Below, in pieces: positions 1 to 52,302 of a stretch of 52,302 bases of DNA; the stretch's first letter is position 1; the number at the start of each line of letters is the position of its first letter. Origin of the DNA: Planctomycetia bacterium (GTDB lineage Bacteria > Planctomycetota > Planctomycetia > Pirellulales > JALHLM01). Both the position numbers and the translations under genes were made by a program. The notes beneath the pieces are model-generated. The model was not told where the DNA came from and searched no databases. It worked only from the letters and a program-made list of their open reading frames with translations. The stretch covers positions 1 through 52,302 of the forward strand of contig JAWXBP010000016.1 of the NCBI GenBank assembly GCA_034440135.1, written 5' to 3'.

Positions 1-89
1 CGGCGGGCCTACTCGACCAATAAGCGCCGTCGATTTGCGCTTCGATGATTTCCGGCGGGCAATGCTCTATTTCGATGTCCCGGCCCGCC
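1..89. repeat. Partial inverted repeat at the window edge
   Basis: GGCGGGCC at 2-9 is the reverse complement of GGCCCGCC at 82-89, which runs into the stop codon of the dehydrogenase gene (90-92). The left arm may continue outside the window, so the true arm length cannot be judged. It resembles the other long inverted repeats in this window in sitting exactly at a gene end. Confidence 0.35.
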
Positions 90-1166
90 CTACGCGGAAT
101 TAAGCGCCGCGAGAATCCGGTCGCCCATTTCGCTCGTGGTGAGGCGGCCGCCGAGGTCGGGCGTGCGTTCGCCTTCTGCCAGGCATTGTTCGACGGCGCG
201 GCGGATGCGCGCCGCGGCGCTGGGTTCCTGGAGCCAGTCGAGCATCATGGCGGCGCTTAACATTGCAGCCGTGGGGTTGGCGATGCCTTTGCCGGCGATA
301 TCCGGCGCGGACCCGTGGACCGGCTCGAACATTGAGGGGAACGTGCGCTCTGGATTGAGATTGGCGCTTGGCGCGAGTCCCAAGCCGCCGCCGAGGACGC
401 CGCCCAGATCGGTCAGTAGATCGCCGAACAGGTTGGAAGCGACGACGACATCGAACGCCTCCGGCCAGCGGACGAAATTCATCACTGCTGCGTCGGCGTG
501 TTGCTTGTCGGTGACGACGTCGATGTATTGCGGCGTAATCTCGTCGAGGATTTCATCCCACAATACGTAGCTATAGCGCATGGCGTTCGACTTGGTGATC
601 ATCGTCAGCTTGCGCCGCCGTGTTCGCGCGAGCTGAAAGCCGAAGTGCAGGATGCGCTCAATGCCGCGCCGCGTGTGAATGGCCGTTTGCAGCGCGAATT
701 CTTCCGGCTGGCCGATCTTGAACCGTCCGCCGTTGTTGACGTATTCCCCTTCGGAGTTCTCGCGCACGACGATCAGGTCGATGTCGCCGCTCTTTTTGGA
801 GGCCAGCACGCTTTTCAACCCGGGAAACAACTTTGCGGGGCGCACGCAGGCGTATTGATCGAAGCGCTGGCGGAGTTCCACGAGCGGCGCGAGCGTCACA
901 TGATCCGGTAGCTCGGCTGGCCAGCCCACCGCGCCCAGCAAGATCGCATCCTGTCCGCGGAGTTGATCGAGGAAATCCGCCGGCGCGACGCGGCCGTGCT
1001 TGCGGTGGTAGTTCACGCCCCAGGGAAGCCAGGTGTATTCGAGCTTCAGGCCAGGTTCGAACGACTGGACTTGGTCAAGTACGCGGATCGCCTGATCGAT
1101 CACTTCCTGGCCAATGCCGTCGCCGGGGTAGACGGCGATGCGATGACGACGAGGCGCGGGGGGCAT
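90..1166 (-). CDS. Isocitrate/isopropylmalate dehydrogenase family protein, tartrate or D-malate dehydrogenase type
   Basis: This is an NAD-dependent decarboxylating dehydrogenase of the beta-decarboxylating family (358 aa from the chosen start). The N-terminus has the family signature YPGDGIGQEVI. The substrate-binding arginines lie around RQRFDQYACVRP, and the metal/NAD region DLLTDLGGVLGGGLGLAPSA followed by FEPVHGSAPDIAGKG is intact. VVRENSEGEYVNNGG is the form typical of the tartrate/D-malate dehydrogenase subgroup rather than LeuB, so oxidation of D-malate or tartrate is the likely reaction; the exact substrate is inference. A longer GTG start at 1211 exists, but it falls inside a perfect 28-bp inverted repeat and adds 15 residues that look like translated repeat. 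ATG at 1166 (MPPAPRRHRIAV) is therefore preferred. It lies downstream of psd on the same strand and may be the last gene of that cluster. Confidence 0.88.
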   Translation of the reverse strand: MPPAPRRHRIAVYPGDGIGQEVIDQAIRVLDQVQSFEPGLKLEYTWLPWGVNYHRKHGRVAPADFLDQLRGQDAILLGAVGWPAELPDHVTLAPLVELRQRFDQYACVRPAKLFPGLKSVLASKKSGDIDLIVVRENSEGEYVNNGGRFKIGQPEEFALQTAIHTRRGIERILHFGFQLARTRRRKLTMITKSNAMRYSYVLWDEILDEITPQYIDVVTDKQHADAAVMNFVRWPEAFDVVVASNLFGDLLTDLGGVLGGGLGLAPSANLNPERTFPSMFEPVHGSAPDIAGKGIANPTAAMLSAAMMLDWLQEPSAAARIRRAVEQCLAEGERTPDLGGRLTTSEMGDRILAALNSA

Positions 1167-1207
1167 GTTTTTGCTCGTTTCGATGACAGACGTTTTGAGC
1201 GAGTCGA

Positions 1208-1268
1208 CCACAGTCTCCTTTCGCTCCGCGAAAGGCCGGACCTTTCGCGGAGCGAAAGGAGACTGTGG
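1208..1268. repeat. Perfect 28-bp inverted repeat, CCTTTCGC/GCGAAAGG type
   Basis: Arms 1208-1235 and 1241-1268 are perfect reverse complements around a 5-nt loop (CCGGA). The core is CTTTCGCTCCGCGAAAGG, itself nearly palindromic, so each arm can also fold alone. It fills the psd to dehydrogenase gap. A second, single-armed copy lies at 50674-50702 with one base changed in the shared outer part. No T-tract follows, so it is not a canonical terminator. Confidence 0.9.
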
Positions 1269-1277
1269 GGTCGCATG

Positions 1278-2249
1278 CTACGTTTGATACTTCGCCAGCA
1301 CGTCGGCGCCAGCACAGACTTTTTGGCCGAGTTGGGCGATAATTTCCAAGCCCTCCGTGGCCGGCAAGTATAGTTCCGTGCGCGAGCCGAGTTTGATCAT
1401 GCCGAACTTGTGTCCACGCGTGACGGATTCACCCGGGCGGAGTTCGCAGACTATGCGTCGCGCGAATTGGCCGGCGATCTGCCGCACGGCGAAGCGGCGA
1501 TACGGCGGCTTTTCTTCTTCCATGCCGATCCACATCGCTTCGTTTTCGACCGCGCTCGCCGGATTGAGTGCACTGATGAACTGCCCGGGAAAATAACGTA
1601 GCGCCGTGACGCGGGCCGCAGCCGGTGCGCGATTGACGTGGACGTTGAAGATCGACAGGAACAGGCCGATGCGCACCGTCGGGCCGTCGATGTAGCCGTC
1701 GTATTCCAGCCGTGTGATGTCGACCACCTTGCCGTCGGCGGGCGAGACGAACAGGCTCGGCTCCTGGGGAATCGCTCGTTCCGGGTCGCGGAAGAACCAG
1801 ACGATGAGTCCGCAAATCACGCAGGTGACGGGCGCGATCAAGTAAAACGGAACATAGGTCCGGCGAAAGGTGCTGGCGGCGATAATGGTCACGAGCGCCA
1901 GGGGGTACGCCATCAATTGCAACTCGCAGAGGCCCCAGCGCGCGAACGGGACCCGCTCCCGCCACTGAAATGGATCGTCCGAGACCGGCCAGGACGCGGT
2001 GCATTGATTGCGGAAGTACTTCAAATCGCGCGGGTCGAGCACCTCGTGCGGACAGCCGGTTGGGTCGCCGTGGCGGAGCTTGGCCATCCGCACGACGTAC
2101 GCCTTGCGAAACGTCTTCAGGTACCAGCGGCGGACGCGGCCCCAGGCCAACTCGATCTGATAGCAAACGCCGCCGCCGGGCTGCACGCTCGGAATGTTGA
2201 CAGGCAGCGGTTCCAACTCGGCGCGCTGAGACGAATTCGTGTGGTTCAT
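1278..2249 (-). CDS. psd: Phosphatidylserine decarboxylase proenzyme family protein
   Basis: It converts phosphatidylserine to phosphatidylethanolamine at the inner membrane (323 aa). The C-terminal half is typical: VRIGLFLSIFNVHVNR, then the self-cleavage motif KLGSR near residue 289, whose serine would become the pyruvoyl group, then a short alpha-chain ending in VLAKYQT. LGSR corresponds to the FGSR form of the short prokaryotic class. Two hydrophobic helices (about residues 110-150) precede FFRDPER, a conserved membrane-edge motif of the family. The extra N-terminal region of about 100 residues, rich in basic and aromatic residues, is longer than in short-class enzymes and its role is unknown. 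ATG at 2249 is chosen because the upstream in-frame extension to 2363 runs through an intergenic inverted repeat. It is downstream of mlaEFD on the same strand, which suits phospholipid homeostasis. Confidence 0.88.
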   Translation of the reverse strand: MNHTNSSQRAELEPLPVNIPSVQPGGGVCYQIELAWGRVRRWYLKTFRKAYVVRMAKLRHGDPTGCPHEVLDPRDLKYFRNQCTASWPVSDDPFQWRERVPFARWGLCELQLMAYPLALVTIIAASTFRRTYVPFYLIAPVTCVICGLIVWFFRDPERAIPQEPSLFVSPADGKVVDITRLEYDGYIDGPTVRIGLFLSIFNVHVNRAPAAARVTALRYFPGQFISALNPASAVENEAMWIGMEEEKPPYRRFAVRQIAGQFARRIVCELRPGESVTRGHKFGMIKLGSRTELYLPATEGLEIIAQLGQKVCAGADVLAKYQT

Positions 2250-2327
2250 CACGATAAGCGTACTATCTGGACAGGGCAGCGCGGAGTGGGAGTGTTCGGC
2301 GTTGATTCCATAGTAGCGAGCGTAAAA

Positions 2328-2386
2328 CCCAGGGAAGGCCCCAATAGTCGTGGGCGATGGCAAAGTTCTGGGTGGCCTTCCCTGGG
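2328..2386. repeat. Inverted repeat family E (CCCAGGGAAGGCC), copy 1
   Basis: CCCAGGGAAGGCC at 2328-2340 and its perfect reverse complement at 2374-2386 enclose 33 nt. It lies in the mlaD to psd gap. Two further copies are at 15580-15643 and 27063-27127. Confidence 0.88.
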
Positions 2387-2406
2387 CTTGGCGGAGAAAG
2401 TCGTCG

Positions 2407-3483
2407 TTATTTGAACTTCGTCCCCGCTCCGGGGCGGACGGCGTCGCGCAGGACGCCGCCCGGATGGCGTGCCAGGCTGTCCGTGAACACTCGAATATCG
2501 CCCACTACCGGGCGGAGGTCCTTGGTGAGCTGGTTGATGTTCAGGACTGTGTTGTTCAGGTTGTAGTACAGGTCCGGGTTGTTGAGCAGTTGCGCGACGG
2601 TGCCTTCGGAATCGTTCAGGCGATCGGTGAACCGGCCGACGCCATCCAGGGCGTAGTTGAGCGTGGTCAGCGTGGTGTCGAATTTTGCGGCGATCTCTTC
2701 GCTGCGCTCGGCGAGCGGGGCGGTGATGCTCTCGACGTTCTTCAAAGTTCGATTCGCCGAACCGATGGCCACTTGCATCTCGTCGATCGTGGCGTGGGCG
2801 TCGGCCAGCAGCTTGGGTAAATCGGCCGCGGCCTGCTTGATGTTCGCGCGAAGTTCCGGGTCACCGGTGATTTCGTTGATGTTGTCCATCGACTTGTTCA
2901 GGTTGTCGAGCGTGCGCTCCGCCTTGTCGACGATCCGCGAAAGTTGATCATCCTCCGACGCCAGCACGCGATTGAGTCGCTGCGCCAGGCGGCTGATTTC
3001 CTGCCCGGCGAGCTCGACGCTCATCAAAGTGCGATTCACCGGGTCTTCGATCTCGCTGAGAATCGACGTGGGATCGACTTTGTCTTCGCCGACCAGCAAA
3101 TCGCCCGGCTGAATCTCGTCCGCCGGCAGGCCCAGATCCTCGCGTTTGACGAACGAGATTGCCGCGTCGCCGCCGATCAGCGAGCTACCGATGCGGGGCA
3201 CCTCGTTTTTCATCAGCTTGCGGTCCGCGTCAATTTCGGCCGTGACTAGTGCGCCGGCGTCTTCCTTCAGCTCCACATTGGTTACGCGGCCGATGGTGAT
3301 CCCACTTTTCTTGATCGGCGTATCGCGCACGACGCCGCTGCCGTCCTGAAAGGTGATGAAGACGGTGTAGCGGCGATGAAAAAACGACGGCAGCTCGCCA
3401 AACAGCAGCACGAGAATCCCCGTGATGCTGAAGGTGGCCAGCACCATCACGCCGACCCGAAACTGCATCGTGCGTTCGTCCAT
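2407..3483 (-). CDS. mlaD: MlaD-type MCE domain protein, lipid transport substrate-binding subunit
   Basis: This is a periplasmic, membrane-anchored MCE protein that would bind phospholipid for the MlaFE-type ABC transporter (358 aa). One N-terminal membrane segment (VMVLATFSITGILVLLFG) is followed by the MCE domain, with FQDGSGVVRDTPIKKSGI then IGRVTNVEL, typical of the family. The C-terminal half is long and helical with repeated hydrophobic and polar heptads (for example LDNLNKSMDNINEIT and LDGVGRFTDRLNDSEG), suggesting a coiled-coil barrel or tube extension. It is longer than E. coli MlaD, as in many non-proteobacterial homologues. ATG at 3483 (MDERTMQFRVG) is chosen because earlier codons add only a short unrelated leader. 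mlaF and mlaE lie upstream on the same strand. Confidence 0.88.
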   Translation of the reverse strand: MDERTMQFRVGVMVLATFSITGILVLLFGELPSFFHRRYTVFITFQDGSGVVRDTPIKKSGITIGRVTNVELKEDAGALVTAEIDADRKLMKNEVPRIGSSLIGGDAAISFVKREDLGLPADEIQPGDLLVGEDKVDPTSILSEIEDPVNRTLMSVELAGQEISRLAQRLNRVLASEDDQLSRIVDKAERTLDNLNKSMDNINEITGDPELRANIKQAAADLPKLLADAHATIDEMQVAIGSANRTLKNVESITAPLAERSEEIAAKFDTTLTTLNYALDGVGRFTDRLNDSEGTVAQLLNNPDLYYNLNNTVLNINQLTKDLRPVVGDIRVFTDSLARHPGGVLRDAVRPGAGTKFK

Positions 3484-3520
3484 GGCGGGAGCAGCTAGTG
3501 AAAGTAGGTGAGGTAACAAA

Positions 3521-3717
3521 GTAGGTCAGGCACCGCTGTCGATGTCAAAGTCACCGCGCCGAAATCACGTCGCAGCTACACCCAAAATGCTGCGCAGGTT
3601 TGTGCCTGACAGCATCGACGTCGCTCCTGTCAGGCACAAGCGGGTCAGCGACTCGGGGCATGAAGATGGTTTGATTCGATTCATGCCGTTTGCTTTCGAC
3701 TGCGGCACCTGACCTAC
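3521..3717. repeat. Nested inverted repeats, family F/G (GTAGGTCAGGC)
   Basis: Outer arms are GTAGGTCAGGCACCGC (3521-3536) and GCGGCACCTGACCTAC (3702-3717), complementary except for two central bases. Inside is a perfect 12-bp hairpin, TGTGCCTGACAG (3601-3612) with CTGTCAGGCACA (3627-3638). It fills most of the mlaF to mlaD gap. The GTAGGTCAGGC end is shared with the repeat at 11157-11248. Confidence 0.8.
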
Positions 3718-3744
3718 GTGATGGCGGCGCCTGAACTACGGGAT

Positions 3745-4575
3745 CTATTTGCTTCTCTCTAATTCTTGTAGGCGTTCACCCGCTTCGCCGCGGACGAATT
3801 GCGTTACGCGCGGGTCCGGGTGATCGTCGAGTTCTTCCGGGGCGCCGTCGAAGATGATTTGCGGTTCGCCGCGTTCCAGCCGGGACAGCGGATAGAACAT
3901 CACGATGCGGTCGGCCACCTTGCGGGCGGAGTGCATGTCGTGAGTGACCACGATGCCGGTCACGCCCGTGCGCTTGCGCGTGCGGAGGATTAACTCGTTG
4001 ATGACGTCGCTCATGATCGGGTCGAGGCCCGTGGTCGGCTCATCGTAGAGGACTACCTCGGGATTCATCGCCAACGCCCGGGCCAGGCCGACGCGTTTGC
4101 GCATGCCGCCGGAGAGTTCCGCCGGCTTCTTGCTCAGCACGTTTTCGGCGAGTCCGACCTCGAGCAAGCGTTCGCGGACGATGTCGTCGATCTCGCCGGC
4201 CTTCACGTCGTCGTTCTGGCGCAATGGGAACGCGATATTCTGGGCGATGGTCAAGCTGTCAAACAGCGCCGCCATCTGGAAAACGTAGCCGAACCGCAGA
4301 CGTTGTGCGGTGAGTTGCTTGTCATTCAGCTTGGTCAAGTCGCGGCCGTCGAAGATCACTTCGCCGCTTGTGGGACGCACGAGGCCGATCATCGTCTTCA
4401 AAAACACCGTCTTCCCGCACCCGCTCTCGCCGATGATCGCCACCGTCTGCCCGCGGGGGATCTCCAGGTCGATCTCGCGCAGCACCGCATTGCCGTCAAA
4501 CACGACGGACACGTCACGCGCCGTAATCAGCGGCTCGCCGGAGTCGGTCGGCGTTGGACGGCGGGTTTTGGGCAC
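3745..4575 (-). CDS. mlaF: MlaF-type ABC transporter ATP-binding protein
   Basis: This is the ATPase subunit of the MCE-linked phospholipid transporter (276 aa). It has Walker A GESGCGKT near residue 53, the Q-loop in FGYVFQMAALFDSLT, signature LSGGMRKRVGLARAL, Walker B VVLYDEPTTGLDP and the switch histidine in VVTHDM. FQMAALFDS and the GGMRKRV signature are characteristic of the MlaF subgroup. It would energise movement of phospholipid between the membranes together with MlaE (4718-5599) and MlaD (2407-3483), all on one strand in the order E, F, D. The direction of transport cannot be read from sequence. The gaps on both sides are filled with inverted repeats of different families. Confidence 0.92.
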   Translation of the reverse strand: MPKTRRPTPTDSGEPLITARDVSVVFDGNAVLREIDLEIPRGQTVAIIGESGCGKTVFLKTMIGLVRPTSGEVIFDGRDLTKLNDKQLTAQRLRFGYVFQMAALFDSLTIAQNIAFPLRQNDDVKAGEIDDIVRERLLEVGLAENVLSKKPAELSGGMRKRVGLARALAMNPEVVLYDEPTTGLDPIMSDVINELILRTRKRTGVTGIVVTHDMHSARKVADRIVMFYPLSRLERGEPQIIFDGAPEELDDHPDPRVTQFVRGEAGERLQELERSK

Positions 4576-4598
4576 TTCGGATTTTCCTAATGGATCTC

Positions 4599-4698
4599 AC
4601 TAGCCCGACGCGCAAGCGAGGGGGAGTTGACGTTGGCCGTGAGAACACGTCGTACTCAAATCGACGTCCGCTCCCCCTCGCTTGCGCGTCGGGCTAGT
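4599..4698. repeat. Inverted repeat family A (CTAGCCCG..GCGAGGG), copy 1
   Basis: Arms of 28 bp at 4599-4626 and 4671-4698 are perfect reverse complements; the outer end is ACTAGCCCGACGCGCAAG. The 44-nt spacer contains GTTGACGTTGG and ACGTCCGCT, also seen wholly or partly in the copies at 13471-13612 and 17166-17265. It lies in the mlaE to mlaF gap. Confidence 0.93.
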
Positions 4699-4717
4699 AA
4701 ATTCGCTTTCTCGTGCA

Positions 4718-5599
4718 TCAAATAATCCTTGGCCCTTCTGGCCAGAGGTAGAAGTAGAACGCGTCGAGCAGGATGCCGAGCAGGAGGTCGATGATGAGGA
4801 TGACGACGAACGAGGCGACGAAAGAATTGGTGGCGGCGCGGCCGACGCCTTCGGCGCCGGGATCGCAATGGAAGCCGCGATGACAGCTGATGACGGAGAT
4901 CGCGGCGCCGAAGAACAGGCTCTTGAAGACGCCGCTGAATAAGTCGAACAGACTCACGAACCGCTGGGAGTGGTCCCAGTAGTGGTGTGAATCGATGTGC
5001 AGAATCACCACGCTGTAAAACCAGCCGCCGGCCACGCCCATGAAGTCGGCCATGATGGTCAGCGTCGGAATCAAGAACAGGCAGCTCAGGAAGCGCGGGA
5101 CCACCAGATAATGAATGGGGTTCGCCCCCATGCTAGCGAGGGCGTCGATCTGCTCGGTGACTTTCATCGTGCCCAATTCGGCGGCCATCGCGCTGCCGAC
5201 GCGTCCGGCCAGCATGGTGGCGGCCAACACCGGCCCCAACTCGCGCACCAGCGACATATTGATCACCGCGCCAAGCCGCGTCTCCAAGCTGAGCACGCGG
5301 AACTGGGCATAACTCTGCACGGCGAGCACCATACCGATGAACGTTCCCGTCAAGGCGACGACCGGCAAGCTGAGGACGCCGATCTGATAAAAATTCGGGA
5401 TCAGCGTCTCGCGCCGCGGCAGCCGGGTGAACAGCCAGGACAAGGTGCTGAAACCAAACAGTGCCAGCCCGCCGAGGGCGACCATCCAACCGTTGAACTG
5501 CCGCCACATATCGAGCGCCGCCCGCCCCACACCGGAAAACAAGGCGCGCACCAGCCCGTTCCGCGGCGCGGCAACAGTGGGGAGCCTTCCGGTGGCCAT
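4718..5599 (-). CDS. mlaE: MlaE-type ABC transporter permease
   Basis: This is the integral inner-membrane permease of the MCE phospholipid transporter (293 aa). Several hydrophobic segments are visible (near residues 35-55, 75-100, 140-165 and a C-terminal pair). The MlaE signature [26 protein letters not shown] is interrupted by nothing and is close to consensus; [22 protein letters not shown] precedes it. The protein ends [14 protein letters not shown] at 5599 starts [12 protein letters not shown]. It is the first gene of the mla cluster, and 183 bp without a recognised gene lie upstream, where the cluster promoter would be expected; no clear promoter consensus was found there. Confidence 0.92.
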
Positions 5600-5782
5600 G
5601 GTTTGCGCCTCCGCTCAAAGAGCGCGCCGCCCGTCGGCGCGCAATGGGGCGCATAGACTATCGTCCGGCAAGAATTTAGGCGTGAGCAAAGTCTGCGGGT
5701 TGGGTGGATTTTAAGGTTGCAGGGCACGAATACGACTCGGGCAAGCTCGCCAATCTCCCCATCCTGGCTGGCTTCGCGCAAA

Positions 5783-7066
5783 CTAAGTGCATTGCCAATG
5801 CAGGCCGCTCACTTTGCAACTGTCGCACCAGAATACGTAGGCAATTCCCCCACTGCCCCAAAGGAGCTCTCCGCCCTCGGCGGTCGGCAATAGGGAGTCG
5901 AGCTGCATCAAGAACCCCATCTTCGTACCGCAAGACAAACAGTTAAGGTACTGTGCATCCTGAATCCATGTTGGATATCCGCCAACGCGATTGAGATTCT
6001 GTCGGCTATTTGAGTTCCCCCAATCCTGCCACCGCCAACGTTCGCCCGAATCAACGAACGCAACTTCGCAAGGAAGAATATCGCCTGCCGGGAATTCGGG
6101 CTCGCCTGGTTCGACAGTGAGGCAAGTTGGTTTACCGTCACTTTCGTGCCGGTAGTACATTCTTTCCTTTACCCAACCCAAGCACCGCAGGCAACACTCA
6201 ATCGTCAGACGGTTGAGTTCCGACACCCAGGGAAACCCCTCCGTGCAATTGGCGCTGATCAGGATGTTGGTGTGCCGTCCGCAACTGCCGCAGACGGCGT
6301 TTCCAATGCCTCCAATTCTGGCGCGCGATACAGCCGTGCTTGACGCGGTCCACGTCGGATGTTGCATGAGCCACGAAGGTCGGTCCGCGCGGAAATAGTC
6401 GTGCGGAAACGCTATGTGCAGTGGTTTGGGCAAATAAAGCGGCCTAACGCTCCCGTTCACTGATTCAAAGCCCACAGCATGCAAATAGTAGGCAAGCGTT
6501 AGCGGCTCCAGACCACCAGACGCCGTGTATGTTTCGCCTAAATCGATCTGTTTGGTTCGGTCTATCGCAGCGGCAAACGCGCTTTCGCTTCTGATTTGTA
6601 GGAGACAATCCCACGCCTTCTTTCTGATTCCCTGCGGCGCGCCCGTAGCATCGATTTGATCACATAGCCACTCAACCGCCGCGTCGTCGGCCTCCCTCCA
6701 GGGCCAATTTTTGTAGAAGCTACCTTGGTTCGGTGCGCGGTGAAAAATTGCGGGCAGATGTGGATGCAGCGAATTGACGCACTGCAGCGATGCATGGCAG
6801 ATTACCGAATCGGCCGAGGGCCAGTTCTGCTGCTTGTTCAATAGTTCGATCGCTTGACCGCTAAGTTCGGGCCAACGGTCGTTGGGAATGTAGCTCAATA
6901 CATCCTCAATGAATGTATGGCCGTCCTGCACGCAGGCCAGCAATTCGCGTGCTATTGCATACGCAGCGTCGGGAGACTCGTAGGCCATCGCGAGTCCGCG
7001 TTCCTGAGCATCGCATTTCCATTTCTTTTTCCCGAATTCGCGAACAAGTTGCGTAATTTCGTCCAT
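5783..7066 (-). CDS. Cys-rich protein with a DUF1963-like C-terminal region
   Basis: The function is not recognised. From ATG 7066 (MDEITQLVREFGKKKW) the protein has 427 aa. The first third is helical and resembles nothing specific. The C-terminal third has four paired-cysteine sites: VCGSCGRH, CCLRCLGW, NCLSCGTKMG and WCDSCKVS, suggesting one or two zinc sites. GGYPTWIQD followed by a cysteine pair and LMQLDS is a pattern seen in DUF1963/YwqG-like proteins, so a distant relation is likely. The coding sequence is visibly AT-richer than its neighbours and uses more A/T-ending codons, which suggests acquisition by transfer. The upstream in-frame extension to 7123 has no family support. It lies between the mla cluster and the DUF1501 gene, same strand. 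Confidence 0.6.
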   Translation of the reverse strand: MDEITQLVREFGKKKWKCDAQERGLAMAYESPDAAYAIARELLACVQDGHTFIEDVLSYIPNDRWPELSGQAIELLNKQQNWPSADSVICHASLQCVNSLHPHLPAIFHRAPNQGSFYKNWPWREADDAAVEWLCDQIDATGAPQGIRKKAWDCLLQIRSESAFAAAIDRTKQIDLGETYTASGGLEPLTLAYYLHAVGFESVNGSVRPLYLPKPLHIAFPHDYFRADRPSWLMQHPTWTASSTAVSRARIGGIGNAVCGSCGRHTNILISANCTEGFPWVSELNRLTIECCLRCLGWVKERMYYRHESDGKPTCLTVEPGEPEFPAGDILPCEVAFVDSGERWRWQDWGNSNSRQNLNRVGGYPTWIQDAQYLNCLSCGTKMGFLMQLDSLLPTAEGGELLWGSGGIAYVFWCDSCKVSGLHWQCT

Positions 7067-7129
7067 GTGATATCCTCGCTCCGGAAAAACGGGGCACGTC
7101 GAAACGCGTAGATCTGCTCGCACTTAACA

Positions 7130-8554
7130 TTACCCAAACAGCTCCATCACCGGCTCCCCCAGCCCATCCTTCGTCACATAAAACGGCCGGCGTTCGATTT
7201 CGTAGCCGTGGTTGGCGGGAATGCCGAGGGCGCGGTAGATCGTGGCGTGGAGGGCTTCGATCTGGATCGGGTTTTCGATCGTCTTGCAGGGGCGTTCGTC
7301 GGCGGTCTTGCCGTAGAGGAAGCCCTTTTTCATGCCGCCGCCGAACATCAGCACGCAGCCGGCGTCGGTGAAGTGGCGGTGCATGCCGTAGTATTTCAGC
7401 TCGTTGACCACGTCCGGCACTTCGACCTGATCCTTGACCTGATTGCCTGGCTTGCCTTCCATCATCATGTCGCGGCTGAATTCGCTGGCCAACACGACCA
7501 GCGTGCGATCGAGCAGCCCGCGGGCTTCGAGGTCGAGAATCAATTGCGCGATCGGCGCGTCGATCTCGGGCTTCAATTCCGAGAGCCGTGTGTGGCCGTT
7601 GTCGTGCGTGTCCCAATGTTTAAAGGGGATGTATTCGGTGGTGACTTCGATAAACCGCGCGCCGACTTCGACCAATCGCCGCGCGAGCAAGCAGCCGAGC
7701 CCGAAGCGGCCGGTGTTGTATTTGTCGTAGCTTTCCTTCGGCTCCTCGCTTAGGTCGAACGCCTTCGCCGCCGGCGAGCTAAGCAACCGGTAGGCGTTTT
7801 CGACGCTCCGCTCCAGCGACTCGCGTTGATAGTCGCTGCCATGTTGCGCTACCGGGCTCTGCGCGATGAGCTTGCGATACGACTCGTACCGGGCGTTGAA
7901 GCGTTCGGCGCTCATGCCGCCGGGCGGGCGAATCGCGTTCACGGCCTGGTCCGGATACGGCAGCAAGAAGGGGCCGTACTCGGTGCCGAGGAAGCCGGCC
8001 TGGTGAAAGGCCTTGAGTTCCTCCCCTTCCCCGACGTCGAACCTTTGCCCGATATCGATGAAGGCCGGCACCACAGGATCGCGCGGGCCGAGCGTCTTCG
8101 AGATCCACGCCCCGATGTGCGGCGCGGCCACGGTTTGCGGCGGGGCGTAACCGGTGTGCCAGTGATATTGATGACGCGAGTGGAGAATGAAGCCCAAGTC
8201 GCCGGCGCGGTAGGAGCGGATCAACGTCCCGCGATCCATCACCGCGGCCGTCTTCTCCAGTCCGGCCGAAAACTTGATGTTGTCCACCGCGGTGTCGATC
8301 GTAGGAAACGTGCTGAGAATGCGATTCGACTCGACGCCCGGCTCGAACGGCGTGTACCGCTTGGGGTCAAACGTCTCGGTAGCGGCCATCCCGCCCCCCA
8401 TCCACAACACGATCACCGCATCCGCCGTGGCGGGCAGCAGCACATCGGAAGTCAACTCCGCGTGCAGCCCGCGCGGCGAACCGGCCGCCAACGCGGACAA
8501 AGTGGCCGCGGAAGCAGTCTTGAGAAAGTCACGGCGAGAGGGGGAGGAGGACAT
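7130..8554 (-). CDS. DUF1501 domain protein, Tat-exported
   Basis: This is a secreted sulfatase-like-fold protein of the DUF1501 family (474 aa), greatly expanded in planctomycetes. The N-terminus is a twin-arginine signal (SRRDFLK at residues 6-12, followed by an alanine-rich segment ending LHA), so it is likely exported folded. Family features include ADAVIVLWMGGGMAATETFDPK near the start and LDRTLVVLASEFSR then a GGGMKKGFLYGKTADE region near the C-terminus. In planctomycetes these genes usually sit directly beside a DUF1549/DUF1553 gene and are co-expressed; here that partner (9126-11060) is separated by a GxxExxY cassette. The biochemical role is not established. A GAGG ribosome-binding sequence sits about 7 nt before the ATG. 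Confidence 0.9.
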   Translation of the reverse strand: MSSSPSRRDFLKTASAATLSALAAGSPRGLHAELTSDVLLPATADAVIVLWMGGGMAATETFDPKRYTPFEPGVESNRILSTFPTIDTAVDNIKFSAGLEKTAAVMDRGTLIRSYRAGDLGFILHSRHQYHWHTGYAPPQTVAAPHIGAWISKTLGPRDPVVPAFIDIGQRFDVGEGEELKAFHQAGFLGTEYGPFLLPYPDQAVNAIRPPGGMSAERFNARYESYRKLIAQSPVAQHGSDYQRESLERSVENAYRLLSSPAAKAFDLSEEPKESYDKYNTGRFGLGCLLARRLVEVGARFIEVTTEYIPFKHWDTHDNGHTRLSELKPEIDAPIAQLILDLEARGLLDRTLVVLASEFSRDMMMEGKPGNQVKDQVEVPDVVNELKYYGMHRHFTDAGCVLMFGGGMKKGFLYGKTADERPCKTIENPIQIEALHATIYRALGIPANHGYEIERRPFYVTKDGLGEPVMELFG

Positions 8555-8570
8555 CGAATCGCCTCGGATG

Positions 8571-9119
8571 TTGGAACCGCGAAATGCGCCAAATCACGCG
8601 AAAAGGGGACGAAAAGACTGTTTAGCGAAATGTGCTCTTGATTGATACATGCCGGCTCAATTCATTGGGAATCAGACTTCTTGGTGAGCACGAGCCGTTC
8701 GTATTCTAGTTTTGGTTGGTGGCCGAAATTGACGAGTATGGCGAGTTGGAGATTCGTTGCTCGCAAATAGTTGATCGCTTGTGCTCGATGTTCGTTTGCT
8801 AAGCCAGTGACCGCCTTCAACTCGACGATTATTTGTTCGTAGCACAGGAAATCGGGAAAATACGTTTGGTTTAGAAGGCGGCCAGGATAGGACAATCGCA
8901 ACTCGGGCGTGGGAACAAACGGAATTCTTCGATTCGCGAATTCAATCCCCAAACATTCCTGATAAACGGCCTCCAAAAAGCCGCTTCCCATGCCTTTGTA
9001 AACGTCAAAACAAGCGCCAACAATCTCAAAGCATTCCTGCTTGAAAATCAACTCGCTATTGCCTTCAGCCATTTCCCCAACTCCTTTTTCGCGCCTTTTC
9101 GCGAGTTTAGCGGTTCCAA
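8571..9119. mobile_element. Putative 549-bp IR-bounded cassette carrying a GxxExxY gene
   Basis: TTGGAACCGC at 8571-8580 is the exact inverse of GCGGTTCCAA at 9110-9119. Inside these ends, CGCGAAAAGG (8597-8606) matches inverted CCTTTTCGCG (9094-9103), and further GCGAAA/TTTCGC motifs surround both. Only the GxxExxY gene lies between. The cassette sits exactly in the junction of the DUF1549 and DUF1501 genes, which are normally neighbours. No target-site duplication is obvious. Mobility is inference. Confidence 0.6.
8662..9072 (-). CDS. GxxExxY protein, PD-(D/E)XK nuclease-like
   Basis: This is a small protein (136 aa) of the GxxExxY family. The naming motif is present as GFLEAVY. The predicted nuclease core follows: PDFLCYEQIIVELKAV supplies D, E and K in the PD-(D/E)XK arrangement, so a metal-dependent nuclease fold is expected, although activity has not been established for most members. 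The C-terminal LAILVNFGHQPKLEYERLVL is also family-typical. The gene is AT-richer than its flanks and is bracketed by inverted repeats (8571-9119). It reads in the same direction as the operon it interrupts. Its biological role is unknown; cassette-like dispersal is suggested by the context. Confidence 0.85.
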   Translation of the reverse strand: MAEGNSELIFKQECFEIVGACFDVYKGMGSGFLEAVYQECLGIEFANRRIPFVPTPELRLSYPGRLLNQTYFPDFLCYEQIIVELKAVTGLANEHRAQAINYLRATNLQLAILVNFGHQPKLEYERLVLTKKSDSQ

Positions 9120-9125
9120 GTTCTC

Positions 9126-11060
9126 TCAGTATACCAACTGAAACTCCGGCGACATGATGATGGACCAGAGTAGATCCTGGATGCCTTCCGCCGTGGCTTC
9201 TGAGCCGAGGAGTGATTCCGCGTCGTCTTGTTCTTCCGGGCGTGGGCTGCGGCCGAGGGCTTCTCGGTAGATGCGTTGCACCAGTTCGTCGCGGTCTACG
9301 CCTTGCGCTTGCCAGTAGGCGCCCCCTTTCGCGAGTTGATCCGCCAGGGTTTGGCCGTTGGTCAATTCCAGCGCTTCGAGCGTGGTCGCCGTTTGCGGGC
9401 GGGACGTCACGACTTGTTCTCGATTGGGACGGCCCATCGCGTTCGTCAATGGGTTGGACGTTTTCAACGCGGCGCGCACGCCGATGTCCTTTACGGCCGG
9501 TTCGCCACCGACTGGCGGCATTTCGACGTCCGGCTTTTCTGGCCAGTTATGCGTGATTTGAGAGAGCGCGTCGGAGAATTGCTCCGCCGAGAGACGCTTC
9601 ACCACTGGCCCGTGGAAGATAAAGGTCTCGGCGTCGCGTTCGCCGCGATCGACCGCCGGCATCTGGTAGGCGCGCGAGGTGAGAATCAAGCGCAGCGTGT
9701 GTGTGAGATCGTAGCCGTGTTCGGCGAGGTCGACGGCGAGCCAATCCAACAAGTCGGCGTTCCAGGGCGTGTTGTCCATGTCGTCGACGGGCTCGATGAT
9801 CGCGCGCCCCAGGAACTTGCCCCAGAGTCGATTGACGATTGTCCGCGCGAATCGGCCGTTCTGTTCGTGCGTCAGCAGGTCGGCGAGCTGCTGCAAGCGA
9901 ACGTCGCGATTTCCCTGGCTGTCGATCGCGCCGAGTTCTGGATACAGGAACTTCAGCGGCGCGTATTCTCCTTTGGGTTGATCGCAGCGATGGACCTCGA
10001 GTTGGGCTTCGGCGAAGACGCCAGCGAGTCCGTACGCGTCGTGGAGCGTCCAATCGTTGATGAAGCTGTCGTGGCACGACGCGCATTTGAGATTCACGCC
10101 CAGGAACACTTGCGAGACATTCTGCGCCGCCTGCATTTCCGGGACCTGGCTGGCATTCACGACGCCGCGCCACGTGATGCCCTTGATAAACCCTTCGGCG
10201 CCCGGCGCGCCGGTGACCAACTCGCGGACAAATTGATGGTACGGCTTGTTTTCACCGAGCGCCGTGAACAGCCATTGAGAGATTTGTTGCCGGCCACCGT
10301 CGATGTAGCCGGTGCCTTGGTAGTCGTTGCGGAGTGCGTCGTTCCAGAAACTGAGCCAGTGCGTGGCGTACTGCTGCCGATCGGCCAATAAGCGATCGAC
10401 CAGCATCGCGCGCTTGCCTGGCACAGAGTCAGCGCAGAACGCATCCAAATCTTCAGGCGACGGCAATAAGCCGATCACGTCTAGATACGTACGTCGAGCG
10501 AACGTGCGATCGTCTACCAGCTCAGTCGACGAATGACCGCTGGCCTCTAGATAAGGTGCGAGCAGGCGATCGATCGGATGTTCGCTGCCGGCCGTTTCCG
10601 CGGACGGCAACTCCGGCTGGCGCGGCTTCAACTCCGCGGGCACGTACTTCGGGCGGATCACAAACCCTTCTTCCCACGCGAGCCCCTGGTCGATCCACGC
10701 GCGGAGGATGCCGACCTGCGCGGCCGTGAGCTTCGGCCCCTTGGCCGGCATCACGCGATCCGGGTCTTGTTGCGCGACGAGGTGAATCAACAGGCTCTCG
10801 GCGCTATTGCCTTCGATCACCGACGGCCCGGAATCGCCGCCGGCGAGGACCGATTCGCGCGTACTGACCTGATACCCGCCGTCGTCGTTCTTCCCGGCAT
10901 GACAGGCGACGCAACTGCCGAGTAGAATCGGCGCGACGTCCTTATGAAAGTCGATTTGCCGCTCTGCGGCCGGCGGCAAATCCGGCGTTTCATCCGCGCG
11001 AGCCGGGATTGCCCTACCGCTGAGCAGAAGCAGGCAAAACATCAAGCGCGAAACAGACAT
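9126..11060 (-). CDS. DUF1549/DUF1553 protein with N-terminal cytochrome c-like domain (PSCyt type)
   Basis: This is a secreted 644-aa planctomycete protein. A signal peptide (MSVSRLMFCLLLLSGRAIPARA) leads into a PSCyt1-type domain with a CxxCH haem site, CVACH at residues 50-54. A DUF1549 (PSCyt2) region follows from about residue 165 (DRLLAPYLEASGHSSTELVDDRTFARRTYLDVIGLLP in part), including a second CxxCH (CASCH, around residue 328). The C-terminal DUF1553 (PSD1) region contains FARTIVNRLWGKFLGRAI and ends in LLWSIIMSPEFQLVY. The two haem motifs suggest electron transfer, but the substrate is unknown. It would be co-transcribed with the DUF1501 gene downstream (7130-8554); the 571-bp separation caused by the GxxExxY cassette is atypical. 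Confidence 0.92.
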   Translation of the reverse strand: MSVSRLMFCLLLLSGRAIPARADETPDLPPAAERQIDFHKDVAPILLGSCVACHAGKNDDGGYQVSTRESVLAGGDSGPSVIEGNSAESLLIHLVAQQDPDRVMPAKGPKLTAAQVGILRAWIDQGLAWEEGFVIRPKYVPAELKPRQPELPSAETAGSEHPIDRLLAPYLEASGHSSTELVDDRTFARRTYLDVIGLLPSPEDLDAFCADSVPGKRAMLVDRLLADRQQYATHWLSFWNDALRNDYQGTGYIDGGRQQISQWLFTALGENKPYHQFVRELVTGAPGAEGFIKGITWRGVVNASQVPEMQAAQNVSQVFLGVNLKCASCHDSFINDWTLHDAYGLAGVFAEAQLEVHRCDQPKGEYAPLKFLYPELGAIDSQGNRDVRLQQLADLLTHEQNGRFARTIVNRLWGKFLGRAIIEPVDDMDNTPWNADLLDWLAVDLAEHGYDLTHTLRLILTSRAYQMPAVDRGERDAETFIFHGPVVKRLSAEQFSDALSQITHNWPEKPDVEMPPVGGEPAVKDIGVRAALKTSNPLTNAMGRPNREQVVTSRPQTATTLEALELTNGQTLADQLAKGGAYWQAQGVDRDELVQRIYREALGRSPRPEEQDDAESLLGSEATAEGIQDLLWSIIMSPEFQLVY

Positions 11061-11156
11061 CTCGGGCGTCTCCAGAAGCGGACAGGCGGGAGCAGGCGGG
11101 CGGGGTAGCTTCCATCATCGACGACGACGGACGGCGGTTCAAGTGGCGCACGCGCC

Positions 11157-11248
11157 GTAGGTCAGGCTTTCCAGCCTGACGAGTTGCGGCACCGATTCTT
11201 TTCAACGGCGCGAGGCCGCCTCCTGTCAGGCTGGAAAGCCTGACCTAC
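11157..11248. repeat. Inverted repeat family F/G (GTAGGTCAGGCTTTCC), perfect 24-bp arms
   Basis: Arms 11157-11180 and 11225-11248 are perfect reverse complements; the outer half is GTAGGTCAGGCTTTCCAG. It ends 3 bp before the stop codon of the mannose-1-phosphate guanylyltransferase gene, in the gap to the DUF1549 gene. The GTAGGTCAGGC end is shared with 3521-3717. Confidence 0.92.
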
Positions 11249-11251
11249 AAA

Positions 11252-12334
11252 CTACAGATATTCCTTCCAGCCGCGTTCTTCCATGATTTTCACGATCTTG
11301 CGGATGGCTTCCTCGTCGTGCTTGTTGGCCACCAGCGTAGCGTCGGGCGTGTGGACAATGAGGCAGTCTTTGAGCCCCAGCGTGACGATCAGGTGATCGT
11401 CCGGGCCGCGGACGATCGTGCCGTGAGTGTTGATGCCGAGATGTTTTCCTGCGACAGTGTTGCCGTCGGCGTCGGAGGGGAGCAATCGCGCGATGGCTTG
11501 CCAACTGCCGACGTCGTCCCAGGAATACGGCGCCTCGATGACGGCGATGTCGGTGGCGTGTTCCATCACCGCGTAATCGATCGAGATGCCTTTGATGGCG
11601 GCGAATTCTCGCTCCAGCGTGGCTTCGTACTTGTCCGTGCCGAAGGCGTCGACGATCGCTTTCAGATGCGCGAACATTTCCGGCTGACGACGCTGCAACT
11701 CGTCGGCGATCGTGCGGGCTTTCCAGACGAAGATGCCGGAGTTCCAGTAGAACGTGCCGGCGGCCAGGAATTCTTCCGCCAACTTGGCGTTCGGCTTCTC
11801 GCGGAATTTCTTCACGCGGAACGCCGGCGCTTCGCCAGATGCAATGGGCAACGCTTCGCCGCGTTCGATGTAGCCGAAGCTTTCGGCCGGATACGTCGGC
11901 TTGATCCCGAACGTGACGATCCGGCCTGGCTGGGCGTCGACCAGGCGCGCGGCTTGTTTCACCGCCGCTTGATAGACCTCGATCGGACCGATGACATGGT
12001 CAGACGGCATGACGGCCATCGTGGCGTCCGGATCGCGGGTGGCCAGCAGGAGCGCCGCCAGGCCGATGCACGGCGCGGTGTCGCGCTTGCAGGGTTCGCG
12101 AATGATGGAACTGGCCGGCAGCGATGGCAATTGCGCTGCGATCGCGTCGGCTTGCTGGGCGTTGGTGAGGATCAGCATTTGATCCGCCGGCGCGAGCCCG
12201 ATCAGCCGATCGACGGTCGCTTGGATCATCGTCCGCTCGCCCACGAGGGGCAGCAGTTGTTTCGGCCGCAAGTGGCGGCTTTCCGGCCAGAATCGGGTGC
12301 CGGAACCTCCGGCCATGATCACGGGATAAAGCAT
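11252..12334 (-). CDS. manC: Mannose-1-phosphate guanylyltransferase
   Basis: It makes GDP-mannose from mannose-1-phosphate and GTP, a precursor for exopolysaccharide or lipopolysaccharide sugars (360 aa). The N-terminus MLYPVIMAGGSGTRFWPESR is the nucleotidyltransferase signature, followed by PKQLLPLVG. MPSDHVI carries the metal-binding aspartate, and FREKPN and WNSGIFVWKA are conserved substrate-site motifs. Length fits the single-domain enzyme without a fused isomerase domain. ATG at 12334 is chosen because the upstream in-frame extension (to 12475) lacks family similarity and would overlap the promoter region shared with the divergent gene at 12494. The likely consumers of GDP-mannose are not in this window, but a Wza-like export lipoprotein lies at 36254. 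Confidence 0.93.
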   Translation of the reverse strand: MLYPVIMAGGSGTRFWPESRHLRPKQLLPLVGERTMIQATVDRLIGLAPADQMLILTNAQQADAIAAQLPSLPASSIIREPCKRDTAPCIGLAALLLATRDPDATMAVMPSDHVIGPIEVYQAAVKQAARLVDAQPGRIVTFGIKPTYPAESFGYIERGEALPIASGEAPAFRVKKFREKPNAKLAEEFLAAGTFYWNSGIFVWKARTIADELQRRQPEMFAHLKAIVDAFGTDKYEATLEREFAAIKGISIDYAVMEHATDIAVIEAPYSWDDVGSWQAIARLLPSDADGNTVAGKHLGINTHGTIVRGPDDHLIVTLGLKDCLIVHTPDATLVANKHDEEAIRKIVKIMEERGWKEYL

Positions 12335-12493
12335 GCGTGGCAGCTCCTTGCTGTGCGTCTGGATTCCCGTGGGCGCTTTGGCAGTTTGCGGTTTTTGGCG
12401 GGTTCTGGCAAGGGAGGGCCAGGCGCGGCGTTGACCCAATCCCAAGAGACAGGTACAGTTCGCCCCCGAATTCACCTCGCGCGGAGCCGGCCG

Positions 12494-13459
12494 ATGCCGA
12501 CCTACTCACCGCCGCAGATTCCGTCGCCAGCACGCGGCGGCTGGGGCTCGCTGCCCAGCACCTTTCGCGTGTTGCACATCGCGCCGGAGGGGCGCGCGGA
12601 CGCCTGGCTGGCCGAGGCCTTCGCCGCGGATAATGCCGTCGACGTGAAATTGACGGAGATCGCCGGCGCGGCGGCTGGGCTGGAACAATTGAACGTTGCC
12701 TCGTTCGACGCGGTGCTGGTCACGCATCTGGACGGCGTGCAAGACGCCTTGGCGATCGTCGAAGGAATCCGCGGCGCTGGTGGCGACGAGGCGCTGGTGA
12801 TCCTCGGCGCGCAACCGGAATTGGAGATGGCGCCGCTCAGCTTCGAGGTCGGTGCTGATGCGTATTTGTCGCAGCGAACAACGTCAACGCGCGGCCTGCT
12901 CTGGACGTTGACGAAAGCGGTCGAACGCTGCCGCATGGTGCGCGAGAATCGCCGCCTTTCGCAATTGGAGCGCTCGCGATTGGAACGCGAGCACCACGAG
13001 GCCGAGCACGTGCTCTGCGAGCAGCGGGCCTTGGTGCGCGACCTGGAATCGTTACATCGGCGTTGCGAGGACGGGACGGAAGATTCCGAGGCGGTTACCT
13101 CCGCGAGCGCCGAACTGGCTTCGCGTAATACGTTGCCCGCGGCACAGAACGATTTACCGGCGCCGCTCGTGGCGCACTATCGCGAGTTGCTGCGCACCCA
13201 CGTGATCATGGGCTCCGGCAACCTGGCGGAAGAAATGCGCTTGCTCGCCGAACTCTTGGCGACGGCCCACATCAGCGCCCGGCAGACGTTGCAATTGCAT
13301 CTCTTGGCGTTGGAAGAGTTGGTGCGCGGCCTCGGCGCACGCAGCACGCGGCATGTACTGACGCGCGCCGATTTGCTGGTGCTGGAGATGATGCTCTACC
13401 TGGCGGAGGAATATCGCCGCCGCAGCGGGGAAACGGCAATGTCCTCCCAAGCGGCTTGA
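12494..13459 (+). CDS. Degenerate response-regulator receiver protein with helical C-terminus
   Basis: No named function (321 aa). Residues about 20-150 follow the order of a receiver domain, with beta-strands such as FRVLHIAPEG, FDAVLVTHLD and ALVILGAQ, and the closing AYLSQ then a helix. Yet every catalytic position looks lost: the acidic pair after the first strand is absent (HIAPEG), threonine replaces the phospho-acceptor aspartate (VLVTHL), and the conserved lysine is glutamine (YLSQ). A charged coiled-coil (about 155-200) follows, then an alpha-helical domain (LLRTHVIMGSGNLAEEMRLLAELL to the end). This suggests a phosphorylation-independent protein-interaction module. It is divergent from manC across a 159-bp gap. 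An apparent in-frame extension upstream of 12494 lies opposite manC and is not believed. Confidence 0.65.
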   Translation: MPTYSPPQIPSPARGGWGSLPSTFRVLHIAPEGRADAWLAEAFAADNAVDVKLTEIAGAAAGLEQLNVASFDAVLVTHLDGVQDALAIVEGIRGAGGDEALVILGAQPELEMAPLSFEVGADAYLSQRTTSTRGLLWTLTKAVERCRMVRENRRLSQLERSRLEREHHEAEHVLCEQRALVRDLESLHRRCEDGTEDSEAVTSASAELASRNTLPAAQNDLPAPLVAHYRELLRTHVIMGSGNLAEEMRLLAELLATAHISARQTLQLHLLALEELVRGLGARSTRHVLTRADLLVLEMMLYLAEEYRRRSGETAMSSQAA

Positions 13460-13470
13460 AGCGCGAACAT

Positions 13471-13612
13471 TAGCCCGTAGCGCCAGCGAGGGAGAGAAGA
13501 CGTTGCCAACGTGAACACGTCCAAGCTCTCGGTTGCGAATGGACCGGCCGACTGAGAGTTTCGTCTCCAACTGTACGCGTGGTCCGCTCCCCCTCGCTGG
13601 CGCTACGGGCTA
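13471..13612. repeat. Inverted repeat family A, copy 2
   Basis: TAGCCCGTAGCGCCAGCGAG starts the left arm at 13471 (22 bp to 13492), and the perfect inverse is 13591-13612. The 98-nt spacer shares GACGTTG, GTGAACACGTC and a right-hand GTCCGCTCCCCCTCGC with the copies at 4599 and 17166, so the relation extends beyond the arms. Confidence 0.92.
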
Positions 13613-13650
13613 GTGTAGGAGGGTCCCCGTCTTTCTTGGAGGCTCGCGCG

Positions 13651-14001
13651 ATGAACGATCAGGAAACTCCGTTGGGCGAATTGCGCGAAATGGTGCGCGA
13701 GTTCGTCGGCGAGCGGGATTGGAAGCAATTCCACACGCCGAAGAATATTTCGATGGCGCTCGCGATCGAAGCGGCGGAATTGATGGAGCACTTTCAATGG
13801 CTCACTCCGGAGCAATCCCGGGCGATCGCCAAGCAGGACAAAGACCTGGCTGCCGTGGCGGACGAGTTGGCCGACGTGGTGTGTTACGCCTTCGCGCTGG
13901 CGAACGAATTGGATATCGACGTCGCGGCGGCCATGGAGCTGAAGATGGGGAAGAATCGGCAAAAGTACCCGGCGGATAAATACCGGGGGAAGTATAAGTA
14001 G
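13651..14001 (+). CDS. MazG-like nucleotide pyrophosphohydrolase
   Basis: This is a small all-alpha NTP pyrophosphohydrolase of the MazG/RS21-C6 type (116 aa), expected to hydrolyse non-canonical or excess (d)NTPs to the monophosphate. The metal-binding pattern is intact: EAAELMEHFQW carries the ExxE pair and DELADVVCYAFALANEL the ExxD pair. FHTPKNISMALAIEA is a close match to the family N-terminus. The start at 13651 follows TTGGAGG with an 8-nt gap; an in-frame extension to 13579 would translate the inverted repeat at 13471-13612 and is rejected. It is a single gene, followed by a repeat-filled gap and the phosphoglycerate kinase. Confidence 0.9.
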   Translation: MNDQETPLGELREMVREFVGERDWKQFHTPKNISMALAIEAAELMEHFQWLTPEQSRAIAKQDKDLAAVADELADVVCYAFALANELDIDVAAAMELKMGKNRQKYPADKYRGKYK

Positions 14002-14081
14002 GTAGTTTGAAGTTTGAAGTGTTCTGTTTTCAGTGTCAGGGCGCGCAGTCCTCACTGAACACTGAAAACTTCAAACTGCCG
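14001..14081. repeat. Imperfect inverted repeat family K (TTTGAAGT..TTCAGTG)
   Basis: GGTAGTTTGAAGTTTGAAGT with TTTTCAGTGTCAG (about 14001-14038) faces CTCACTGAACACTGAAAACT and TCAAACTGCC (about 14051-14080). The arms pair imperfectly. A single-armed relative lies at 26085-26119. Confidence 0.7.
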
Positions 14082-14169
14082 TCTTGCGCCCGCTTTTCCC
14101 TGGCAACGACCATCTGCTATCGTGCTTGACGGTAAAACCGTTGGAAAAACAGCACGGGAGATGGTCGTC

Positions 14170-15561
14170 ATGCCGGTCCAGGAACAAGCGTTGTTGGAGC
14201 TTTGTCGCACTTTGTTGGGAGACGCCCCGGCGCCGGAGAGCACGCTGGAAGGCTATTTGGCGGCGATTCCCCGATTGAATTCACTCAGCGACGTGCCGTC
14301 CGGGACGCCGGTGCTGATCCGGGGCGACGTCGATGCCAAGCCGGGCGCCACCGTCGGCGAAGGGGACGTGCGGCTGCGATCGATGCTGGCCACGCTTCAA
14401 TTCGGCCGCGAGCGCGGCTGGAAGCAGATCATTTTCGGGCACATCGGCCGCAAGCCGGAAGGCTCGTTGAAGGCGGTCGCCGTGCGACTTGGCGAATTGC
14501 TCGGCGCGCCGGTTCCGCTGCTGACCAACTGGTACGACGCGAACACGAAGACGGTGACAGAGGCCACCGCGAAGGCGATTGCCGACGCCGCGCCGGGCAG
14601 CGTGCTGGTGCTGGAAAACACGCGTGCTTACGACGTCGAACGCGTGCTCTGGAAGGCCAAGCCGGGCGATTTGTCCAATCTGGTCGGCGATTTGACCAAG
14701 TTCGCTAACGAGTTGGCGGCGAAGGTGTCGCGGATTTATATCAATGAAGCCCTGTCCGCGGGGAGCCTCGACGCTTCCAGCACGATTGTCCCGCTGGCGA
14801 TGGACCGCGTGGCATTGGGGCAATACGTGGCGGGCGAGTTCGACGGACCAATGCGGCGCTGCCTCAAAACGCAGTTGGTGATTTTCTCTGGCCTGAAGAC
14901 AGACAAGCTCGACGACTTGGAAGCGATGATCGGCCGCGGCACGATTCGCTGGGTGTTCACCGCCGGCTCGCTGGCCATGGCGCTCAAGAAGGCGGCGGCG
15001 GAATTGGATGGTCAGACGTTTTCACTCGGCGTGGCAGAGGACCCGGCGCACGCCGACAGGCCGTACTACATCGAACGCGCGCGAATCGATCAGGCGAAGT
15101 CGATGTTGACCGACGCCCGCGCGAAGGGGATTCGCTTTGTCTTGCCGGTCGATTTCATTCTGCAGGACGGCCGTGCCGCGGAAGTGATTGGCCCGGCGGA
15201 TCAGCAATTCGATATCGGACCGAAGACCTCGGCGCTGTTTGAACAGAAGGTCGGCGAGTTTTTGGCGGAGAAGCGCGAAGGAGCGGAGCCGCCTGTGGTG
15301 TTCCACAATGGCGTGTTCGGGATGTTCGAGGACCCGCGTTTCGAAGAGGGTACGCGGCGCTTCGTCAGCCAGTTGAAACGGATGAAAGACTCCGGGGCCG
15401 AGGTCTACATCGGCGGCGGCGAAGGGGGCACGGCGCTGGACCGGTATGGCAAGCCGGATTGGATCACCCATTGCTTCACGGCCGGCGGCACGGTTTTAAA
15501 TGCGCTCGGGAGCCAGCCGGTTCCGTACCTCGTGGCGCTGCGGGCGGCCGCTAAGAAGTAG
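14170..15561 (+). CDS. pgk: Highly divergent phosphoglycerate kinase
   Basis: It would transfer phosphate between 1,3-bisphosphoglycerate and ADP in glycolysis (463 aa, longer than the usual 390-420). All landmark motifs are recognisable but altered: RGDVDAKPG (residues 51-59, where RxDxNxP is usual), HIGRKPEGS (91-99, for HLGRP), VLENTRAYDVER (147-158, for LENxRF), INEALSAGSLDAS (191-203, for NDAFGxxHR), LKTDKLDDLEAMIG (242-255), LPVD (325-328), DIGPKT (348-353), VFHNGVFGMFE (377-387, for WNGPMGVFE) and IGGGEGGTAL (414-423, for GGGD). Asparagine in RxDxNxP and tryptophan in WNGP are both replaced. The N-terminal extension of about 40 residues is unusual. ATG at 14170 is chosen because GGGAG sits 9 nt upstream; ATGs at 14161 and 14122 are alternatives. 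Family assignment is firm; whether it is the cell's main enzyme is open. Confidence 0.85.
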   Translation: MPVQEQALLELCRTLLGDAPAPESTLEGYLAAIPRLNSLSDVPSGTPVLIRGDVDAKPGATVGEGDVRLRSMLATLQFGRERGWKQIIFGHIGRKPEGSLKAVAVRLGELLGAPVPLLTNWYDANTKTVTEATAKAIADAAPGSVLVLENTRAYDVERVLWKAKPGDLSNLVGDLTKFANELAAKVSRIYINEALSAGSLDASSTIVPLAMDRVALGQYVAGEFDGPMRRCLKTQLVIFSGLKTDKLDDLEAMIGRGTIRWVFTAGSLAMALKKAAAELDGQTFSLGVAEDPAHADRPYYIERARIDQAKSMLTDARAKGIRFVLPVDFILQDGRAAEVIGPADQQFDIGPKTSALFEQKVGEFLAEKREGAEPPVVFHNGVFGMFEDPRFEEGTRRFVSQLKRMKDSGAEVYIGGGEGGTALDRYGKPDWITHCFTAGGTVLNALGSQPVPYLVALRAAAKK

Positions 15562-15579
15562 GAAAGCGACGGTTGCGCT

Positions 15580-15643
15580 AAGCCCAGGGAAGGCCCTAAA
15601 AGTCGTACCATCGGCGACGACTTCGGTGGCCTTCCCTGGGCTT
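15580..15643. repeat. Inverted repeat family E, copy 2, with T-tract
   Basis: AAGCCCAGGGAAGGCC (15580-15595) and its perfect inverse (15628-15643) enclose 32 nt, and a T-run follows on the plus strand at about 15648-15655. It starts 19 bp after the pgk stop and lies between pgk and the convergent HPt gene, so this copy could act as a transcription terminator for pgk despite the long loop. Confidence 0.88.
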
Positions 15644-15673
15644 TGAGTTTTTTTCTTGCGCGAGCGTGAATAG

Positions 15674-16012
15674 CTAGGCGCCGGCGCCGGACCGGACGCC
15701 GCGGCAGAGCGTTACGAGCCCGTCCAAGGCAGCGAGAATTTCTTCTTCCGGCCGGCGCTGTTTCAGCGTCGCTTCGAGTCGGGCTGCGGCTGGCGTAAGT
15801 TGGTGGAAGCCATAGCTGCCCGCGGCGCCCTTGAGTTGATGTGCTGCGCGCTCTAGCTCCGGCAGATCCCGCGACTCAAAGCGGCGCAGCAAATTCGACA
15901 CCCGATCGGGCATCTCGTGCACGAACATCTCCACGATCTCGGCGAGATCCGAATCGTCCGCGAGCGTGGAATACGACAACGGGGGCTCATCTTGGGTGAC
16001 AGACAACGTCAT
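15674..16012 (-). CDS. Orphan histidine phosphotransfer (HPt) protein
   Basis: This is a single-domain HPt protein (112 aa) that would relay phosphate between a hybrid kinase and a response regulator. The phospho-acceptor site is AAHQLKGAAGSYGF, with histidine near residue 57, followed by ARLEATLKQRR as the next helix of the four-helix bundle. The start at 16012 (MTLSVTQDEPP) is chosen because the upstream in-frame region to 16105 shows no similarity. No hybrid kinase lies adjacent; partners must be encoded elsewhere. It converges on pgk across an inverted repeat. Confidence 0.85.
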   Translation of the reverse strand: MTLSVTQDEPPLSYSTLADDSDLAEIVEMFVHEMPDRVSNLLRRFESRDLPELERAAHQLKGAAGSYGFHQLTPAAARLEATLKQRRPEEEILAALDGLVTLCRGVRSGAGA

Positions 16013-16469
16013 GTGACGACCTCGAGGCACAAAACAACGGTTCCTAGCACGAGGGGGCGGTACCGCAAGTAAAAGACCAATGGGAAAAGTTAGCTCACAG
16101 TTCACCTTCCCCCTGGGGGTATTTCCCAGGTCCAGGCAGATTTGCCGGTCGCATGGATACGGTCAACGGGCCAAGCTGCGGGGAACGGTCAGGGAGGCGA
16201 AACACGGCCCGCCGCGACGGTCGCCTGAGTTATGCGCAAATTCCGGTTCCGAAGGAAACGGTCGCAGCGATTCGCCCGTCGCCCGGGTCAACGCAACTGT
16301 TCATCTTTTCCCAGCCGTTAGCGATGTTCTGGATGGATTTATCCTAACTGGTTTTCCTGGATTAACGGGGCGGCGGGGACGCGCCGATACGAACCCTAGC
16401 TCGAGCGCTACCAAGATCGTGTTTCGATTTGCAACCAGCCAGTCTTTCCTCCCCTACAGGAGACTTCTC
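16013..16469. other. Gene-free stretch upstream of the Cys-rich protein
   Basis: No convincing gene is seen in this 457-bp divergent region between the HPt gene and the Cys-rich gene. It holds the ribosome-binding sequence of the latter (CAGGAGA at 16458-16464). No long inverted repeat and no clear promoter consensus were found; promoters for both genes are expected here. Confidence 0.5.
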
Positions 16470-16847
16470 ATGAAGTCGCGAGTGTTGTTTCCGATGGTGG
16501 CGATTGCCGCCTTGTTCTGTTTGGCCGACGCCCGTGATGCGAGCGCCTGCGGCCTGTTGAAGCGTCTTTGTGGCGGCTGTGACTGCTGCAATACGTGCTG
16601 TGATCCTTGCGCCGACGCGTGCGACGCTTGTGAACCGAGCTGCGAAGCCGAGACGAGCTGCTGTGATCCTTGCGGCGACGCTTGTGATTCCTGCTGCGAT
16701 CCGTGCTGTGATCCCTGCTGCCGTCCGCGCTTGCTGCACCGTCTGGGCGGCTGGCTCCGTTCGTGCTGCAAGCGGACCTGCTGTGATTCGTGCTGCGATC
16801 CGTGCGCGGACGCTTGCGGCTGCGAATCGTCTTGCGGCTGCAACTAA
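16470..16847 (+). CDS. Secreted Cys-rich repeat protein (CCDPC repeats)
   Basis: The function is unknown (125 aa). A signal peptide (MKSRVLFPMVAIAALFCLADARDASA) precedes a mature part of about 100 residues in which roughly every third residue is cysteine. The unit CCDPC recurs, first as CCDPCADACDACE, then as tandem CCDPCCDPCC, and near the end as CCDSCCDPCADACGCE. A basic, less Cys-rich linker (RPRLLHRLGGWLRS) divides the repeats. Such density suggests either a disulfide-crosslinked surface or wall protein or a metal-binding protein; planctomycete envelopes are known for Cys-rich proteins, but homology to those is not shown. A good ribosome-binding sequence (CAGGAGA) sits about 6 nt before ATG 16470, and an intrinsic terminator follows at 16921. 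Confidence 0.75.
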   Translation: MKSRVLFPMVAIAALFCLADARDASACGLLKRLCGGCDCCNTCCDPCADACDACEPSCEAETSCCDPCGDACDSCCDPCCDPCCRPRLLHRLGGWLRSCCKRTCCDSCCDPCADACGCESSCGCN

Positions 16848-16920
16848 GGTCGCGTCGGAGTCGGTGCGATTCGCCCTCGCTTCGCACCGCACGTCCGATC
16901 GCAACAACCTGAATCAACAC

Positions 16921-16959
16921 ACGGCCCTCCCGGGCATCCGGGTGGGCCGTTGTTGTTTT
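16921..16959 (+). terminator. Intrinsic terminator after the Cys-rich gene
   Basis: ACGGCCC (16921-16927) pairs with GGGCCGT (16944-16950), and CCCGG (16929-16933) pairs with CCGGG (16938-16942), with one T/T mismatch and a GCAT loop. TTGTTGTTTT follows. It lies 73 bp past the stop codon. Confidence 0.85.
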
Positions 16960-17004
16960 CCGGTAGTGAGGATTGCAGTTGCGGGACGCGTAGTACCGCC
17001 CGGC

Positions 17005-17120
17005 GGGGGAATGTCGAATGACGAAATCTGAATGTCGAATCAAGTCCGAATGTCGAATGTCAAAATGCCGTCACCCCTAGTTAACAGGCCGACCCTTCGT
17101 CATTCATTCGATATTCCCTC
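17005..17120. repeat. Repeat family J (AATGTCGAATGACGAAAT), copy 1
   Basis: Clustered short units GAATGTCGAATGACGAAA, CTGAATGTCGAATC and CCGAATGTCGAATGTC (17009-17062) face a short inverse part, CGTCATTCATTCGATATTCC, around 17098-17117. The same unit family forms the longer structure at 24793-24946. It occupies the gap between the terminator and the family A copy at 17166. Confidence 0.75.
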
Positions 17121-17165
17121 GCCAGCGTCCGTGCTGGCGCTATCGATGTGGGCTGCTTCTAATTC

Positions 17166-17265
17166 ACTAGCCCGACGCGCCAGCGAGGGGAAGATGAGGT
17201 TGTCTTGGAGTAAGTGTCGTGCTCCAATCCACGTCCGCTCCCCCTCGCTGGCGCGTCGGGCTAGT
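17166..17265. repeat. Inverted repeat family A, copy 3, with possible flanking duplication
   Basis: Arms of 25 bp at 17166-17190 (ACTAGCCCGACGCGCCAG..) and 17241-17265 are perfect. The spacer ends in ACGTCCGCTC as in copy 1. TAATTC occurs directly before the element (17160-17165) and again at 17267-17272, one base after the right arm, a possible 6-bp target duplication. This element, the family J repeat and the terminator together account for most of the 531-bp gene-free region 16848-17378. Confidence 0.92.
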
Positions 17266-17378
17266 GTAATTCCTGCTCGATTTTCCTCGAATTGCTTGAC
17301 ACGCCCCCCGGTGATCCGTCACGCTGATCCTTTGGGCGAGCAGACGGAACAGGCAATTCTTGGCGAGAGGAGCGTCTC

Positions 17379-19127
17379 ATGGCTTCCAGAGCCGTTGGCG
17401 TGCGTGCATATCTGCCGCGCGGCGTTTTGTCACTGATCACTGGGTGTGGCATTTTCTGCGTCGGCAATCCCGCTCGTGCGGAAGAGCCTGCGGCCGACCC
17501 GTTGTTTGCCGAGCAACTGGCCGCGGGGGAATTCGCACCGGCCCGCGTAGCGGCGGCACAAGCGGCGGACGCCAAACAACAAGACGCGCGCTTCGCAGAA
17601 CTGGCGATGGCCCAAGCCGCAGTCGGCGCCAAGCGCGCTTCGCTCGACAGCGCCGGCGCGATTGATGACGATCTGGCCCGCAGCGATACCATGGCGAATC
17701 TCGGCAATCAGACCGGCTTCCGTCAGGGGGGCGGCGTGCAGCCGGACTTTGATTCATTAATTGAACTGATTACATCCACAATCGCGCCCACGACTTGGAC
17801 CGAAGTCGGCGGTGCAGGAGCAGTCCAGGAATTCCAATCCGGCGTCCACATCGACGCCGCCGGAACGGTACATCGACAGCTGGCGAGCGCGGATTCGGAC
17901 TGGTTGAGAGATCTGCGTCAAAAGGCCAAGAATGAGACTGCGACGGCCGGTTCCGTGCGGGCGACTTCCGGACTGCGCAAGATTTCACTCACGCGATTGG
18001 AGCGTGAAGTCCAGGTGCGCCTGGCCGCAGGCGAGCCGATCGAGGAAGACCTGGCGTTTCTGGCCGGACTGCAGCGAGTGAAATATGTGCTCGTCTATCC
18101 GGAGACCGGCGACATCGTGCTGGCCGGACCGGCCGGCAATTGGCAGCGCGATGCCGAAGGGCGCGCGGTGAGCACGGAAACGGGGCGGCCCGTCGTGCAG
18201 CTCAACGATCTCGTGACGCTGCTCCGCGCCATGCGCGCGGCGCCGGACGCTGCCATGACCTGTTCCATTGACCCGCGCGCGGAGAACTTGGCCGCGGCGC
18301 AGGAGTATATCAACGCCACGAGCGCCAAGCCGCTCAAGGCCGGAGCGCGCAGCGCTTGGCTGGAAAGCATCCGCGATCGCGTCGGTCTCCAAGACGTGCG
18401 CTTTCGCGGCATCGACCCGCGCACCCGCGTGGCGCAGGTGTTGTTCGAGGCGGACTATCGTATGAAGCTGGTCGGCATCGGGCTGGAAGAATCGGTGCCA
18501 GGCGTGGTGAGTTACCTCGATTCGGTGAAGCTCGCGCCGGGCCAGACGGCGCCGCTGATGGACGTGTTGCGTTGGTGGTTCACCATGAACTACAGCGCTG
18601 TGGTGGCTGACCAGGAAGGGTTGGCCTATGAGCTACGCGGACAAGGCGTACAAGTTCAGAGCGAGAACGAATTCCTCGCCGCGAACGGTCAGCGCCAGCA
18701 CACAGGACAAGCGAATGATTTGAATCAGGCTTTCGCCAACAGTTTTACGCAGCACTTTGGCGAGCTGGCGGAGAAGTATCCCGTGTACGCCGAACTACAA
18801 AACGTCTTCGATCTCGCGCTTGTGGCCGCGCTGCTGGAAACGCAGCATGTGCCGGATCGCGTGGGCTGGCATCTGACTTGTTTCAACAACCCGCAGCAGT
18901 TTTCGATTCCGCTGGCGTCCGCACCGCAGGCCGTGGAGTCGGTGGTGAACCATCGCGTGATCAAAGGGAAACAAATCATCGCGGCTGTTTCCGGCGGCGT
19001 GCGGCTCGACCCGTACGCAGCGCTCCGCAACACGCCACCGCAAAAGGACACGACCGGAAAGCTCGGCAGCGAACGCGATCGCGTTCGGCGAGTATCAGAT
19101 CAACCCGACCGCTGGTGGTGGGATTGA
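17379..19127 (+). CDS. DUF1598 family secreted protein
   Basis: This is a planctomycete-specific protein of unknown function (582 aa). A signal peptide of about 34 residues (ending NPARA) is followed by an alanine-rich helical stretch. From about residue 195 the DUF1598 region is evident: LTRLEREVQVRLAAGEPIEEDLAFLAGLQRVKYVLVYPETGDIVLAGPA, VVQLNDLVTLL and TCSIDPRAENLAAAQEYI. VVNHRVIKGKQIIAAVSGGVRLDP is close to the end, and the protein finishes in RWWWD, as other members do, so the end is natural rather than frameshifted. It stands alone on the plus strand after the family A repeat. The precise start is uncertain; ATG at 17379 gives a good signal sequence. Confidence 0.85.
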   Translation: MASRAVGVRAYLPRGVLSLITGCGIFCVGNPARAEEPAADPLFAEQLAAGEFAPARVAAAQAADAKQQDARFAELAMAQAAVGAKRASLDSAGAIDDDLARSDTMANLGNQTGFRQGGGVQPDFDSLIELITSTIAPTTWTEVGGAGAVQEFQSGVHIDAAGTVHRQLASADSDWLRDLRQKAKNETATAGSVRATSGLRKISLTRLEREVQVRLAAGEPIEEDLAFLAGLQRVKYVLVYPETGDIVLAGPAGNWQRDAEGRAVSTETGRPVVQLNDLVTLLRAMRAAPDAAMTCSIDPRAENLAAAQEYINATSAKPLKAGARSAWLESIRDRVGLQDVRFRGIDPRTRVAQVLFEADYRMKLVGIGLEESVPGVVSYLDSVKLAPGQTAPLMDVLRWWFTMNYSAVVADQEGLAYELRGQGVQVQSENEFLAANGQRQHTGQANDLNQAFANSFTQHFGELAEKYPVYAELQNVFDLALVAALLETQHVPDRVGWHLTCFNNPQQFSIPLASAPQAVESVVNHRVIKGKQIIAAVSGGVRLDPYAALRNTPPQKDTTGKLGSERDRVRRVSDQPDRWWWD

Positions 19128-19151
19128 AGTGCTGCCGCCGCGTCCTCCGCT

Positions 19152-19283
19152 GTAGCCGAGGTCTGCGACCTCGGGGAGGGGGCATCGCTTGAGGGGAGCT
19201 GGTGGGAATACACAAGGCTCGCCGCGAGGAGGCCGATGCGCGCGATTGTGGACGGTGCGGCCGAGGTCAAATTCCTCGGCTAC
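19152..19283. repeat. Inverted repeat family H (GTAGCCGAGGTC)
   Basis: GTAGCCGAGGTCTGCGACCT (with CGG following) at 19152-19174 faces CCGAGGTCAAATTCCTCGGC (with TAC following) at 19261-19283. The outer parts are perfectly complementary; the central bases differ. The left arm alone is a hairpin (CCGAGGTC with GACCTCGG around TGC). A degenerate single half-site is at 38450-38469. Confidence 0.85.
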
Positions 19284-19304
19284 GGAGGAACGCTGGTGCA
19301 ACGC

Positions 19305-19436
19305 TTAGCGGCGCAGGCGAAAGGCAGACAAGAATACGAAGGCCACGAGGTACAGGCACGCGAACGCGCCGACCCATTCTTGCCAGTCCCACGCACGCGA
19401 AGCGTGCTCGATCATGAATATAGCGCGGTTCCACAT
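19305..19436 (-). CDS. Candidate 43-residue single-span membrane peptide
   Basis: ATG 19434-19436 opens a 43-codon frame ending TAA at 19305-19307. It starts MWNRAIFMIEHASRAWDWQE and continues with a 17-residue hydrophobic span (WVGAFACLYLVAFVFLSAF) and a basic tail RLRR, the topology of a small inner-membrane protein with the N-terminus outside or loosely bound. TAGGTGA lies about 5 nt upstream as a possible ribosome-binding sequence. It would follow the TPR gene (19589-20776) on the same strand after 152 bp. No family is recognised. The amphipathic N-terminus plus clean span plus basic stop make chance less likely, but expression is unproven. Confidence 0.5.
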   Translation of the reverse strand: MWNRAIFMIEHASRAWDWQEWVGAFACLYLVAFVFLSAFRLRR

Positions 19437-19588
19437 AGTTCACCTACCAGTGGAACCTTAGCTTTTTTTCGCCGACATGCCTTGCCGGCGCCGTACGGAC
19501 CAGCGATTCGATGCGTGAGATCGGCATCGTGGGACACAGAATTGCTACGACCCGCTTTTTCGACAAGCAGGCGTGCTGGCGGCGACCG

Positions 19589-20776
19589 CTATTCGTCGTA
19601 CCAGTACTCGGTCGATTCGTGCGAGGACAACTTATCAGCCGCGGCGGTGAGTTTCGGATCAAGACGAACGGCCGTTTGATAGCTGGAGCGAGCGCTGTCG
19701 CTGGCGCCCAGGCGGTCATAGGCCACGCCGCGACGGTAATAGAGCTGCGCGTCGTTCGGCAACTGGCGAATCGCGGCGTTGAAGCTGGCCAACGCCTCCG
19801 TCAGGGCAAAATGCTCGATCTGGGGTTCGGATGCCGCCAGGTTCAGGTACGCCATCCCACGGTTGCGAAACGCTTGAGCGTTGCCAGGGTTCGCTTTAAT
19901 CGCGCGATCGTACCAACGAATCGCGCGGTAGTAGTCGCCCTGGATGGCGTAGATGTATCCGCGCCAACGGTTGGCTTCGCCGCCCAGTCCCCCGCCAAAG
20001 ATCGCGGCCTGTTCGAAGTCGAGCTTAGCGACATCGTATTCGCCCAAATGGAATAACGCGATGCCGCGCTGCATGAGTGAATCGCCGATCGTGCCCGGTG
20101 CGGTGGCTGCATAGTCAATCGCCTTGCTATAGGCATCCGCCATCTGTTGCCAATGTTCCTGCTTCGCGTGAATCTGACCGGCCACCACGAACGCTTGCGC
20201 GTTGTTGGGCGTGGTCTTGAGGACTTCGTCGACGTCCGCCAGGGCTTTGTCGAAATCTTTCGTTTCGACGTAGGTCAAGGCGCGATTCAAGTAGCCGTTC
20301 GCCGCGACAGGGTCGATGGCGATCGCCTGGTCGACGGCGCGGATCGCTTCGACGAAATTGCCGGTCAGACGATAGACGAGGTTGCGGAACAAAAAGGCGT
20401 CAAAGTAGTCCGGCTGCAAGCTGATCGCCTCGTCCGTCGCTGCGAGAGCGCCGGCGAAGTCGCCTTGGTTGACCAAGATGTTAGCCCGTTGAAAGGCTTC
20501 CAAGGCATCATCGTTGATTTGCGGACCTTCGGCGGGCGCCGCGGCCTCGGCCGTAGCGTCGGCGGCATCTGTCGCGGCCGGCGTCTCAACTGTCGGCGAT
20601 GTCACCGGCGCGGCGGGAGTTTCCGTCGTCGGCGTTTCCGCGGCCGGTTGTTCCGCGGTCGGCGCTTGCTGGAACAAATAGTCCGGCGGTTGCGCAGCGG
20701 CGCCGCCGGCCAATACGGCGGACAGTCCAATACCTTGCAAGCCGCGAATCACTTGGACGGTGCGGGAAACGGTCAT
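19589..20776 (-). CDS. Secreted tetratricopeptide repeat protein
   Basis: This is a periplasmic or surface TPR protein (395 aa), probably a protein-interaction scaffold. A signal peptide (MTVSRTVQVIRGLQGIGLSAVLAGGAAA) leads into a low-complexity segment rich in Pro, Ala, Thr and Glu (about residues 40-95). At least seven TPR-like units follow from about 105: NILVNQGDFAGALAATDEAISL, VEAIRAVDQAIAIDP, NRALTYVETKDFDKALADVDEVL, QGDYYRAIRWYDRAIKANPGN and YYRRGVAYDRLGASDSARSSYQ are examples. The protein ends SSHESTEYWYDE. ATG at 20776 is selected for the signal peptide; an in-frame extension to 20926 has none. A small membrane peptide candidate lies downstream. Confidence 0.85.
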   Translation of the reverse strand: MTVSRTVQVIRGLQGIGLSAVLAGGAAAQPPDYLFQQAPTAEQPAAETPTTETPAAPVTSPTVETPAATDAADATAEAAAPAEGPQINDDALEAFQRANILVNQGDFAGALAATDEAISLQPDYFDAFLFRNLVYRLTGNFVEAIRAVDQAIAIDPVAANGYLNRALTYVETKDFDKALADVDEVLKTTPNNAQAFVVAGQIHAKQEHWQQMADAYSKAIDYAATAPGTIGDSLMQRGIALFHLGEYDVAKLDFEQAAIFGGGLGGEANRWRGYIYAIQGDYYRAIRWYDRAIKANPGNAQAFRNRGMAYLNLAASEPQIEHFALTEALASFNAAIRQLPNDAQLYYRRGVAYDRLGASDSARSSYQTAVRLDPKLTAAADKLSSHESTEYWYDE

Positions 20777-20980
20777 GGTACTTTCCGAAGAGTCCGCCGT
20801 GGGCAATCGATGAACGCACTTATCGAATGATATCGGCGACCGCCCGCCAGGGCGCGCGAGGCGCTCCAGAGAGTGCGCATTAAGCGGAAGGTAGCGACAG
20901 CAGCGCGCCGCAATACGATCGCGCAAATTCCGCCCACCGGCGAAACCGGTGCGACCGACATTTTGATCCGCGGCGCGATG

Positions 20981-21565
20981 CTAGCCGCTGCGATCCTTGC
21001 GAGGTTTTTTCTTGCGCCGCTTCGTGGCGCCGCTCCTGGCGGCTGCGGGGACCATCGGCGCACTGGGGTCCAACATTTCCGCCAGACCGGCGTCGACGAT
21101 CTCCTGGCCGATGACGTACCTGCCGGGTTGCATCCAGGCGATGACCGCATCGATGCTGGCGCCGAAGACCTGGGCCAGGAGAACGTCCATTTCGCGTTCC
21201 AAGTACGCAAAATGCCGTGCCCATTCCGCGGCCTCGGCCAGTCCGACGTGCTCCTCGCTCTGCCACTTCATGGGATGAAATAGCAACACGCTCAGCGGCG
21301 TGACCAACCGGCGCTCGCAGACGGCCCAGGGCCAGATCGCGGCCGAGGAGCATTCGCCCGTCACCACTCCCGTCGCACGGAGTCCGCGCAGACGGATCAG
21401 GTTCATCAATGCTAAGGCGACATAGGGGCTGCCGCCGGGGGAATCAAAATACAGGATGCATTCCCCGCCCGGCGGTACGTCCAGCAACCGATCGGTGAGC
21501 TCCGATTCGTGTTCGGTCAGGTCGCCGACGATCGCGATTTCGAGCGGCGGTTCGGGCGTGGGCAT
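20981..21565 (-). CDS. ClpP-like serine protease family protein
   Basis: This protein of 194 aa has a ClpP/crotonase-type fold. LYFDSPGGSPYVALALMNLIR matches the ClpP strand and helix INSPGG region, GECSSAAIWPWAV contains the candidate nucleophile serine (residue 73 or 74) in the place of GQAASMGA, and VLLFHPM gives the histidine (residue 97). The third catalytic residue would be in the IGQEIVDAGLAEML region. The basic C-terminal tail (KRRKKKPRKDRSG) is not typical of ClpP. It is not beside clpX or clpA, so it may be a stand-alone relative rather than the housekeeping peptidase. Strand opposite to the next gene; the 250 bp upstream contain a promoter-like TATAAT serving the other strand. Confidence 0.75.
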   Translation of the reverse strand: MPTPEPPLEIAIVGDLTEHESELTDRLLDVPPGGECILYFDSPGGSPYVALALMNLIRLRGLRATGVVTGECSSAAIWPWAVCERRLVTPLSVLLFHPMKWQSEEHVGLAEAAEWARHFAYLEREMDVLLAQVFGASIDAVIAWMQPGRYVIGQEIVDAGLAEMLDPSAPMVPAAARSGATKRRKKKPRKDRSG

Positions 21566-21750
21566 GCAATCAACTCATGGTTTGGAGCGCGACCTTGGGT
21601 TTTCGCTGCCGTGCAGCGGCAGTGAGAGGTTACGGGGCATGCTTCCATCGGTCAACGCTCCGCTTTCGCCAAGTTGCCAGGTTCGCCCGGACTGCGACTT
21701 TGGCGACGGCCGGTCCGATTGCTTGCTTCCCATCCCCACGAAAGGAATCG

Positions 21751-21756
21751 TATAAT
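21751..21756 (+). promoter_or_regulatory. Candidate -10 element TATAAT
   Basis: A perfect TATAAT, 60 bp before the start at 21816, stands out in this GC-rich sequence. TTGCTT (21723-21728) is the best -35-like hexamer, but its spacing of 22 bp is too long, so recognition by the main sigma factor is uncertain. Confidence 0.4.
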
Positions 21757-21797
21757 CGCAACGGGGCTACCGGTCAGGGAGATCGGACCAAGGAACA

Positions 21798-21806
21798 GGA
21801 GGAGGC
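21798..21806 (+). promoter_or_regulatory. Strong Shine-Dalgarno AGGAGGAGG that favours a TTG start
   Basis: AGGAGGAGG ends 9 nt before TTG at 21816, ideal spacing, whereas the first ATG (21843) is 36 nt away. It argues for initiation at TTG. Confidence 0.6.
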
Positions 21807-21815
21807 CGGCGGCTG

Positions 21816-22586
21816 TTGGGGTCGCGGGCTGCCAAGCTCAAGATGGGAATTCGCTTTCAATGCCCGGCCTGCGGGGCCAAGCTGAACGTTAAGACCGAGT
21901 TGGCGGGCAAACGTGGGGCTTGTCCGAAGTGCCAGGCGAAAATCCAGATTCCGGCCTCTGACGAAGCGGAGGCCGTGGCGGCCGCGGTCTCGCCAAGCGG
22001 TGCGGCGACCAACGGCGCTGCGTCGCCCGTTGCACCTGCGCCCGCGCCGGTCGCTTCCAACGGAATGTCCGCCGCCGCTGCGGCTGTTGAATCAAAGTGG
22101 TTCGTGCGACCGCCTTCCGGGGGCCAATACGGCCCGGCGGCGGAAAGCGTGCTGCGGCAATGGATCGCCGAAGGGCGAATCACGCCGGATACGTTGATCT
22201 GGCGCGAGGGTGACCCGGAATGGCAACCGGCTGCGGCGGCGTTTTCCGAACTGGGGAATCGGCCGGTCCCGGTGACTGCGCCGGTGAAGGCCGAGCGCCC
22301 AGCGCTGTCGTCGAAGACCATGGTGAGTTTCCCCACGGCGCCCATTCCGCAGGATGTGGATGAGTTGGACGCCGCGAGCGCCGCCACGGCGATGTTGCTG
22401 GCGAAACGCAAACGTGCTCGTTCGACCGGGCTGATCATCATGGGCGTGCTCGTGCTCTGTGTGTTGTTGCTGCTGCCCATTTTGATTTATGTGCTCACCA
22501 ACCCAGGCGGTACGCCGCCGGCTGGCGAATCGACTGGCCAATGGCCAAGCGTTCGCTCGGTTTTGTCTGAGGCGCAACTGAGTTGA
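21816..22586 (+). CDS. Zinc-ribbon and GYF_2-like membrane protein
   Basis: This is a 256-aa membrane protein of unknown role. Residues 13-45 form a zinc ribbon, FQCPACGAKLNV with CPKCQAKIQ, of the type common in planctomycete proteins. An Ala/Pro-rich linker follows. Residues about 92-140 (WFVRPPSGGQYGPAAESVLRQWIAEGRITPDTLIWREGDPEW) are a GYF_2-type domain, likely binding proline-rich segments. One transmembrane helix lies near residues 210-230 (LIIMGVLVLCVLLLLPILIYVL), leaving the ribbon and GYF domain in the cytoplasm. The start is either TTG 21816, backed by a well-spaced AGGAGGAGG, or ATG 21843 (MGIRFQCPACG), where many relatives begin. The downstream secreted protein starts 48 bp past its stop. 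Confidence 0.78.
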   Translation: MGSRAAKLKMGIRFQCPACGAKLNVKTELAGKRGACPKCQAKIQIPASDEAEAVAAAVSPSGAATNGAASPVAPAPAPVASNGMSAAAAAVESKWFVRPPSGGQYGPAAESVLRQWIAEGRITPDTLIWREGDPEWQPAAAAFSELGNRPVPVTAPVKAERPALSSKTMVSFPTAPIPQDVDELDAASAATAMLLAKRKRARSTGLIIMGVLVLCVLLLLPILIYVLTNPGGTPPAGESTGQWPSVRSVLSEAQLS

Positions 22587-22634
22587 GCGCCCGGTTCACT
22601 TGCTGCTTTGCTTCTCCTCAAAAGGACGACCCTG

Positions 22635-23201
22635 ATGAACTCTTGGATTCCAGCTTTGGTGCGCGCGACGGCCTGCGCACTGGTGTTGTCTACCGCGCCG
22701 GTGCTGGCGGAAGAAGCGGAAGCAAATCGCGCCATTGAATTGGCCGAAGGGAAATTCACACTGACCGCGCCGGAGGACTGGAAGCGCGAAGAGCCGCGCT
22801 CGCGGATCATCGAGCACGAGTTCAGTGTGCCGGTAGCTGAAGGAGACGAGCAACCTGGTCGCATGACGATCATGGCGGCGGGCGGTTCGATCGACGCCAA
22901 CATCGAGCGCTGGTACGCCCAGTTCAAGCAACCGGCTGGCGGCGCGGTCGAGGCGGCCAAGCCGGAGAAGCTCAAGGTCGGCGATGTGGAAGTGCATCTG
23001 GTGGATATCGCCGGCACGTTCATGGACCGCCCGAACCCGATGGCGGCCGGCGTCGAGCGGGAAAACTACCGGATGGTGGCGGCGATCCTCGTCGGCGACA
23101 AGATCGGCCAGTACTTCGTCAAGTTCTACGGACCCGCGAAAACCGTGGAAGAACAACACCAAGCTTTTGTGGAAATGATCGAAGGACTGCAAGCGAAGTA
23201 G
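22635..23201 (+). CDS. Secreted protein of unknown function
   Basis: No family is recognised with confidence (188 aa). It has a signal peptide (MNSWIPALVRATACALVLSTAPVLA) and a mature part reading like a single alpha/beta domain: GKFTLTAPEDWKREEPRSRI, MTIMAAGGSIDANIERWYAQF, VHLVDIAGTF and YRMVAAILVGDKIGQYFVKFYGPAKTV. The PEDW and FYGP motifs and the closing helix recall small planctomycete proteins related to PsbP- or DUF-type lipocalin-like folds, but this is only a resemblance. ATG 22635 is preferred, with AAAGGA about 8 nt upstream. It is co-directional with 21816-22586 and the NTPase that follows. Confidence 0.6.
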   Translation: MNSWIPALVRATACALVLSTAPVLAEEAEANRAIELAEGKFTLTAPEDWKREEPRSRIIEHEFSVPVAEGDEQPGRMTIMAAGGSIDANIERWYAQFKQPAGGAVEAAKPEKLKVGDVEVHLVDIAGTFMDRPNPMAAGVERENYRMVAAILVGDKIGQYFVKFYGPAKTVEEQHQAFVEMIEGLQAK

Positions 23202-23303
23202 CCCCGGGAGCGGATGCGACCGGGCGTTCCCCAAGCTATGCTTGCGGTGCCTCGGGCTCGCCCAGATTTTCGCCCTCCCGCCGCACGATCCGCGTCGCTT
23301 GTT

Positions 23304-24791
23304 ATGAAGATTCAGCGTTTCCTCGAACATCACGGCGTGCTCAGCAATCCCTTCGCCGAGGAGGATGCGCAGACCGATCCGGTGTTCAAAGATCACTGCA
23401 TCTCCGGCACGTACCATCCGGCCTGGGACAAGGTGTACGGCGAGCCTGGCGAACCGGCGACCTCGGTGGTGTTCGGCGAAAAAGGCGCCGGCAAGACGGC
23501 GTTGCGATTGCAGATCGTCCGCCACTTGGAAGAATTCAATCGCGTCCATCCGCAAGAGCGGCAGTTCGTCATCGAGTATGACGACTTCAATCCGTTCCTG
23601 GATCGTTTTCGCGAAAAGCTGCCGTCGCGCCGCCGCCGCCCGGATTTGATGCTGGCCGAATGGCGTCTGTGGGACCACATGGACGCGATCCTGTCGTTGG
23701 GCGTGACATCGCTGGTGGATCGCGTGCTCGGACAAGGCTCGCACGCATCCGGAACGCAGCGTCCCGAAGTCGAACGCTTAGATCACTGGCAGCGCCGCGA
23801 TTTGTTATTGCTGGCCGCCGCGTATGATCGCACGCTCGCCGAGCCGATCGAAGGGCGCTGGCGGCGGCTCGCGCGCGTGCTCAAGTTTTCCACCTGGACC
23901 TCGCAGTGGCCGATCGTCCTAGGCCTACTCGTCACCGCCGCGGTCGTGGCGATTCTGGCCGCGCAGGGCGCCTGGAATCAACTCTGGAGCCGCTTCCCCT
24001 GGCCGTATTTGTTGGTGCTGGCGGGTTGGACGCCGTGGCTGTGGCGCATGTGGGCGTCGTTTTGGCCAGCAAACGCCTTGCAACGCCATTGCCGCGTGAT
24101 CGATCATCGGCCGTGGGCGGTCTCGCGCCTGTTGGCCCTGTTTCCGTATCGTGAAATCGCCGGGCAGCCGCTACCGAATAAGGATCGCACCGACGATCGC
24201 TACGAGCTGCTGGTAAAGTTCCAATCGGTGCTGCGGAGCCTTGGCTATACCGGCATCGTGGTGCTGGTCGACCGCGTCGACGAACCGCATCTGATCAACG
24301 GCGCATCGGAATTGATGCGGCAGCTCATTTGGTCCATGCTCGACAACAAATTCCTCAAGCATCCTGGCTTGGGAATCAAATTGCTGTTGCCGATCGAGCT
24401 CGGGCACGACGTCGATCGCGAGGAACGCGACTTTTACCAGCGCGCCCGGCTCGACAAACAGAACATGGTTCCTTCGCTAAACTGGTCGGGCGAGGCCTTG
24501 TTCGACGTCGCCAATGCCCGGTTGCAGGCCTGTGCGAAAGACGGGGCGAAGCCGAACATCCGCTCCCTTTTGTCCGACGGCATTTCCGAACGCCGGTTGA
24601 TCGATTCCTTCCGGCAACTGCGCGTGCCCCGGCATTTGTTCCGGTTCTTGTACCGGCTGCTCGTGGCTCATTCCAACGCCCATACGAACGAACAACCGGT
24701 CTGGCAGATCTCGCCCGAGACCTTCGAATCGACGTTGGCGATCTACCTCCGCGACCAGGACGCTTTCGACCGCGGCCGCGGCGCGGGGTGA
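23304..24791 (+). CDS. Membrane-spanning P-loop NTPase
   Basis: This is an ATPase-fold protein of 495 aa with two predicted membrane helices, at about residues 202-221 and 233-254, inserted in the nucleotide-binding region. Walker A is GEKGAGKT (58-65) and Walker B is GIVVLVDRVDEP (317-328), so about 250 residues and the membrane hairpin separate them. This architecture is reminiscent of KAP-type P-loop NTPases, in which a transmembrane pair is inserted between the two motifs; membership is an inference. C-terminal segments (SDGISERRLIDSFRQLRVPRHLFRFLYRLL) look like a helical lid and effector region. ATG at 23304 is chosen because the codons from 23214 encode a Pro/Arg/Ala-rich stretch without structure. 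Function unknown; membrane-linked signalling or defence is possible. Confidence 0.7.
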   Translation: MKIQRFLEHHGVLSNPFAEEDAQTDPVFKDHCISGTYHPAWDKVYGEPGEPATSVVFGEKGAGKTALRLQIVRHLEEFNRVHPQERQFVIEYDDFNPFLDRFREKLPSRRRRPDLMLAEWRLWDHMDAILSLGVTSLVDRVLGQGSHASGTQRPEVERLDHWQRRDLLLLAAAYDRTLAEPIEGRWRRLARVLKFSTWTSQWPIVLGLLVTAAVVAILAAQGAWNQLWSRFPWPYLLVLAGWTPWLWRMWASFWPANALQRHCRVIDHRPWAVSRLLALFPYREIAGQPLPNKDRTDDRYELLVKFQSVLRSLGYTGIVVLVDRVDEPHLINGASELMRQLIWSMLDNKFLKHPGLGIKLLLPIELGHDVDREERDFYQRARLDKQNMVPSLNWSGEALFDVANARLQACAKDGAKPNIRSLLSDGISERRLIDSFRQLRVPRHLFRFLYRLLVAHSNAHTNEQPVWQISPETFESTLAIYLRDQDAFDRGRGAG

Positions 24792-24792
24792 T

Positions 24793-24946
24793 TCGGAATG
24801 CCGAAATCCGAATGACGAATCAATTCCGAATGTCGAATGTCTAAATGGCCACGCCCCGCCATCTTTCGTAGAGCCCCTGTTTCGACATTCGGATTTCGAC
24901 ATTCATTCGTCATTCGAGCTTCGAAATTCGACATTCCGCTTGCCCC
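24793..24946. repeat. Repeat family J (GAATGTCGAATG), copy 2
   Basis: Units GGAATGCCGAAATCCGAATG and CCGAATGTCGAATGTC (24795-24841) face inverse units TTCGACATTCGGATTTCGAC, ATTCATTCGTCATTCGAG and AAATTCGACATTCC (24900-24946). The arms are imperfect and built of repeated 10-12-bp units. It sits between the NTPase stop and lpxD. Confidence 0.8.
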
Positions 24947-25027
24947 TGCACAGCTACTCCGGGTACATTTTCCGCCCGAGCTTAGCTTGGGTGACATTGC
25001 GTACCCGCACGGAAAGGAATCCGTCCC

Positions 25028-26083
25028 ATGGCCGCGACATTGGCCGAATTGGCGTCCTTAGTTCAGGGGACGGTCCGCGGCGACGAGCAGTTCCGCGTCG
25101 AAGGCGCGAAGACCTTGCGCGACGCCGGGGCGAACGACATTAGCCTGATCGATCACGCCGACAAACTGCCGAAGCTCAACGGCTCGGCGGCCGGCGCGGT
25201 GGTGATTCCGCGAGGTCTCGCGGGGGTTTCCCGGCCCGCAATTGAAGTGGACGACGTTCACCAGGCGTTTACCGGGCTGGTCCTGCATTTTCGGCCGGCG
25301 CGGACGGCGGGCGCGCGGGGAATTCATCCGACGGCCTCGATCAGCCACACCGCCACGCTGGGAAACAATGTCTCGATTGGCCCCGGCGCGACGATCGGCG
25401 ACGACTGCGTGATCGGCGATGGCGGCACGATCCACGCCGGCGCTCATCTGATGGCTGGCTGCCGACTTGGACGCGACGTCACAATGTTTCCGGGCGCGGT
25501 GCTGTATGACGAGACCATCGTTGGTGATCGCGTCACGATTCACGGCGGCGTGATCGTCGGCGCCTACGGTTTTGGCTATTCCCAAAAGAACGGGCGACAC
25601 GAGATCTCCGCACAACTGGGTTGGGTGGAAATCGAAAGCGACGTGGAGATTGGCGCGGGCGCGACGATTGATCGCGGCACTTATGGTCCCACGGTGATCG
25701 GTGAAGGGACGAAAATCGACAACCAGGTCCAGGTTGCCCACAACTGCCGCATTGGCAAACACAATCTACTTTGCGCCCAGGTCGGTATCGCCGGCAGCAC
25801 GTCGACCGGCGACTACGTCGTGATGGGCGGACAAGTCGGCGTGCGCGATCACGTCCACATCGGCCGTGGTGCGGTGATCACGGCGATGGCAGGTATCACG
25901 AACAACGTTCCGGACGGCGTCGTGATGATGGGCATTCCGGCCACGCCGATCCGCGAGCAACACGTCAAGCAAGCTGCTTGGACGAAGTTGCCCGAGATGC
26001 GTGCGCAGTTCCGCGAGTTAGTCCGCCAGGTGACCGAGTTGCGCGAGCGATTAGGTTTGGCGAATGAAAAGAAGGCGGCATGA
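25028..26083 (+). CDS. lpxD: UDP-3-O-(3-hydroxyacyl)glucosamine N-acyltransferase
   Basis: It adds the second hydroxyacyl chain in lipid A synthesis, using acyl-ACP (351 aa). The N-terminal uridine-binding domain ([26 protein letters not shown]) is followed by a left-handed beta-helix of hexapeptide repeats from about residue 100 ([25 protein letters not shown] and onward). The catalytic histidine lies in [13 protein letters not shown]. The C-terminus is a helical extension. ATG at 25028 has AAGGAA about 8 nt upstream. The next gene is lpxI, so two lipid A steps are adjacent; the intervening gap contains a single arm of the family K repeat. Confidence 0.93.
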
Positions 26084-26084
26084 G

Positions 26085-26119
26085 GAAGTTTGAAGTTTTC
26101 AGTGTTCAGTTTTCAGTCG
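26085..26119. repeat. Repeat family K, single arm
   Basis: GAAGTTTGAAGTTTTCAGTG followed by TTCAGTTTTCAGT lies immediately after the lpxD stop. It matches the reverse arm at 14051-14080 over most of its length, but no matching second arm is seen before lpxI. Confidence 0.7.
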
Positions 26120-26158
26120 AGTAAAGTGAACTCATCACTCATCACTTGTATCTCACCC

Positions 26159-27046
26159 ATGCCCGCGACAACAGCAGCCGGTGGTCCTCCGCGCGTCGGA
26201 TTGCTTGCTGGTTGGGGGCGTTATCCGATCGTGGTCGCCGAAGCGTTGCGAGCGCAAGGCTATTCGATTTATTGCCTGGGATTGAAGGACAACGCCGATC
26301 CGGCATTGCGCGAGATTTGCGCTGACTTTGAGTGGCTGGGCATGGCGCAGTTGGGGAAAGCGATTCGCTACTATCGCCGGCAGCGCTGCACGCAGATCAC
26401 TATGGCCGGCAAGATTCACAAGGTGCAACTGTTTCAACCTTGGGTGTGGTTGAAGATCGTGCCGGATTGGCGGGCGGTGAAGTGCTATTACCCGCACTTC
26501 TGGTTGACGAAGAGCGATCGCAAGGATGACACATTACTGGGCGCGGCGATTGCGGAGTTCGCGAAGGATGGCATCACCGTCGCACCGGCCACCGATTTTG
26601 CTCCGGAGTTGCTCGTGAAAGCAGGACAACTAACGCGTCGCGGACCAACGGCGGCGCAAGTCGCTGATATGGATTTCGGCTGGTCGTTGGCCAAGGAGAT
26701 GGGTCGGCTCGACGTGGGGCAGAGCGTCGCTGTGAAAGGCCGCGCCGTGTTCGCCGTGGAAGCGATCGAAGGGACCGACGAATGCATTCGCCGCGCGGGG
26801 CAACTTTGCCGGTCCGGCGGCTTCACCGTCGTGAAGACCGCGAAACCGCAGCAAGACATGCGGTTCGACGTCCCGACGATCGGCGTCGGCACGCTGGAAA
26901 CGATGGTACAGGCCGGCGCGGCGGCGCTGGCCATCGAAGCCGATAAAACGATCATCCTCGACGAGGCGGCGGTGCTGGAGTTCGCCAATCGCCACGGCCT
27001 GGTGATCGTCGCGCGACGCAACGATGCGCAAGCCGCGGCGGCGTAG
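26159..27046 (+). CDS. lpxI: UDP-2,3-diacylglucosamine pyrophosphatase, LpxI type
   Basis: It hydrolyses UDP-2,3-diacylglucosamine to lipid X and UMP (295 aa), using the LpxI mechanism rather than LpxH. The N-terminal domain begins RVGLLAGWGRYPIVVAEALRAQGY. The C-terminal domain contains the conserved QSVAVKGRAVFAVEAIEGTDECIRRAG and LVKTAKPQQDMRFDVPTIG-like region (here VVKTAKPQQDMRFDVPTIG), where substrate and metal bind. ATG 26159 is preferred; an in-frame start at 26090 would translate the repeat at 26085-26119. It is co-directional with lpxD, 75 bp downstream, and supports a lipid A-containing outer membrane. Confidence 0.92.
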   Translation: MPATTAAGGPPRVGLLAGWGRYPIVVAEALRAQGYSIYCLGLKDNADPALREICADFEWLGMAQLGKAIRYYRRQRCTQITMAGKIHKVQLFQPWVWLKIVPDWRAVKCYYPHFWLTKSDRKDDTLLGAAIAEFAKDGITVAPATDFAPELLVKAGQLTRRGPTAAQVADMDFGWSLAKEMGRLDVGQSVAVKGRAVFAVEAIEGTDECIRRAGQLCRSGGFTVVKTAKPQQDMRFDVPTIGVGTLETMVQAGAAALAIEADKTIILDEAAVLEFANRHGLVIVARRNDAQAAAA

Positions 27047-27062
27047 CGCGGCTTTTCGCGCC

Positions 27063-27127
27063 AAGCCCAGGGAAGGTCGTCCATGACTTCCGCCCATGGA
27101 GCGGTTTCGACGACCTTCCCTGGGCTT
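27063..27127. repeat. Inverted repeat family E, copy 3
   Basis: AAGCCCAGGGAAGGTCGTC (27063-27081) and its perfect inverse (27109-27127) enclose 27 nt. It lies between lpxI and the convergent FG-GAP gene. Arm length is 19 bp, the longest of the three copies; the inner bases GTCGTC differ from the GGCC of the others. Confidence 0.92.
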
Positions 27128-27152
27128 AACAGCGCGGCATACCGATCACCGT

Positions 27153-28370
27153 CTATTTCTTCCCCGTGTAAACGCGCACATTCTTCGTCGCGCGGCCGAC
27201 GGCGACAATGTCCGTGAGTCTGTCTCGATTCAAATCTGCGGCCCCGAGGTCTTCCACGGCGACGCCGGCAGGATCGACGAGTTGCCGTGTCCAAGTGATT
27301 GCGCCGGCGACGTCCACAGCCGGATCGTAGATACGCACGCCGCGCGGGTTGGCTTCGTCGATGGAGTCCCGCACGCCGATGATCAATTCCTCGTCGGCGT
27401 CGGCGTCGAGATTCGCGCACCAGACGCCGTGGCCCCATTTAAGTTGTTCGTCGAGCATGTGGCGATCCCAGAGCGGTTGCGCGGCGTCGGCCGGTCGTGT
27501 GTAGACGACGACTTGAAACCCGTGCCAAGGCTCGACGGTGGCGATGTAGTCGCGGCCGTTCGCCAATTGCCCGCGCTTGATTTCACTTGCTCCGCGCGAC
27601 GGTGCGCCTTCGACCTGGTAGCCGGCGCCGATCACGGTTCTTCGCCAGGTATCGTCGTCGTTGCGTTCCAGCAGCGACACGCCTTCGAAGCTGACCGTGA
27701 GTAGGTCGAGCTTGCCGTCGCCGTTCAGGTCAGTCGGCCAGAAGTTATGCGCGACGTGCAATTCCTCATTGAGCACCGTCGCTGGCCAGCGATCTTTGAG
27801 GGGGGCGGCGGGGATCGAATACGCCATCAGGCGCACGGTCTTCTCGGCGAACGCGGGGCCCGTTGTGCCTGCGCCCAAGAGCGGCAGCATCACCAACTCC
27901 GGCTGGCCGTCTCCATGGAGATCGACCCACCGCATGCGATGCACGCTCGGCTCGTCGGCGATGTGCCGCACCGTCCACGGCTCATCGAGCGTCGCGCCCG
28001 GCGTCAACCATTGCACGGTGCCGACCGCGTTGGAATCGAGTCCCTTCCAGCCGGCGCCGATGGCTAGGTCCAACCGCCCGTCGCCGTCGATGTCGTGCGG
28101 CGCGACGCAGACATTGTCGCGCGCCGTGGTACCGGCCGTGATCACGCGCCGCTGCCAGGAGGGATTTTCGTACCAGAGCACGCGTTCGGTATCGACGACG
28201 ATAATATCGAGCCGCCCGTCGGAGTTCACGTCGGCGAGCGAGACGGCGTATCCCACGCCCAGTTCGCGCTCTGGCTCAGCCATGTCGAACGCCCATTCCG
28301 CCTCGAGGCGAGAAGTGCCAGGCAGCAGGCAAGCGCAAATGAACGAAACAATCCAGTAACGGCGGTGCAT
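27153..28370 (-). CDS. Secreted FG-GAP/VCBS repeat protein
   Basis: This is a secreted beta-propeller-like protein of 405 aa. A signal peptide (MHRRYWIVSFICACLLPGTSRLEA) precedes about six or seven FG-GAP/VCBS units marked by DxNxDGxxD-type calcium sites: DVNSDGRLDIIVVD, DIDGDGRLDLAIGAGWKG, DLHGDGQPELVML, DLNGDGKLDLLTVSFEG, NLDADADEELIIGVRD and DLNRDRLTDIVAVGR. VRVYTGKK ends the protein. Planctomycetes have many such proteins in surface or substrate-processing roles; the ligand is unknown. It is convergent with lpxI, and co-directional with the DUF11 lipoprotein upstream. Confidence 0.9.
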   Translation of the reverse strand: MHRRYWIVSFICACLLPGTSRLEAEWAFDMAEPERELGVGYAVSLADVNSDGRLDIIVVDTERVLWYENPSWQRRVITAGTTARDNVCVAPHDIDGDGRLDLAIGAGWKGLDSNAVGTVQWLTPGATLDEPWTVRHIADEPSVHRMRWVDLHGDGQPELVMLPLLGAGTTGPAFAEKTVRLMAYSIPAAPLKDRWPATVLNEELHVAHNFWPTDLNGDGKLDLLTVSFEGVSLLERNDDDTWRRTVIGAGYQVEGAPSRGASEIKRGQLANGRDYIATVEPWHGFQVVVYTRPADAAQPLWDRHMLDEQLKWGHGVWCANLDADADEELIIGVRDSIDEANPRGVRIYDPAVDVAGAITWTRQLVDPAGVAVEDLGAADLNRDRLTDIVAVGRATKNVRVYTGKK

Positions 28371-28446
28371 CGAGGACGTTCTCCGGAGCAGAGCAAAGCC
28401 ACGCCCGTCATTAAACCTGCCGCGTCACCGCATTTCAACTTCGCAA

Positions 28447-30795
28447 CTAATCCGTTCCCGAGATTACCCGGGTTTCGGCCTCGGCGGCGACCGGTTGCGC
28501 GAGGCCGGTGCTCGCGATCTCCGCGGTCACGCGTGCCGCTCCCGGCGTGACACCGCGGGCGACGACACGGAACGATACCGGCTCGCCAGGACGAATTTCC
28601 GCCAGCGGATCGAACCGCACGCGCTGGCCTTCGACCTGCGCGCCGACTCCGCCCGGTCCGACGGTTCCGGCCGGTACCGCGGTCAGTTCCGGCGGCAGCG
28701 TGACGGTGACGACGACATTGGTATCAGCGCTCGTGCCCTCGTTGGTGATGCGCACTTCATAGAAGCCAGTTTTGCTCACGGCCAGCGGATCGCGGCTGTC
28801 GAACATCGTGGCGGAGAGTTTGCTCGCCGCGGCGCGAACGCTCATGCACTTCTGATCGTCGGCCCGCAGTTGCTCGCGGCAGGTGACGGTCACGGAACTG
28901 CAGATGGAATTGCCCGCCGAAACGCAGCGGTATTTCACTTTGAAGGTCTTCGACGCCCCGGCGGCCAGTGTCGCGAGGGGTGTCCAGCGGATGTCTTCGC
29001 CGACGCGTTCATGTGCCGACGGCGCCAATTGTAGCGCAGTTAATCCAGGGTCGAACTGATTCAAAACCGTGACGTCATGCAAATCGGTGGCGCCGTTGTT
29101 GGTCACTTTGATCGTGAACAACGGCTCGTCGCCCGTGTTTCCGCTGGCCGGCCCGGCGCATTCGACGAGCAAATCGCCTTGTTGCGCGGCGCCGGACGCT
29201 GCCGGCGGAATGCTTGGCGCAGGCTCGGTCGATGGTGGCGGTTCGTAGGGAGTACCGACCGGCGGAGGCGCGACGTTGAGGTCCGTCGCCAGCACGTTGC
29301 CTTGTCCTTGCGCGAGCGTCGTCGTTCCGTCAGATGTATAAACGATGACGGTATGCTGCCATTCCCCGGCGGCGAGTACCGTGAAGTTCAATGGCTGCGT
29401 GCGCGACTGTCCCGGCGGAATGGACGCCAAATCGAGCTCAACCATCTTTTGGCCCGGCGCGCTGCGCTCGATTTCATGCTCCAGACCGGCGTCGTACTCG
29501 TCGCGCACGAGCAACGGTCCGGTGGCGGTCGTGCCGAGGTTCGCGATCGTGATCTCGCATTTCACAACCTCGCCGACCGACGCGGCGGGCGGATTCGAAA
29601 TGCGGACGCTTAGCTGCGACCCAGCCGGCGCTGTCGGCGTCGGATCCGGTTCGACGGCGGCGGGTTGAATGGGCGCGGGATCAAACGGGGCGCTTGCTGG
29701 CGGGGAAGGTGTGATCGGCGTGCCGGCGCCGGACCAACTCACGCGCGTCATGCCCGTGGCCACGGTCAAGGTCCGCCCGTCATAGCCCGACAGCGTGCCG
29801 GGGCGGATAACTTCGACGCGCACGTCGGTCGTGCCGGCCGCAGCGGTTGCCTGTTGAAGATCAACCGTGGCTTCGCCTTGCGGGCTGGTTTCCAACTCCA
29901 CCGATTGCCCGTCGCCCGCGCCAAAGCTGGCAGGCGCGCCGCCGGCGACTGAGTACCGCACACGGTAACCGGTCAGCGCGGTCCGATCCGAAAGCCGCAG
30001 CAGCGAGGTCGTCAGGGCCTGTTCCCCGCCAGACGGCGCCGAGGTCGACGGCGGGAAGCTCCATTGAGCATCGATCCAATAGATGCGCGCAGTGCGTTGA
30101 CGAGCTTCCCACGCGCCGAGCTGCGGCGCGAAGGCAGTCACGTGGCTGATGCCTTCCGCCGGCGAAGAGACGCTGATCCAAGTTTGCCCAGCGGTGATTG
30201 GCAGGTCGTCGGCCGTCGAGGCGGTGCCGCGGTTGAGGATGTAGTTGCGTGTCGCCGTGGAACTGATGGCGTAGTCGGCGTCGATTTTCTGCGCCGAACC
30301 TGCGCCGCCGAACAGCCAATCGAGCGGCGCGCGTTGACTGATCGTCGCCACGTGGCCGACGCCGGACGGATCGATCGTCCATTCGACGCGTTGTCGCGGC
30401 TGGAGCACCTGCTGCGAACCGAACACGCCAGCCACGAGCGTGACTTCGCTGCCCACCGGCGCGATTATATCCGCCGGGGCGAGTTGCAAGACAACCTCGG
30501 GCGCGGAGGACAACACTACCGGCGGCGCGGGAATCGGAATCGTCGGCAATGCCGGGGCAGGGGCCATCACCACCGGCGGAGCGATGATCGGCGCACACCC
30601 GGGCGCGGCGGCGCCGGTCGGCGGCGGCGCGATTGTGGTCACGCTGGAACTTCCGACGGGAGGGTCGACGACGAGCAGTCCGCGGCCGCTGGGGTCGAGT
30701 CGGGGCATGCCGCCGGCACAGCCGCCGACGCAGAGCGCGAGAAGCGCCCAGCCGCAGCGCGCAGCATGGCTCCGATGTTGACCGATGGTCGTCAT
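28447..30795 (-). CDS. DUF11 repeat lipoprotein
   Basis: This is a large (782 aa) probable surface or periplasmic lipoprotein. The N-terminus MTTIGQHRSHAARCGWALLALCVGGCAGG carries a lipobox (VGGC). A Pro/Ala/Ile-rich stretch follows, then a beta-rich region, then at least three DUF11-type conserved-repeat domains in the C-terminal half: VRISNPPAASVGEVVKCEITIANLG with GPLLVRDEYDAG, then VECAGPASGNTGDEPLFTIKVTNNGATDLHDVTVLNQFD, and FYEVRITNEGTSADTNVVVTVTLP. These beta-sandwich units are usual in surface-exposed proteins. ATG 30795 is chosen because it gives the lipobox signal; the upstream extension to 30876 does not. The downstream FG-GAP gene begins 76 bp after its stop. Confidence 0.85.
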   Translation of the reverse strand: MTTIGQHRSHAARCGWALLALCVGGCAGGMPRLDPSGRGLLVVDPPVGSSSVTTIAPPPTGAAAPGCAPIIAPPVVMAPAPALPTIPIPAPPVVLSSAPEVVLQLAPADIIAPVGSEVTLVAGVFGSQQVLQPRQRVEWTIDPSGVGHVATISQRAPLDWLFGGAGSAQKIDADYAISSTATRNYILNRGTASTADDLPITAGQTWISVSSPAEGISHVTAFAPQLGAWEARQRTARIYWIDAQWSFPPSTSAPSGGEQALTTSLLRLSDRTALTGYRVRYSVAGGAPASFGAGDGQSVELETSPQGEATVDLQQATAAAGTTDVRVEVIRPGTLSGYDGRTLTVATGMTRVSWSGAGTPITPSPPASAPFDPAPIQPAAVEPDPTPTAPAGSQLSVRISNPPAASVGEVVKCEITIANLGTTATGPLLVRDEYDAGLEHEIERSAPGQKMVELDLASIPPGQSRTQPLNFTVLAAGEWQHTVIVYTSDGTTTLAQGQGNVLATDLNVAPPPVGTPYEPPPSTEPAPSIPPAASGAAQQGDLLVECAGPASGNTGDEPLFTIKVTNNGATDLHDVTVLNQFDPGLTALQLAPSAHERVGEDIRWTPLATLAAGASKTFKVKYRCVSAGNSICSSVTVTCREQLRADDQKCMSVRAAASKLSATMFDSRDPLAVSKTGFYEVRITNEGTSADTNVVVTVTLPPELTAVPAGTVGPGGVGAQVEGQRVRFDPLAEIRPGEPVSFRVVARGVTPGAARVTAEIASTGLAQPVAAEAETRVISGTD

Positions 30796-30913
30796 AGTTC
30801 GCCTCAACTGAAAATTACCACCAAAAAAGCGGCATGCGTCGCTTTTCGGCAACGTAAGGCGAGGCGAAATGACCACGCGGCGGAAGAACCGCTACGATTG
30901 AAACCACGTGCGT

Positions 30914-31285
30914 CTAGAATTGCACCGGGCTGACGCCGAGGTCGACAATGCTGCAGGCGACGACGACGTTCAGGCCGCGCGATTCCGCGGCTTCGATGAG
31001 CTCCGGGCTCTCGCTGCCGGGATTGAGCCACAACTCCCGGCATCCCTTGGCGGCGATCTCGTCGATCATGCCGAGGCCGATCTTGGGCGGCAGATACACG
31101 CTGATGCGGTCGAGCTCGACCGGCACGTCGGCGAGCCGCGCGTAGACGGCGAGCCCCTCGATCCGGCCCCCTTTGGGATTCACCGGGTAGACGTCATAGC
31201 CCTGCTGCTGATGGGCGCGGAGCGACTTGTTGCCGAACTTGCTGGGATCGGCGCTGGCGCCGAGGATGGCCACGGTCTTGGGCAT
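30914..31285 (-). CDS. CoA-binding domain protein (YccU-like)
   Basis: This is a Rossmann-fold CoA-binding protein of 123 aa. VAILGASADPSKFGNKSLRAHQQQGYDVYPVNP is the family opening, and YLPPKIGLGMIDEIAAKGCRELWLNPGSESPELIEAAESRGLNVV follows. It lacks the catalytic domains of succinyl-CoA synthetase, as in the stand-alone YccU group; the role is unclear. It lies 13 bp downstream of the HEAT-like gene on the same strand, so the two are probably co-transcribed. Confidence 0.92.
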   Translation of the reverse strand: MPKTVAILGASADPSKFGNKSLRAHQQQGYDVYPVNPKGGRIEGLAVYARLADVPVELDRISVYLPPKIGLGMIDEIAAKGCRELWLNPGSESPELIEAAESRGLNVVVACSIVDLGVSPVQF

Positions 31286-31298
31286 GGAATCGATTCGC

Positions 31299-32513
31299 CT
31301 AATTCTCGTCGCGGCGCACGTTGGCCGCGGCGGCTTTTTGTTGGCCGGTCATCCAGTACTTCCAGGCCTGGAGGTCGTAGCCGAAGTTCGCGCCAGTCAG
31401 GCTCACGAGCGCGTCGAGCACGTCCGTGTTGCGAACGTGCTCAACGATGACCTTGGTGCTGCCTCCGGCGGAAAGTCCGCCGCCGCCGCCGCCCGGGTTG
31501 CCAGGGCCGCCGAAACTGGCGCTATACTGGCTGTCGCCACCTTCCTTGATCGTGTGCTTGTGCGTCGTCACCAGGGCGTCAATCAACGCGGTCACTGCGG
31601 AAGGATCCTGTAATTCCTTCAGACAATAGGCGGCGCGATTGACGATCAAGTTGTCCTTGTGTTTCAGCACGCCCGCGTAGTATTTGACGAGTTCGGGATG
31701 CGGCTCCTTCTTGAGAAAATCAAGACACGTTAAGCGCACTTCCAAGTCACCGTCGAAGAGTGCGCCGTCTCCCAGGACGTAGATCGCGTCGGAGGAAGGG
31801 ATTTGCGCCAGCGTCTCGACGTACAGGATGCGAACGTTGGGAACCTTCTCGCCGCGGAAGTATTGAGCAATCGCCGGCACCGAATTGGGATCGGTCACGT
31901 CGCGCAGCATCTCTTCCGCCTGGCCGGCGCGTTCATCGTCCAACCAGATTCGCCAGAGTTTCAGTTTCTTGAACCACTCGCCGGTTTCCTTTTTTTTCTT
32001 GCGGTGCCGCTCGGCCAGTTCGACTTCCTGCGGCAAACGCCAACGTCCCCGATAGCGCACGTAACCGCGCTCGATGTAGACCTGATCTTGCGTCTTCCAT
32101 TCATTTTCGATCAGCGTGTAGCCCAACGCTCGACGGGCATCGGCGTGATTCGTGTCGAGCGCGATGACGCGTTCCAGATGTTTGCGCCGCGGTTCGCGGA
32201 GATTTTTTTCCCGGCACCATTCGGAGAGCGACCATTGCCCCTCGGCGGTGTCCTCATACGTATCGCGAATGCGCTCGTATTCCAATTCGTCCGCCGTTGG
32301 GACGTAGACCTTGACCACTTGATCGCGGGCGAGCTTCACCGAGCCGCCGGTCGCGGTGCGAATCAGATAATGGTCCGCCTTGGCATCGTCCTTATTCAGC
32401 CATTCACCTTGGATGCGGCCTTCGTTTTCCAGCACGAAGACTTCCGCTTCGGCGCGCGCGGCCACGCAGACCAGTGCGGCCAACATACAAAGCGTTCGCG
32501 TCGTGTGACCCAT
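31299..32513 (-). CDS. Secreted HEAT-like repeat protein of planctomycete type
   Basis: Function unknown (404 aa). A signal peptide (MGHTTRTLCMLAALVCVAARAEA) precedes a small beta-domain (VFVLENEGRIQGEWLNK, KLARDQVVKVYVP) found in many planctomycete secreted proteins. Middle residues include a TPR-like segment (HLERVIALDTNHADARRALGY). The C-terminal half has HEAT-like helical units such as LGDGALFDGDLEVRLTCLDFLKK and NRAAYCLKELQDPSAVTALIDAL, followed by a Gly-rich loop (FGGPGNPGGGGGGLSAGG) and a final globular stretch. ATG 32513 is preferred because it opens the signal peptide; upstream sequence to 32645 enters the family A repeat. Likely operonic with the CoA-binding gene. Confidence 0.8.
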   Translation of the reverse strand: MGHTTRTLCMLAALVCVAARAEAEVFVLENEGRIQGEWLNKDDAKADHYLIRTATGGSVKLARDQVVKVYVPTADELEYERIRDTYEDTAEGQWSLSEWCREKNLREPRRKHLERVIALDTNHADARRALGYTLIENEWKTQDQVYIERGYVRYRGRWRLPQEVELAERHRKKKKETGEWFKKLKLWRIWLDDERAGQAEEMLRDVTDPNSVPAIAQYFRGEKVPNVRILYVETLAQIPSSDAIYVLGDGALFDGDLEVRLTCLDFLKKEPHPELVKYYAGVLKHKDNLIVNRAAYCLKELQDPSAVTALIDALVTTHKHTIKEGGDSQYSASFGGPGNPGGGGGGLSAGGSTKVIVEHVRNTDVLDALVSLTGANFGYDLQAWKYWMTGQQKAAAANVRRDEN

Positions 32514-32581
32514 TCGGCTGTCTCCTTCCGGCGTTCCCCTTAAGTATAAGGGTCGGACTCGGTCCAGGGGAAGCAAGTTCC

Positions 32582-32761
32582 ACACTAGCCCGTAGCGCCA
32601 GCGAAGGAGAGTTGACGCCGGTGATGACCACAACGAATACGCCAAGCGGACCTTTTCATTACGATCCAGTTCCCCTCCAGCGACGCGGCAGAGCCGGCCC
32701 GGGGTTCATGTCAACCGATTCCTGATGTCAAACCTCCCTCGCTGGCGCTACGGGCTAGTGT
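32582..32761. repeat. Inverted repeat family A, copy 4
   Basis: ACACTAGCCCGTAGCGCCAG begins the left arm (32582-32604), and the perfect inverse is 32739-32761. At 134 nt its spacer is the longest of the four copies. It lies in the divergent gap between the HEAT-like gene and the ABC ATPase, and covers much of the gene-free stretch 32514-33001. Confidence 0.92.
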
Positions 32762-33001
32762 TGGCAATTCGTGCTGCCCCGTCACCCCGGGGGATCGGCG
32801 TAGACGGTCCAACCTGCCGCGATTCACACGAAGTCCGGTGCGAAGTTAGTCCGAGGGTCGGCGCGACGCAAGCTACGTTGGTATAACGGACTAAGGAAGG
32901 CGCCGGCCGCCGGCTTGCGCTCCCCGGGTGGGGCGGCACCGCCTCCCCCCTGGAATAGGTACGGCCCTCGAACGGTGCGTCCCCTCGCATCGCTGCGATC
33001 C
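32762..33001. other. Remainder of the divergent gap before the ABC ATPase
   Basis: No gene is seen. TTAGTCCG (32846-32853) and CGGACTAA (32887-32894) form an 8-bp inverted repeat with a 33-nt spacer, and GTATAAC lies between at 32881. This could be a promoter/operator or a decayed repeat. Confidence 0.35.
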
Positions 33002-33769
33002 ATGATTCACGTGCAGCGTCTGACGAAGACATACGCCGACCTGCGGCGCGGCGAGTTCGTGGCGCTCGATCACGTGAGCTTCGACGCGTATCCCGGCCAG
33101 ATTTACGGATTGCTCGGCCCTAACGGAGCCGGCAAGACCACGGCGCTACGGATCTTGAGCACGGTGCTGCAACCGACCGACGGCACGGCCGAAATCAATG
33201 GCTGCGACGTCGTGCGGCAGCCGTCCTTGGTGCGGCGGCAGATTGGTTTCATGTCGGCCAACACCGGCGTCTACGATCGCATGACCGCCTGGGAAATGGT
33301 CGAATACTTCGGCCGCTTATACGGGCTGCACGATGAACCGCTCCGCGCGCGAATGGAACAACTGTTCGAGCGGCTGCAGATGAACGAAATTCGTGACGTG
33401 CTCGGCGCAAAGATGTCGACCGGCATGAAGCAAAAAGTTTCCATTGCCCGGGCGATTGTTCACGATCCGCCGGTGGTGATTTTCGACGAGCCGACCTCGG
33501 GGCTCGACGTGCTGGTCGCCCGGGCGTTGCTGACCACGGTCGCCGAATTGAAGGCGCAGGGCAAGTGCATCGTGTTTTCGACACACATCATGACCGAAGT
33601 CGAGAAGCTGTGTGATCGCATTGCGATCATTCACCGCGGCAGCCTGCTGTCCGAAGGGACGTTGACCGAACTGCGCGAACGGCATCAAGAGCACGACCTG
33701 GAGGAATTGTTCTTCCAGCTCATTTCCCGCCATGACGAACAACGCCGGCTCGACGCCGCGGTCTGCTGA
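33002..33769 (+). CDS. ABC transporter ATP-binding protein, NatA/CcmA-like
   Basis: This is the ATPase of an export or sodium-type ABC transporter (255 aa). It has Walker A GPNGAGKT, a signature slightly altered to [15 protein letters not shown] (LSGGQ is usual; STGM is common in the NatA group), Walker [13 protein letters not shown] and the switch histidine in [33 protein letters not shown] is typical of the NatA type. ATG 33002 is preferred; an upstream in-frame extension from 32915 lacks domain similarity. Only 2 bp separate it from its permease partner (33772), so they are translationally linked. Confidence 0.93.
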
Positions 33770-33771
33770 CG

Positions 33772-35991
33772 ATGAAACGGGCAAAAATGAACTGGGGCAA
33801 CGTCCGCATCATCTTCGAGCGCGAAGTGCGTGACCAGATGCGCGATCGGCGCACGCTGTTCATGATCTTCGTACTGCCGTTGCTCCTGTACCCACTTCTG
33901 GGACTGAGCTTTTTGCGGGTGCTGCAGTTTCTGCAACAAAAGCCGTTCCGCGTGATGGTGATCGGCCAGGCGGAACTGCCCGAAACGCCGCCGCTAATCG
34001 CCGACACGCGGTTTGCGAGCTCGCTGTTCGACGATCCGAAGCAAGTCGATTTGCTCGAATTGAGCTATCCTGAGGACACCAAACAGTCCCCGGAAAAGCA
34101 GGAAATCGCCGCCAAGAAAATGCTCTCCAAGGGAGAGCTTGAGGCGGTGCTGGTGATCCCCGGTAGCTTCAAGGAACGACTGGCCGAGTTCCGCGCCAAG
34201 TTGCCCGACCGCAGTGGCGCCGCCGCGCCGGAGGAATCCGCGAGGCTCCCGCGGCCCAGGTTGATTTTCAACGACGGGAAGGAAAACTCGCGCTTGGCGG
34301 AAATCCGCTTGCAGCGAGTCTTGCAGACTTGGAGCGAATCGATTGGCCGCGACAACCTGGCCCGCGCCGGATTGCCCGAGGCTGCGGCGATTCCGTTTCG
34401 CATCGAGTCGGCCGACATCTCTCCGCCCAGTCGCCGTGGCGTGGCCGGTTGGTCGAAAATTCTGCCATTCATTCTGCTGATTTGGGCGCTGACCGGCGCG
34501 TTTTATCCCGCGGTCGATCTTTGCGCCGGGGAAAAAGAACGAGGCACGCTGGAAACCCTTTTGATCAGCCCCGCGGAACGCGGTGAGATCGTGTGGGGCA
34601 AGCTGCTCACGGTGATGCTGTTCAGCGTCTTTACCGCGGTGCTGAATTTGCTGAGCCTGGGTTCAACCGGCGGGTTTGTGGCTAGCCAATTTCCGGTGTT
34701 CGGCGCGCCCCCCTGGAGCGCGATGGTTTGGCTGCTGATCGCCTTGGTGCCTGTCTCGGCGCTCTTCAGCGCGGTTTGCCTGGCGCTGGCGGCCTTGGCC
34801 CGCAGCACCAAGGAAGGGCAGTACTACCTAATGCCGGTGATGCTGGTCATCACGCCGCTGGTGTTCGTGACGCTTTGGCCGAGTGTCGAGTTGACGCTTG
34901 GATTCAGCCTGATTCCGGTGACCGGCATCGTGCTACTGCTAAGGGCGCTGCTCGAAGGGGAGTTTTGGAACGCCCTACGCTTTGCGCCGCCGGTGATCGT
35001 CGTCACGGGGCTGTGTTGCCATATGGCGATTCGTTGGGCGGTGGATCAATTCAGCCGCGAAAACGTCTTGTTCCGTGAGAGCGAGCGGCTCGACCTCCGG
35101 CTTTGGCTCAAGCACCTGTGGCGCGATCGCCAGGCCACTCCTTCGGCGGGCGCCGCGATGACTTGCGTGGCGGCGATTCTGTTCGCCCAATTCGGGCTGC
35201 AGGGATGGATTGGCAGTGGGACGTCCATCACGACGGTGGCCTTAGGCAGCCAGTTGGCGACGATCCTGCTGCCAACGCTGCTCTGCGCGTGGTTCCTGTC
35301 GCGCAGCCCGCGCGAGACGTTTCAGCTCCAGTCGCCGAAACCGCTCGGATTGGCCGGCGCCGCTGCGTTGGCGCTTTGCTTGCACCCCGCCGCGACGATG
35401 GCCTCGGCCTTTGTGCAGCAGCTATATCCCGTGCCACCGCAACTTTCGGAACAGTTAGTGGGTGTGCAACAACAACTGAACGCCATGCCGCTTTGGCAAG
35501 TGCTGCTGCTGTTCGCCTGTCTGCCGGCGTTTTGTGAAGAACTGGCGTTCCGGGGATTCGTGATGTCGGGATTGCGCCACTTGGGCAATCGACGGCAAGC
35601 GATCGTGATCTCGGCCCTGGCGTTCGGGATTACGCACACCGTCAATCAACAATCGATTTTGGCGACGATGACCGGCCTGGTGCTCGGTTTCCTGGTGATT
35701 CGCGGCGGCAGCATCTGGTGCCCCATGCTGTTCCATGTGCTCCACAACAGCCTAGCGATCGTGATGGGCCAAGTAGACACTGCAATGGTGCGAAGCTGGC
35801 CCCTGCTGCGGTATTTGATGGTGGAAACCGGTCCGGGCAAGTGGGAATATCAGCACGGCATCGTCCTGGCGGGCCTACTGGCGGCGATTCTGCTCGTGTC
35901 CGGTATCAATCGCGTGCGTTACCGACAGACGCCGGAAGAGAAGCTCTACGAAGCTATCCGCCACGACGCCTCCAGCGCGCCGGTCGGTTAG
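33772..35991 (+). CDS. ABC permease fused to a CPBP intramembrane protease domain
   Basis: This is a two-domain membrane protein of 739 aa. The N-terminal half is a NatB/ABC2-type permease: IIFEREVRDQMRDRRTLFMIFVLPLLLYPLLG, then a periplasmic region, then LILLIWALTGAFYPAVDLCAGEKERGTLETLLISPAERGEIVWGKLL, the ABC2 signature. The C-terminal half is a CPBP (Abi/CAAX-type) protease domain with its motifs CEELAFRGFVMSGLR near residue 588, FGITHTVNQQS and FHVLHNSLAI, giving the two glutamates plus histidines. Fusions of this kind occur in planctomycetes; the substrate of the transporter and the protease target are unknown. The partner ATPase is immediately upstream. Confidence 0.92.
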   Translation: MKRAKMNWGNVRIIFEREVRDQMRDRRTLFMIFVLPLLLYPLLGLSFLRVLQFLQQKPFRVMVIGQAELPETPPLIADTRFASSLFDDPKQVDLLELSYPEDTKQSPEKQEIAAKKMLSKGELEAVLVIPGSFKERLAEFRAKLPDRSGAAAPEESARLPRPRLIFNDGKENSRLAEIRLQRVLQTWSESIGRDNLARAGLPEAAAIPFRIESADISPPSRRGVAGWSKILPFILLIWALTGAFYPAVDLCAGEKERGTLETLLISPAERGEIVWGKLLTVMLFSVFTAVLNLLSLGSTGGFVASQFPVFGAPPWSAMVWLLIALVPVSALFSAVCLALAALARSTKEGQYYLMPVMLVITPLVFVTLWPSVELTLGFSLIPVTGIVLLLRALLEGEFWNALRFAPPVIVVTGLCCHMAIRWAVDQFSRENVLFRESERLDLRLWLKHLWRDRQATPSAGAAMTCVAAILFAQFGLQGWIGSGTSITTVALGSQLATILLPTLLCAWFLSRSPRETFQLQSPKPLGLAGAAALALCLHPAATMASAFVQQLYPVPPQLSEQLVGVQQQLNAMPLWQVLLLFACLPAFCEELAFRGFVMSGLRHLGNRRQAIVISALAFGITHTVNQQSILATMTGLVLGFLVIRGGSIWCPMLFHVLHNSLAIVMGQVDTAMVRSWPLLRYLMVETGPGKWEYQHGIVLAGLLAAILLVSGINRVRYRQTPEEKLYEAIRHDASSAPVG

Positions 35992-36205
35992 CGTCCACCT
36001 TACGACGCATGATTCCGGCAAAGGCGTAACAGACGTCACTCGCGGAATGGTTGCTTTGCGGCCAGCCGTATGCCTCATGTAACGTCTGAATCAGTCGCGA
36101 CGCGTTGCGCTGGCATTGCAAAGATGCCGTACTTTCCGCGTCGATGCTCACGACGAGAGAATGCCTTGCCCGACGGCGAAACGGATTTGCCGTTGGTCCC
36201 GATTC

Positions 36206-36222
36206 CCGCCTCTTAGAGGCGG
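36206..36222. promoter_or_regulatory. 17-bp palindrome upstream of the export lipoprotein
   Basis: CCGCCTCTTAGAGGCGG is a perfect odd palindrome about 32 bp before ATG 36254. It could be an operator or the core of a small hairpin. No T-tract follows. Confidence 0.4.
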
Positions 36223-36253
36223 CGCGTTGGGGAAGCGTCCATGGAGGGATGTC

Positions 36254-37312
36254 ATGTCTAGCGCTCGGGCGGTGCGCCCCTGGTTGATCGTGGCGCTCGC
36301 GCTGACGGGCCTGGTCGGCTGCCAAAGCCTGCCGCGGCACGATCTGCCGTGCCCGCCGCCGCCGAAGGTGCGGCCGCAGCCGATGCCGCGCGAATTGGCT
36401 AAGACGGCTCTGCCGGACTACGTCATCGAACCGCCGGACATTCTGCTAATCGACGCGATCAAAGTCGTGCCCTTGCCGCCGTATCGCGTTCATACGCTCG
36501 ATACGCTCGTCGTCTTTGTCGCCGGAGCGCTGCCGGAACAGCCGATTAGCGGCGAGTTTACCGTGGAATCGGGCGGGTTGATTAACTTCGGTCCGCCATA
36601 TGGTTCGGTCAATGTCGCGGACTTGACGCTGGATGAAGCCACGAAGGCGATTGAAGCGCATCTGCGACAGACACTGTCGGAACCGCAGGTCACTTTGCAG
36701 CTTGGTTCGACGATCGCCCGCCAGCAGATCGCCGGCGAACATCTGGTCGGCCCGGACGGCATGGTCAGCCTGGGCACGTACGGCAAAGTCTTCGTCGCCG
36801 GGATGACGCAATCGCAAGTCCGCGCGGCGATCGAAGGGCACTTGTCGCAATTCCTTGAGAAGCCCGAGGTGGCCGTCGACGTCTTCGCCTACAACAGCAA
36901 GTTCTACTACGTCGTAACGCAAGGCGCCGGGCTCGGCGACGGCGTGACGAAGTTCTCCATCACCGGCAACGAGACGGTGCTGGATGCGATCGCCGAAGTG
37001 AACGGGCTCGACGCCGTTAGCTCGAAGCGCATCTGGGTGGCGCGGCCCTCGGAAGCTTCGCCGGAGGGCGTAGTCGTGTTGCCTGTCGACTGGCAAGCCG
37101 TGACGGAACTGGGAAGCGCCAGCACGAATTACCAGTTGATGCCCGGCGACCGCGTGTTTATCCAGGAAGACCGCCTCGTGGCGATGGACACCTGGGTGAG
37201 CAAGATGATCTCGCCGTGGGAACGGATCGCCGGCTTCGTCTCGCTCAGCACGCAGACGGTCTCGGGGGTGCGTTTCTTCCATCAGGGGCGGCGTGGCGGC
37301 AACAACTTCTAG
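36254..37312 (+). CDS. Polysaccharide export lipoprotein, Wza-like
   Basis: This is an outer-membrane-associated polysaccharide export protein of 352 aa. MSSARAVRPWLIVALALTGLVGCQSLPRHD is a lipoprotein signal with lipobox LVGC. The Poly_export domain starts at YVIEPPDILLIDAIKVVP, longer than usual in its loop, and contains SGEFTVESGGLINFGPPYGSVNVADLTLDEATKAIEAHL. SLBB-like domains follow (VVTQGAGLGDGVTKFSITGNETVLDAIAEVNGL). YQLMPGDRVFIQED closes the core. ATG 36254 follows GGAGGG by about 6 nt. It is followed 38 bp later by a second lipoprotein, suggesting a shared surface function. ManC at 11252 could supply GDP-mannose to such a system. Confidence 0.88.
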   Translation: MSSARAVRPWLIVALALTGLVGCQSLPRHDLPCPPPPKVRPQPMPRELAKTALPDYVIEPPDILLIDAIKVVPLPPYRVHTLDTLVVFVAGALPEQPISGEFTVESGGLINFGPPYGSVNVADLTLDEATKAIEAHLRQTLSEPQVTLQLGSTIARQQIAGEHLVGPDGMVSLGTYGKVFVAGMTQSQVRAAIEGHLSQFLEKPEVAVDVFAYNSKFYYVVTQGAGLGDGVTKFSITGNETVLDAIAEVNGLDAVSSKRIWVARPSEASPEGVVVLPVDWQAVTELGSASTNYQLMPGDRVFIQEDRLVAMDTWVSKMISPWERIAGFVSLSTQTVSGVRFFHQGRRGGNNF

Positions 37313-37350
37313 TGCGGGATGGTTCGTTTCGCTTGGGGGCAGTTCATTCG

Positions 37351-37872
37351 ATGACACGGACAGCAGCCACATTCGTCGTCCGATTTGCGCAATGCCGCTG
37401 GGAGTGCGCGCTGCTGGTGGTTGCTTCGATCGGACTCAGCGGTTGTCGAGCTGCGCCGCCTCGTTATCAAACCACTTGGCAACGAGTCAGCGCTCAATGC
37501 CATGTTCCCACGAACGGCTACTGCTTCGGCTACACGCCGACGACCTGGAGCCGTTATCCCGAGGAATGCGGGCCGCATGAATACGTGATCGTGGAAGAGG
37601 TCACGAGTCCGACGCCGGTTGTTGCGCCGCCGGCGGCTGTCGAGTCAGCGCCGGCAATGGAGTCGCCGCCCGCGCCGGATCCCGATCCGATCGTGCCACC
37701 GCTGACCGACGAACAGATCTTCGATATCCCGCCGCCCCCTTCGGCGCCGGAAACCCCCGACTTGGAAATCCCGAGTCGCGAGCCAGAACCACAGTCGTCA
37801 GCGCCCCGGCGATTACCAAGCTGGACCGCACACTTGGTTCAGTACGTCGAGGCGGTAACGAAGGTCCGCTAA
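37351..37872 (+). CDS. Proline-rich lipoprotein of unknown function
   Basis: No family is recognised (173 aa). The signal ends in a lipobox (ASIGLSGC), and the start ATG 37351 is the one that gives it. Mature residues up to about 80 contain paired cysteines (CHVPTNGYCFGYTPTTWSRYPEECGP). The second half is dominated by Pro, Glu, Ala and Ser (PPAPDPDPIVPPLTDEQ and IPPPPSAPETP), a likely spacer, and the end is basic. GYTPTTW followed by an R-W-P-E-like segment is a recurrent planctomycete motif. It lies directly after the Wza-like gene in the same direction, so a role in the envelope is suggested. Confidence 0.7.
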   Translation: MTRTAATFVVRFAQCRWECALLVVASIGLSGCRAAPPRYQTTWQRVSAQCHVPTNGYCFGYTPTTWSRYPEECGPHEYVIVEEVTSPTPVVAPPAAVESAPAMESPPAPDPDPIVPPLTDEQIFDIPPPPSAPETPDLEIPSREPEPQSSAPRRLPSWTAHLVQYVEAVTKVR

Positions 37873-38012
37873 GCAGTGTTGCCGTCGCAACCGGTGTGAT
37901 CGCTACGCCATGGTCAGGCGACCTGCTGTCGCGGAGCGAGCTAGAGTTGAGCGGTATGCTGCGCGCCGGGCGCAGTCCGTCTCACGAGATCGTTTACGAG
38001 GAAGCCATCGCC

Positions 38013-38423
38013 ATGGGCCAGTTATTCCGGCTGAAAGACGAACTGCTCACCGACCAGCGCATCACCGATTGCGAAGTCGACAAGATTCGCGCCTACGTCG
38101 ACCAGAACGGCAAGCTCGACCTCGACGACGTCAAGTTCCTGGTTTCGCTCCTGTCGGAAGCACGCGAAGTCAGCCCCGGGTTTGACGCGTTGTTTTTCCC
38201 GGCGCTCAAGCAAGCCATCCTCGCCGACGGCCTGGTGGGACTCGACGAACAGTTCTACCTCCTGAAGATGATCTATTCGGACGGCCGCATCCGCGAACAG
38301 GAAAAGCAATTCCTTCGCGAACTGCAAGCGGAAGTCCAGGAATCCACGCCGGAATTCGACGCGATGTGCGAAGCCGCCTTCTCGGCCCGCACAACCAACT
38401 GGTGCGTCGGCGGCCGCGCGTAG
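38013..38423 (+). CDS. TerB-like helical protein
   Basis: This small helical protein (136 aa) has the acidic double motif of TerB/tellurite-resistance-like domains: ALKQAILADGLVGLDEQFYLLKMIYSDGRIREQEKQFLRELQ, with paired D-G-x-(I/V)-x-x-x-E repeats, the presumed metal-binding sites. An earlier similar unit, LTDQRITDCEVDKIRAYVDQNGKLDLDDVKFLVSLLSEA, precedes it. ATG 38013 is chosen because GAGGAAG is about 8 nt upstream; a GTG at 37896 is an alternative adding 39 residues without the motif. Its role is unknown; TerB-like domains are usually cytoplasmic. Confidence 0.7.
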   Translation: MGQLFRLKDELLTDQRITDCEVDKIRAYVDQNGKLDLDDVKFLVSLLSEAREVSPGFDALFFPALKQAILADGLVGLDEQFYLLKMIYSDGRIREQEKQFLRELQAEVQESTPEFDAMCEAAFSARTTNWCVGGRA

Positions 38424-38449
38424 TCGCATCAGTATTGGCAGCCGCTTCT

Positions 38450-38469
38450 GTAGCCAAGGTCTGTGACCC
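38450..38469. repeat. Degenerate single half-site of repeat family H
   Basis: GTAGCCAAGGTCTGTGACC resembles the left arm at 19152 with three or four changes. No second arm is visible before the ankyrin gene. Confidence 0.5.
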
Positions 38470-38703
38470 GTCCTATACACACAACTGTTCATTGGTCCCG
38501 CGGCTGTTACGGCGTTGGCGGCACGGGATTTGCGCCCTGGCGTTTGGTGGTGTTGACCCGCCAGAATTGCCGGGAACGCGACGACGGGCCCTCGTTTTTT
38601 TCCCGCTCCACGCACAGCGTGTGAAATCCGCCCGGCAGCGGTATGCTAGGGGATGAATCACATCCCACGGCGCACGCGTTCTTCATCGTCGCGGAGCTCG
38701 AAA

Positions 38704-41019
38704 ATGGACCTAGGCCATCGCACGCGAATCGTGTTAGTGATGTTCTTCGCGGTATGGGCCGCCTGCGTCGCATCGTCCGCCGCCCAACCCTTCGAGCCTG
38801 CGCAGCCAGGTAAGTTGCAATCCGATCCCAGCGCCAACGCACTGGCCCTGCGGATTGAATTGTCCGCGGACGGTCGGACGAAGGACATCGATCTCGAACA
38901 ACCGTTCCATGTCGTGCTGAAGAACAACTCAAACGAAGTGCTTCGCATCTGGAATCCGCGCCTTCGCCAAGGCTACCGGCAGCTGTCCTTTCGCTTTCGA
39001 GATCCTCATTCCGAAAAGTCGCTAGTCGTGGCCAAGCGAGACATCAGCGACGATGAGTATTGGAATTCGACGATGAAGCAAGTCGTACCACCTTCGTCAT
39101 CCATCGAAATCGCGCCCGGCGACACCCATTTCATTCGTGTCCGTTTCGCCGACTACGCTAACGAAAACGACGTCTGGGAGAATCTGCCCGATCTCAATTC
39201 ATCGACCCAATTCGAGGTCACGGCGATTTTGGAGTCTTCCGAAAGCGATGGCACCGACAGCTCCGGCGTATGGCATGGAACGATCCAAAGCGATCCCATC
39301 TCCGCCAGGTACATTGCGCCCGACTTAAAGACCGCTCACGACTATCTGGTGGCGGGCTACACGAAACAGGCAATCCAATTGGCCAGCCAGGATCGGCGGG
39401 CGTTACGTCGCCGCGTTGACGAGATGACTCTGCTCCACGTCGCGGCTCAGCGAAACAACGTGGAGGCCCTCACCTGGCTTCTCGAACACGGCGCCGACGT
39501 TGATGCAAAGACGTACAATGACTCCACAGCGTTGCACCTGACGGACGATCCGAAGATCGTCGAACTCCTCCTGACGAAGCACGCCGACGTTTCGCCGCGC
39601 AATTCAGACTCAGCCGACAACCTGCGGTCAGCCTATCATGACGCGATCGAAGAGTTCACGGACGCCCGCGACGAACCTGAGCGCACGAAATGGCGCAAGA
39701 TCATCGACCTTTATTTGACAACAGGCGCGGAGTACGACCTTTTCGCGGCCATTCACTTGGATGATCTGGCGGGCGTTAAGCAGATTCTCGAGGCCGATCC
39801 GCAGCAGGCCAAGAAGCGGTTGTTCCGGAGTCCGCTGCGGATGGCAGCGCGGTTGGGACGCGTGGACATCTGCAAACTACTGATCGAGCAATACGACGTG
39901 GATGTCGACGATTTCGAGGGAGGCAGCGGCTTTCCCATTATCACGGAAGCGGTGCAGTTTCCTGAAATCGTGCGACTGTTGATTGCGAACGGCGCCGACC
40001 TGAAGACCCGGATTACGTGGCGAGGCGGTTGGGGAGGTGGCAAGGCAATTGGCGACAATGCCACTGCGCTTCACTTCGCGGCCTACGCGAACAACGCCGA
40101 GACAGTGACGTTGTTGATCGACAACGGCGTGGGTATTTTCGCCGAAACCCAAGATATCACCCCCAATTTGTCTAAGCAAATGGCCCTCGATGTGGCGGCT
40201 TCTTGCGGCAGTGCCGCGAGCGCCGAGGCGATGATCAATCATCCAAAATTCGACGAAGCGGACGAAGGCGTGCGAAAGAAATTGCTCGACGAGTCCCTGT
40301 GGAAATTCGCGTCCACCATTTGGGTGACCGACAAAGCCGAACGTCCGCGACTGATAGAAGTACTCATTGCCAAAGGGGCGAATCCCAATGTGACCTTATA
40401 CGGCAGGACGGCGTTGCAAAACGCGGTGGCTAGGATTTACCCGTCAGACAAGCCGGACAGCAGGGAAGGCCGCCAGGGCGTCGACGTCTTGAAGCATCAC
40501 GGGGTCAAGGTCGACTTCCATTCCGCCGTGAAATTGGGGGATGAAGAGGCCGTGGCCGCGGCCTTGGCGGCGAATGCCGCGGTGGCCAACGACCTGGGGC
40601 CGGAAGGCCGGCCGGCGCTGCACGTCGCCGTCGATTTCGACCACCGCGGAATCGTAGCCTTACTCATCAAAGCGGGCTGTGATCTGGAGATTCGCAACAA
40701 AAGCAAGTCAACAGGTTCGCCGGATGCGACCGCGCTTCACGCGGCGGCATTCTGGCGCCGAGAGGAGATCGCGCGGATGCTGATTGAAGCCGGAGCGGAC
40801 GTGAACGCGAAGTCGGCGGACGGAGCCACGCCATTGCATGAATCCGCCAGAGTGACCACCATCGCGGTGGCCAAGTTGCTGCTGGCAGCCGGTGCGGACG
40901 TCAACGCTAAGGACAACGAAGGCAATACGCCACTTGACCAGCTGCGTGAGGAGGATGACGAAAACGCCGCCGAGATGGAAAAACTCTTGGCGAAGTATCA
41001 CGCCAAATCCGCACAGTAA
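38704..41019 (+). CDS. Secreted ankyrin-repeat protein
   Basis: This is a large exported ankyrin protein (771 aa). The start at 38704 begins a signal peptide (MDLGHRTRIVLVMFFAVWAACVASSAAA-like); ATG 38653 adds an Arg/Ser-rich leader. The N-terminal 170 residues form a beta-domain of unknown type. Ankyrin units then occur in two blocks: TLLHVAAQRNNVEALTWLLEHGADVDAKT, TALHFAAYANNAETVTLLIDNG and, near the end, ALHVAVDFDHRGIVALLIKAGCDLEIRN, TALHAAAFWRREEIARMLIEAGADVNAKS and TPLHESARVTTIAVAKLLLAAGADVNAKDNEGNTPLDQL. The repeats bind other proteins; the partner is unknown. It is convergent with ahcY, separated by a nested hairpin. Confidence 0.88.
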   Translation: MDLGHRTRIVLVMFFAVWAACVASSAAQPFEPAQPGKLQSDPSANALALRIELSADGRTKDIDLEQPFHVVLKNNSNEVLRIWNPRLRQGYRQLSFRFRDPHSEKSLVVAKRDISDDEYWNSTMKQVVPPSSSIEIAPGDTHFIRVRFADYANENDVWENLPDLNSSTQFEVTAILESSESDGTDSSGVWHGTIQSDPISARYIAPDLKTAHDYLVAGYTKQAIQLASQDRRALRRRVDEMTLLHVAAQRNNVEALTWLLEHGADVDAKTYNDSTALHLTDDPKIVELLLTKHADVSPRNSDSADNLRSAYHDAIEEFTDARDEPERTKWRKIIDLYLTTGAEYDLFAAIHLDDLAGVKQILEADPQQAKKRLFRSPLRMAARLGRVDICKLLIEQYDVDVDDFEGGSGFPIITEAVQFPEIVRLLIANGADLKTRITWRGGWGGGKAIGDNATALHFAAYANNAETVTLLIDNGVGIFAETQDITPNLSKQMALDVAASCGSAASAEAMINHPKFDEADEGVRKKLLDESLWKFASTIWVTDKAERPRLIEVLIAKGANPNVTLYGRTALQNAVARIYPSDKPDSREGRQGVDVLKHHGVKVDFHSAVKLGDEEAVAAALAANAAVANDLGPEGRPALHVAVDFDHRGIVALLIKAGCDLEIRNKSKSTGSPDATALHAAAFWRREEIARMLIEAGADVNAKSADGATPLHESARVTTIAVAKLLLAAGADVNAKDNEGNTPLDQLREEDDENAAEMEKLLAKYHAKSAQ

Positions 41020-41076
41020 AAATCTCCGGCCGCTATGGCGCGTTTGCAAAGCCTCATCTTCTGGCTACCTGATAGC

Positions 41077-41162
41077 GTGGGTGGCTGGGGTCGAGCGTAG
41101 TCGCTCGCCCCCAGCGCATTCGACCTGGGGGCGAATGAGTACATTCGACCCCAGCCACCCAC
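41077..41162. repeat. Nested inverted repeat I between convergent genes
   Basis: Outer arms GTGGGTGGCTGGGGTCGA (41077-41094) and the perfect inverse (41145-41162) enclose an inner perfect 10-bp hairpin, TCGCCCCCAG (41105-41114) with CTGGGGGCGA (41125-41134). AATTTTTG follows on the plus strand. It lies between the ankyrin gene and ahcY, so a bidirectional terminator role is possible. Confidence 0.85.
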
Positions 41163-41198
41163 AATTTTTGATAACGCAGATCTTATTCTTGACCGCGT

Positions 41199-42512
41199 CT
41201 AGTACCGGTAGTAATCCGGCTTGTACGGCCCTTCCGCCGGCACGCCGATGTAGTCGGATTGGGCCTTGGTCAGCTTCGTCAGCTTGACGCCGAGTTTTTC
41301 CAGGTGCAGGCGGGCGACTTCTTCGTCGAGTTCCTTCGGCAGGCGATGCACGCCGAGCGGGTACTTGTCCGGCTCTTGCCAGAGGGCCAGTTGCGCCATC
41401 ACCTGGTTGGTGAAGGAGTTGGACATCACGAACGACGGATGGCCGGTCGCGCAGCCGAGGTTCACCAGGCGGCCTTCGGCCAGCACGAGGATCGAGCGGC
41501 CGCTGGGGAACGTGTAGCGATCCACCTGCGGCTTGATCTCGACCTTCTTAACGTTCTTCTGTCCGTTCAGCCAGGCCATATCGATTTCGAGGTCGAAGTG
41601 GCCGATGTTGCAGACGATCGCGTCGTCCGGCATCACTTCCATGTGCTTGCCCGTGATAATGTCGCGGCAGCCGGTGCAGGTGACGAAGATGTTGCCACGG
41701 GCGGCGGCCTCTTCCATTGTGGTGACTTCGAAGCCTTCCATCGCCGCTTGCAGGGCGTTGATGGGATCGATTTCCGTGACGATCACCCGGGCGCCGAGCG
41801 AACGCATCGAGTGCGCCGAACCCTTGCCGACGTCGCCATAACCGGCGATGACGACGACCTTGCCGGCGACCATCACGTCGGTGGCCCGCTTGATGCCGTC
41901 GGCCAGCGACTCGCGGCAGCCGTAGAGGTTATCGAACTTGCTTTTGGTGACGGAGTCGTTGACGTTGATCGCGGGAACCTTGAGCGTCCCCTGCGCGTGC
42001 ATCTGGTAGAGCCGATGCACGCCGGTGGTGGTTTCCTCGCTCAGCCCGCGAACGTTGGCCAGCAGCTCCGGATATTTCTGGTGAACCATCGCGGTCAGGT
42101 CGCCGCCGTCGTCCAGAATCATGTTCAACGGTTGGCCGTCCGGGAAGAACAGCGTCTGCTCGATACACCAATCGAACTCTTCGTTGGTCATTCCCTTCCA
42201 GGCGTAGACCGGGTAGCCGGCCTTGGCGATCGCCGCCGCGGCGTGGTCCTGCGTGGAGAAGATGTTGCAGCTGCTCCAGGTGACTTCCGCGCCCAGTTCC
42301 TTGAGCGTCTCGATCAGCACCGCCGTCTGGATGGTCATGTGCAGGCAGCCGGCGATCCGGGCGCCCTTCAGCGGCTTGCTCTGGCCGTGTTTCTTGCGCA
42401 GGGCCATCAAGCCCGGCATTTCGTTTTCGGCGAGCTGGATTTCCTTGCGGCCCCAATCGGCCAGCTTGAGATCTGCGACTTTATAGGGAAGCCTGGTTTC
42501 GACCTGCGACAC
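41199..42512 (-). CDS. ahcY: Adenosylhomocysteinase
   Basis: It hydrolyses S-adenosylhomocysteine to adenosine and homocysteine, completing the methyl cycle (437 aa). The NAD-binding site [10 protein letters not shown] is intact, as are [15 protein letters not shown] near the N-terminus, the catalytic lysine/aspartate region ([13 protein letters not shown]) and the C-terminal tail KPDYYRY, which completes the neighbouring subunit's NAD site. The start is GTG 42512 ([15 protein letters not shown]), with AAGGAG about 7 nt upstream; the upstream in-frame extension to 42659 is not homologous. No metK or metH lies nearby. Regulation is unclear: no SAH-type riboswitch fits the 270-bp upstream gap. 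Confidence 0.96.
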
Positions 42513-42782
42513 GTGCTGCTCCTTTGTGTATTCCGCCCAGTTTTCCGGCGTTCGTGCGCCCGCATCCGCCCGTTGCGCTCGTGTGCGAGCACTCCCGGGG
42601 AACTCCGCCGGGTACGATGGGGTCAAACAAAATGATAGGTGGGACGACGTTTCCCGCAAGTGGCGTTTTCACCCCCCTGGGCGATGGAAACGAGCGCATT
42701 TCCGCTCTTTCGAGCGGCTTAGGAACCGCTTAACATCCCGCCCGATTAACTGGCAACTTGGAATTGAGTGAGGAACCGAACC

Positions 42783-43319
42783 ATGCGTAGCAGCTTATGG
42801 ATGTTGGCCGTGCTGGCCGTCGCCGCGTTGGTCCCGACCGCCCAGGCCGGACCGGTCTATTTCCTGGTGGCCGAGTTGCCCGGGGAGGAAGTACATGGCG
42901 ACTCGTATGTCTTGCCGCTAGAGAATCCGCTCGACATCGCCCACGCGCGGGAGTTGATCTCGCTCGGCCCATCGGCCGGCGCGACGATCGCCGTCGCCCG
43001 CATCGCAGAAGGCCCCGACGGCATCAATCGCGACTACCGCGCCGTGGGCCAACCGGCCTGGAATTGGCACGTCACGGAGTTCGTCGGCTTCGCGGACAAC
43101 ACGATCGAAGTCCTCGACGGCTGGCCCAGCGACGTGGAACGGGACGTTCCGGCCTGGATCGGCAACACGAACGGCATGGTCGGCTTCTGGAGCTACACCG
43201 TGGTGGAAGAATTGTCGAACGTGCCGGAGCCGGCAACGTTCGTGATCGCCGCTCTGGCGATTCCGGCTACGATTGGCATCGTCTGGCGGAAGCGCCGCGG
43301 CGCCGGCGATTTTCGTTGA
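42783..43319 (+). CDS. Small PEP-CTERM secreted protein
   Basis: This is an exported protein of 178 aa destined for PEP-CTERM/exosortase processing. The N-terminal signal (MRSSLWMLAVLAVAALVPTAQA) is followed by a mature domain of unknown fold: VYFLVAELPGEEVHGDSYVLPLENP, and AWNWHVTEFVGFADNTIEVLDGWPSD. The C-terminus is a textbook sorting signal: VPEPATFVIAALAIPATIGIVW then RKRR. Its exosortase is not in this window. ATG 42783 follows GAGGAA by about 8 nt. It is divergent from ahcY and directly followed by the larger PEP-CTERM protein (43402). Confidence 0.88.
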   Translation: MRSSLWMLAVLAVAALVPTAQAGPVYFLVAELPGEEVHGDSYVLPLENPLDIAHARELISLGPSAGATIAVARIAEGPDGINRDYRAVGQPAWNWHVTEFVGFADNTIEVLDGWPSDVERDVPAWIGNTNGMVGFWSYTVVEELSNVPEPATFVIAALAIPATIGIVWRKRRGAGDFR

Positions 43320-43401
43320 CCATTCCCCCCATTTCTGAAACACTCACGAGAGGGCTTTTCGGCGGACGCTCGCTCGGCGACGGAACAGACAGAACTTCTT
43401 T

Positions 43402-44868
43402 ATGCGCATCCAACTTCGGTTCCTGGCGGCGGTCTTGGCGGTGGGCCTGATGCTCTGGGGGTGGCGAGACGCCCAGGCGGAGCGATTCATCACGCTCGGG
43501 CCTTCCGACACTTTCGCGCTGGGGCAGCCGATTGTGTCCTTCGAAGTGTTCCAGGACGCGGCCGGGACGCATAGCTTCGGCCCCACGGACGAGCGGAAGA
43601 ACCTGCTCCTCGATACCGGCGCCAACGGCATTTTGCTCGACGGCGGGGCTTACGATGCGCTCCGAGCCCGCGGCTATCAAACTGTCTCCGTTTACGACGA
43701 ATCCGGCGTCGCAGGCACCACGCCGATGGACGTCTCGGAGGCGTATCGTCTCGACTACACGGGTTCCAGCGGACAGCGATTCACGATTCCCGACGCTCGC
43801 ATCATGTCGAACGCGGATCTCGATTTCGGCTCGGCCGCCGGCTTCTATGGGCTGATCGGCATGCCGGGCATGGCGGGCAAGATCATGTCGATGGGCATCA
43901 ACGGCGAGTGGATCTCCAGCGGCGGCGGACTGTCGCTGGGGGCGTTATCGCCGCCCGTCACGTTTCCCGACGAAATGCCGGCCGACGCGGGTCATCGGTA
44001 TCGCGTGCCGCTGAGGATGCAGGACTTCGAGCAGTCTGGCCTGCGCCATCCGAACGATCCGCTGCCGACCTGGGCGCCTCTCCCGTTTACGCCGGTGGAT
44101 GTCGAAGATGCCGGGCAGTCGTTCCGCGGTGAAATGTTGGTTGACACCGGCGCGCAGATGTCGGTCATTTCGCTCGCGATGGCGCTGGCCCTGGGCGTCG
44201 ATGAAAACGGCGACGGCTCAGTCGACGACGACGCGATTGACTTTATGCCCATCACGGGCGTGGGCGGGATTGCGCTGATGCCGGTCGTTCAGGTCGGACG
44301 CCTGAGCGTGATCACCGACGAAGGAATCGAAATCGGCTGGACGGACCTCTCCGTGGGCGTCCGCGATATCGATCCCAGCATCGCCGGCATCTTCGGGATG
44401 AACTTCTTTACCGAAGGCTGGACCGACGCGATCATCAGCGAATTGATCTGCGATCTGTTTCCAGAGTTTTGCACTGGCGAGAGTCCGGAAGGATTTCTGA
44501 ACGACGTCCACTTCGACTTTCGAGACATCGGCTCTGGCCAAGGCAGCATGGTCTTCGATCTGAATCCTGCCAAGGACGTCATCCAAGGTGCCGTCGATGG
44601 CGACACGAACGGCGACGGCGTGGTCAACATCACGGACGCGAACAACGTCCGCAACAACTTCGGCGAGGCCGGTGAAGGGGTACTCGGCGACACGTTTCCG
44701 TTCAACGGCGTGGTCGACGTCGAGGACTTGAACGCCGTGCGCAATAACCTTGGCGCTGGCGCGGCGTCGAATGCCGTGCCGGAGCCGAGTGGGCTGGCGA
44801 TGGCTTTTTGGACGTTCGTGTTGACGATTCCAGCGATCGCGGGACGACGCTTCTTACGCCGCCGATGA
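43402..44868 (+). CDS. PEP-CTERM aspartic protease-like protein with dockerin-like segment
   Basis: This 488-aa exported protein combines three modules. A signal peptide is at residues 1-26. The central region has two pepsin-type catalytic motifs, LLLDTGANGIL at residues 68-78 and MLVDTGAQMSVI at 245-256, each hydrophobic-hydrophobic-DTG, as in two-lobed aspartic proteases of bacterial type. Residues 400-452 are a dockerin-type pair of calcium-binding repeats: GDTNGDGVVNITDANNVRNN and a second, less complete one (FNGVVDVEDLNAVRNNL). VPEPSG at 459 opens the PEP-CTERM signal ending RRFLRRR. Protease activity is likely but unproven. Its last 15 bp overlap the end of the convergent histidine kinase gene. 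Confidence 0.85.
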   Translation: MRIQLRFLAAVLAVGLMLWGWRDAQAERFITLGPSDTFALGQPIVSFEVFQDAAGTHSFGPTDERKNLLLDTGANGILLDGGAYDALRARGYQTVSVYDESGVAGTTPMDVSEAYRLDYTGSSGQRFTIPDARIMSNADLDFGSAAGFYGLIGMPGMAGKIMSMGINGEWISSGGGLSLGALSPPVTFPDEMPADAGHRYRVPLRMQDFEQSGLRHPNDPLPTWAPLPFTPVDVEDAGQSFRGEMLVDTGAQMSVISLAMALALGVDENGDGSVDDDAIDFMPITGVGGIALMPVVQVGRLSVITDEGIEIGWTDLSVGVRDIDPSIAGIFGMNFFTEGWTDAIISELICDLFPEFCTGESPEGFLNDVHFDFRDIGSGQGSMVFDLNPAKDVIQGAVDGDTNGDGVVNITDANNVRNNFGEAGEGVLGDTFPFNGVVDVEDLNAVRNNLGAGAASNAVPEPSGLAMAFWTFVLTIPAIAGRRFLRRR

Positions 44869-46662
44869 ATCCACCGTCGAGCGTTGCACCGGCAGCGGCA
44901 AGTGAATCGTAAACGTGCTCCCCTCGCCCGGGGCGCTGTTCACCGTGATCCGGCCGCGGTGGGCGTAGACGATGTGTTTCACGATCGCCAGGCCAAGCCC
45001 TGTTCCGCCCAGTTTTCGACTGCGGGCTTTGTCGACGCGATAGAATCGCTCGAATAGCCGCGGCTGATGTTCGGCTGGAATGCCGCAGCCGGGGTCGCGC
45101 ACGGCGATCGTCACCTCCCGATCGCTCCGCTCGCCACTGATCGACACGAGACTGCCGGGACCGCTGTATTTGATGGCGTTGTCGACCAGGTTCGCAATTG
45201 CTTGCTCCAACAGCGCGGCGTTGATCATCGCCCGCGTGTCCGCGGCGCAGCGCACTTCGAGCGTGACTTCACGCTCGCTGGCCTTGGCCTGGCATTCCTC
45301 GGCCACGGCTTCCAGCACCGGCTTCACGAAGCTGCTTTCGAGCGTGATTTCCGCCGACGCGGCGCTTTCCTCGATACGGGCCAGGCTCATCAAATCATCG
45401 ATAATCGCGTTAAGTCGGTCGCTTTGCTTAGCCACGATCTGCAAAAACCGCTGGCAATCGTCCGGGTTCGCCATTGCGCCGTCGAGCAACGTTTCGACGA
45501 AGCCCTTGATGGACGTGATCGGCGTTTTCAATTCGTGCGAGACGTTGGCCGCGAAATCGGTGCGCATCGTTTCCAACTGCCGCATCCGTGAGACGTCCTT
45601 CAACACGATCACCGCGCCCTGGAGATTCCCCTTGGCGTCGCGCAAAATCGCGCCACGCGCCTGCAACACGAAGTCATGGGCGTTCGCCCCGAGCTCCAAG
45701 TCTTCTTCGATCGGCGCGCGGCTTTGCAACACGCGCTCCATGAATCCGCGCAACAGAGGATGGCGCACCACTTCATGCAATGAACGGCCTTGAATGCGCG
45801 ACCGCTCGCTCCCCAGCAGCTTGGCCGCGGCGGCATTGAGGCTGAATACCTTGCGATCCGTGCCGACCGCCAGCACGCCTTCGCTCATGCTGGCCAGGAT
45901 CGCGTCATGTTCGCTATTGGTTGTTTCGAGCGCGCGGAGCCGTTCTTCCAGCAGCTCGGCCATGCTCCGAAGGGAGTGCGAGAGCCGATCCATTTCCCAG
46001 GTTTCTGTCTCAGGGAAGGTGTAAGCGAGGTCGCCTTGCGCAAATTGCTCCGCTCCGGCGCGGATTGCGTCCAGCGGCCGACTGATCGAACGCGCTACGT
46101 AAAAGCAAAGTCCGCTCGCTAAGCCCAGGATGACCAACGCAACGATCGCGGCGCGCCATTGGAGCTGCCGGCGGAGCGCCGAGGCCGCGGCCGTGGTGAT
46201 GCCCGAACGGACCGCGCCGATCGTTTTTCCGTCCGCCTTCAGCGGCGCCGCGTAGTAGGACATCGGCTCATGGAACGTCGGGCTCGCGCGGGTCACGCTC
46301 AAAGGATAACCGCGCAATGCCGCAGAAACTTCCGGACGCTGCCCGTGGTTTTCCATCTTGCTCGGGTCTTCCGCCGTGTCGCAGTAGACTTCGCCGGAGG
46401 GAAGGACGACGGTCAGCCGCACGCCCGTTGCGTCGCTGATCTGCCGGCAGATGGCCTGCACTTGCGGCGTTTCTTCTGCCGTTAGCCGCTTCGGCAATTG
46501 CGCGGCCGCCAGGTTAGAGAGCGACACTAGTTGCCGCTGCACATCGGCGTGGGCGAACTCGCCCAACAAGTACGATGCATAAACCGTAACCGCGAGGAGC
46601 GAAACTAACGTGATTCCCAGGTAGCTGGGAAATAGCCGCCAAATCAACCGCCGCGAGGCCAT
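44854..46662 (-). CDS. PhoR-like sensor histidine kinase
   Basis: This is a membrane sensor kinase of 602 aa. TM1 is at about residues 10-33, a periplasmic sensor domain spans 40-165, and TM2 lies near 170-190. A HAMP region follows (SRPLDAIRAGAEQFAQGDLAYTF), then a PAS domain (AILASMSEGVLAVGTDRKVFSLNAAAAKLLG, 254-360), HisKA with NVSHELKTPITSIKGF (H376) and a HATPase domain with N-box NLVDNAIKYSG, and DPGCGIPAEHQPRLFERFYRVDKARSRKLGGTGLGLAIVKHI (G1, F and G2 boxes). It would phosphorylate the adjacent regulator, whose gene ends only 3 bp before it in the same operon. The PhoR-like layout suggests phosphate or envelope sensing; the signal is unknown. Confidence 0.93.
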   Translation of the reverse strand: MASRRLIWRLFPSYLGITLVSLLAVTVYASYLLGEFAHADVQRQLVSLSNLAAAQLPKRLTAEETPQVQAICRQISDATGVRLTVVLPSGEVYCDTAEDPSKMENHGQRPEVSAALRGYPLSVTRASPTFHEPMSYYAAPLKADGKTIGAVRSGITTAAASALRRQLQWRAAIVALVILGLASGLCFYVARSISRPLDAIRAGAEQFAQGDLAYTFPETETWEMDRLSHSLRSMAELLEERLRALETTNSEHDAILASMSEGVLAVGTDRKVFSLNAAAAKLLGSERSRIQGRSLHEVVRHPLLRGFMERVLQSRAPIEEDLELGANAHDFVLQARGAILRDAKGNLQGAVIVLKDVSRMRQLETMRTDFAANVSHELKTPITSIKGFVETLLDGAMANPDDCQRFLQIVAKQSDRLNAIIDDLMSLARIEESAASAEITLESSFVKPVLEAVAEECQAKASEREVTLEVRCAADTRAMINAALLEQAIANLVDNAIKYSGPGSLVSISGERSDREVTIAVRDPGCGIPAEHQPRLFERFYRVDKARSRKLGGTGLGLAIVKHIVYAHRGRITVNSAPGEGSTFTIHLPLPVQRSTVDSSAA

Positions 46663-46665
46663 CGG

Positions 46666-47352
46666 TTACTCCTTGAACCGATAGCCTACTCCCCGGACCG
46701 TTTCGATGTAAACGCCGTAGTCGCCAAGCTTTTTGCGCAGGCCCGCGACTTGGACGTCGACCGAACGCTCCGTCACGGGGTAATCGTCTCCTTTGACGGC
46801 ATCGACGATCTGGTTCCGCGTGAACGCCCAGCCGGGGCGCTGCGCCAGAAAATGCAGCAATCGGAACTCGGTCAACGTCAGCGTCAGTGGTTCGCCGGCC
46901 GCCAGGACCTCGTGTCGCCCCGGGTGAATCACCAACTCGTGCGCGCTGATCGGCTGCTCGGGGCCCATCCGTTCCGCCGCCTTGCGCCGCAACACGGCGC
47001 GGATGCGGGCCAGCAACAGTCGGGGACTGAAAGGTTTGACGACGTAGTCGTCGGCGCCCAACTCCAGGCCGGTCACCTGGTCGGCCTCTTCGGCCTTGGC
47101 GGTGAGCATGATCACGGGGATGGTCTTCGTGCGCGGATCGCCCTTCAACTGCCGGCAGACTTCCAGGCCGTCCACGTTCGGCAGCAGCAGGTCCAGCAGG
47201 ATCAAATCCGGCGCCGTGGTGCGGGCCTCGCGCAACGCCTCCTCGCCGGTGCCGACCCCCGTGACACGGTAGCCTTCCTTGGTCAAGTTGTAGTTGACCA
47301 ATTCCAGCAGGTCTTCCTCGTCGTCCACGATTAGAATGCGTTCGCGCGCCAT
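46666..47352 (-). CDS. OmpR/PhoB-family response regulator
   Basis: This regulator (228 aa) has an intact receiver: acidic pair VDDEED (residues 9-14), phospho-acceptor D54 in LILLDLLLPNVDG, threonine in VIMLTAKAEE and lysine in YVVKPFSPRLL. The C-terminal winged helix-turn-helix (HEVLAAGEPLTLTLTEFRLLHFLAQRPGWAFTRNQIVDAV, VDVQVAGLRKKLGDYG) is of the PhoB type, ending GVGYRFKE. It pairs with the kinase just downstream. ATG 47352 (MARERILIVDDE) is chosen; ATG 47364 is also possible. It shares a 160-bp divergent gap with the plus-strand gene at 47513. Confidence 0.94.
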   Translation of the reverse strand: MARERILIVDDEEDLLELVNYNLTKEGYRVTGVGTGEEALREARTTAPDLILLDLLLPNVDGLEVCRQLKGDPRTKTIPVIMLTAKAEEADQVTGLELGADDYVVKPFSPRLLLARIRAVLRRKAAERMGPEQPISAHELVIHPGRHEVLAAGEPLTLTLTEFRLLHFLAQRPGWAFTRNQIVDAVKGDDYPVTERSVDVQVAGLRKKLGDYGVYIETVRGVGYRFKE

Positions 47353-47512
47353 GTCCCCATCCATTCGCCTAATTTCAGTTCTCTTAAGCATACGATTAGC
47401 CGACGGCAGTTAGCCATTCATTAGCTGAAGATGTGGTTTTGTTGTTGAATTTGTGTTGGTTTGATGTGGACCTCAATTCCCTGGATTCCGCCGGCATCAG
47501 GCGGAGGGCACA

Positions 47513-48112
47513 ATGATCGGCGTCATCGAGCATCCGAACTGGCAAATCGAGTTCTTCCGCTGTCACGACCGGGTCGGGCATCGCATTCTCTGGGGCCCGC
47601 CGGACGCCCAGACGCTGCTGGCGGAGTCGCTGGAAGGGACGCCCGACCAAACGTGGCCCGCGAGCCCGCCGTTCCAGCACGTCCATTTCGAGGCCCGGGA
47701 AAATGGCGCGAACGTGGCCCTGCTGGTCGGCATGGCCGGAAAAAGCCACTGGTCGAGCAGTGTGGAGATCCGTCCCGAGGCCGGCGGCCCGACCTGGGAC
47801 GTGGCCTGTCGCACCAGCGACGTCCCGGAATGGCTGGGGATGAGTTATCGTCTGGCCGTCCCCACGCGCGTGGTCGGCGACCAGATCTGGTTCAACGTGG
47901 AAGGCGAGGTCGTCGCCACCGCGTTGTCGTTCGATGTCGACGCACGCATCCAAGCCGAAGTGACGGGCGGCAACTTGCGCTGGCGCGTGGCGGCGCCCGC
48001 CGTCAGCCAGCCGCGCACGTTCCGGTGGCGTTACTCGTTCATTTCCACCGTGGCCGACGAAGAACCGACGGATGAGGGCTTGACCGACGACGGCCAAGCA
48101 ACCGAAGCGTAG
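47513..48112 (+). CDS. Hypothetical protein, 199 aa
   Basis: No family is recognised. GCGGAGGG lies 4-6 nt before ATG 47513, so the start is well supported. The protein reads as a single, acidic, probably soluble domain: FFRCHDRVGHRILWGPPDA, HVHFEARENGANVALLVGMAGKSHWSSSVEI, WLGMSYRLAVPTRVV and WRYSFISTVADEEPTDEG. The pattern of alternating hydrophobic residues suggests an all-beta fold. No signal or membrane helix is seen. It precedes a small membrane protein by 14 bp, so the two are probably co-transcribed. Confidence 0.65.
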   Translation: MIGVIEHPNWQIEFFRCHDRVGHRILWGPPDAQTLLAESLEGTPDQTWPASPPFQHVHFEARENGANVALLVGMAGKSHWSSSVEIRPEAGGPTWDVACRTSDVPEWLGMSYRLAVPTRVVGDQIWFNVEGEVVATALSFDVDARIQAEVTGGNLRWRVAAPAVSQPRTFRWRYSFISTVADEEPTDEGLTDDGQATEA

Positions 48113-48126
48113 CCTTTCGTGCTTGC

Positions 48127-48690
48127 ATGACACCTCCCGAAACAACGACGGCGCGCGGCTGGGGGCTCGGTCGATTGCTCCCCACGCTCGCGCTGCCGGT
48201 GGTCGCCATCCTGGCCAGTGCCATGGCCTGTGAACGGGTCGTGGTCTGGTTGATCGTCGGTGGGGCCGTCTATGCCTGGGGCATGGCGACGCTCTTAGGC
48301 ATTCAGTTTCGCTTGAGCGACGCCTTCCGGCGCCCCTGGCAAGTCTCGCTTCGACGGATGCTGTTGAACATCGCAGTGCTGTGCTGCGTGCTGTCGGTGC
48401 TGACGACCGACTGGCCGCTGCGGGCGCGGTTTCAGCTATCGAGGAGGGCAATCGACGCGCTGGCAGATCGGGTCCAACAAGGGCGATCCATGACCACGCC
48501 CGAATATGCGGGACTGTTTTGGATTCGCGTCGCCGAGGCCAATCGAGCCGGACAGCCCTGTCTCTGGATTCGCCTCCAACCTGGCGGCAACACCGGACTG
48601 GTCCGCTGTCGGGCCAACGGCCAGCCGGAACTGAATCTGTCATCGAGCCTGGAGCTCGGCGACGGCTGGTTTCTGGTCAGCGAAGATTGA
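48127..48690 (+). CDS. Small multi-pass membrane protein of unknown function
   Basis: This 187-aa protein has three predicted membrane helices in its first 100 residues (LLPTLALPVVAILASAMA, VVVWLIVGGAVYAWGMATLLGI and LLNIAVLCCVLSVLTTDW). A hydrophilic C-terminal domain of about 85 residues includes RRAIDALADRVQQG and LWIRLQPGGNTGLVRCRANG and is probably soluble. No domain was recognised. It follows 47513-48112 by 14 bp, same strand, which suggests a shared task. The next gene (48777) is 86 bp away. Confidence 0.65.
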   Translation: MTPPETTTARGWGLGRLLPTLALPVVAILASAMACERVVVWLIVGGAVYAWGMATLLGIQFRLSDAFRRPWQVSLRRMLLNIAVLCCVLSVLTTDWPLRARFQLSRRAIDALADRVQQGRSMTTPEYAGLFWIRVAEANRAGQPCLWIRLQPGGNTGLVRCRANGQPELNLSSSLELGDGWFLVSED

Positions 48691-48776
48691 GCCGCTATGG
48701 ACGGGCGCCGGCGGCGACTATGATGGGGCGCGTCTTTGAGTCAACTTTCATGGCAATTCACTTGTGGAGTTAGTCG

Positions 48777-49262
48777 ATGTACCGTTCTTTCGCAGTCGCG
48801 CTATTCGCCCTGCTGGCATTCACCGTCGCGCCGCTGACCGCTGATGACAAGGCCGCCGACAAGCCGGAAGACGTTAACAAGGCGGACCTGGAAAAGCTCC
48901 AGGGCGTGTGGATCGTCGCCAAGGGCGAGGCCGGCGGGCAGGAAGTGCCCAAGGAATTCCTGACGTCGATCGTGCTGACTTTTGAAGGCGAGAAGTACAC
49001 CGTCGAAGGCACGCCGGATGGCAAGCAGTCGGGCGAAGTGAAAATCGACGCTACGAAGGAAATCAAGGAAATGACGGTCGAGCCGAAAGAAGGCTCGAAC
49101 GCCGGCATGGCGACCAAGACGATCTACAAGTTCGACGAGGAAAAGCTGGTCGTCTGCTACGACCTCTCGAACGCCGGCTTTCCCAAGGAATTCAAGTCCG
49201 CGGAAGGCGAGCCGTACATGTTGATCACGTACGAGCGTAAGAAAGAAGCAGAGAAGAAATAG
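48777..49262 (+). CDS. TIGR03067 domain secreted protein
   Basis: This is a small exported protein of 161 aa with a lipocalin-like fold of the TIGR03067 type. A signal peptide (MYRSFAVALFALLAFTVAPLTA) is followed by the family motif DLEKLQGVWIVAKGEAGGQEVPKEFL and by LTFEGEKYTV, GEVKIDATKEIKEMTVEP and a C-terminal YKFDEEKLVVCYDLSNAG-like strand ending MLITYERKK. It is common in planctomycetes and verrucomicrobia; the ligand is unknown. TGGAG precedes the ATG at about 8 nt. The aminotransferase gene follows 6 bp later and is probably translated from the same messenger. Confidence 0.88.
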   Translation: MYRSFAVALFALLAFTVAPLTADDKAADKPEDVNKADLEKLQGVWIVAKGEAGGQEVPKEFLTSIVLTFEGEKYTVEGTPDGKQSGEVKIDATKEIKEMTVEPKEGSNAGMATKTIYKFDEEKLVVCYDLSNAGFPKEFKSAEGEPYMLITYERKKEAEKK

Positions 49263-49268
49263 CGCGTC

Positions 49269-50660
49269 ATGCCGCACGTCCCGCACCCGCCGGTGCAGCA
49301 TGCCGGCGAAGAAGTCTCCAACGCGCTGCGCCGCAGGCTGTCGGCCATCGAGCCGCACAGCCTGCGGACCTTCACGCCTAGTCTGGCGGTGATCGCCAAG
49401 AGCGCCGGCTGCTACCACTGGACGCCGGAAGGCCGCATGCTGGCGGACTTCACGTCGGGCGTTCTCGTGGCGAACTTGGGCCACAATCCGACGCGTTGGT
49501 GGTTCCGGGTGCAGGACTATCTCGGCCTGGGGTCGCTCGATGAATCGCGCCCTTTTGCGGCGGCCGCGCCGTTAACGGCTTACAACTCGGCCACGGAAAT
49601 CGAGATCCGCGCCGCCGAGCGACTGATAGAGAACTTGCAAGCACAGCCCGGCGGCGGCCGGTTGCAGCAGGTGCTGTGGGCGGCCAGCGGTAGTGAAGCG
49701 ATTCAAAAAGCCCTTTGGGCCGCGCTCGATCGTCGCCCCGGCGAAGAGATGATTTTCGCCACGCGCCGCGGCTTTCACGGCAAGAAAGGCCTGGCCGGCG
49801 CCGTGACGGGAACGGAGACCGATGCGGATCGCGACCCTCGCGTCAAGTTTCTGACATTTCCGCAGGAAGAATGCGGCAGCGTCGCGCGCCGCAAGGAACC
49901 GCTGGATCTCGCGCCCTACGAGGCCGAACTTGATCGACTATGGAATGAACATGGTGCGCGCATTTGTTGCGTGATCACCGAGCCGTACCTGGGCGGCGGC
50001 GGTTCGTTTCATCCGCAACCGGAATATCTGCAACTGCTGGAGCGCTTCTGCCGCGAGCACGATTTGCTGTTCATCCTCGACGAAGTGCAGGCCAACTTCG
50101 GACGCACAGGCACGATGTACGCCTTCACGCGTTACGGCGTGGAACCGGACCTCGTCGTATTGGGCAAGGGCCTCGGCAACGGCATCCCAGTGAGCGCGGT
50201 GGTCGGCCGCGCGGACGTCTTCGCGAACATGCATTACGGCGAAGCGTCGGACACCTGGAGCGCCAACCCACTCGCTTCGGCGGCGGTGCTGGCAACCTTG
50301 GATGAATTCGAGAACAGCGACGTCTTGGATCACGCCAAACAACTCGCCGAAGTGCTGGAAGAAGGACTCTGCCGGCTCGCGGAGCTACCAGTGGTCGCCC
50401 GCGTGCGTGGCGAAGGCGTCGTCTGGGGCGTGGAATGCGCCGCCGTCGGCCAGGGCACGGCCGAGCAAATTGCCAACGAATGCGTCCGCGCCTGTTACCT
50501 GGGCGACAACAACGGCAAAGCGATCCACCTTCTAGGGCCGCTCGCCGGCAAAGTCTTGCGCATCAGCCCGCCGCTGGTGATGCCGCTCGACGAGGCGCTG
50601 GATTACCTACAAGTGATGTACGAGATTTTCGCGTCCGTAGGGCGGCGCGCGACGGTTTGA
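49269..50660 (+). CDS. Class III PLP-dependent aminotransferase
   Basis: This is a fold-type I aminotransferase of 463 aa. Its features include LWAASGSEAIQKALWAALD (cofactor phosphate-binding region), RRGFHGKKGLAGAVTG, the aspartate motif FILDEVQANFGRTGTMYAF and the PLP lysine in LVVLGKGLGNGIPVSAVVG, followed by TWSANPLASAAVLATLDEF. The N-terminal half (VAKSAGCYHWTPEGRMLADFTSGVLVANLGHNP) is also typical. The substrate cannot be read; omega-amino acids or diamines are common. It is 6 bp after the TIGR03067 gene, and the AraC regulator converges on it from 51619, so coordinated control is possible. Confidence 0.92.
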   Translation: MPHVPHPPVQHAGEEVSNALRRRLSAIEPHSLRTFTPSLAVIAKSAGCYHWTPEGRMLADFTSGVLVANLGHNPTRWWFRVQDYLGLGSLDESRPFAAAAPLTAYNSATEIEIRAAERLIENLQAQPGGGRLQQVLWAASGSEAIQKALWAALDRRPGEEMIFATRRGFHGKKGLAGAVTGTETDADRDPRVKFLTFPQEECGSVARRKEPLDLAPYEAELDRLWNEHGARICCVITEPYLGGGGSFHPQPEYLQLLERFCREHDLLFILDEVQANFGRTGTMYAFTRYGVEPDLVVLGKGLGNGIPVSAVVGRADVFANMHYGEASDTWSANPLASAAVLATLDEFENSDVLDHAKQLAEVLEEGLCRLAELPVVARVRGEGVVWGVECAAVGQGTAEQIANECVRACYLGDNNGKAIHLLGPLAGKVLRISPPLVMPLDEALDYLQVMYEIFASVGRRATV

Positions 50661-50673
50661 ATTGTTCAGTCAG

Positions 50674-50702
50674 GCCCACAGTCGCCTTTCGCTCCGCGAA
50701 AG
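50674..50702. repeat. Single-armed copy of the CTTTCGC/GCGAAAG repeat
   Basis: CCACAGTCGCCTTTCGCTCC followed by GCGAAAGG matches the left arm at 1208-1235 with one change. The core CCTTTCGC (50683-50690) pairs with GCGAAAGG across TCC. It fills the gap between the convergent aminotransferase and AraC genes. Confidence 0.75.
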
Positions 50703-50704
50703 GG

Positions 50705-51619
50705 CTATGCTTGCCGCTGCGGTCCCGCAAAGACCTGTCGCAAACGTTGCACGTCTTCCATCGGCGTCACGCCGAATTGCCGCTTGAACTCGCGACTGAA
50801 CTGCGACGCACTCTCGTATCCCACCTCCTTAGCGGCGGTGCTGGCGTTGTAGCCGTCGTGAATCATCAAACGCTTCGCTCGGTCAAGTCGGATGCGTTTG
50901 AGATACTGCAGCGGTGCGCAGCCGGTCACCAGTTTGAAGTTGTGATGAAATGTCGGAACGCTCATGCTTGCCCGTTTCGACATGCCCTCGACCGTGTAGG
51001 TCTTCACGGCGTTCGCGTGAATTTCCTTCAAGACGCCGGCAATGCGAATGAAATTGCCGCTCCGGTTGGCGAGCGCCTGAAGCGCACCGTCTTGGTCTTC
51101 GCGAAGCGCGCGGTAGACAATCTCACGGACCAACTGCTGGCCTAGCACTCGGCAGTCCAGTGGGCACTTGAGACATTCCAGCAGTCGAATCACGGCGCTC
51201 CTGAGCTGTTCGCCGAGCGCGCGCGTGCTCACGCCCCGCGGCAGTTCACGCGCTGGCGTCAACGGTTCGTCCATTTCCAGCATGACTTCGCCGAGCATCG
51301 TGGTGTCTATCTTGACGCCCAGTACGAGCAACGGCTCCTCGGGTCCAGCGTCCCACTCGCACTCTGCCGGCAACGGCACAGACAAGACCAGATAGTTCGA
51401 GGGACCGTACTCGTAGATCTGATCGCCGAGATAGCTACGCTTGCGGCCCTGCCCCACGAACACAATCGCGGGTTCATACACGACCGATGTGCGGGGCAAA
51501 ATACTGGTATGGCGAGCCACTAGGACGCCGTCGACAAGCGTCGGATGGACCCCCTCTTGGACAGCCACCTCGTTCAATAGCGAGGCCAGCCGGGCGCGAT
51601 CGTCACTCACTGCAGACAT
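50705..51619 (-). CDS. AraC-family transcriptional regulator
   Basis: This is a DNA-binding regulator of 304 aa. The N-terminal half is of the AraC_N/cupin type (VHPTLVDGVLVARHTSILPRTSVVYEPAIVFVGQGRKRSYLGDQIYEYGPSNYLVLSVPLPAECEW), and the C-terminal half has two helix-turn-helix units, VEGMSKRASMSVPTFHHNFKLVTG with YLKRIRLDRAKRLMIHD and AAKEVGYESASQFSREFKRQFGVTPMED. The two basic motifs match the AraC consensus well. ATG 51619 is preferred; it converges on the aminotransferase. Target genes are unknown; the 221-bp gap upstream, shared with the beta-propeller gene, is the first place to look for its site. Confidence 0.92.
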   Translation of the reverse strand: MSAVSDDRARLASLLNEVAVQEGVHPTLVDGVLVARHTSILPRTSVVYEPAIVFVGQGRKRSYLGDQIYEYGPSNYLVLSVPLPAECEWDAGPEEPLLVLGVKIDTTMLGEVMLEMDEPLTPARELPRGVSTRALGEQLRSAVIRLLECLKCPLDCRVLGQQLVREIVYRALREDQDGALQALANRSGNFIRIAGVLKEIHANAVKTYTVEGMSKRASMSVPTFHHNFKLVTGCAPLQYLKRIRLDRAKRLMIHDGYNASTAAKEVGYESASQFSREFKRQFGVTPMEDVQRLRQVFAGPQRQA

Positions 51620-51840
51620 CGTGAAAACCTCGGACGAGGACGAAATCACAGAATGAGGATACCAAAGCTCTCATTCTCAGCTGCTAATTCCCAATCGCCA
51701 AGAGGATTAGGCAAGACTTTAAGCGAATCGTTTTAGGCCATTCGTGCCACCCAAGGGTTAAATAAGCATTACGCGTGTCGTTGAGGATCACCGCCTCATT
51801 GCACGCGCCTTCCCCGATTTTCGTGCTTCGGAGTCTGGAA
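51620..51840. other. Divergent gap between the AraC regulator and the beta-propeller gene
   Basis: No gene or long repeat is recognised in this 221-bp stretch. It is AT-richer than its surroundings and should hold promoters for both genes, but no clear -35/-10 pair stands out. Confidence 0.4.
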
Positions 51841-52302
51841 ATGGCTGGTCGTAGCCTGCAATGCATTCCATGGGTCGGGGCTTCGATGTTGGCGGGCTAC
51901 GGATGGCAATCCACCGCCACGGCCGCCGATTGGCCGCAATGGCAAGGCCCGGAACGGAACTCCATCTCCCAGGAGACGGGGCTGCTGCAGGAATGGCCCG
52001 AAGGCGGCCCGCCGCTGGCCTGGAGAATTGACAAGCTCGGGGGCGGGGACAGTGCGCCGTCGATCGCAGACGGGCGCATTTTCGGCATGAGCAATCGCGG
52101 CGACGAGGAGGTCGTCTGGGCTCTCTCAGAAGAGGACGGCAAGGAATTGTGGTCCAAGTCCATCGGCGCGGCGGTGGAACAGCGGATGCCCCAGTCCAAA
52201 GGAGGTCCGGGCGGTACTCCCGCGGTCGACGGCGACCGCGTCTCCGTGCTCGGAATGGGCGGACGACTGGCCTGCCTCAATGCACACGACGGAGAGATCG
52301 TC
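51841..52302 (+). CDS. PQQ-like beta-propeller protein, truncated by the window end
   Basis: The first 154 codons of an exported beta-propeller protein are visible, open to the last base. The N-terminus ([28 protein letters not shown]) is a signal-like segment, followed by the planctomycete-typical [34 protein letters not shown], then propeller blades [30 protein letters not shown] and [28 protein letters not shown]. These resemble PQQ-enzyme/BamB-type repeats, but no PQQ ligand can be judged from the part seen. Full length is probably over 400 aa. It is divergent from the AraC regulator. Confidence 0.88.

Follow-up and report, generated by a model that had tools for sequence, protein, structure and literature searches.

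The mla-psd cluster has four successive gaps (mlaE/mlaF, mlaF/mlaD, mlaD/psd and psd/dehydrogenase), each occupied by a strong inverted repeat that belongs to a different multicopy family. We consider it very probable (about 0.85) that every gap was filled independently by a copy of a multicopy palindromic repeat, and that families A, F/G and C are REP/BIME-type elements that entered a formerly compact mla operon. A cluster whose hairpins had been suggested to control an outer-membrane lipid operon by design thus becomes a documented case of REP turnover within an operon, with two close species compared. The analysis also ties three unrelated planctomycete palindrome families to three types of Y1 transposase: a putative, divergent class 3 TnpA_Y1 (A), a canonical RAYT (F/G) and a divergent RAYT (C).

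The window, meaning the whole stretch of 52,302 nucleotides that was analysed, is contig 16 of genome G000 (assembly of 7.29 Mb in 534 contigs). It was compared with a sister species (G001) and with other relatives, among them G002, G147, G159 and G220. The named genomes closest by MlaE belong to Planctomycetota and Pirellulales.

Inverted repeats in the four gaps

Pfam and NCBIfam profile matches identified the genes of the cluster, and ORF and profile annotation placed all five on the minus strand (Table 1). Both the single coding strand and the succession of four different repeat families had been reported in the preliminary description and were recovered here. The family E element was likewise found in the mlaD/psd gap, although the limits first given for it (2328-2386) were slightly too narrow. 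ATG 1166 is preferred over GTG 1211 as the start of the dehydrogenase gene because the upstream extension is missing in the sister species; the GTG, which falls within the C hairpin, is not present there.

Table 1. Genes of the mla-psd cluster and the repeat elements between them (window coordinates).
Feature	Position	Strand	Details
mlaE (permease)	4718-5599	-	PF02405 265 bits, TIGR00056
Family A element, mlaE/mlaF gap	4599-4698		arms 4599-4633/4664-4698, 35 nt, 94% complementary
mlaF-like ABC ATPase	3745-4575	-	PF00005; NF008809 below cut-off
Family F/G element, mlaF/mlaD gap	3521-3717		outer arms 3521-3549/3689-3717; inner palindrome 3600-3639; begins GTAGGTCAGGCAC
mlaD-like MCE protein	2407-3483	-	PF02470 37.8 bits
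Family E element, mlaD/psd gap	2325-2389		arms 2325-2340/2374-2389, 16 nt, 94%; AAACCCAGGGAAGGCC/GGCCTTCCCTGGGCTT
psd, phosphatidylserine decarboxylase	1278-2252	-	PF02666 133 bits
Family C element, psd/dehydrogenase gap	1208-1268		arms 1208-1235/1241-1268, 28 nt, 100%
Isopropylmalate/tartrate-type dehydrogenase	90-1166	-	PF00180 316 bits

The C element is an inverted pair of CCTTTCGC-TCC-GCGAAAGG hairpins. From the coordinates, the distance between the upstream stop codon and the element is 19 nt for A, 27 nt for F/G, 17 nt for E and 9 nt for C, and a further 23, 37, 72 and 41 nt, respectively, separate the elements from the next start. RNA folding of the transcript strand gave -80.9 kcal/mol for A (z -11.6 versus shuffles), -99.4 kcal/mol for F/G (z -6.7), -36.1 kcal/mol for E (z -4.6) and -58.5 kcal/mol for C (z -13.1). 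The expectation of a large hairpin in every intercistronic region was therefore borne out, with all four predicted folds far beyond chance. Intrinsic termination was considered for A, C, E and F/G and rejected, since no T tract lies behind any of them and none of eight terminator-like matches coincides with an element. An Rfam search of window positions 1-6000 returned no match.

Gap contents in relatives and placement of the repeats

The proteins of the sister species are 100% (MlaE), 92% (MlaF), 97% (MlaD) and 94% (Psd) identical to those of the window over the best aligned segments. A comparison of gap contents with relatives, proposed in the preliminary description, gave a divided outcome for these two species. 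The mlaD/psd gap holds E in both, and the mlaF/mlaD gap holds F/G in both, in a heavily rearranged form. In contrast, the A element of the window is replaced by an F/G-type element in the mlaE/mlaF gap of the sister species, and the C hairpin is absent from its psd/dehydrogenase gap, where the aligned flanks are 9 bp apart as against 118 bp in the window. The C-site difference between these two genomes may represent a gain in the window lineage or a loss in the sister species; psd-dehydrogenase linkage was not found outside the genus.

Three A sites of the window could be compared: those at 4599 and 17163 lack A in the sister species, and that at 13467 is common to both. Turnover of gap content was also observed at 24796-24929, where the window carries a GAATGCCGAAATCC palindrome and the sister species has an unrelated inverted repeat, TTTGAACCGCGGAGGCGCTGAG, instead. 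Between mlaE and the next gene (7130-8554), about 1.4 kb of the window (5713-7130) contains an ORF (5783-7066) with a weak DUF1963 match; the equivalent stretch of the sister genome is occupied by an A-type element.

The mlaE, mlaF and mlaD genes of other relatives are often spaced by less than 30 bp or overlap, with exceptions of up to 441 bp. This tight spacing indicates that the compact operon is the likely ancestral form and that the elements are later guests, and it also makes co-transcription of mlaE-mlaF-mlaD plausible. Neither psd nor the dehydrogenase gene was found beside mla in the regions fetched from other relatives.

Families A and C are each present in about 40 or more copies in the genome (40 candidates were scored for each of families A, C and E, and those of A comprised 80 matches), and the F/G copies found by the genome copy search are strongly diverged. 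Among the fetched copies of A, 30 of 34 lie in gaps, two within genes and two at contig edges. One-strand gaps hold 21 of 34 copies of A, 15 of 29 of C and 9 of 13 of F/G, and E occurs in gaps of all orientations (17 one-strand, 11 convergent and 12 divergent). Across all families, 62 of the 80 one-strand copies sit nearer to the upstream gene's end than to the start that follows (p 8e-7), and for A, C, E and F/G only, this holds for 54 of 62. The same placement has been reported for REPs of other bacteria (PMC3733652). No such bias was seen for two further repeat families, N24796 and N13996.

Of the 41 gaps in the window, 16 are occupied, together by 17 elements from eight families. When 16 occupied gaps were distributed at random among gaps of at least 40 bp, at least four occupied one-strand gaps followed one another in 17% of deals, and four drawn elements all belonged to different families in 50% of draws. 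The idea that the run of four is special was rejected on this P of ~0.17 at the element density of the window. A set of 20 sampled contigs had a lower density, with 16 elements in 180 kb, a difference that is partly ascertainment because the repeat library came largely from the window. As a rough figure, pooled occupancy predicts ~15 such runs genome-wide (0.227 to the fourth power multiplied by ~5500 gaps).

These results bear on the proposal that the four hairpins have been selected as a regulatory set, in which each one sets the stability or translation of its neighbour through REP-like processing of the mla-psd transcript. Such a set would account for very stable RNA hairpins in all four gaps, for their position behind stop codons and clear of start codons, and for the persistence of E and F/G in the corresponding gaps of the sister species; REPs are moreover known to act as exonuclease barriers and to lower translation when located within 15 nt of a stop codon (PMC12306157). 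However, A and C do not occupy the same sites in the sister species despite protein identities of 92-100%, which speaks against control by a dedicated hairpin in each gap. Gaps of this kind are also mostly missing in other relatives, a four-gap run is expected by chance with the probability given above, and the same repeat families lie behind many other genes. A selected set is consequently quite unlikely. The absence of A and C in the sister species, of psd and the dehydrogenase gene beside mla elsewhere, and of T tracts likewise argues against a conserved role for the individual gaps.

Transposases linked to the repeat families

Family F/G is linked to canonical RAYTs. In the sister species, a RAYT gene (L200 1109-1669) scores 190.6 bits against NF047646 (cut-off 80) and carries the GTAGGTCAGGC tag within a few bp on both sides, at 1102 and at 1673; in G002, a RAYT 59% identical to it (L204 1357-1908) has the GTAGGTCAGGC tag at 1356 and 1955, within 50 bp. 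The occurrence of RAYTs above the cut-off with the tag on both sides in these two genomes identifies F/G as a GTAG-tagged REP.

The core of family C, GTC[GT]CCTTTCGCTCCGCGAAAG, was found as an inverted dimer in 28 of 246 genomes of the order, spread over 22 of 114 genera, and a literature text search with this core found no paper. In two genomes of other genera (G147, L344; G159, L357), a Y1-like ORF of ~214-222 aa lies between C repeats. The encoded proteins score 54.2 and 42 bits against the RAYT model NF047646, below its cut-off of 80. No C-flanked Y1 transposase was found in the window's own genome or in the sister species.

The unit of family A consists of a CTAG foot followed by CCC-GA-CGC-GCAA-GCG-A-GGG, and an element comprises two units in inverted orientation. 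As single-stranded DNA, a unit is predicted to form an unpaired tag and an imperfect hairpin, with a weak fold (z -1.7). Among the units folded with it, that of E gave no significant fold, and the C oligonucleotide has three end bases that are absent from the window. Two A elements, 94% and 92% identical to that of the window, are found upstream of mlaE in the sister species (L155 4441-4540 and 5855-5954). They bracket two ORFs, one of the GIY-YIG type (MUG113, T5orf172) and one of 163 aa that weakly resembles Y1_Tnp. L155 4441-5954, just upstream of mlaE, is thus an entire A-type element in the order A, GIY-YIG gene, transposase, A. No close relative of the GIY-YIG protein was found among the other loci fetched.

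Homologues of the 163-aa ORF were found in 99 of the 246 genomes searched from the order, and A-like units were found at 26 of 30 inspected homologue loci. The outer stem of these units covaries (CCC/GGG, CAC/GTG, CCT/AGG and CCG/CGG) and the inner stem is either CGC/GCG or GGC/GCC, with statistics that lean towards pairing because a candidate unit had to have two or all three of its outer pairs to be counted. Palindromes on both sides of the gene were found at a number of loci without the outer-pair filter. At one further locus (G220, L225 1998-2773), units of the class 3 type form short tandem arrays with a 29-bp period next to a class 3 transposase gene.

Twelve aligned A-type transposases share invariant N93, H94, V95, H96, Y153 and Q158 residues, which form NHVH and Y----Q motifs. 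Comparison with RAYT profiles gave an hhalign probability of 79% (E 1.6e-5) over a region that spans the HUH and tyrosine motifs. All 12 tested proteins match PF01797 (Y1_Tnp) weakly (E 0.1 or better; best 2.8e-9), and the protein of the sister species scores 15.9 bits, below the curated cut-off of 23. A PDB profile search with the alignment yielded only a weak match to the putative transposase 2f4f (E 0.35). The class 3 TnpA_Y1 proteins in the literature come from Planctomycetes, Acidobacteria and Proteobacteria; they have the NHVH and Y----Q motifs, and the hairpins on either side of them are atypical and carry a CnGA foot (PMC6006769). The PF01797 cut-off score is not a defining feature of the class (Quentin et al. 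2018, PMC6006769). Judged by its motifs and this published description, the family A transposase fits class 3.

The window's own genome contains many copies of A and C and some of F/G. Its five Y1 matches (contigs 374, 285, 377 and 231) include none of the cognate transposases of the relatives: none is the F/G RAYT, and the homologue search of 246 genomes of the order found no class 3 transposase in G000. Both observations count against the preferred reading; as the genome is ~96% complete, loss and an assembly gap are both possible. A fourth repeat-transposase pair was observed in this genome, in which the palindrome family GTGGGTGGCTGGGG (window 41077-41162) flanks a RAYT gene (contig 374, L044 134-974) that passes NF047646.

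The overall shape of the elements, palindromes of 60-200 bp with terminal inverted repeats, superficially resembles that of MITEs mobilized by classical DDE transposases. This origin is highly improbable, given that A, F/G and C adjoin Y1/HUH transposase genes in relatives and are built from small tagged hairpins, as REPs are. We infer instead that A, F/G and C, as inverted pairs of such hairpins, would have been copied in trans by family-specific Y1 (HUH) transposases and would have landed in a planctomycete mla cluster whose ancestral form was a compact operon. Copies would survive mostly behind the end of the upstream gene, where an insertion should harm neither coding sequence nor start signals. 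At this locus, A and C would be lineage-specific, and E and F/G would have been in place before the two species diverged. Neither a target-site signature nor a clean insertion of a single element was recovered, which counts against this reading.

Family E differs in several respects. It was detected in just four of 246 genomes at the cut-off used, and no transposase was found beside it at any Y1 locus or E locus fetched, which also counts against the preferred reading. It is common to both species at all three comparable sites. Between these orthologous copies, the arms differ at 4 of 102 positions and the loops at 21 of 92 (p 8e-5). This difference could reflect gene conversion, between arms or between copies, or equally well purifying selection that maintains the hairpin structure, and in the latter case it too tells against the preferred reading. 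E could therefore be a maintained hairpin, an RNA or DNA binding element older than the species split, and not a mobile REP, with mobility confined to A, C and F/G. We regard this as possible but doubtful. E is a lone stem of 16-27 nt, it occupies gaps of every orientation, and the region that contains it has no Rfam match. Its copies are ~74-83% identical to the query, as expected of an old mobile repeat, and the copy in the mla cluster has one unpaired position in each species.

Effects on expression and comparison with known systems

The preliminary description had offered two readings of the gaps, differential control of each gene or tolerated landing sites. Transposase linkage, turnover between sister species and the compact operon in relatives favor the second: at least three of the families are mobile repeats of the REP type, each paired with its own transposase in relatives, and the elements are located between genes, mostly behind the end of the upstream gene. 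The arrangement is thus mostly ordinary genome wear and not a designed control system. In the mRNA, the elements would form very stable hairpins that are not intrinsic terminators, and their most likely consequence would be a modest side effect, such as a barrier to 3' exonucleases or mild polarity. C alone, 9 nt past the psd stop codon, has the position at which REPs of E. coli lower the translation of the gene before them. Any effect of the hairpins on expression would be species-specific. That E is a maintained, arm-conserved hairpin behind many genes of the genus and that the lineage-specific C lowers Psd output seems unlikely as a combination; if true, neighbouring species would differ in the control of phospholipid synthesis through repeat insertion alone.

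Insertion of REP/BIME elements is of a known kind, and the pairing with a class 3 transposase extends a sparsely described group. In E. coli, REPs form barriers to exonucleases and can cause ribosomes to stall when the stop codon is no more than 15 nt away (PMC12306157). The elements described here resemble intercistronic E. coli REPs in placing a stable mRNA hairpin, here a predicted fold, behind a gene within an operon, but of the four, C is the only one that falls inside this 15-nt limit. Family F/G shares with GTAG REPs and their RAYTs (Nunvar 2010, PMC2817692; Di Nocera 2013, PMC3733652) the GTAG tag, the inverted pairs, a location in one-strand or convergent intergenic gaps and a canonical RAYT (NF047646, WQRRFWEH, YIHYNPVKHG) that is directly flanked by the tag. 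It differs in its long (~90-200 bp), composite and strongly diverged copies, and in that no such RAYT was seen in the window's own genome.

REPINs (Bertels and Rainey 2011, PMC3116915) are multicopy inverted pairs of short tagged hairpins that are thought to be copied in trans. Family C is likewise a multicopy inverted pair of short tagged hairpins, but its tag, GTC[GT]C, precedes CTTTCGC-TCC-GCGAAAG, and its linked transposase falls under the RAYT cut-off. Family A agrees with the class 3 'REPtron-like' elements (PMC6006769) in the NHVH and Y----Q motifs, the occurrence in Planctomycetes, the atypical flanking hairpins, the high copy number and a CnGA-type foot (CCGA or CTGA in 25 of 66 A-like units). 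Unlike those elements, its units have an outer CTAG/xxAG foot, and the copy in the sister species carries a GIY-YIG (MUG113) gene between the flanking repeats. Class 3 has been described as very rare, whereas its A-type relatives occur in 40% of the sampled genomes of this order.

Follow-up and report, generated by a model that had tools for sequence, protein, structure and literature searches.

The gene at positions 43402-44868 of the window (the whole 52,302-nucleotide stretch of DNA that was analysed) probably encodes a secreted, surface-displayed, single-chain aspartic endopeptidase of the retropepsin-like kind. The gene and all features of its product lie on the forward strand, and the assignment draws on the open reading frame (488 amino acids, ATG start), a Pfam Asp_protease_2 match and an alignment of 22 family members; a PHROGs search of the protein returned no match. 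Arranged along the 488 residues were found a signal peptide, two lobes with one DTG motif each, a dockerin-like pair, and an end composed of VPEP, a hydrophobic stretch and RRFLRRR. In the mechanism we propose, the signal peptide (residues 1-26; 43402-43479; predicted by inspection to be cut after DAQA, with hydropathy and a model helix at residues 2-24 in agreement) would export the protease. Its two homologous lobes, each supplying one DTG aspartate, a psi-loop and a GxxG-tipped flap, would build one water-activating site, and the flaps would close over an extended peptide bound at this shared site. Removal of the PEP-CTERM-like end by an exosortase would then keep the enzyme at the cell surface or within exopolysaccharide, where the dockerin-fold stalk would most likely be a spacer or address stabilised by calcium, not a cohesin plug.

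Two lobes and a predicted shared active site

The earlier note, made from the letters of the DNA, had taken two DTG motifs 177 residues apart as the sign of a two-lobed protease, and proposed a check that the DTG loops form a single active site. The spacing was exact (D71 to D248), and the structural model, its superposition on solved proteases, the homology of the lobes and the conservation of the family all agree with such a site. Lobe 2 (about residues 195-390; 43984-44571) was matched by Pfam Asp_protease_2 (PF13650) at residues 238-335 with an E-value of 7.3e-8 (33.5 bits versus a cut-off of 24.3), and its extent was set by the model and superposition. Lobe 1 (about residues 27-190; 43480-43971) had no Pfam match and was defined from the AlphaFold2 model, superposition and a lobe-versus-lobe profile alignment; NCBIfam reported for the full protein just a sub-threshold clan AA match. 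Profile-profile comparison found the two lobes to be homologous, with DTG aligned on DTG (probability 93, E-value 3.3e-7) and the local alignment stopping at the GxxG flap tips. By the alignments and the model, each half has a D[TS]G-type motif, a flap hairpin and a hydrophobic-hydrophobic-Gly psi-loop, including: (i) in lobe 1, the DTG of residues 71-73 (43612-43620) with the predicted catalytic Asp71, a flap hairpin at residues 94-120 (43681-43761; model strands 94-102 and 105-120) tipped by G102-V-A-G105, and the psi-loop motif at residues 151-155 (43852-43866) with G153 and P155; and (ii) in lobe 2, the DTG of residues 248-250 (44143-44151) with the predicted catalytic Asp248, a flap hairpin at residues 278-304 (44233-44313; model strands 278-286 and 289-304) tipped by G286-V-G-G289, and the corresponding motif at residues 330-334 (44389-44403) with G332.

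The AlphaFold2 model was built from the 22-protein alignment and reached a pLDDT of 81.7 and a pTM of 0.75, with most of both lobes between 80 and 96. In a single superposition, model residues 39-373 were placed on tethered HIV-1 protease (1g6l) over 186/198 residues at 2.5 Å (Z 15.2), and Foldseek independently ranked tethered HIV-1 protease first. The best structural match was a putative endopeptidase of Bacteroides fragilis (9iy9), onto which residues 38-386 were superposed with 249 aligned positions at 3.9 Å (Z 15.8). Identity to solved proteases among the matches listed was 11-19%. Profile matches in the PDB were mainly to Ddi1 and retroviral proteases and of modest significance, the best being 2i1a (E-value 9.9e-6, on lobe 2). 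From the superposition of the whole model we infer that Asp71 and Asp248 would lie close together.

Conservation was examined in 66 family members. In the 22-protein alignment the invariant positions were D71, G73, A74, G105, G153, P155, P222, D248, G250, A251 and G332, a set that takes in the catalytic loop and the psi-loop glycine of each lobe and one of the flap glycines; G286 and G289 were nearly invariant. The cores of the aligned proteins were 18-39% identical to that of the window. This alignment omits L031 (a near-copy of L030), the weak matches L042-L053, and the duplicates L013-L015 (for L020, L019 and L023) and L024-L028. A further 44 relatives, drawn from 44 genomes among the other 95 of the host's order with a match and picked to span families and genera (after dropping L078, which is the window's own protein, and L081, a duplicate of L126), had the lobe 1 DTG in every case and the lobe 2 DTG in 43, the exception being L106 with DTA. 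Across all members examined the motif was thus kept in 66/66 first lobes and 65/66 second lobes; for L104, where lobe 1 is a gap in the alignment, it was located by reading the sequence. Asp_protease_2 was likewise found in 22/22 and 44/44 of the two sets. The whole-model superposition together with the near-total conservation of the DTG motifs supports a single-chain retropepsin-like aspartic endopeptidase, in which the two aspartates are predicted to catalyze peptide cleavage.

A fold of this type could be kept without cutting, the two lobes serving as a surface binding or structural module in the manner of the inactive pepsin-fold proteins. One such inactive protein, soybean basic 7S globulin (3aup), was among the Foldseek matches, several relatives in the 22-protein alignment carry large insertions between strands, and the DTA in lobe 2 of L106 points the same way; we nonetheless consider this unlikely, as a non-catalytic role would not demand that both DTGs and both hydrophobic-hydrophobic-Gly loops be retained in nearly all 66 diverged proteins. 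That the protein is a family A1 pepsin of eukaryotic origin, and not a tandem retropepsin, appears extremely unlikely. The Pfam scan at E ≤ 1 gave retropepsin-like models alone and no pepsin model, the PDB profile matches were those to Ddi1 and retroviral proteases, and the GxxG flap hairpin is kept in both lobes, all of which outweighs the comparable Z (about 15) at which pepsins superpose on residues 39-389. Two lobes with one aspartate each in a single chain is an arrangement shared with family A1; classic family A2 is defined by a dimer of identical single-lobe chains. With two diverged lobes in one chain, the planctomycete protein is predicted to work like an A2 homodimer rather than to be one.

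The dockerin-fold tail and the cohesin question

The tail module spans residues 394-455 (44581-44766). Pfam Dockerin_1 scored 15.3 bits on the whole protein and 22.6 bits on the tail alone, versus a cut-off of 22.9. Modelled in isolation, the tail had a pLDDT of 92.8, and 20 of 20 PDB matches to this model were dockerin-containing entries (best 2y3n_B, Z 8.5, 2.3 Å over 59 aligned residues). The dockerin-like pair described in the earlier note is therefore real, with two loop-helix repeats in a dockerin fold as in type I dockerins; the term dockerin-like is correct for the fold, and the function that it implies is putative and unproven. Calcium-loop-like repeat 1 (DTNGDGVVNITD; residues 401-412; 44602-44637) has the canonical 12-residue D-x-N-x-D-G spacing. 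Repeat 2 (DTFPFNGVVDVED; residues 430-442; 44689-44727) is a variant with one extra residue (13), in which F-P at positions 3-4 takes the place of the position-3 ligand and position 6 is N. Of the calcium ligands looked for in both repeats, those of loop 1 are canonical, and loop 2 departs from the canonical set at the positions named, though in a conserved way; calcium binding by the module is a prediction from its fold and loops.

An alignment of 28 tails from the host genome, comprising that of the window and 27 others (L002-L008 and L058-L077), placed these loops in context. Loop 1 was of the 12-residue canonical form in 28/28, and loop 2 was the 13-residue variant in 16, of canonical length in 11 and of 14 residues in one. 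Within the 13-residue form, D-[TA]-x-P-x-[DN], proline occupied position 4 in 16/16; the deviation from a canonical calcium loop is a conserved one. All except one of the tails (27/28) finish in a PEP-CTERM-like stretch. As a separate observation, the 717-residue frame of L006 (G000:C334) reads from a dockerin/PEP-CTERM protein without a stop into a type IV-pilin-like (N-methylation) start, which may reflect a genuine fusion, an absent stop codon or an error of assembly.

Docking of the pair to cohesin-type partners, as the earlier note had envisaged, is weakened by these results. No cohesin was detected in the host genome, where PF00963 had no match at E ≤ 1 and a profile of four planctomycete cohesin domains gave nothing beyond one match at E 0.108; that match is a PEP-CTERM protein and was taken as chance. 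Since the genome is in 534 contigs and 96% complete, a cohesin gene could have been missed. Among the 18 genomes that bear the protease in the phylum-wide search described below, just 2 have cohesins above the cut-off, and their proteases are without PEP-CTERM; the 9 genomes whose protease has a PEP-CTERM-like end have none above the cut-off. In addition, the protein query has 135 further matches elsewhere in the host genome, none of which starts before query residue 271. The protease core is thus without a paralogue, and the tail is a common module of the genome that indicates no particular partner. It is very unlikely, given that no cohesin was detected, the missing loop 2 ligand and the other tail matches (more than 100 in a single genome), that the pair plugs the protease into a cohesin-bearing surface scaffold, cellulosome- or 'planctosome'-like, on which neighbours are processed. 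Such a scaffold would agree with the dockerin fold of the tail and its exclusively dockerin-containing PDB matches, and a cohesin/dockerin peptidase complex, the 'planctosome', was hypothesised for freshwater Planctomycetes in the extracts consulted of PMC6461901. The genome raises a separate question, namely the role of over 100 dockerin-fold tails in the absence of a recognisable cohesin. One answer, a long shot, would be that the dockerin/PEP-CTERM tail acts as a cohesin-independent address that gathers more than 100 proteins in one surface matrix, and that the single-copy tethered retropepsin is the maturation or shedding protease of this matrix, cutting proteins with the same tail.

Surface sorting, gene neighbourhood and distribution

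The PEP-CTERM-like C-terminus occupies residues 459-488 (44776-44865; model helix 462-487). Its PEP motif, hydrophobic stretch and basic cluster were read in the sequence and fall below the reporting of the curated models, as neither Pfam PF07589 nor NCBIfam TIGR02595 reported this end at E ≤ 1. On a profile of 20 tails from the same genome, the tail fragment scored 14.0 bits versus at most 5.0 bits in 300 shuffles; the full-length protease was not reported by this profile. The host genome encodes two exosortases above the TIGR02602 cut-off, each gene with a chain-length-determinant-like gene for exopolysaccharide synthesis after it (named by inspection), and has 99 PEP-CTERM matches, which include the neighbour of the protease (43221-43298) and not the protease itself. 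The exosortase route to the surface suggested by the earlier note is borne out to the extent of these genes and matches, and the protease has a signal peptide (by inspection) in an exosortase-encoding genome, as is characteristic of PEP-CTERM proteins. Cutting by an exosortase and a final location at the surface would follow from this layout. An exosortase was present in 18/18 protease-bearing genomes, including those whose protease is without PEP-CTERM, so its presence did not discriminate between the two forms.

The anchor varies across the family. A C-terminal PEP motif was found in 44 of the 66 members, while eight proteins (L030, L032, L033, L035-L037, L039 and L040) have dockerin-like pairs alone at the end, autotransporter-type PATR repeats accompany the protease core in 5 of the 44 further relatives, and others carry fibronectin III, Ig-like or Calx-beta domains. 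Dockerins were detected in 9/22 aligned proteins (E ≤ 0.1) and 19/44 further relatives (E ≤ 0.01), counts that come from Pfam only, a sequence pattern having missed the window's own pair. A quick tree requires seven or more changes of the PEP state, and some of the rows scored as lacking PEP may be truncated where a contig or stretch ends. Constancy of the catalytic core across varying tails argues for selection on the peptidase, with the tail serving to display it; the best reading is that the catalytic core is the conserved part and the anchor is interchangeable.

The genes beside the protease are not conserved. The product of the upstream neighbour (42768-43319, forward strand), which ends 82 bases from the protease gene, is secreted and carries a BP74_N domain (PF23621, E-value 2.1e-17) and a PEP-CTERM. 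The second PEP-CTERM protein that had been reported to adjoin the protease is thus present, and its standing as a partner found no backing, as over 49 loci including the window this neighbour matched just itself and no gene family stood beside the protease in more than five. Downstream lies a convergent PhoR-like kinase, whose reading frame overlaps the end of the protease gene by 15 bases. Elsewhere in the window, a 788-residue ankyrin-repeat protein (38653-41019, forward strand) was observed to have an apparent signal peptide at its start. As to what the protease would cut, we can offer a guess: surface-matrix proteins, or external peptides taken as food. The processing of surface proteins put forward in the earlier note is a guess of the same kind.

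Profiles revealed a family that is widespread in planctomycetes and seemingly without a name. A 22-row core profile (E ≤ 1e-8) found it in 96/296 genomes of the host's order, as a single copy in 93 of the 96; two rows were recorded in G448, G473 and G503, and in G448 they are a pair of pieces that lie on separate contigs. The spread is patchy, with 200 of the 296 genomes giving no match at this threshold, including the second genome of the host's genus, which is 83% complete. Throughout the phylum, a profile search identified 18/392 genomes at E ≤ 1.1e-10, of which 16 are outside the order and two are the window's genome and G167 of the same order; at a looser E ≤ 1e-3 the count was 40/392, with many weak or one-lobe matches. 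Searches with a single sequence were less sensitive, detecting 5/392 phylum genomes (the window's own included), and a single-protein scan of the genome contig collection detected none. A one-pattern scan of that collection yielded 8 loci outside the host's order, every one with a planctomycete title.

Relation to known systems

Retropepsins are usually homodimers, and the characterisation of bacterial ones is only now under way. In the open-licence literature we found no description of planctomycete retropepsins with a PEP-CTERM or dockerin tail. The present family is a candidate agent of extracellular proteolysis in these bacteria, a process about which little is known. Its C-terminal layout is that of the PEP-CTERM/exosortase system, in which a C-terminal PEP, a hydrophobic stretch and a basic end were described (Haft et al. 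2006, PMC1569441, as excerpted); the exosortases are present here and the motif of the protease is below the curated-model cut-offs. The closest published idea to docking is the 'planctosome', which, as outlined in parts of PMC6461901, is built on cohesins and zinc peptidases, unlike the system considered here. Bacterial pepsin homologues share two lobes with one active aspartate each; according to portions of Rawlings and Bateman (2009, PMC2761423), they belong to family A1, are predicted to be intracellular and were found in seven species, and the words searched for planctomycetes were absent from the text of that paper. Secreted retropepsin-like proteases with flaps are known from Pseudomonas as RloA, for which the sections available of PMC12239564 describe homodimers of single-lobe chains and propose glutamate-rich peptides as substrate. 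RloA and the planctomycete protease are both bacterial, secreted and flapped, and differ in that RloA is a single-lobe homodimer.

The structural relatives set the architecture in perspective. The retropepsin domain of Ddi1 was the best sequence-profile match in the PDB (2i1a); it is eukaryotic and intracellular and, unlike the planctomycete protein, a single-lobe homodimer. The B. fragilis protein 9iy9, on which no paper was found in the open-licence literature, is likewise an exported bacterial protein with two lobes in a single chain; it differs in its 11% identity and an extra N-terminal part, the matched region beginning at its residue 180. Since 9iy9 is a solved bacterial precedent for a two-lobed single chain, the architecture as such is not novel. 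The tethered dimers of HIV-1 retropepsin (1g6l and 1hvc) have the same lobe fold, with a DTG, flap and psi-loop per half, and superpose at a Z of about 15 and 2.5-3.1 Å. In contrast to these engineered tethers, the planctomycete halves are naturally one chain, have diverged from each other, are about 150 residues longer, and are predicted to be secreted and anchored. A natural one-chain fusion with two flaps, in single copy and with a varying anchor, bears on how two-lobed aspartic proteases originated from one-lobed ones.
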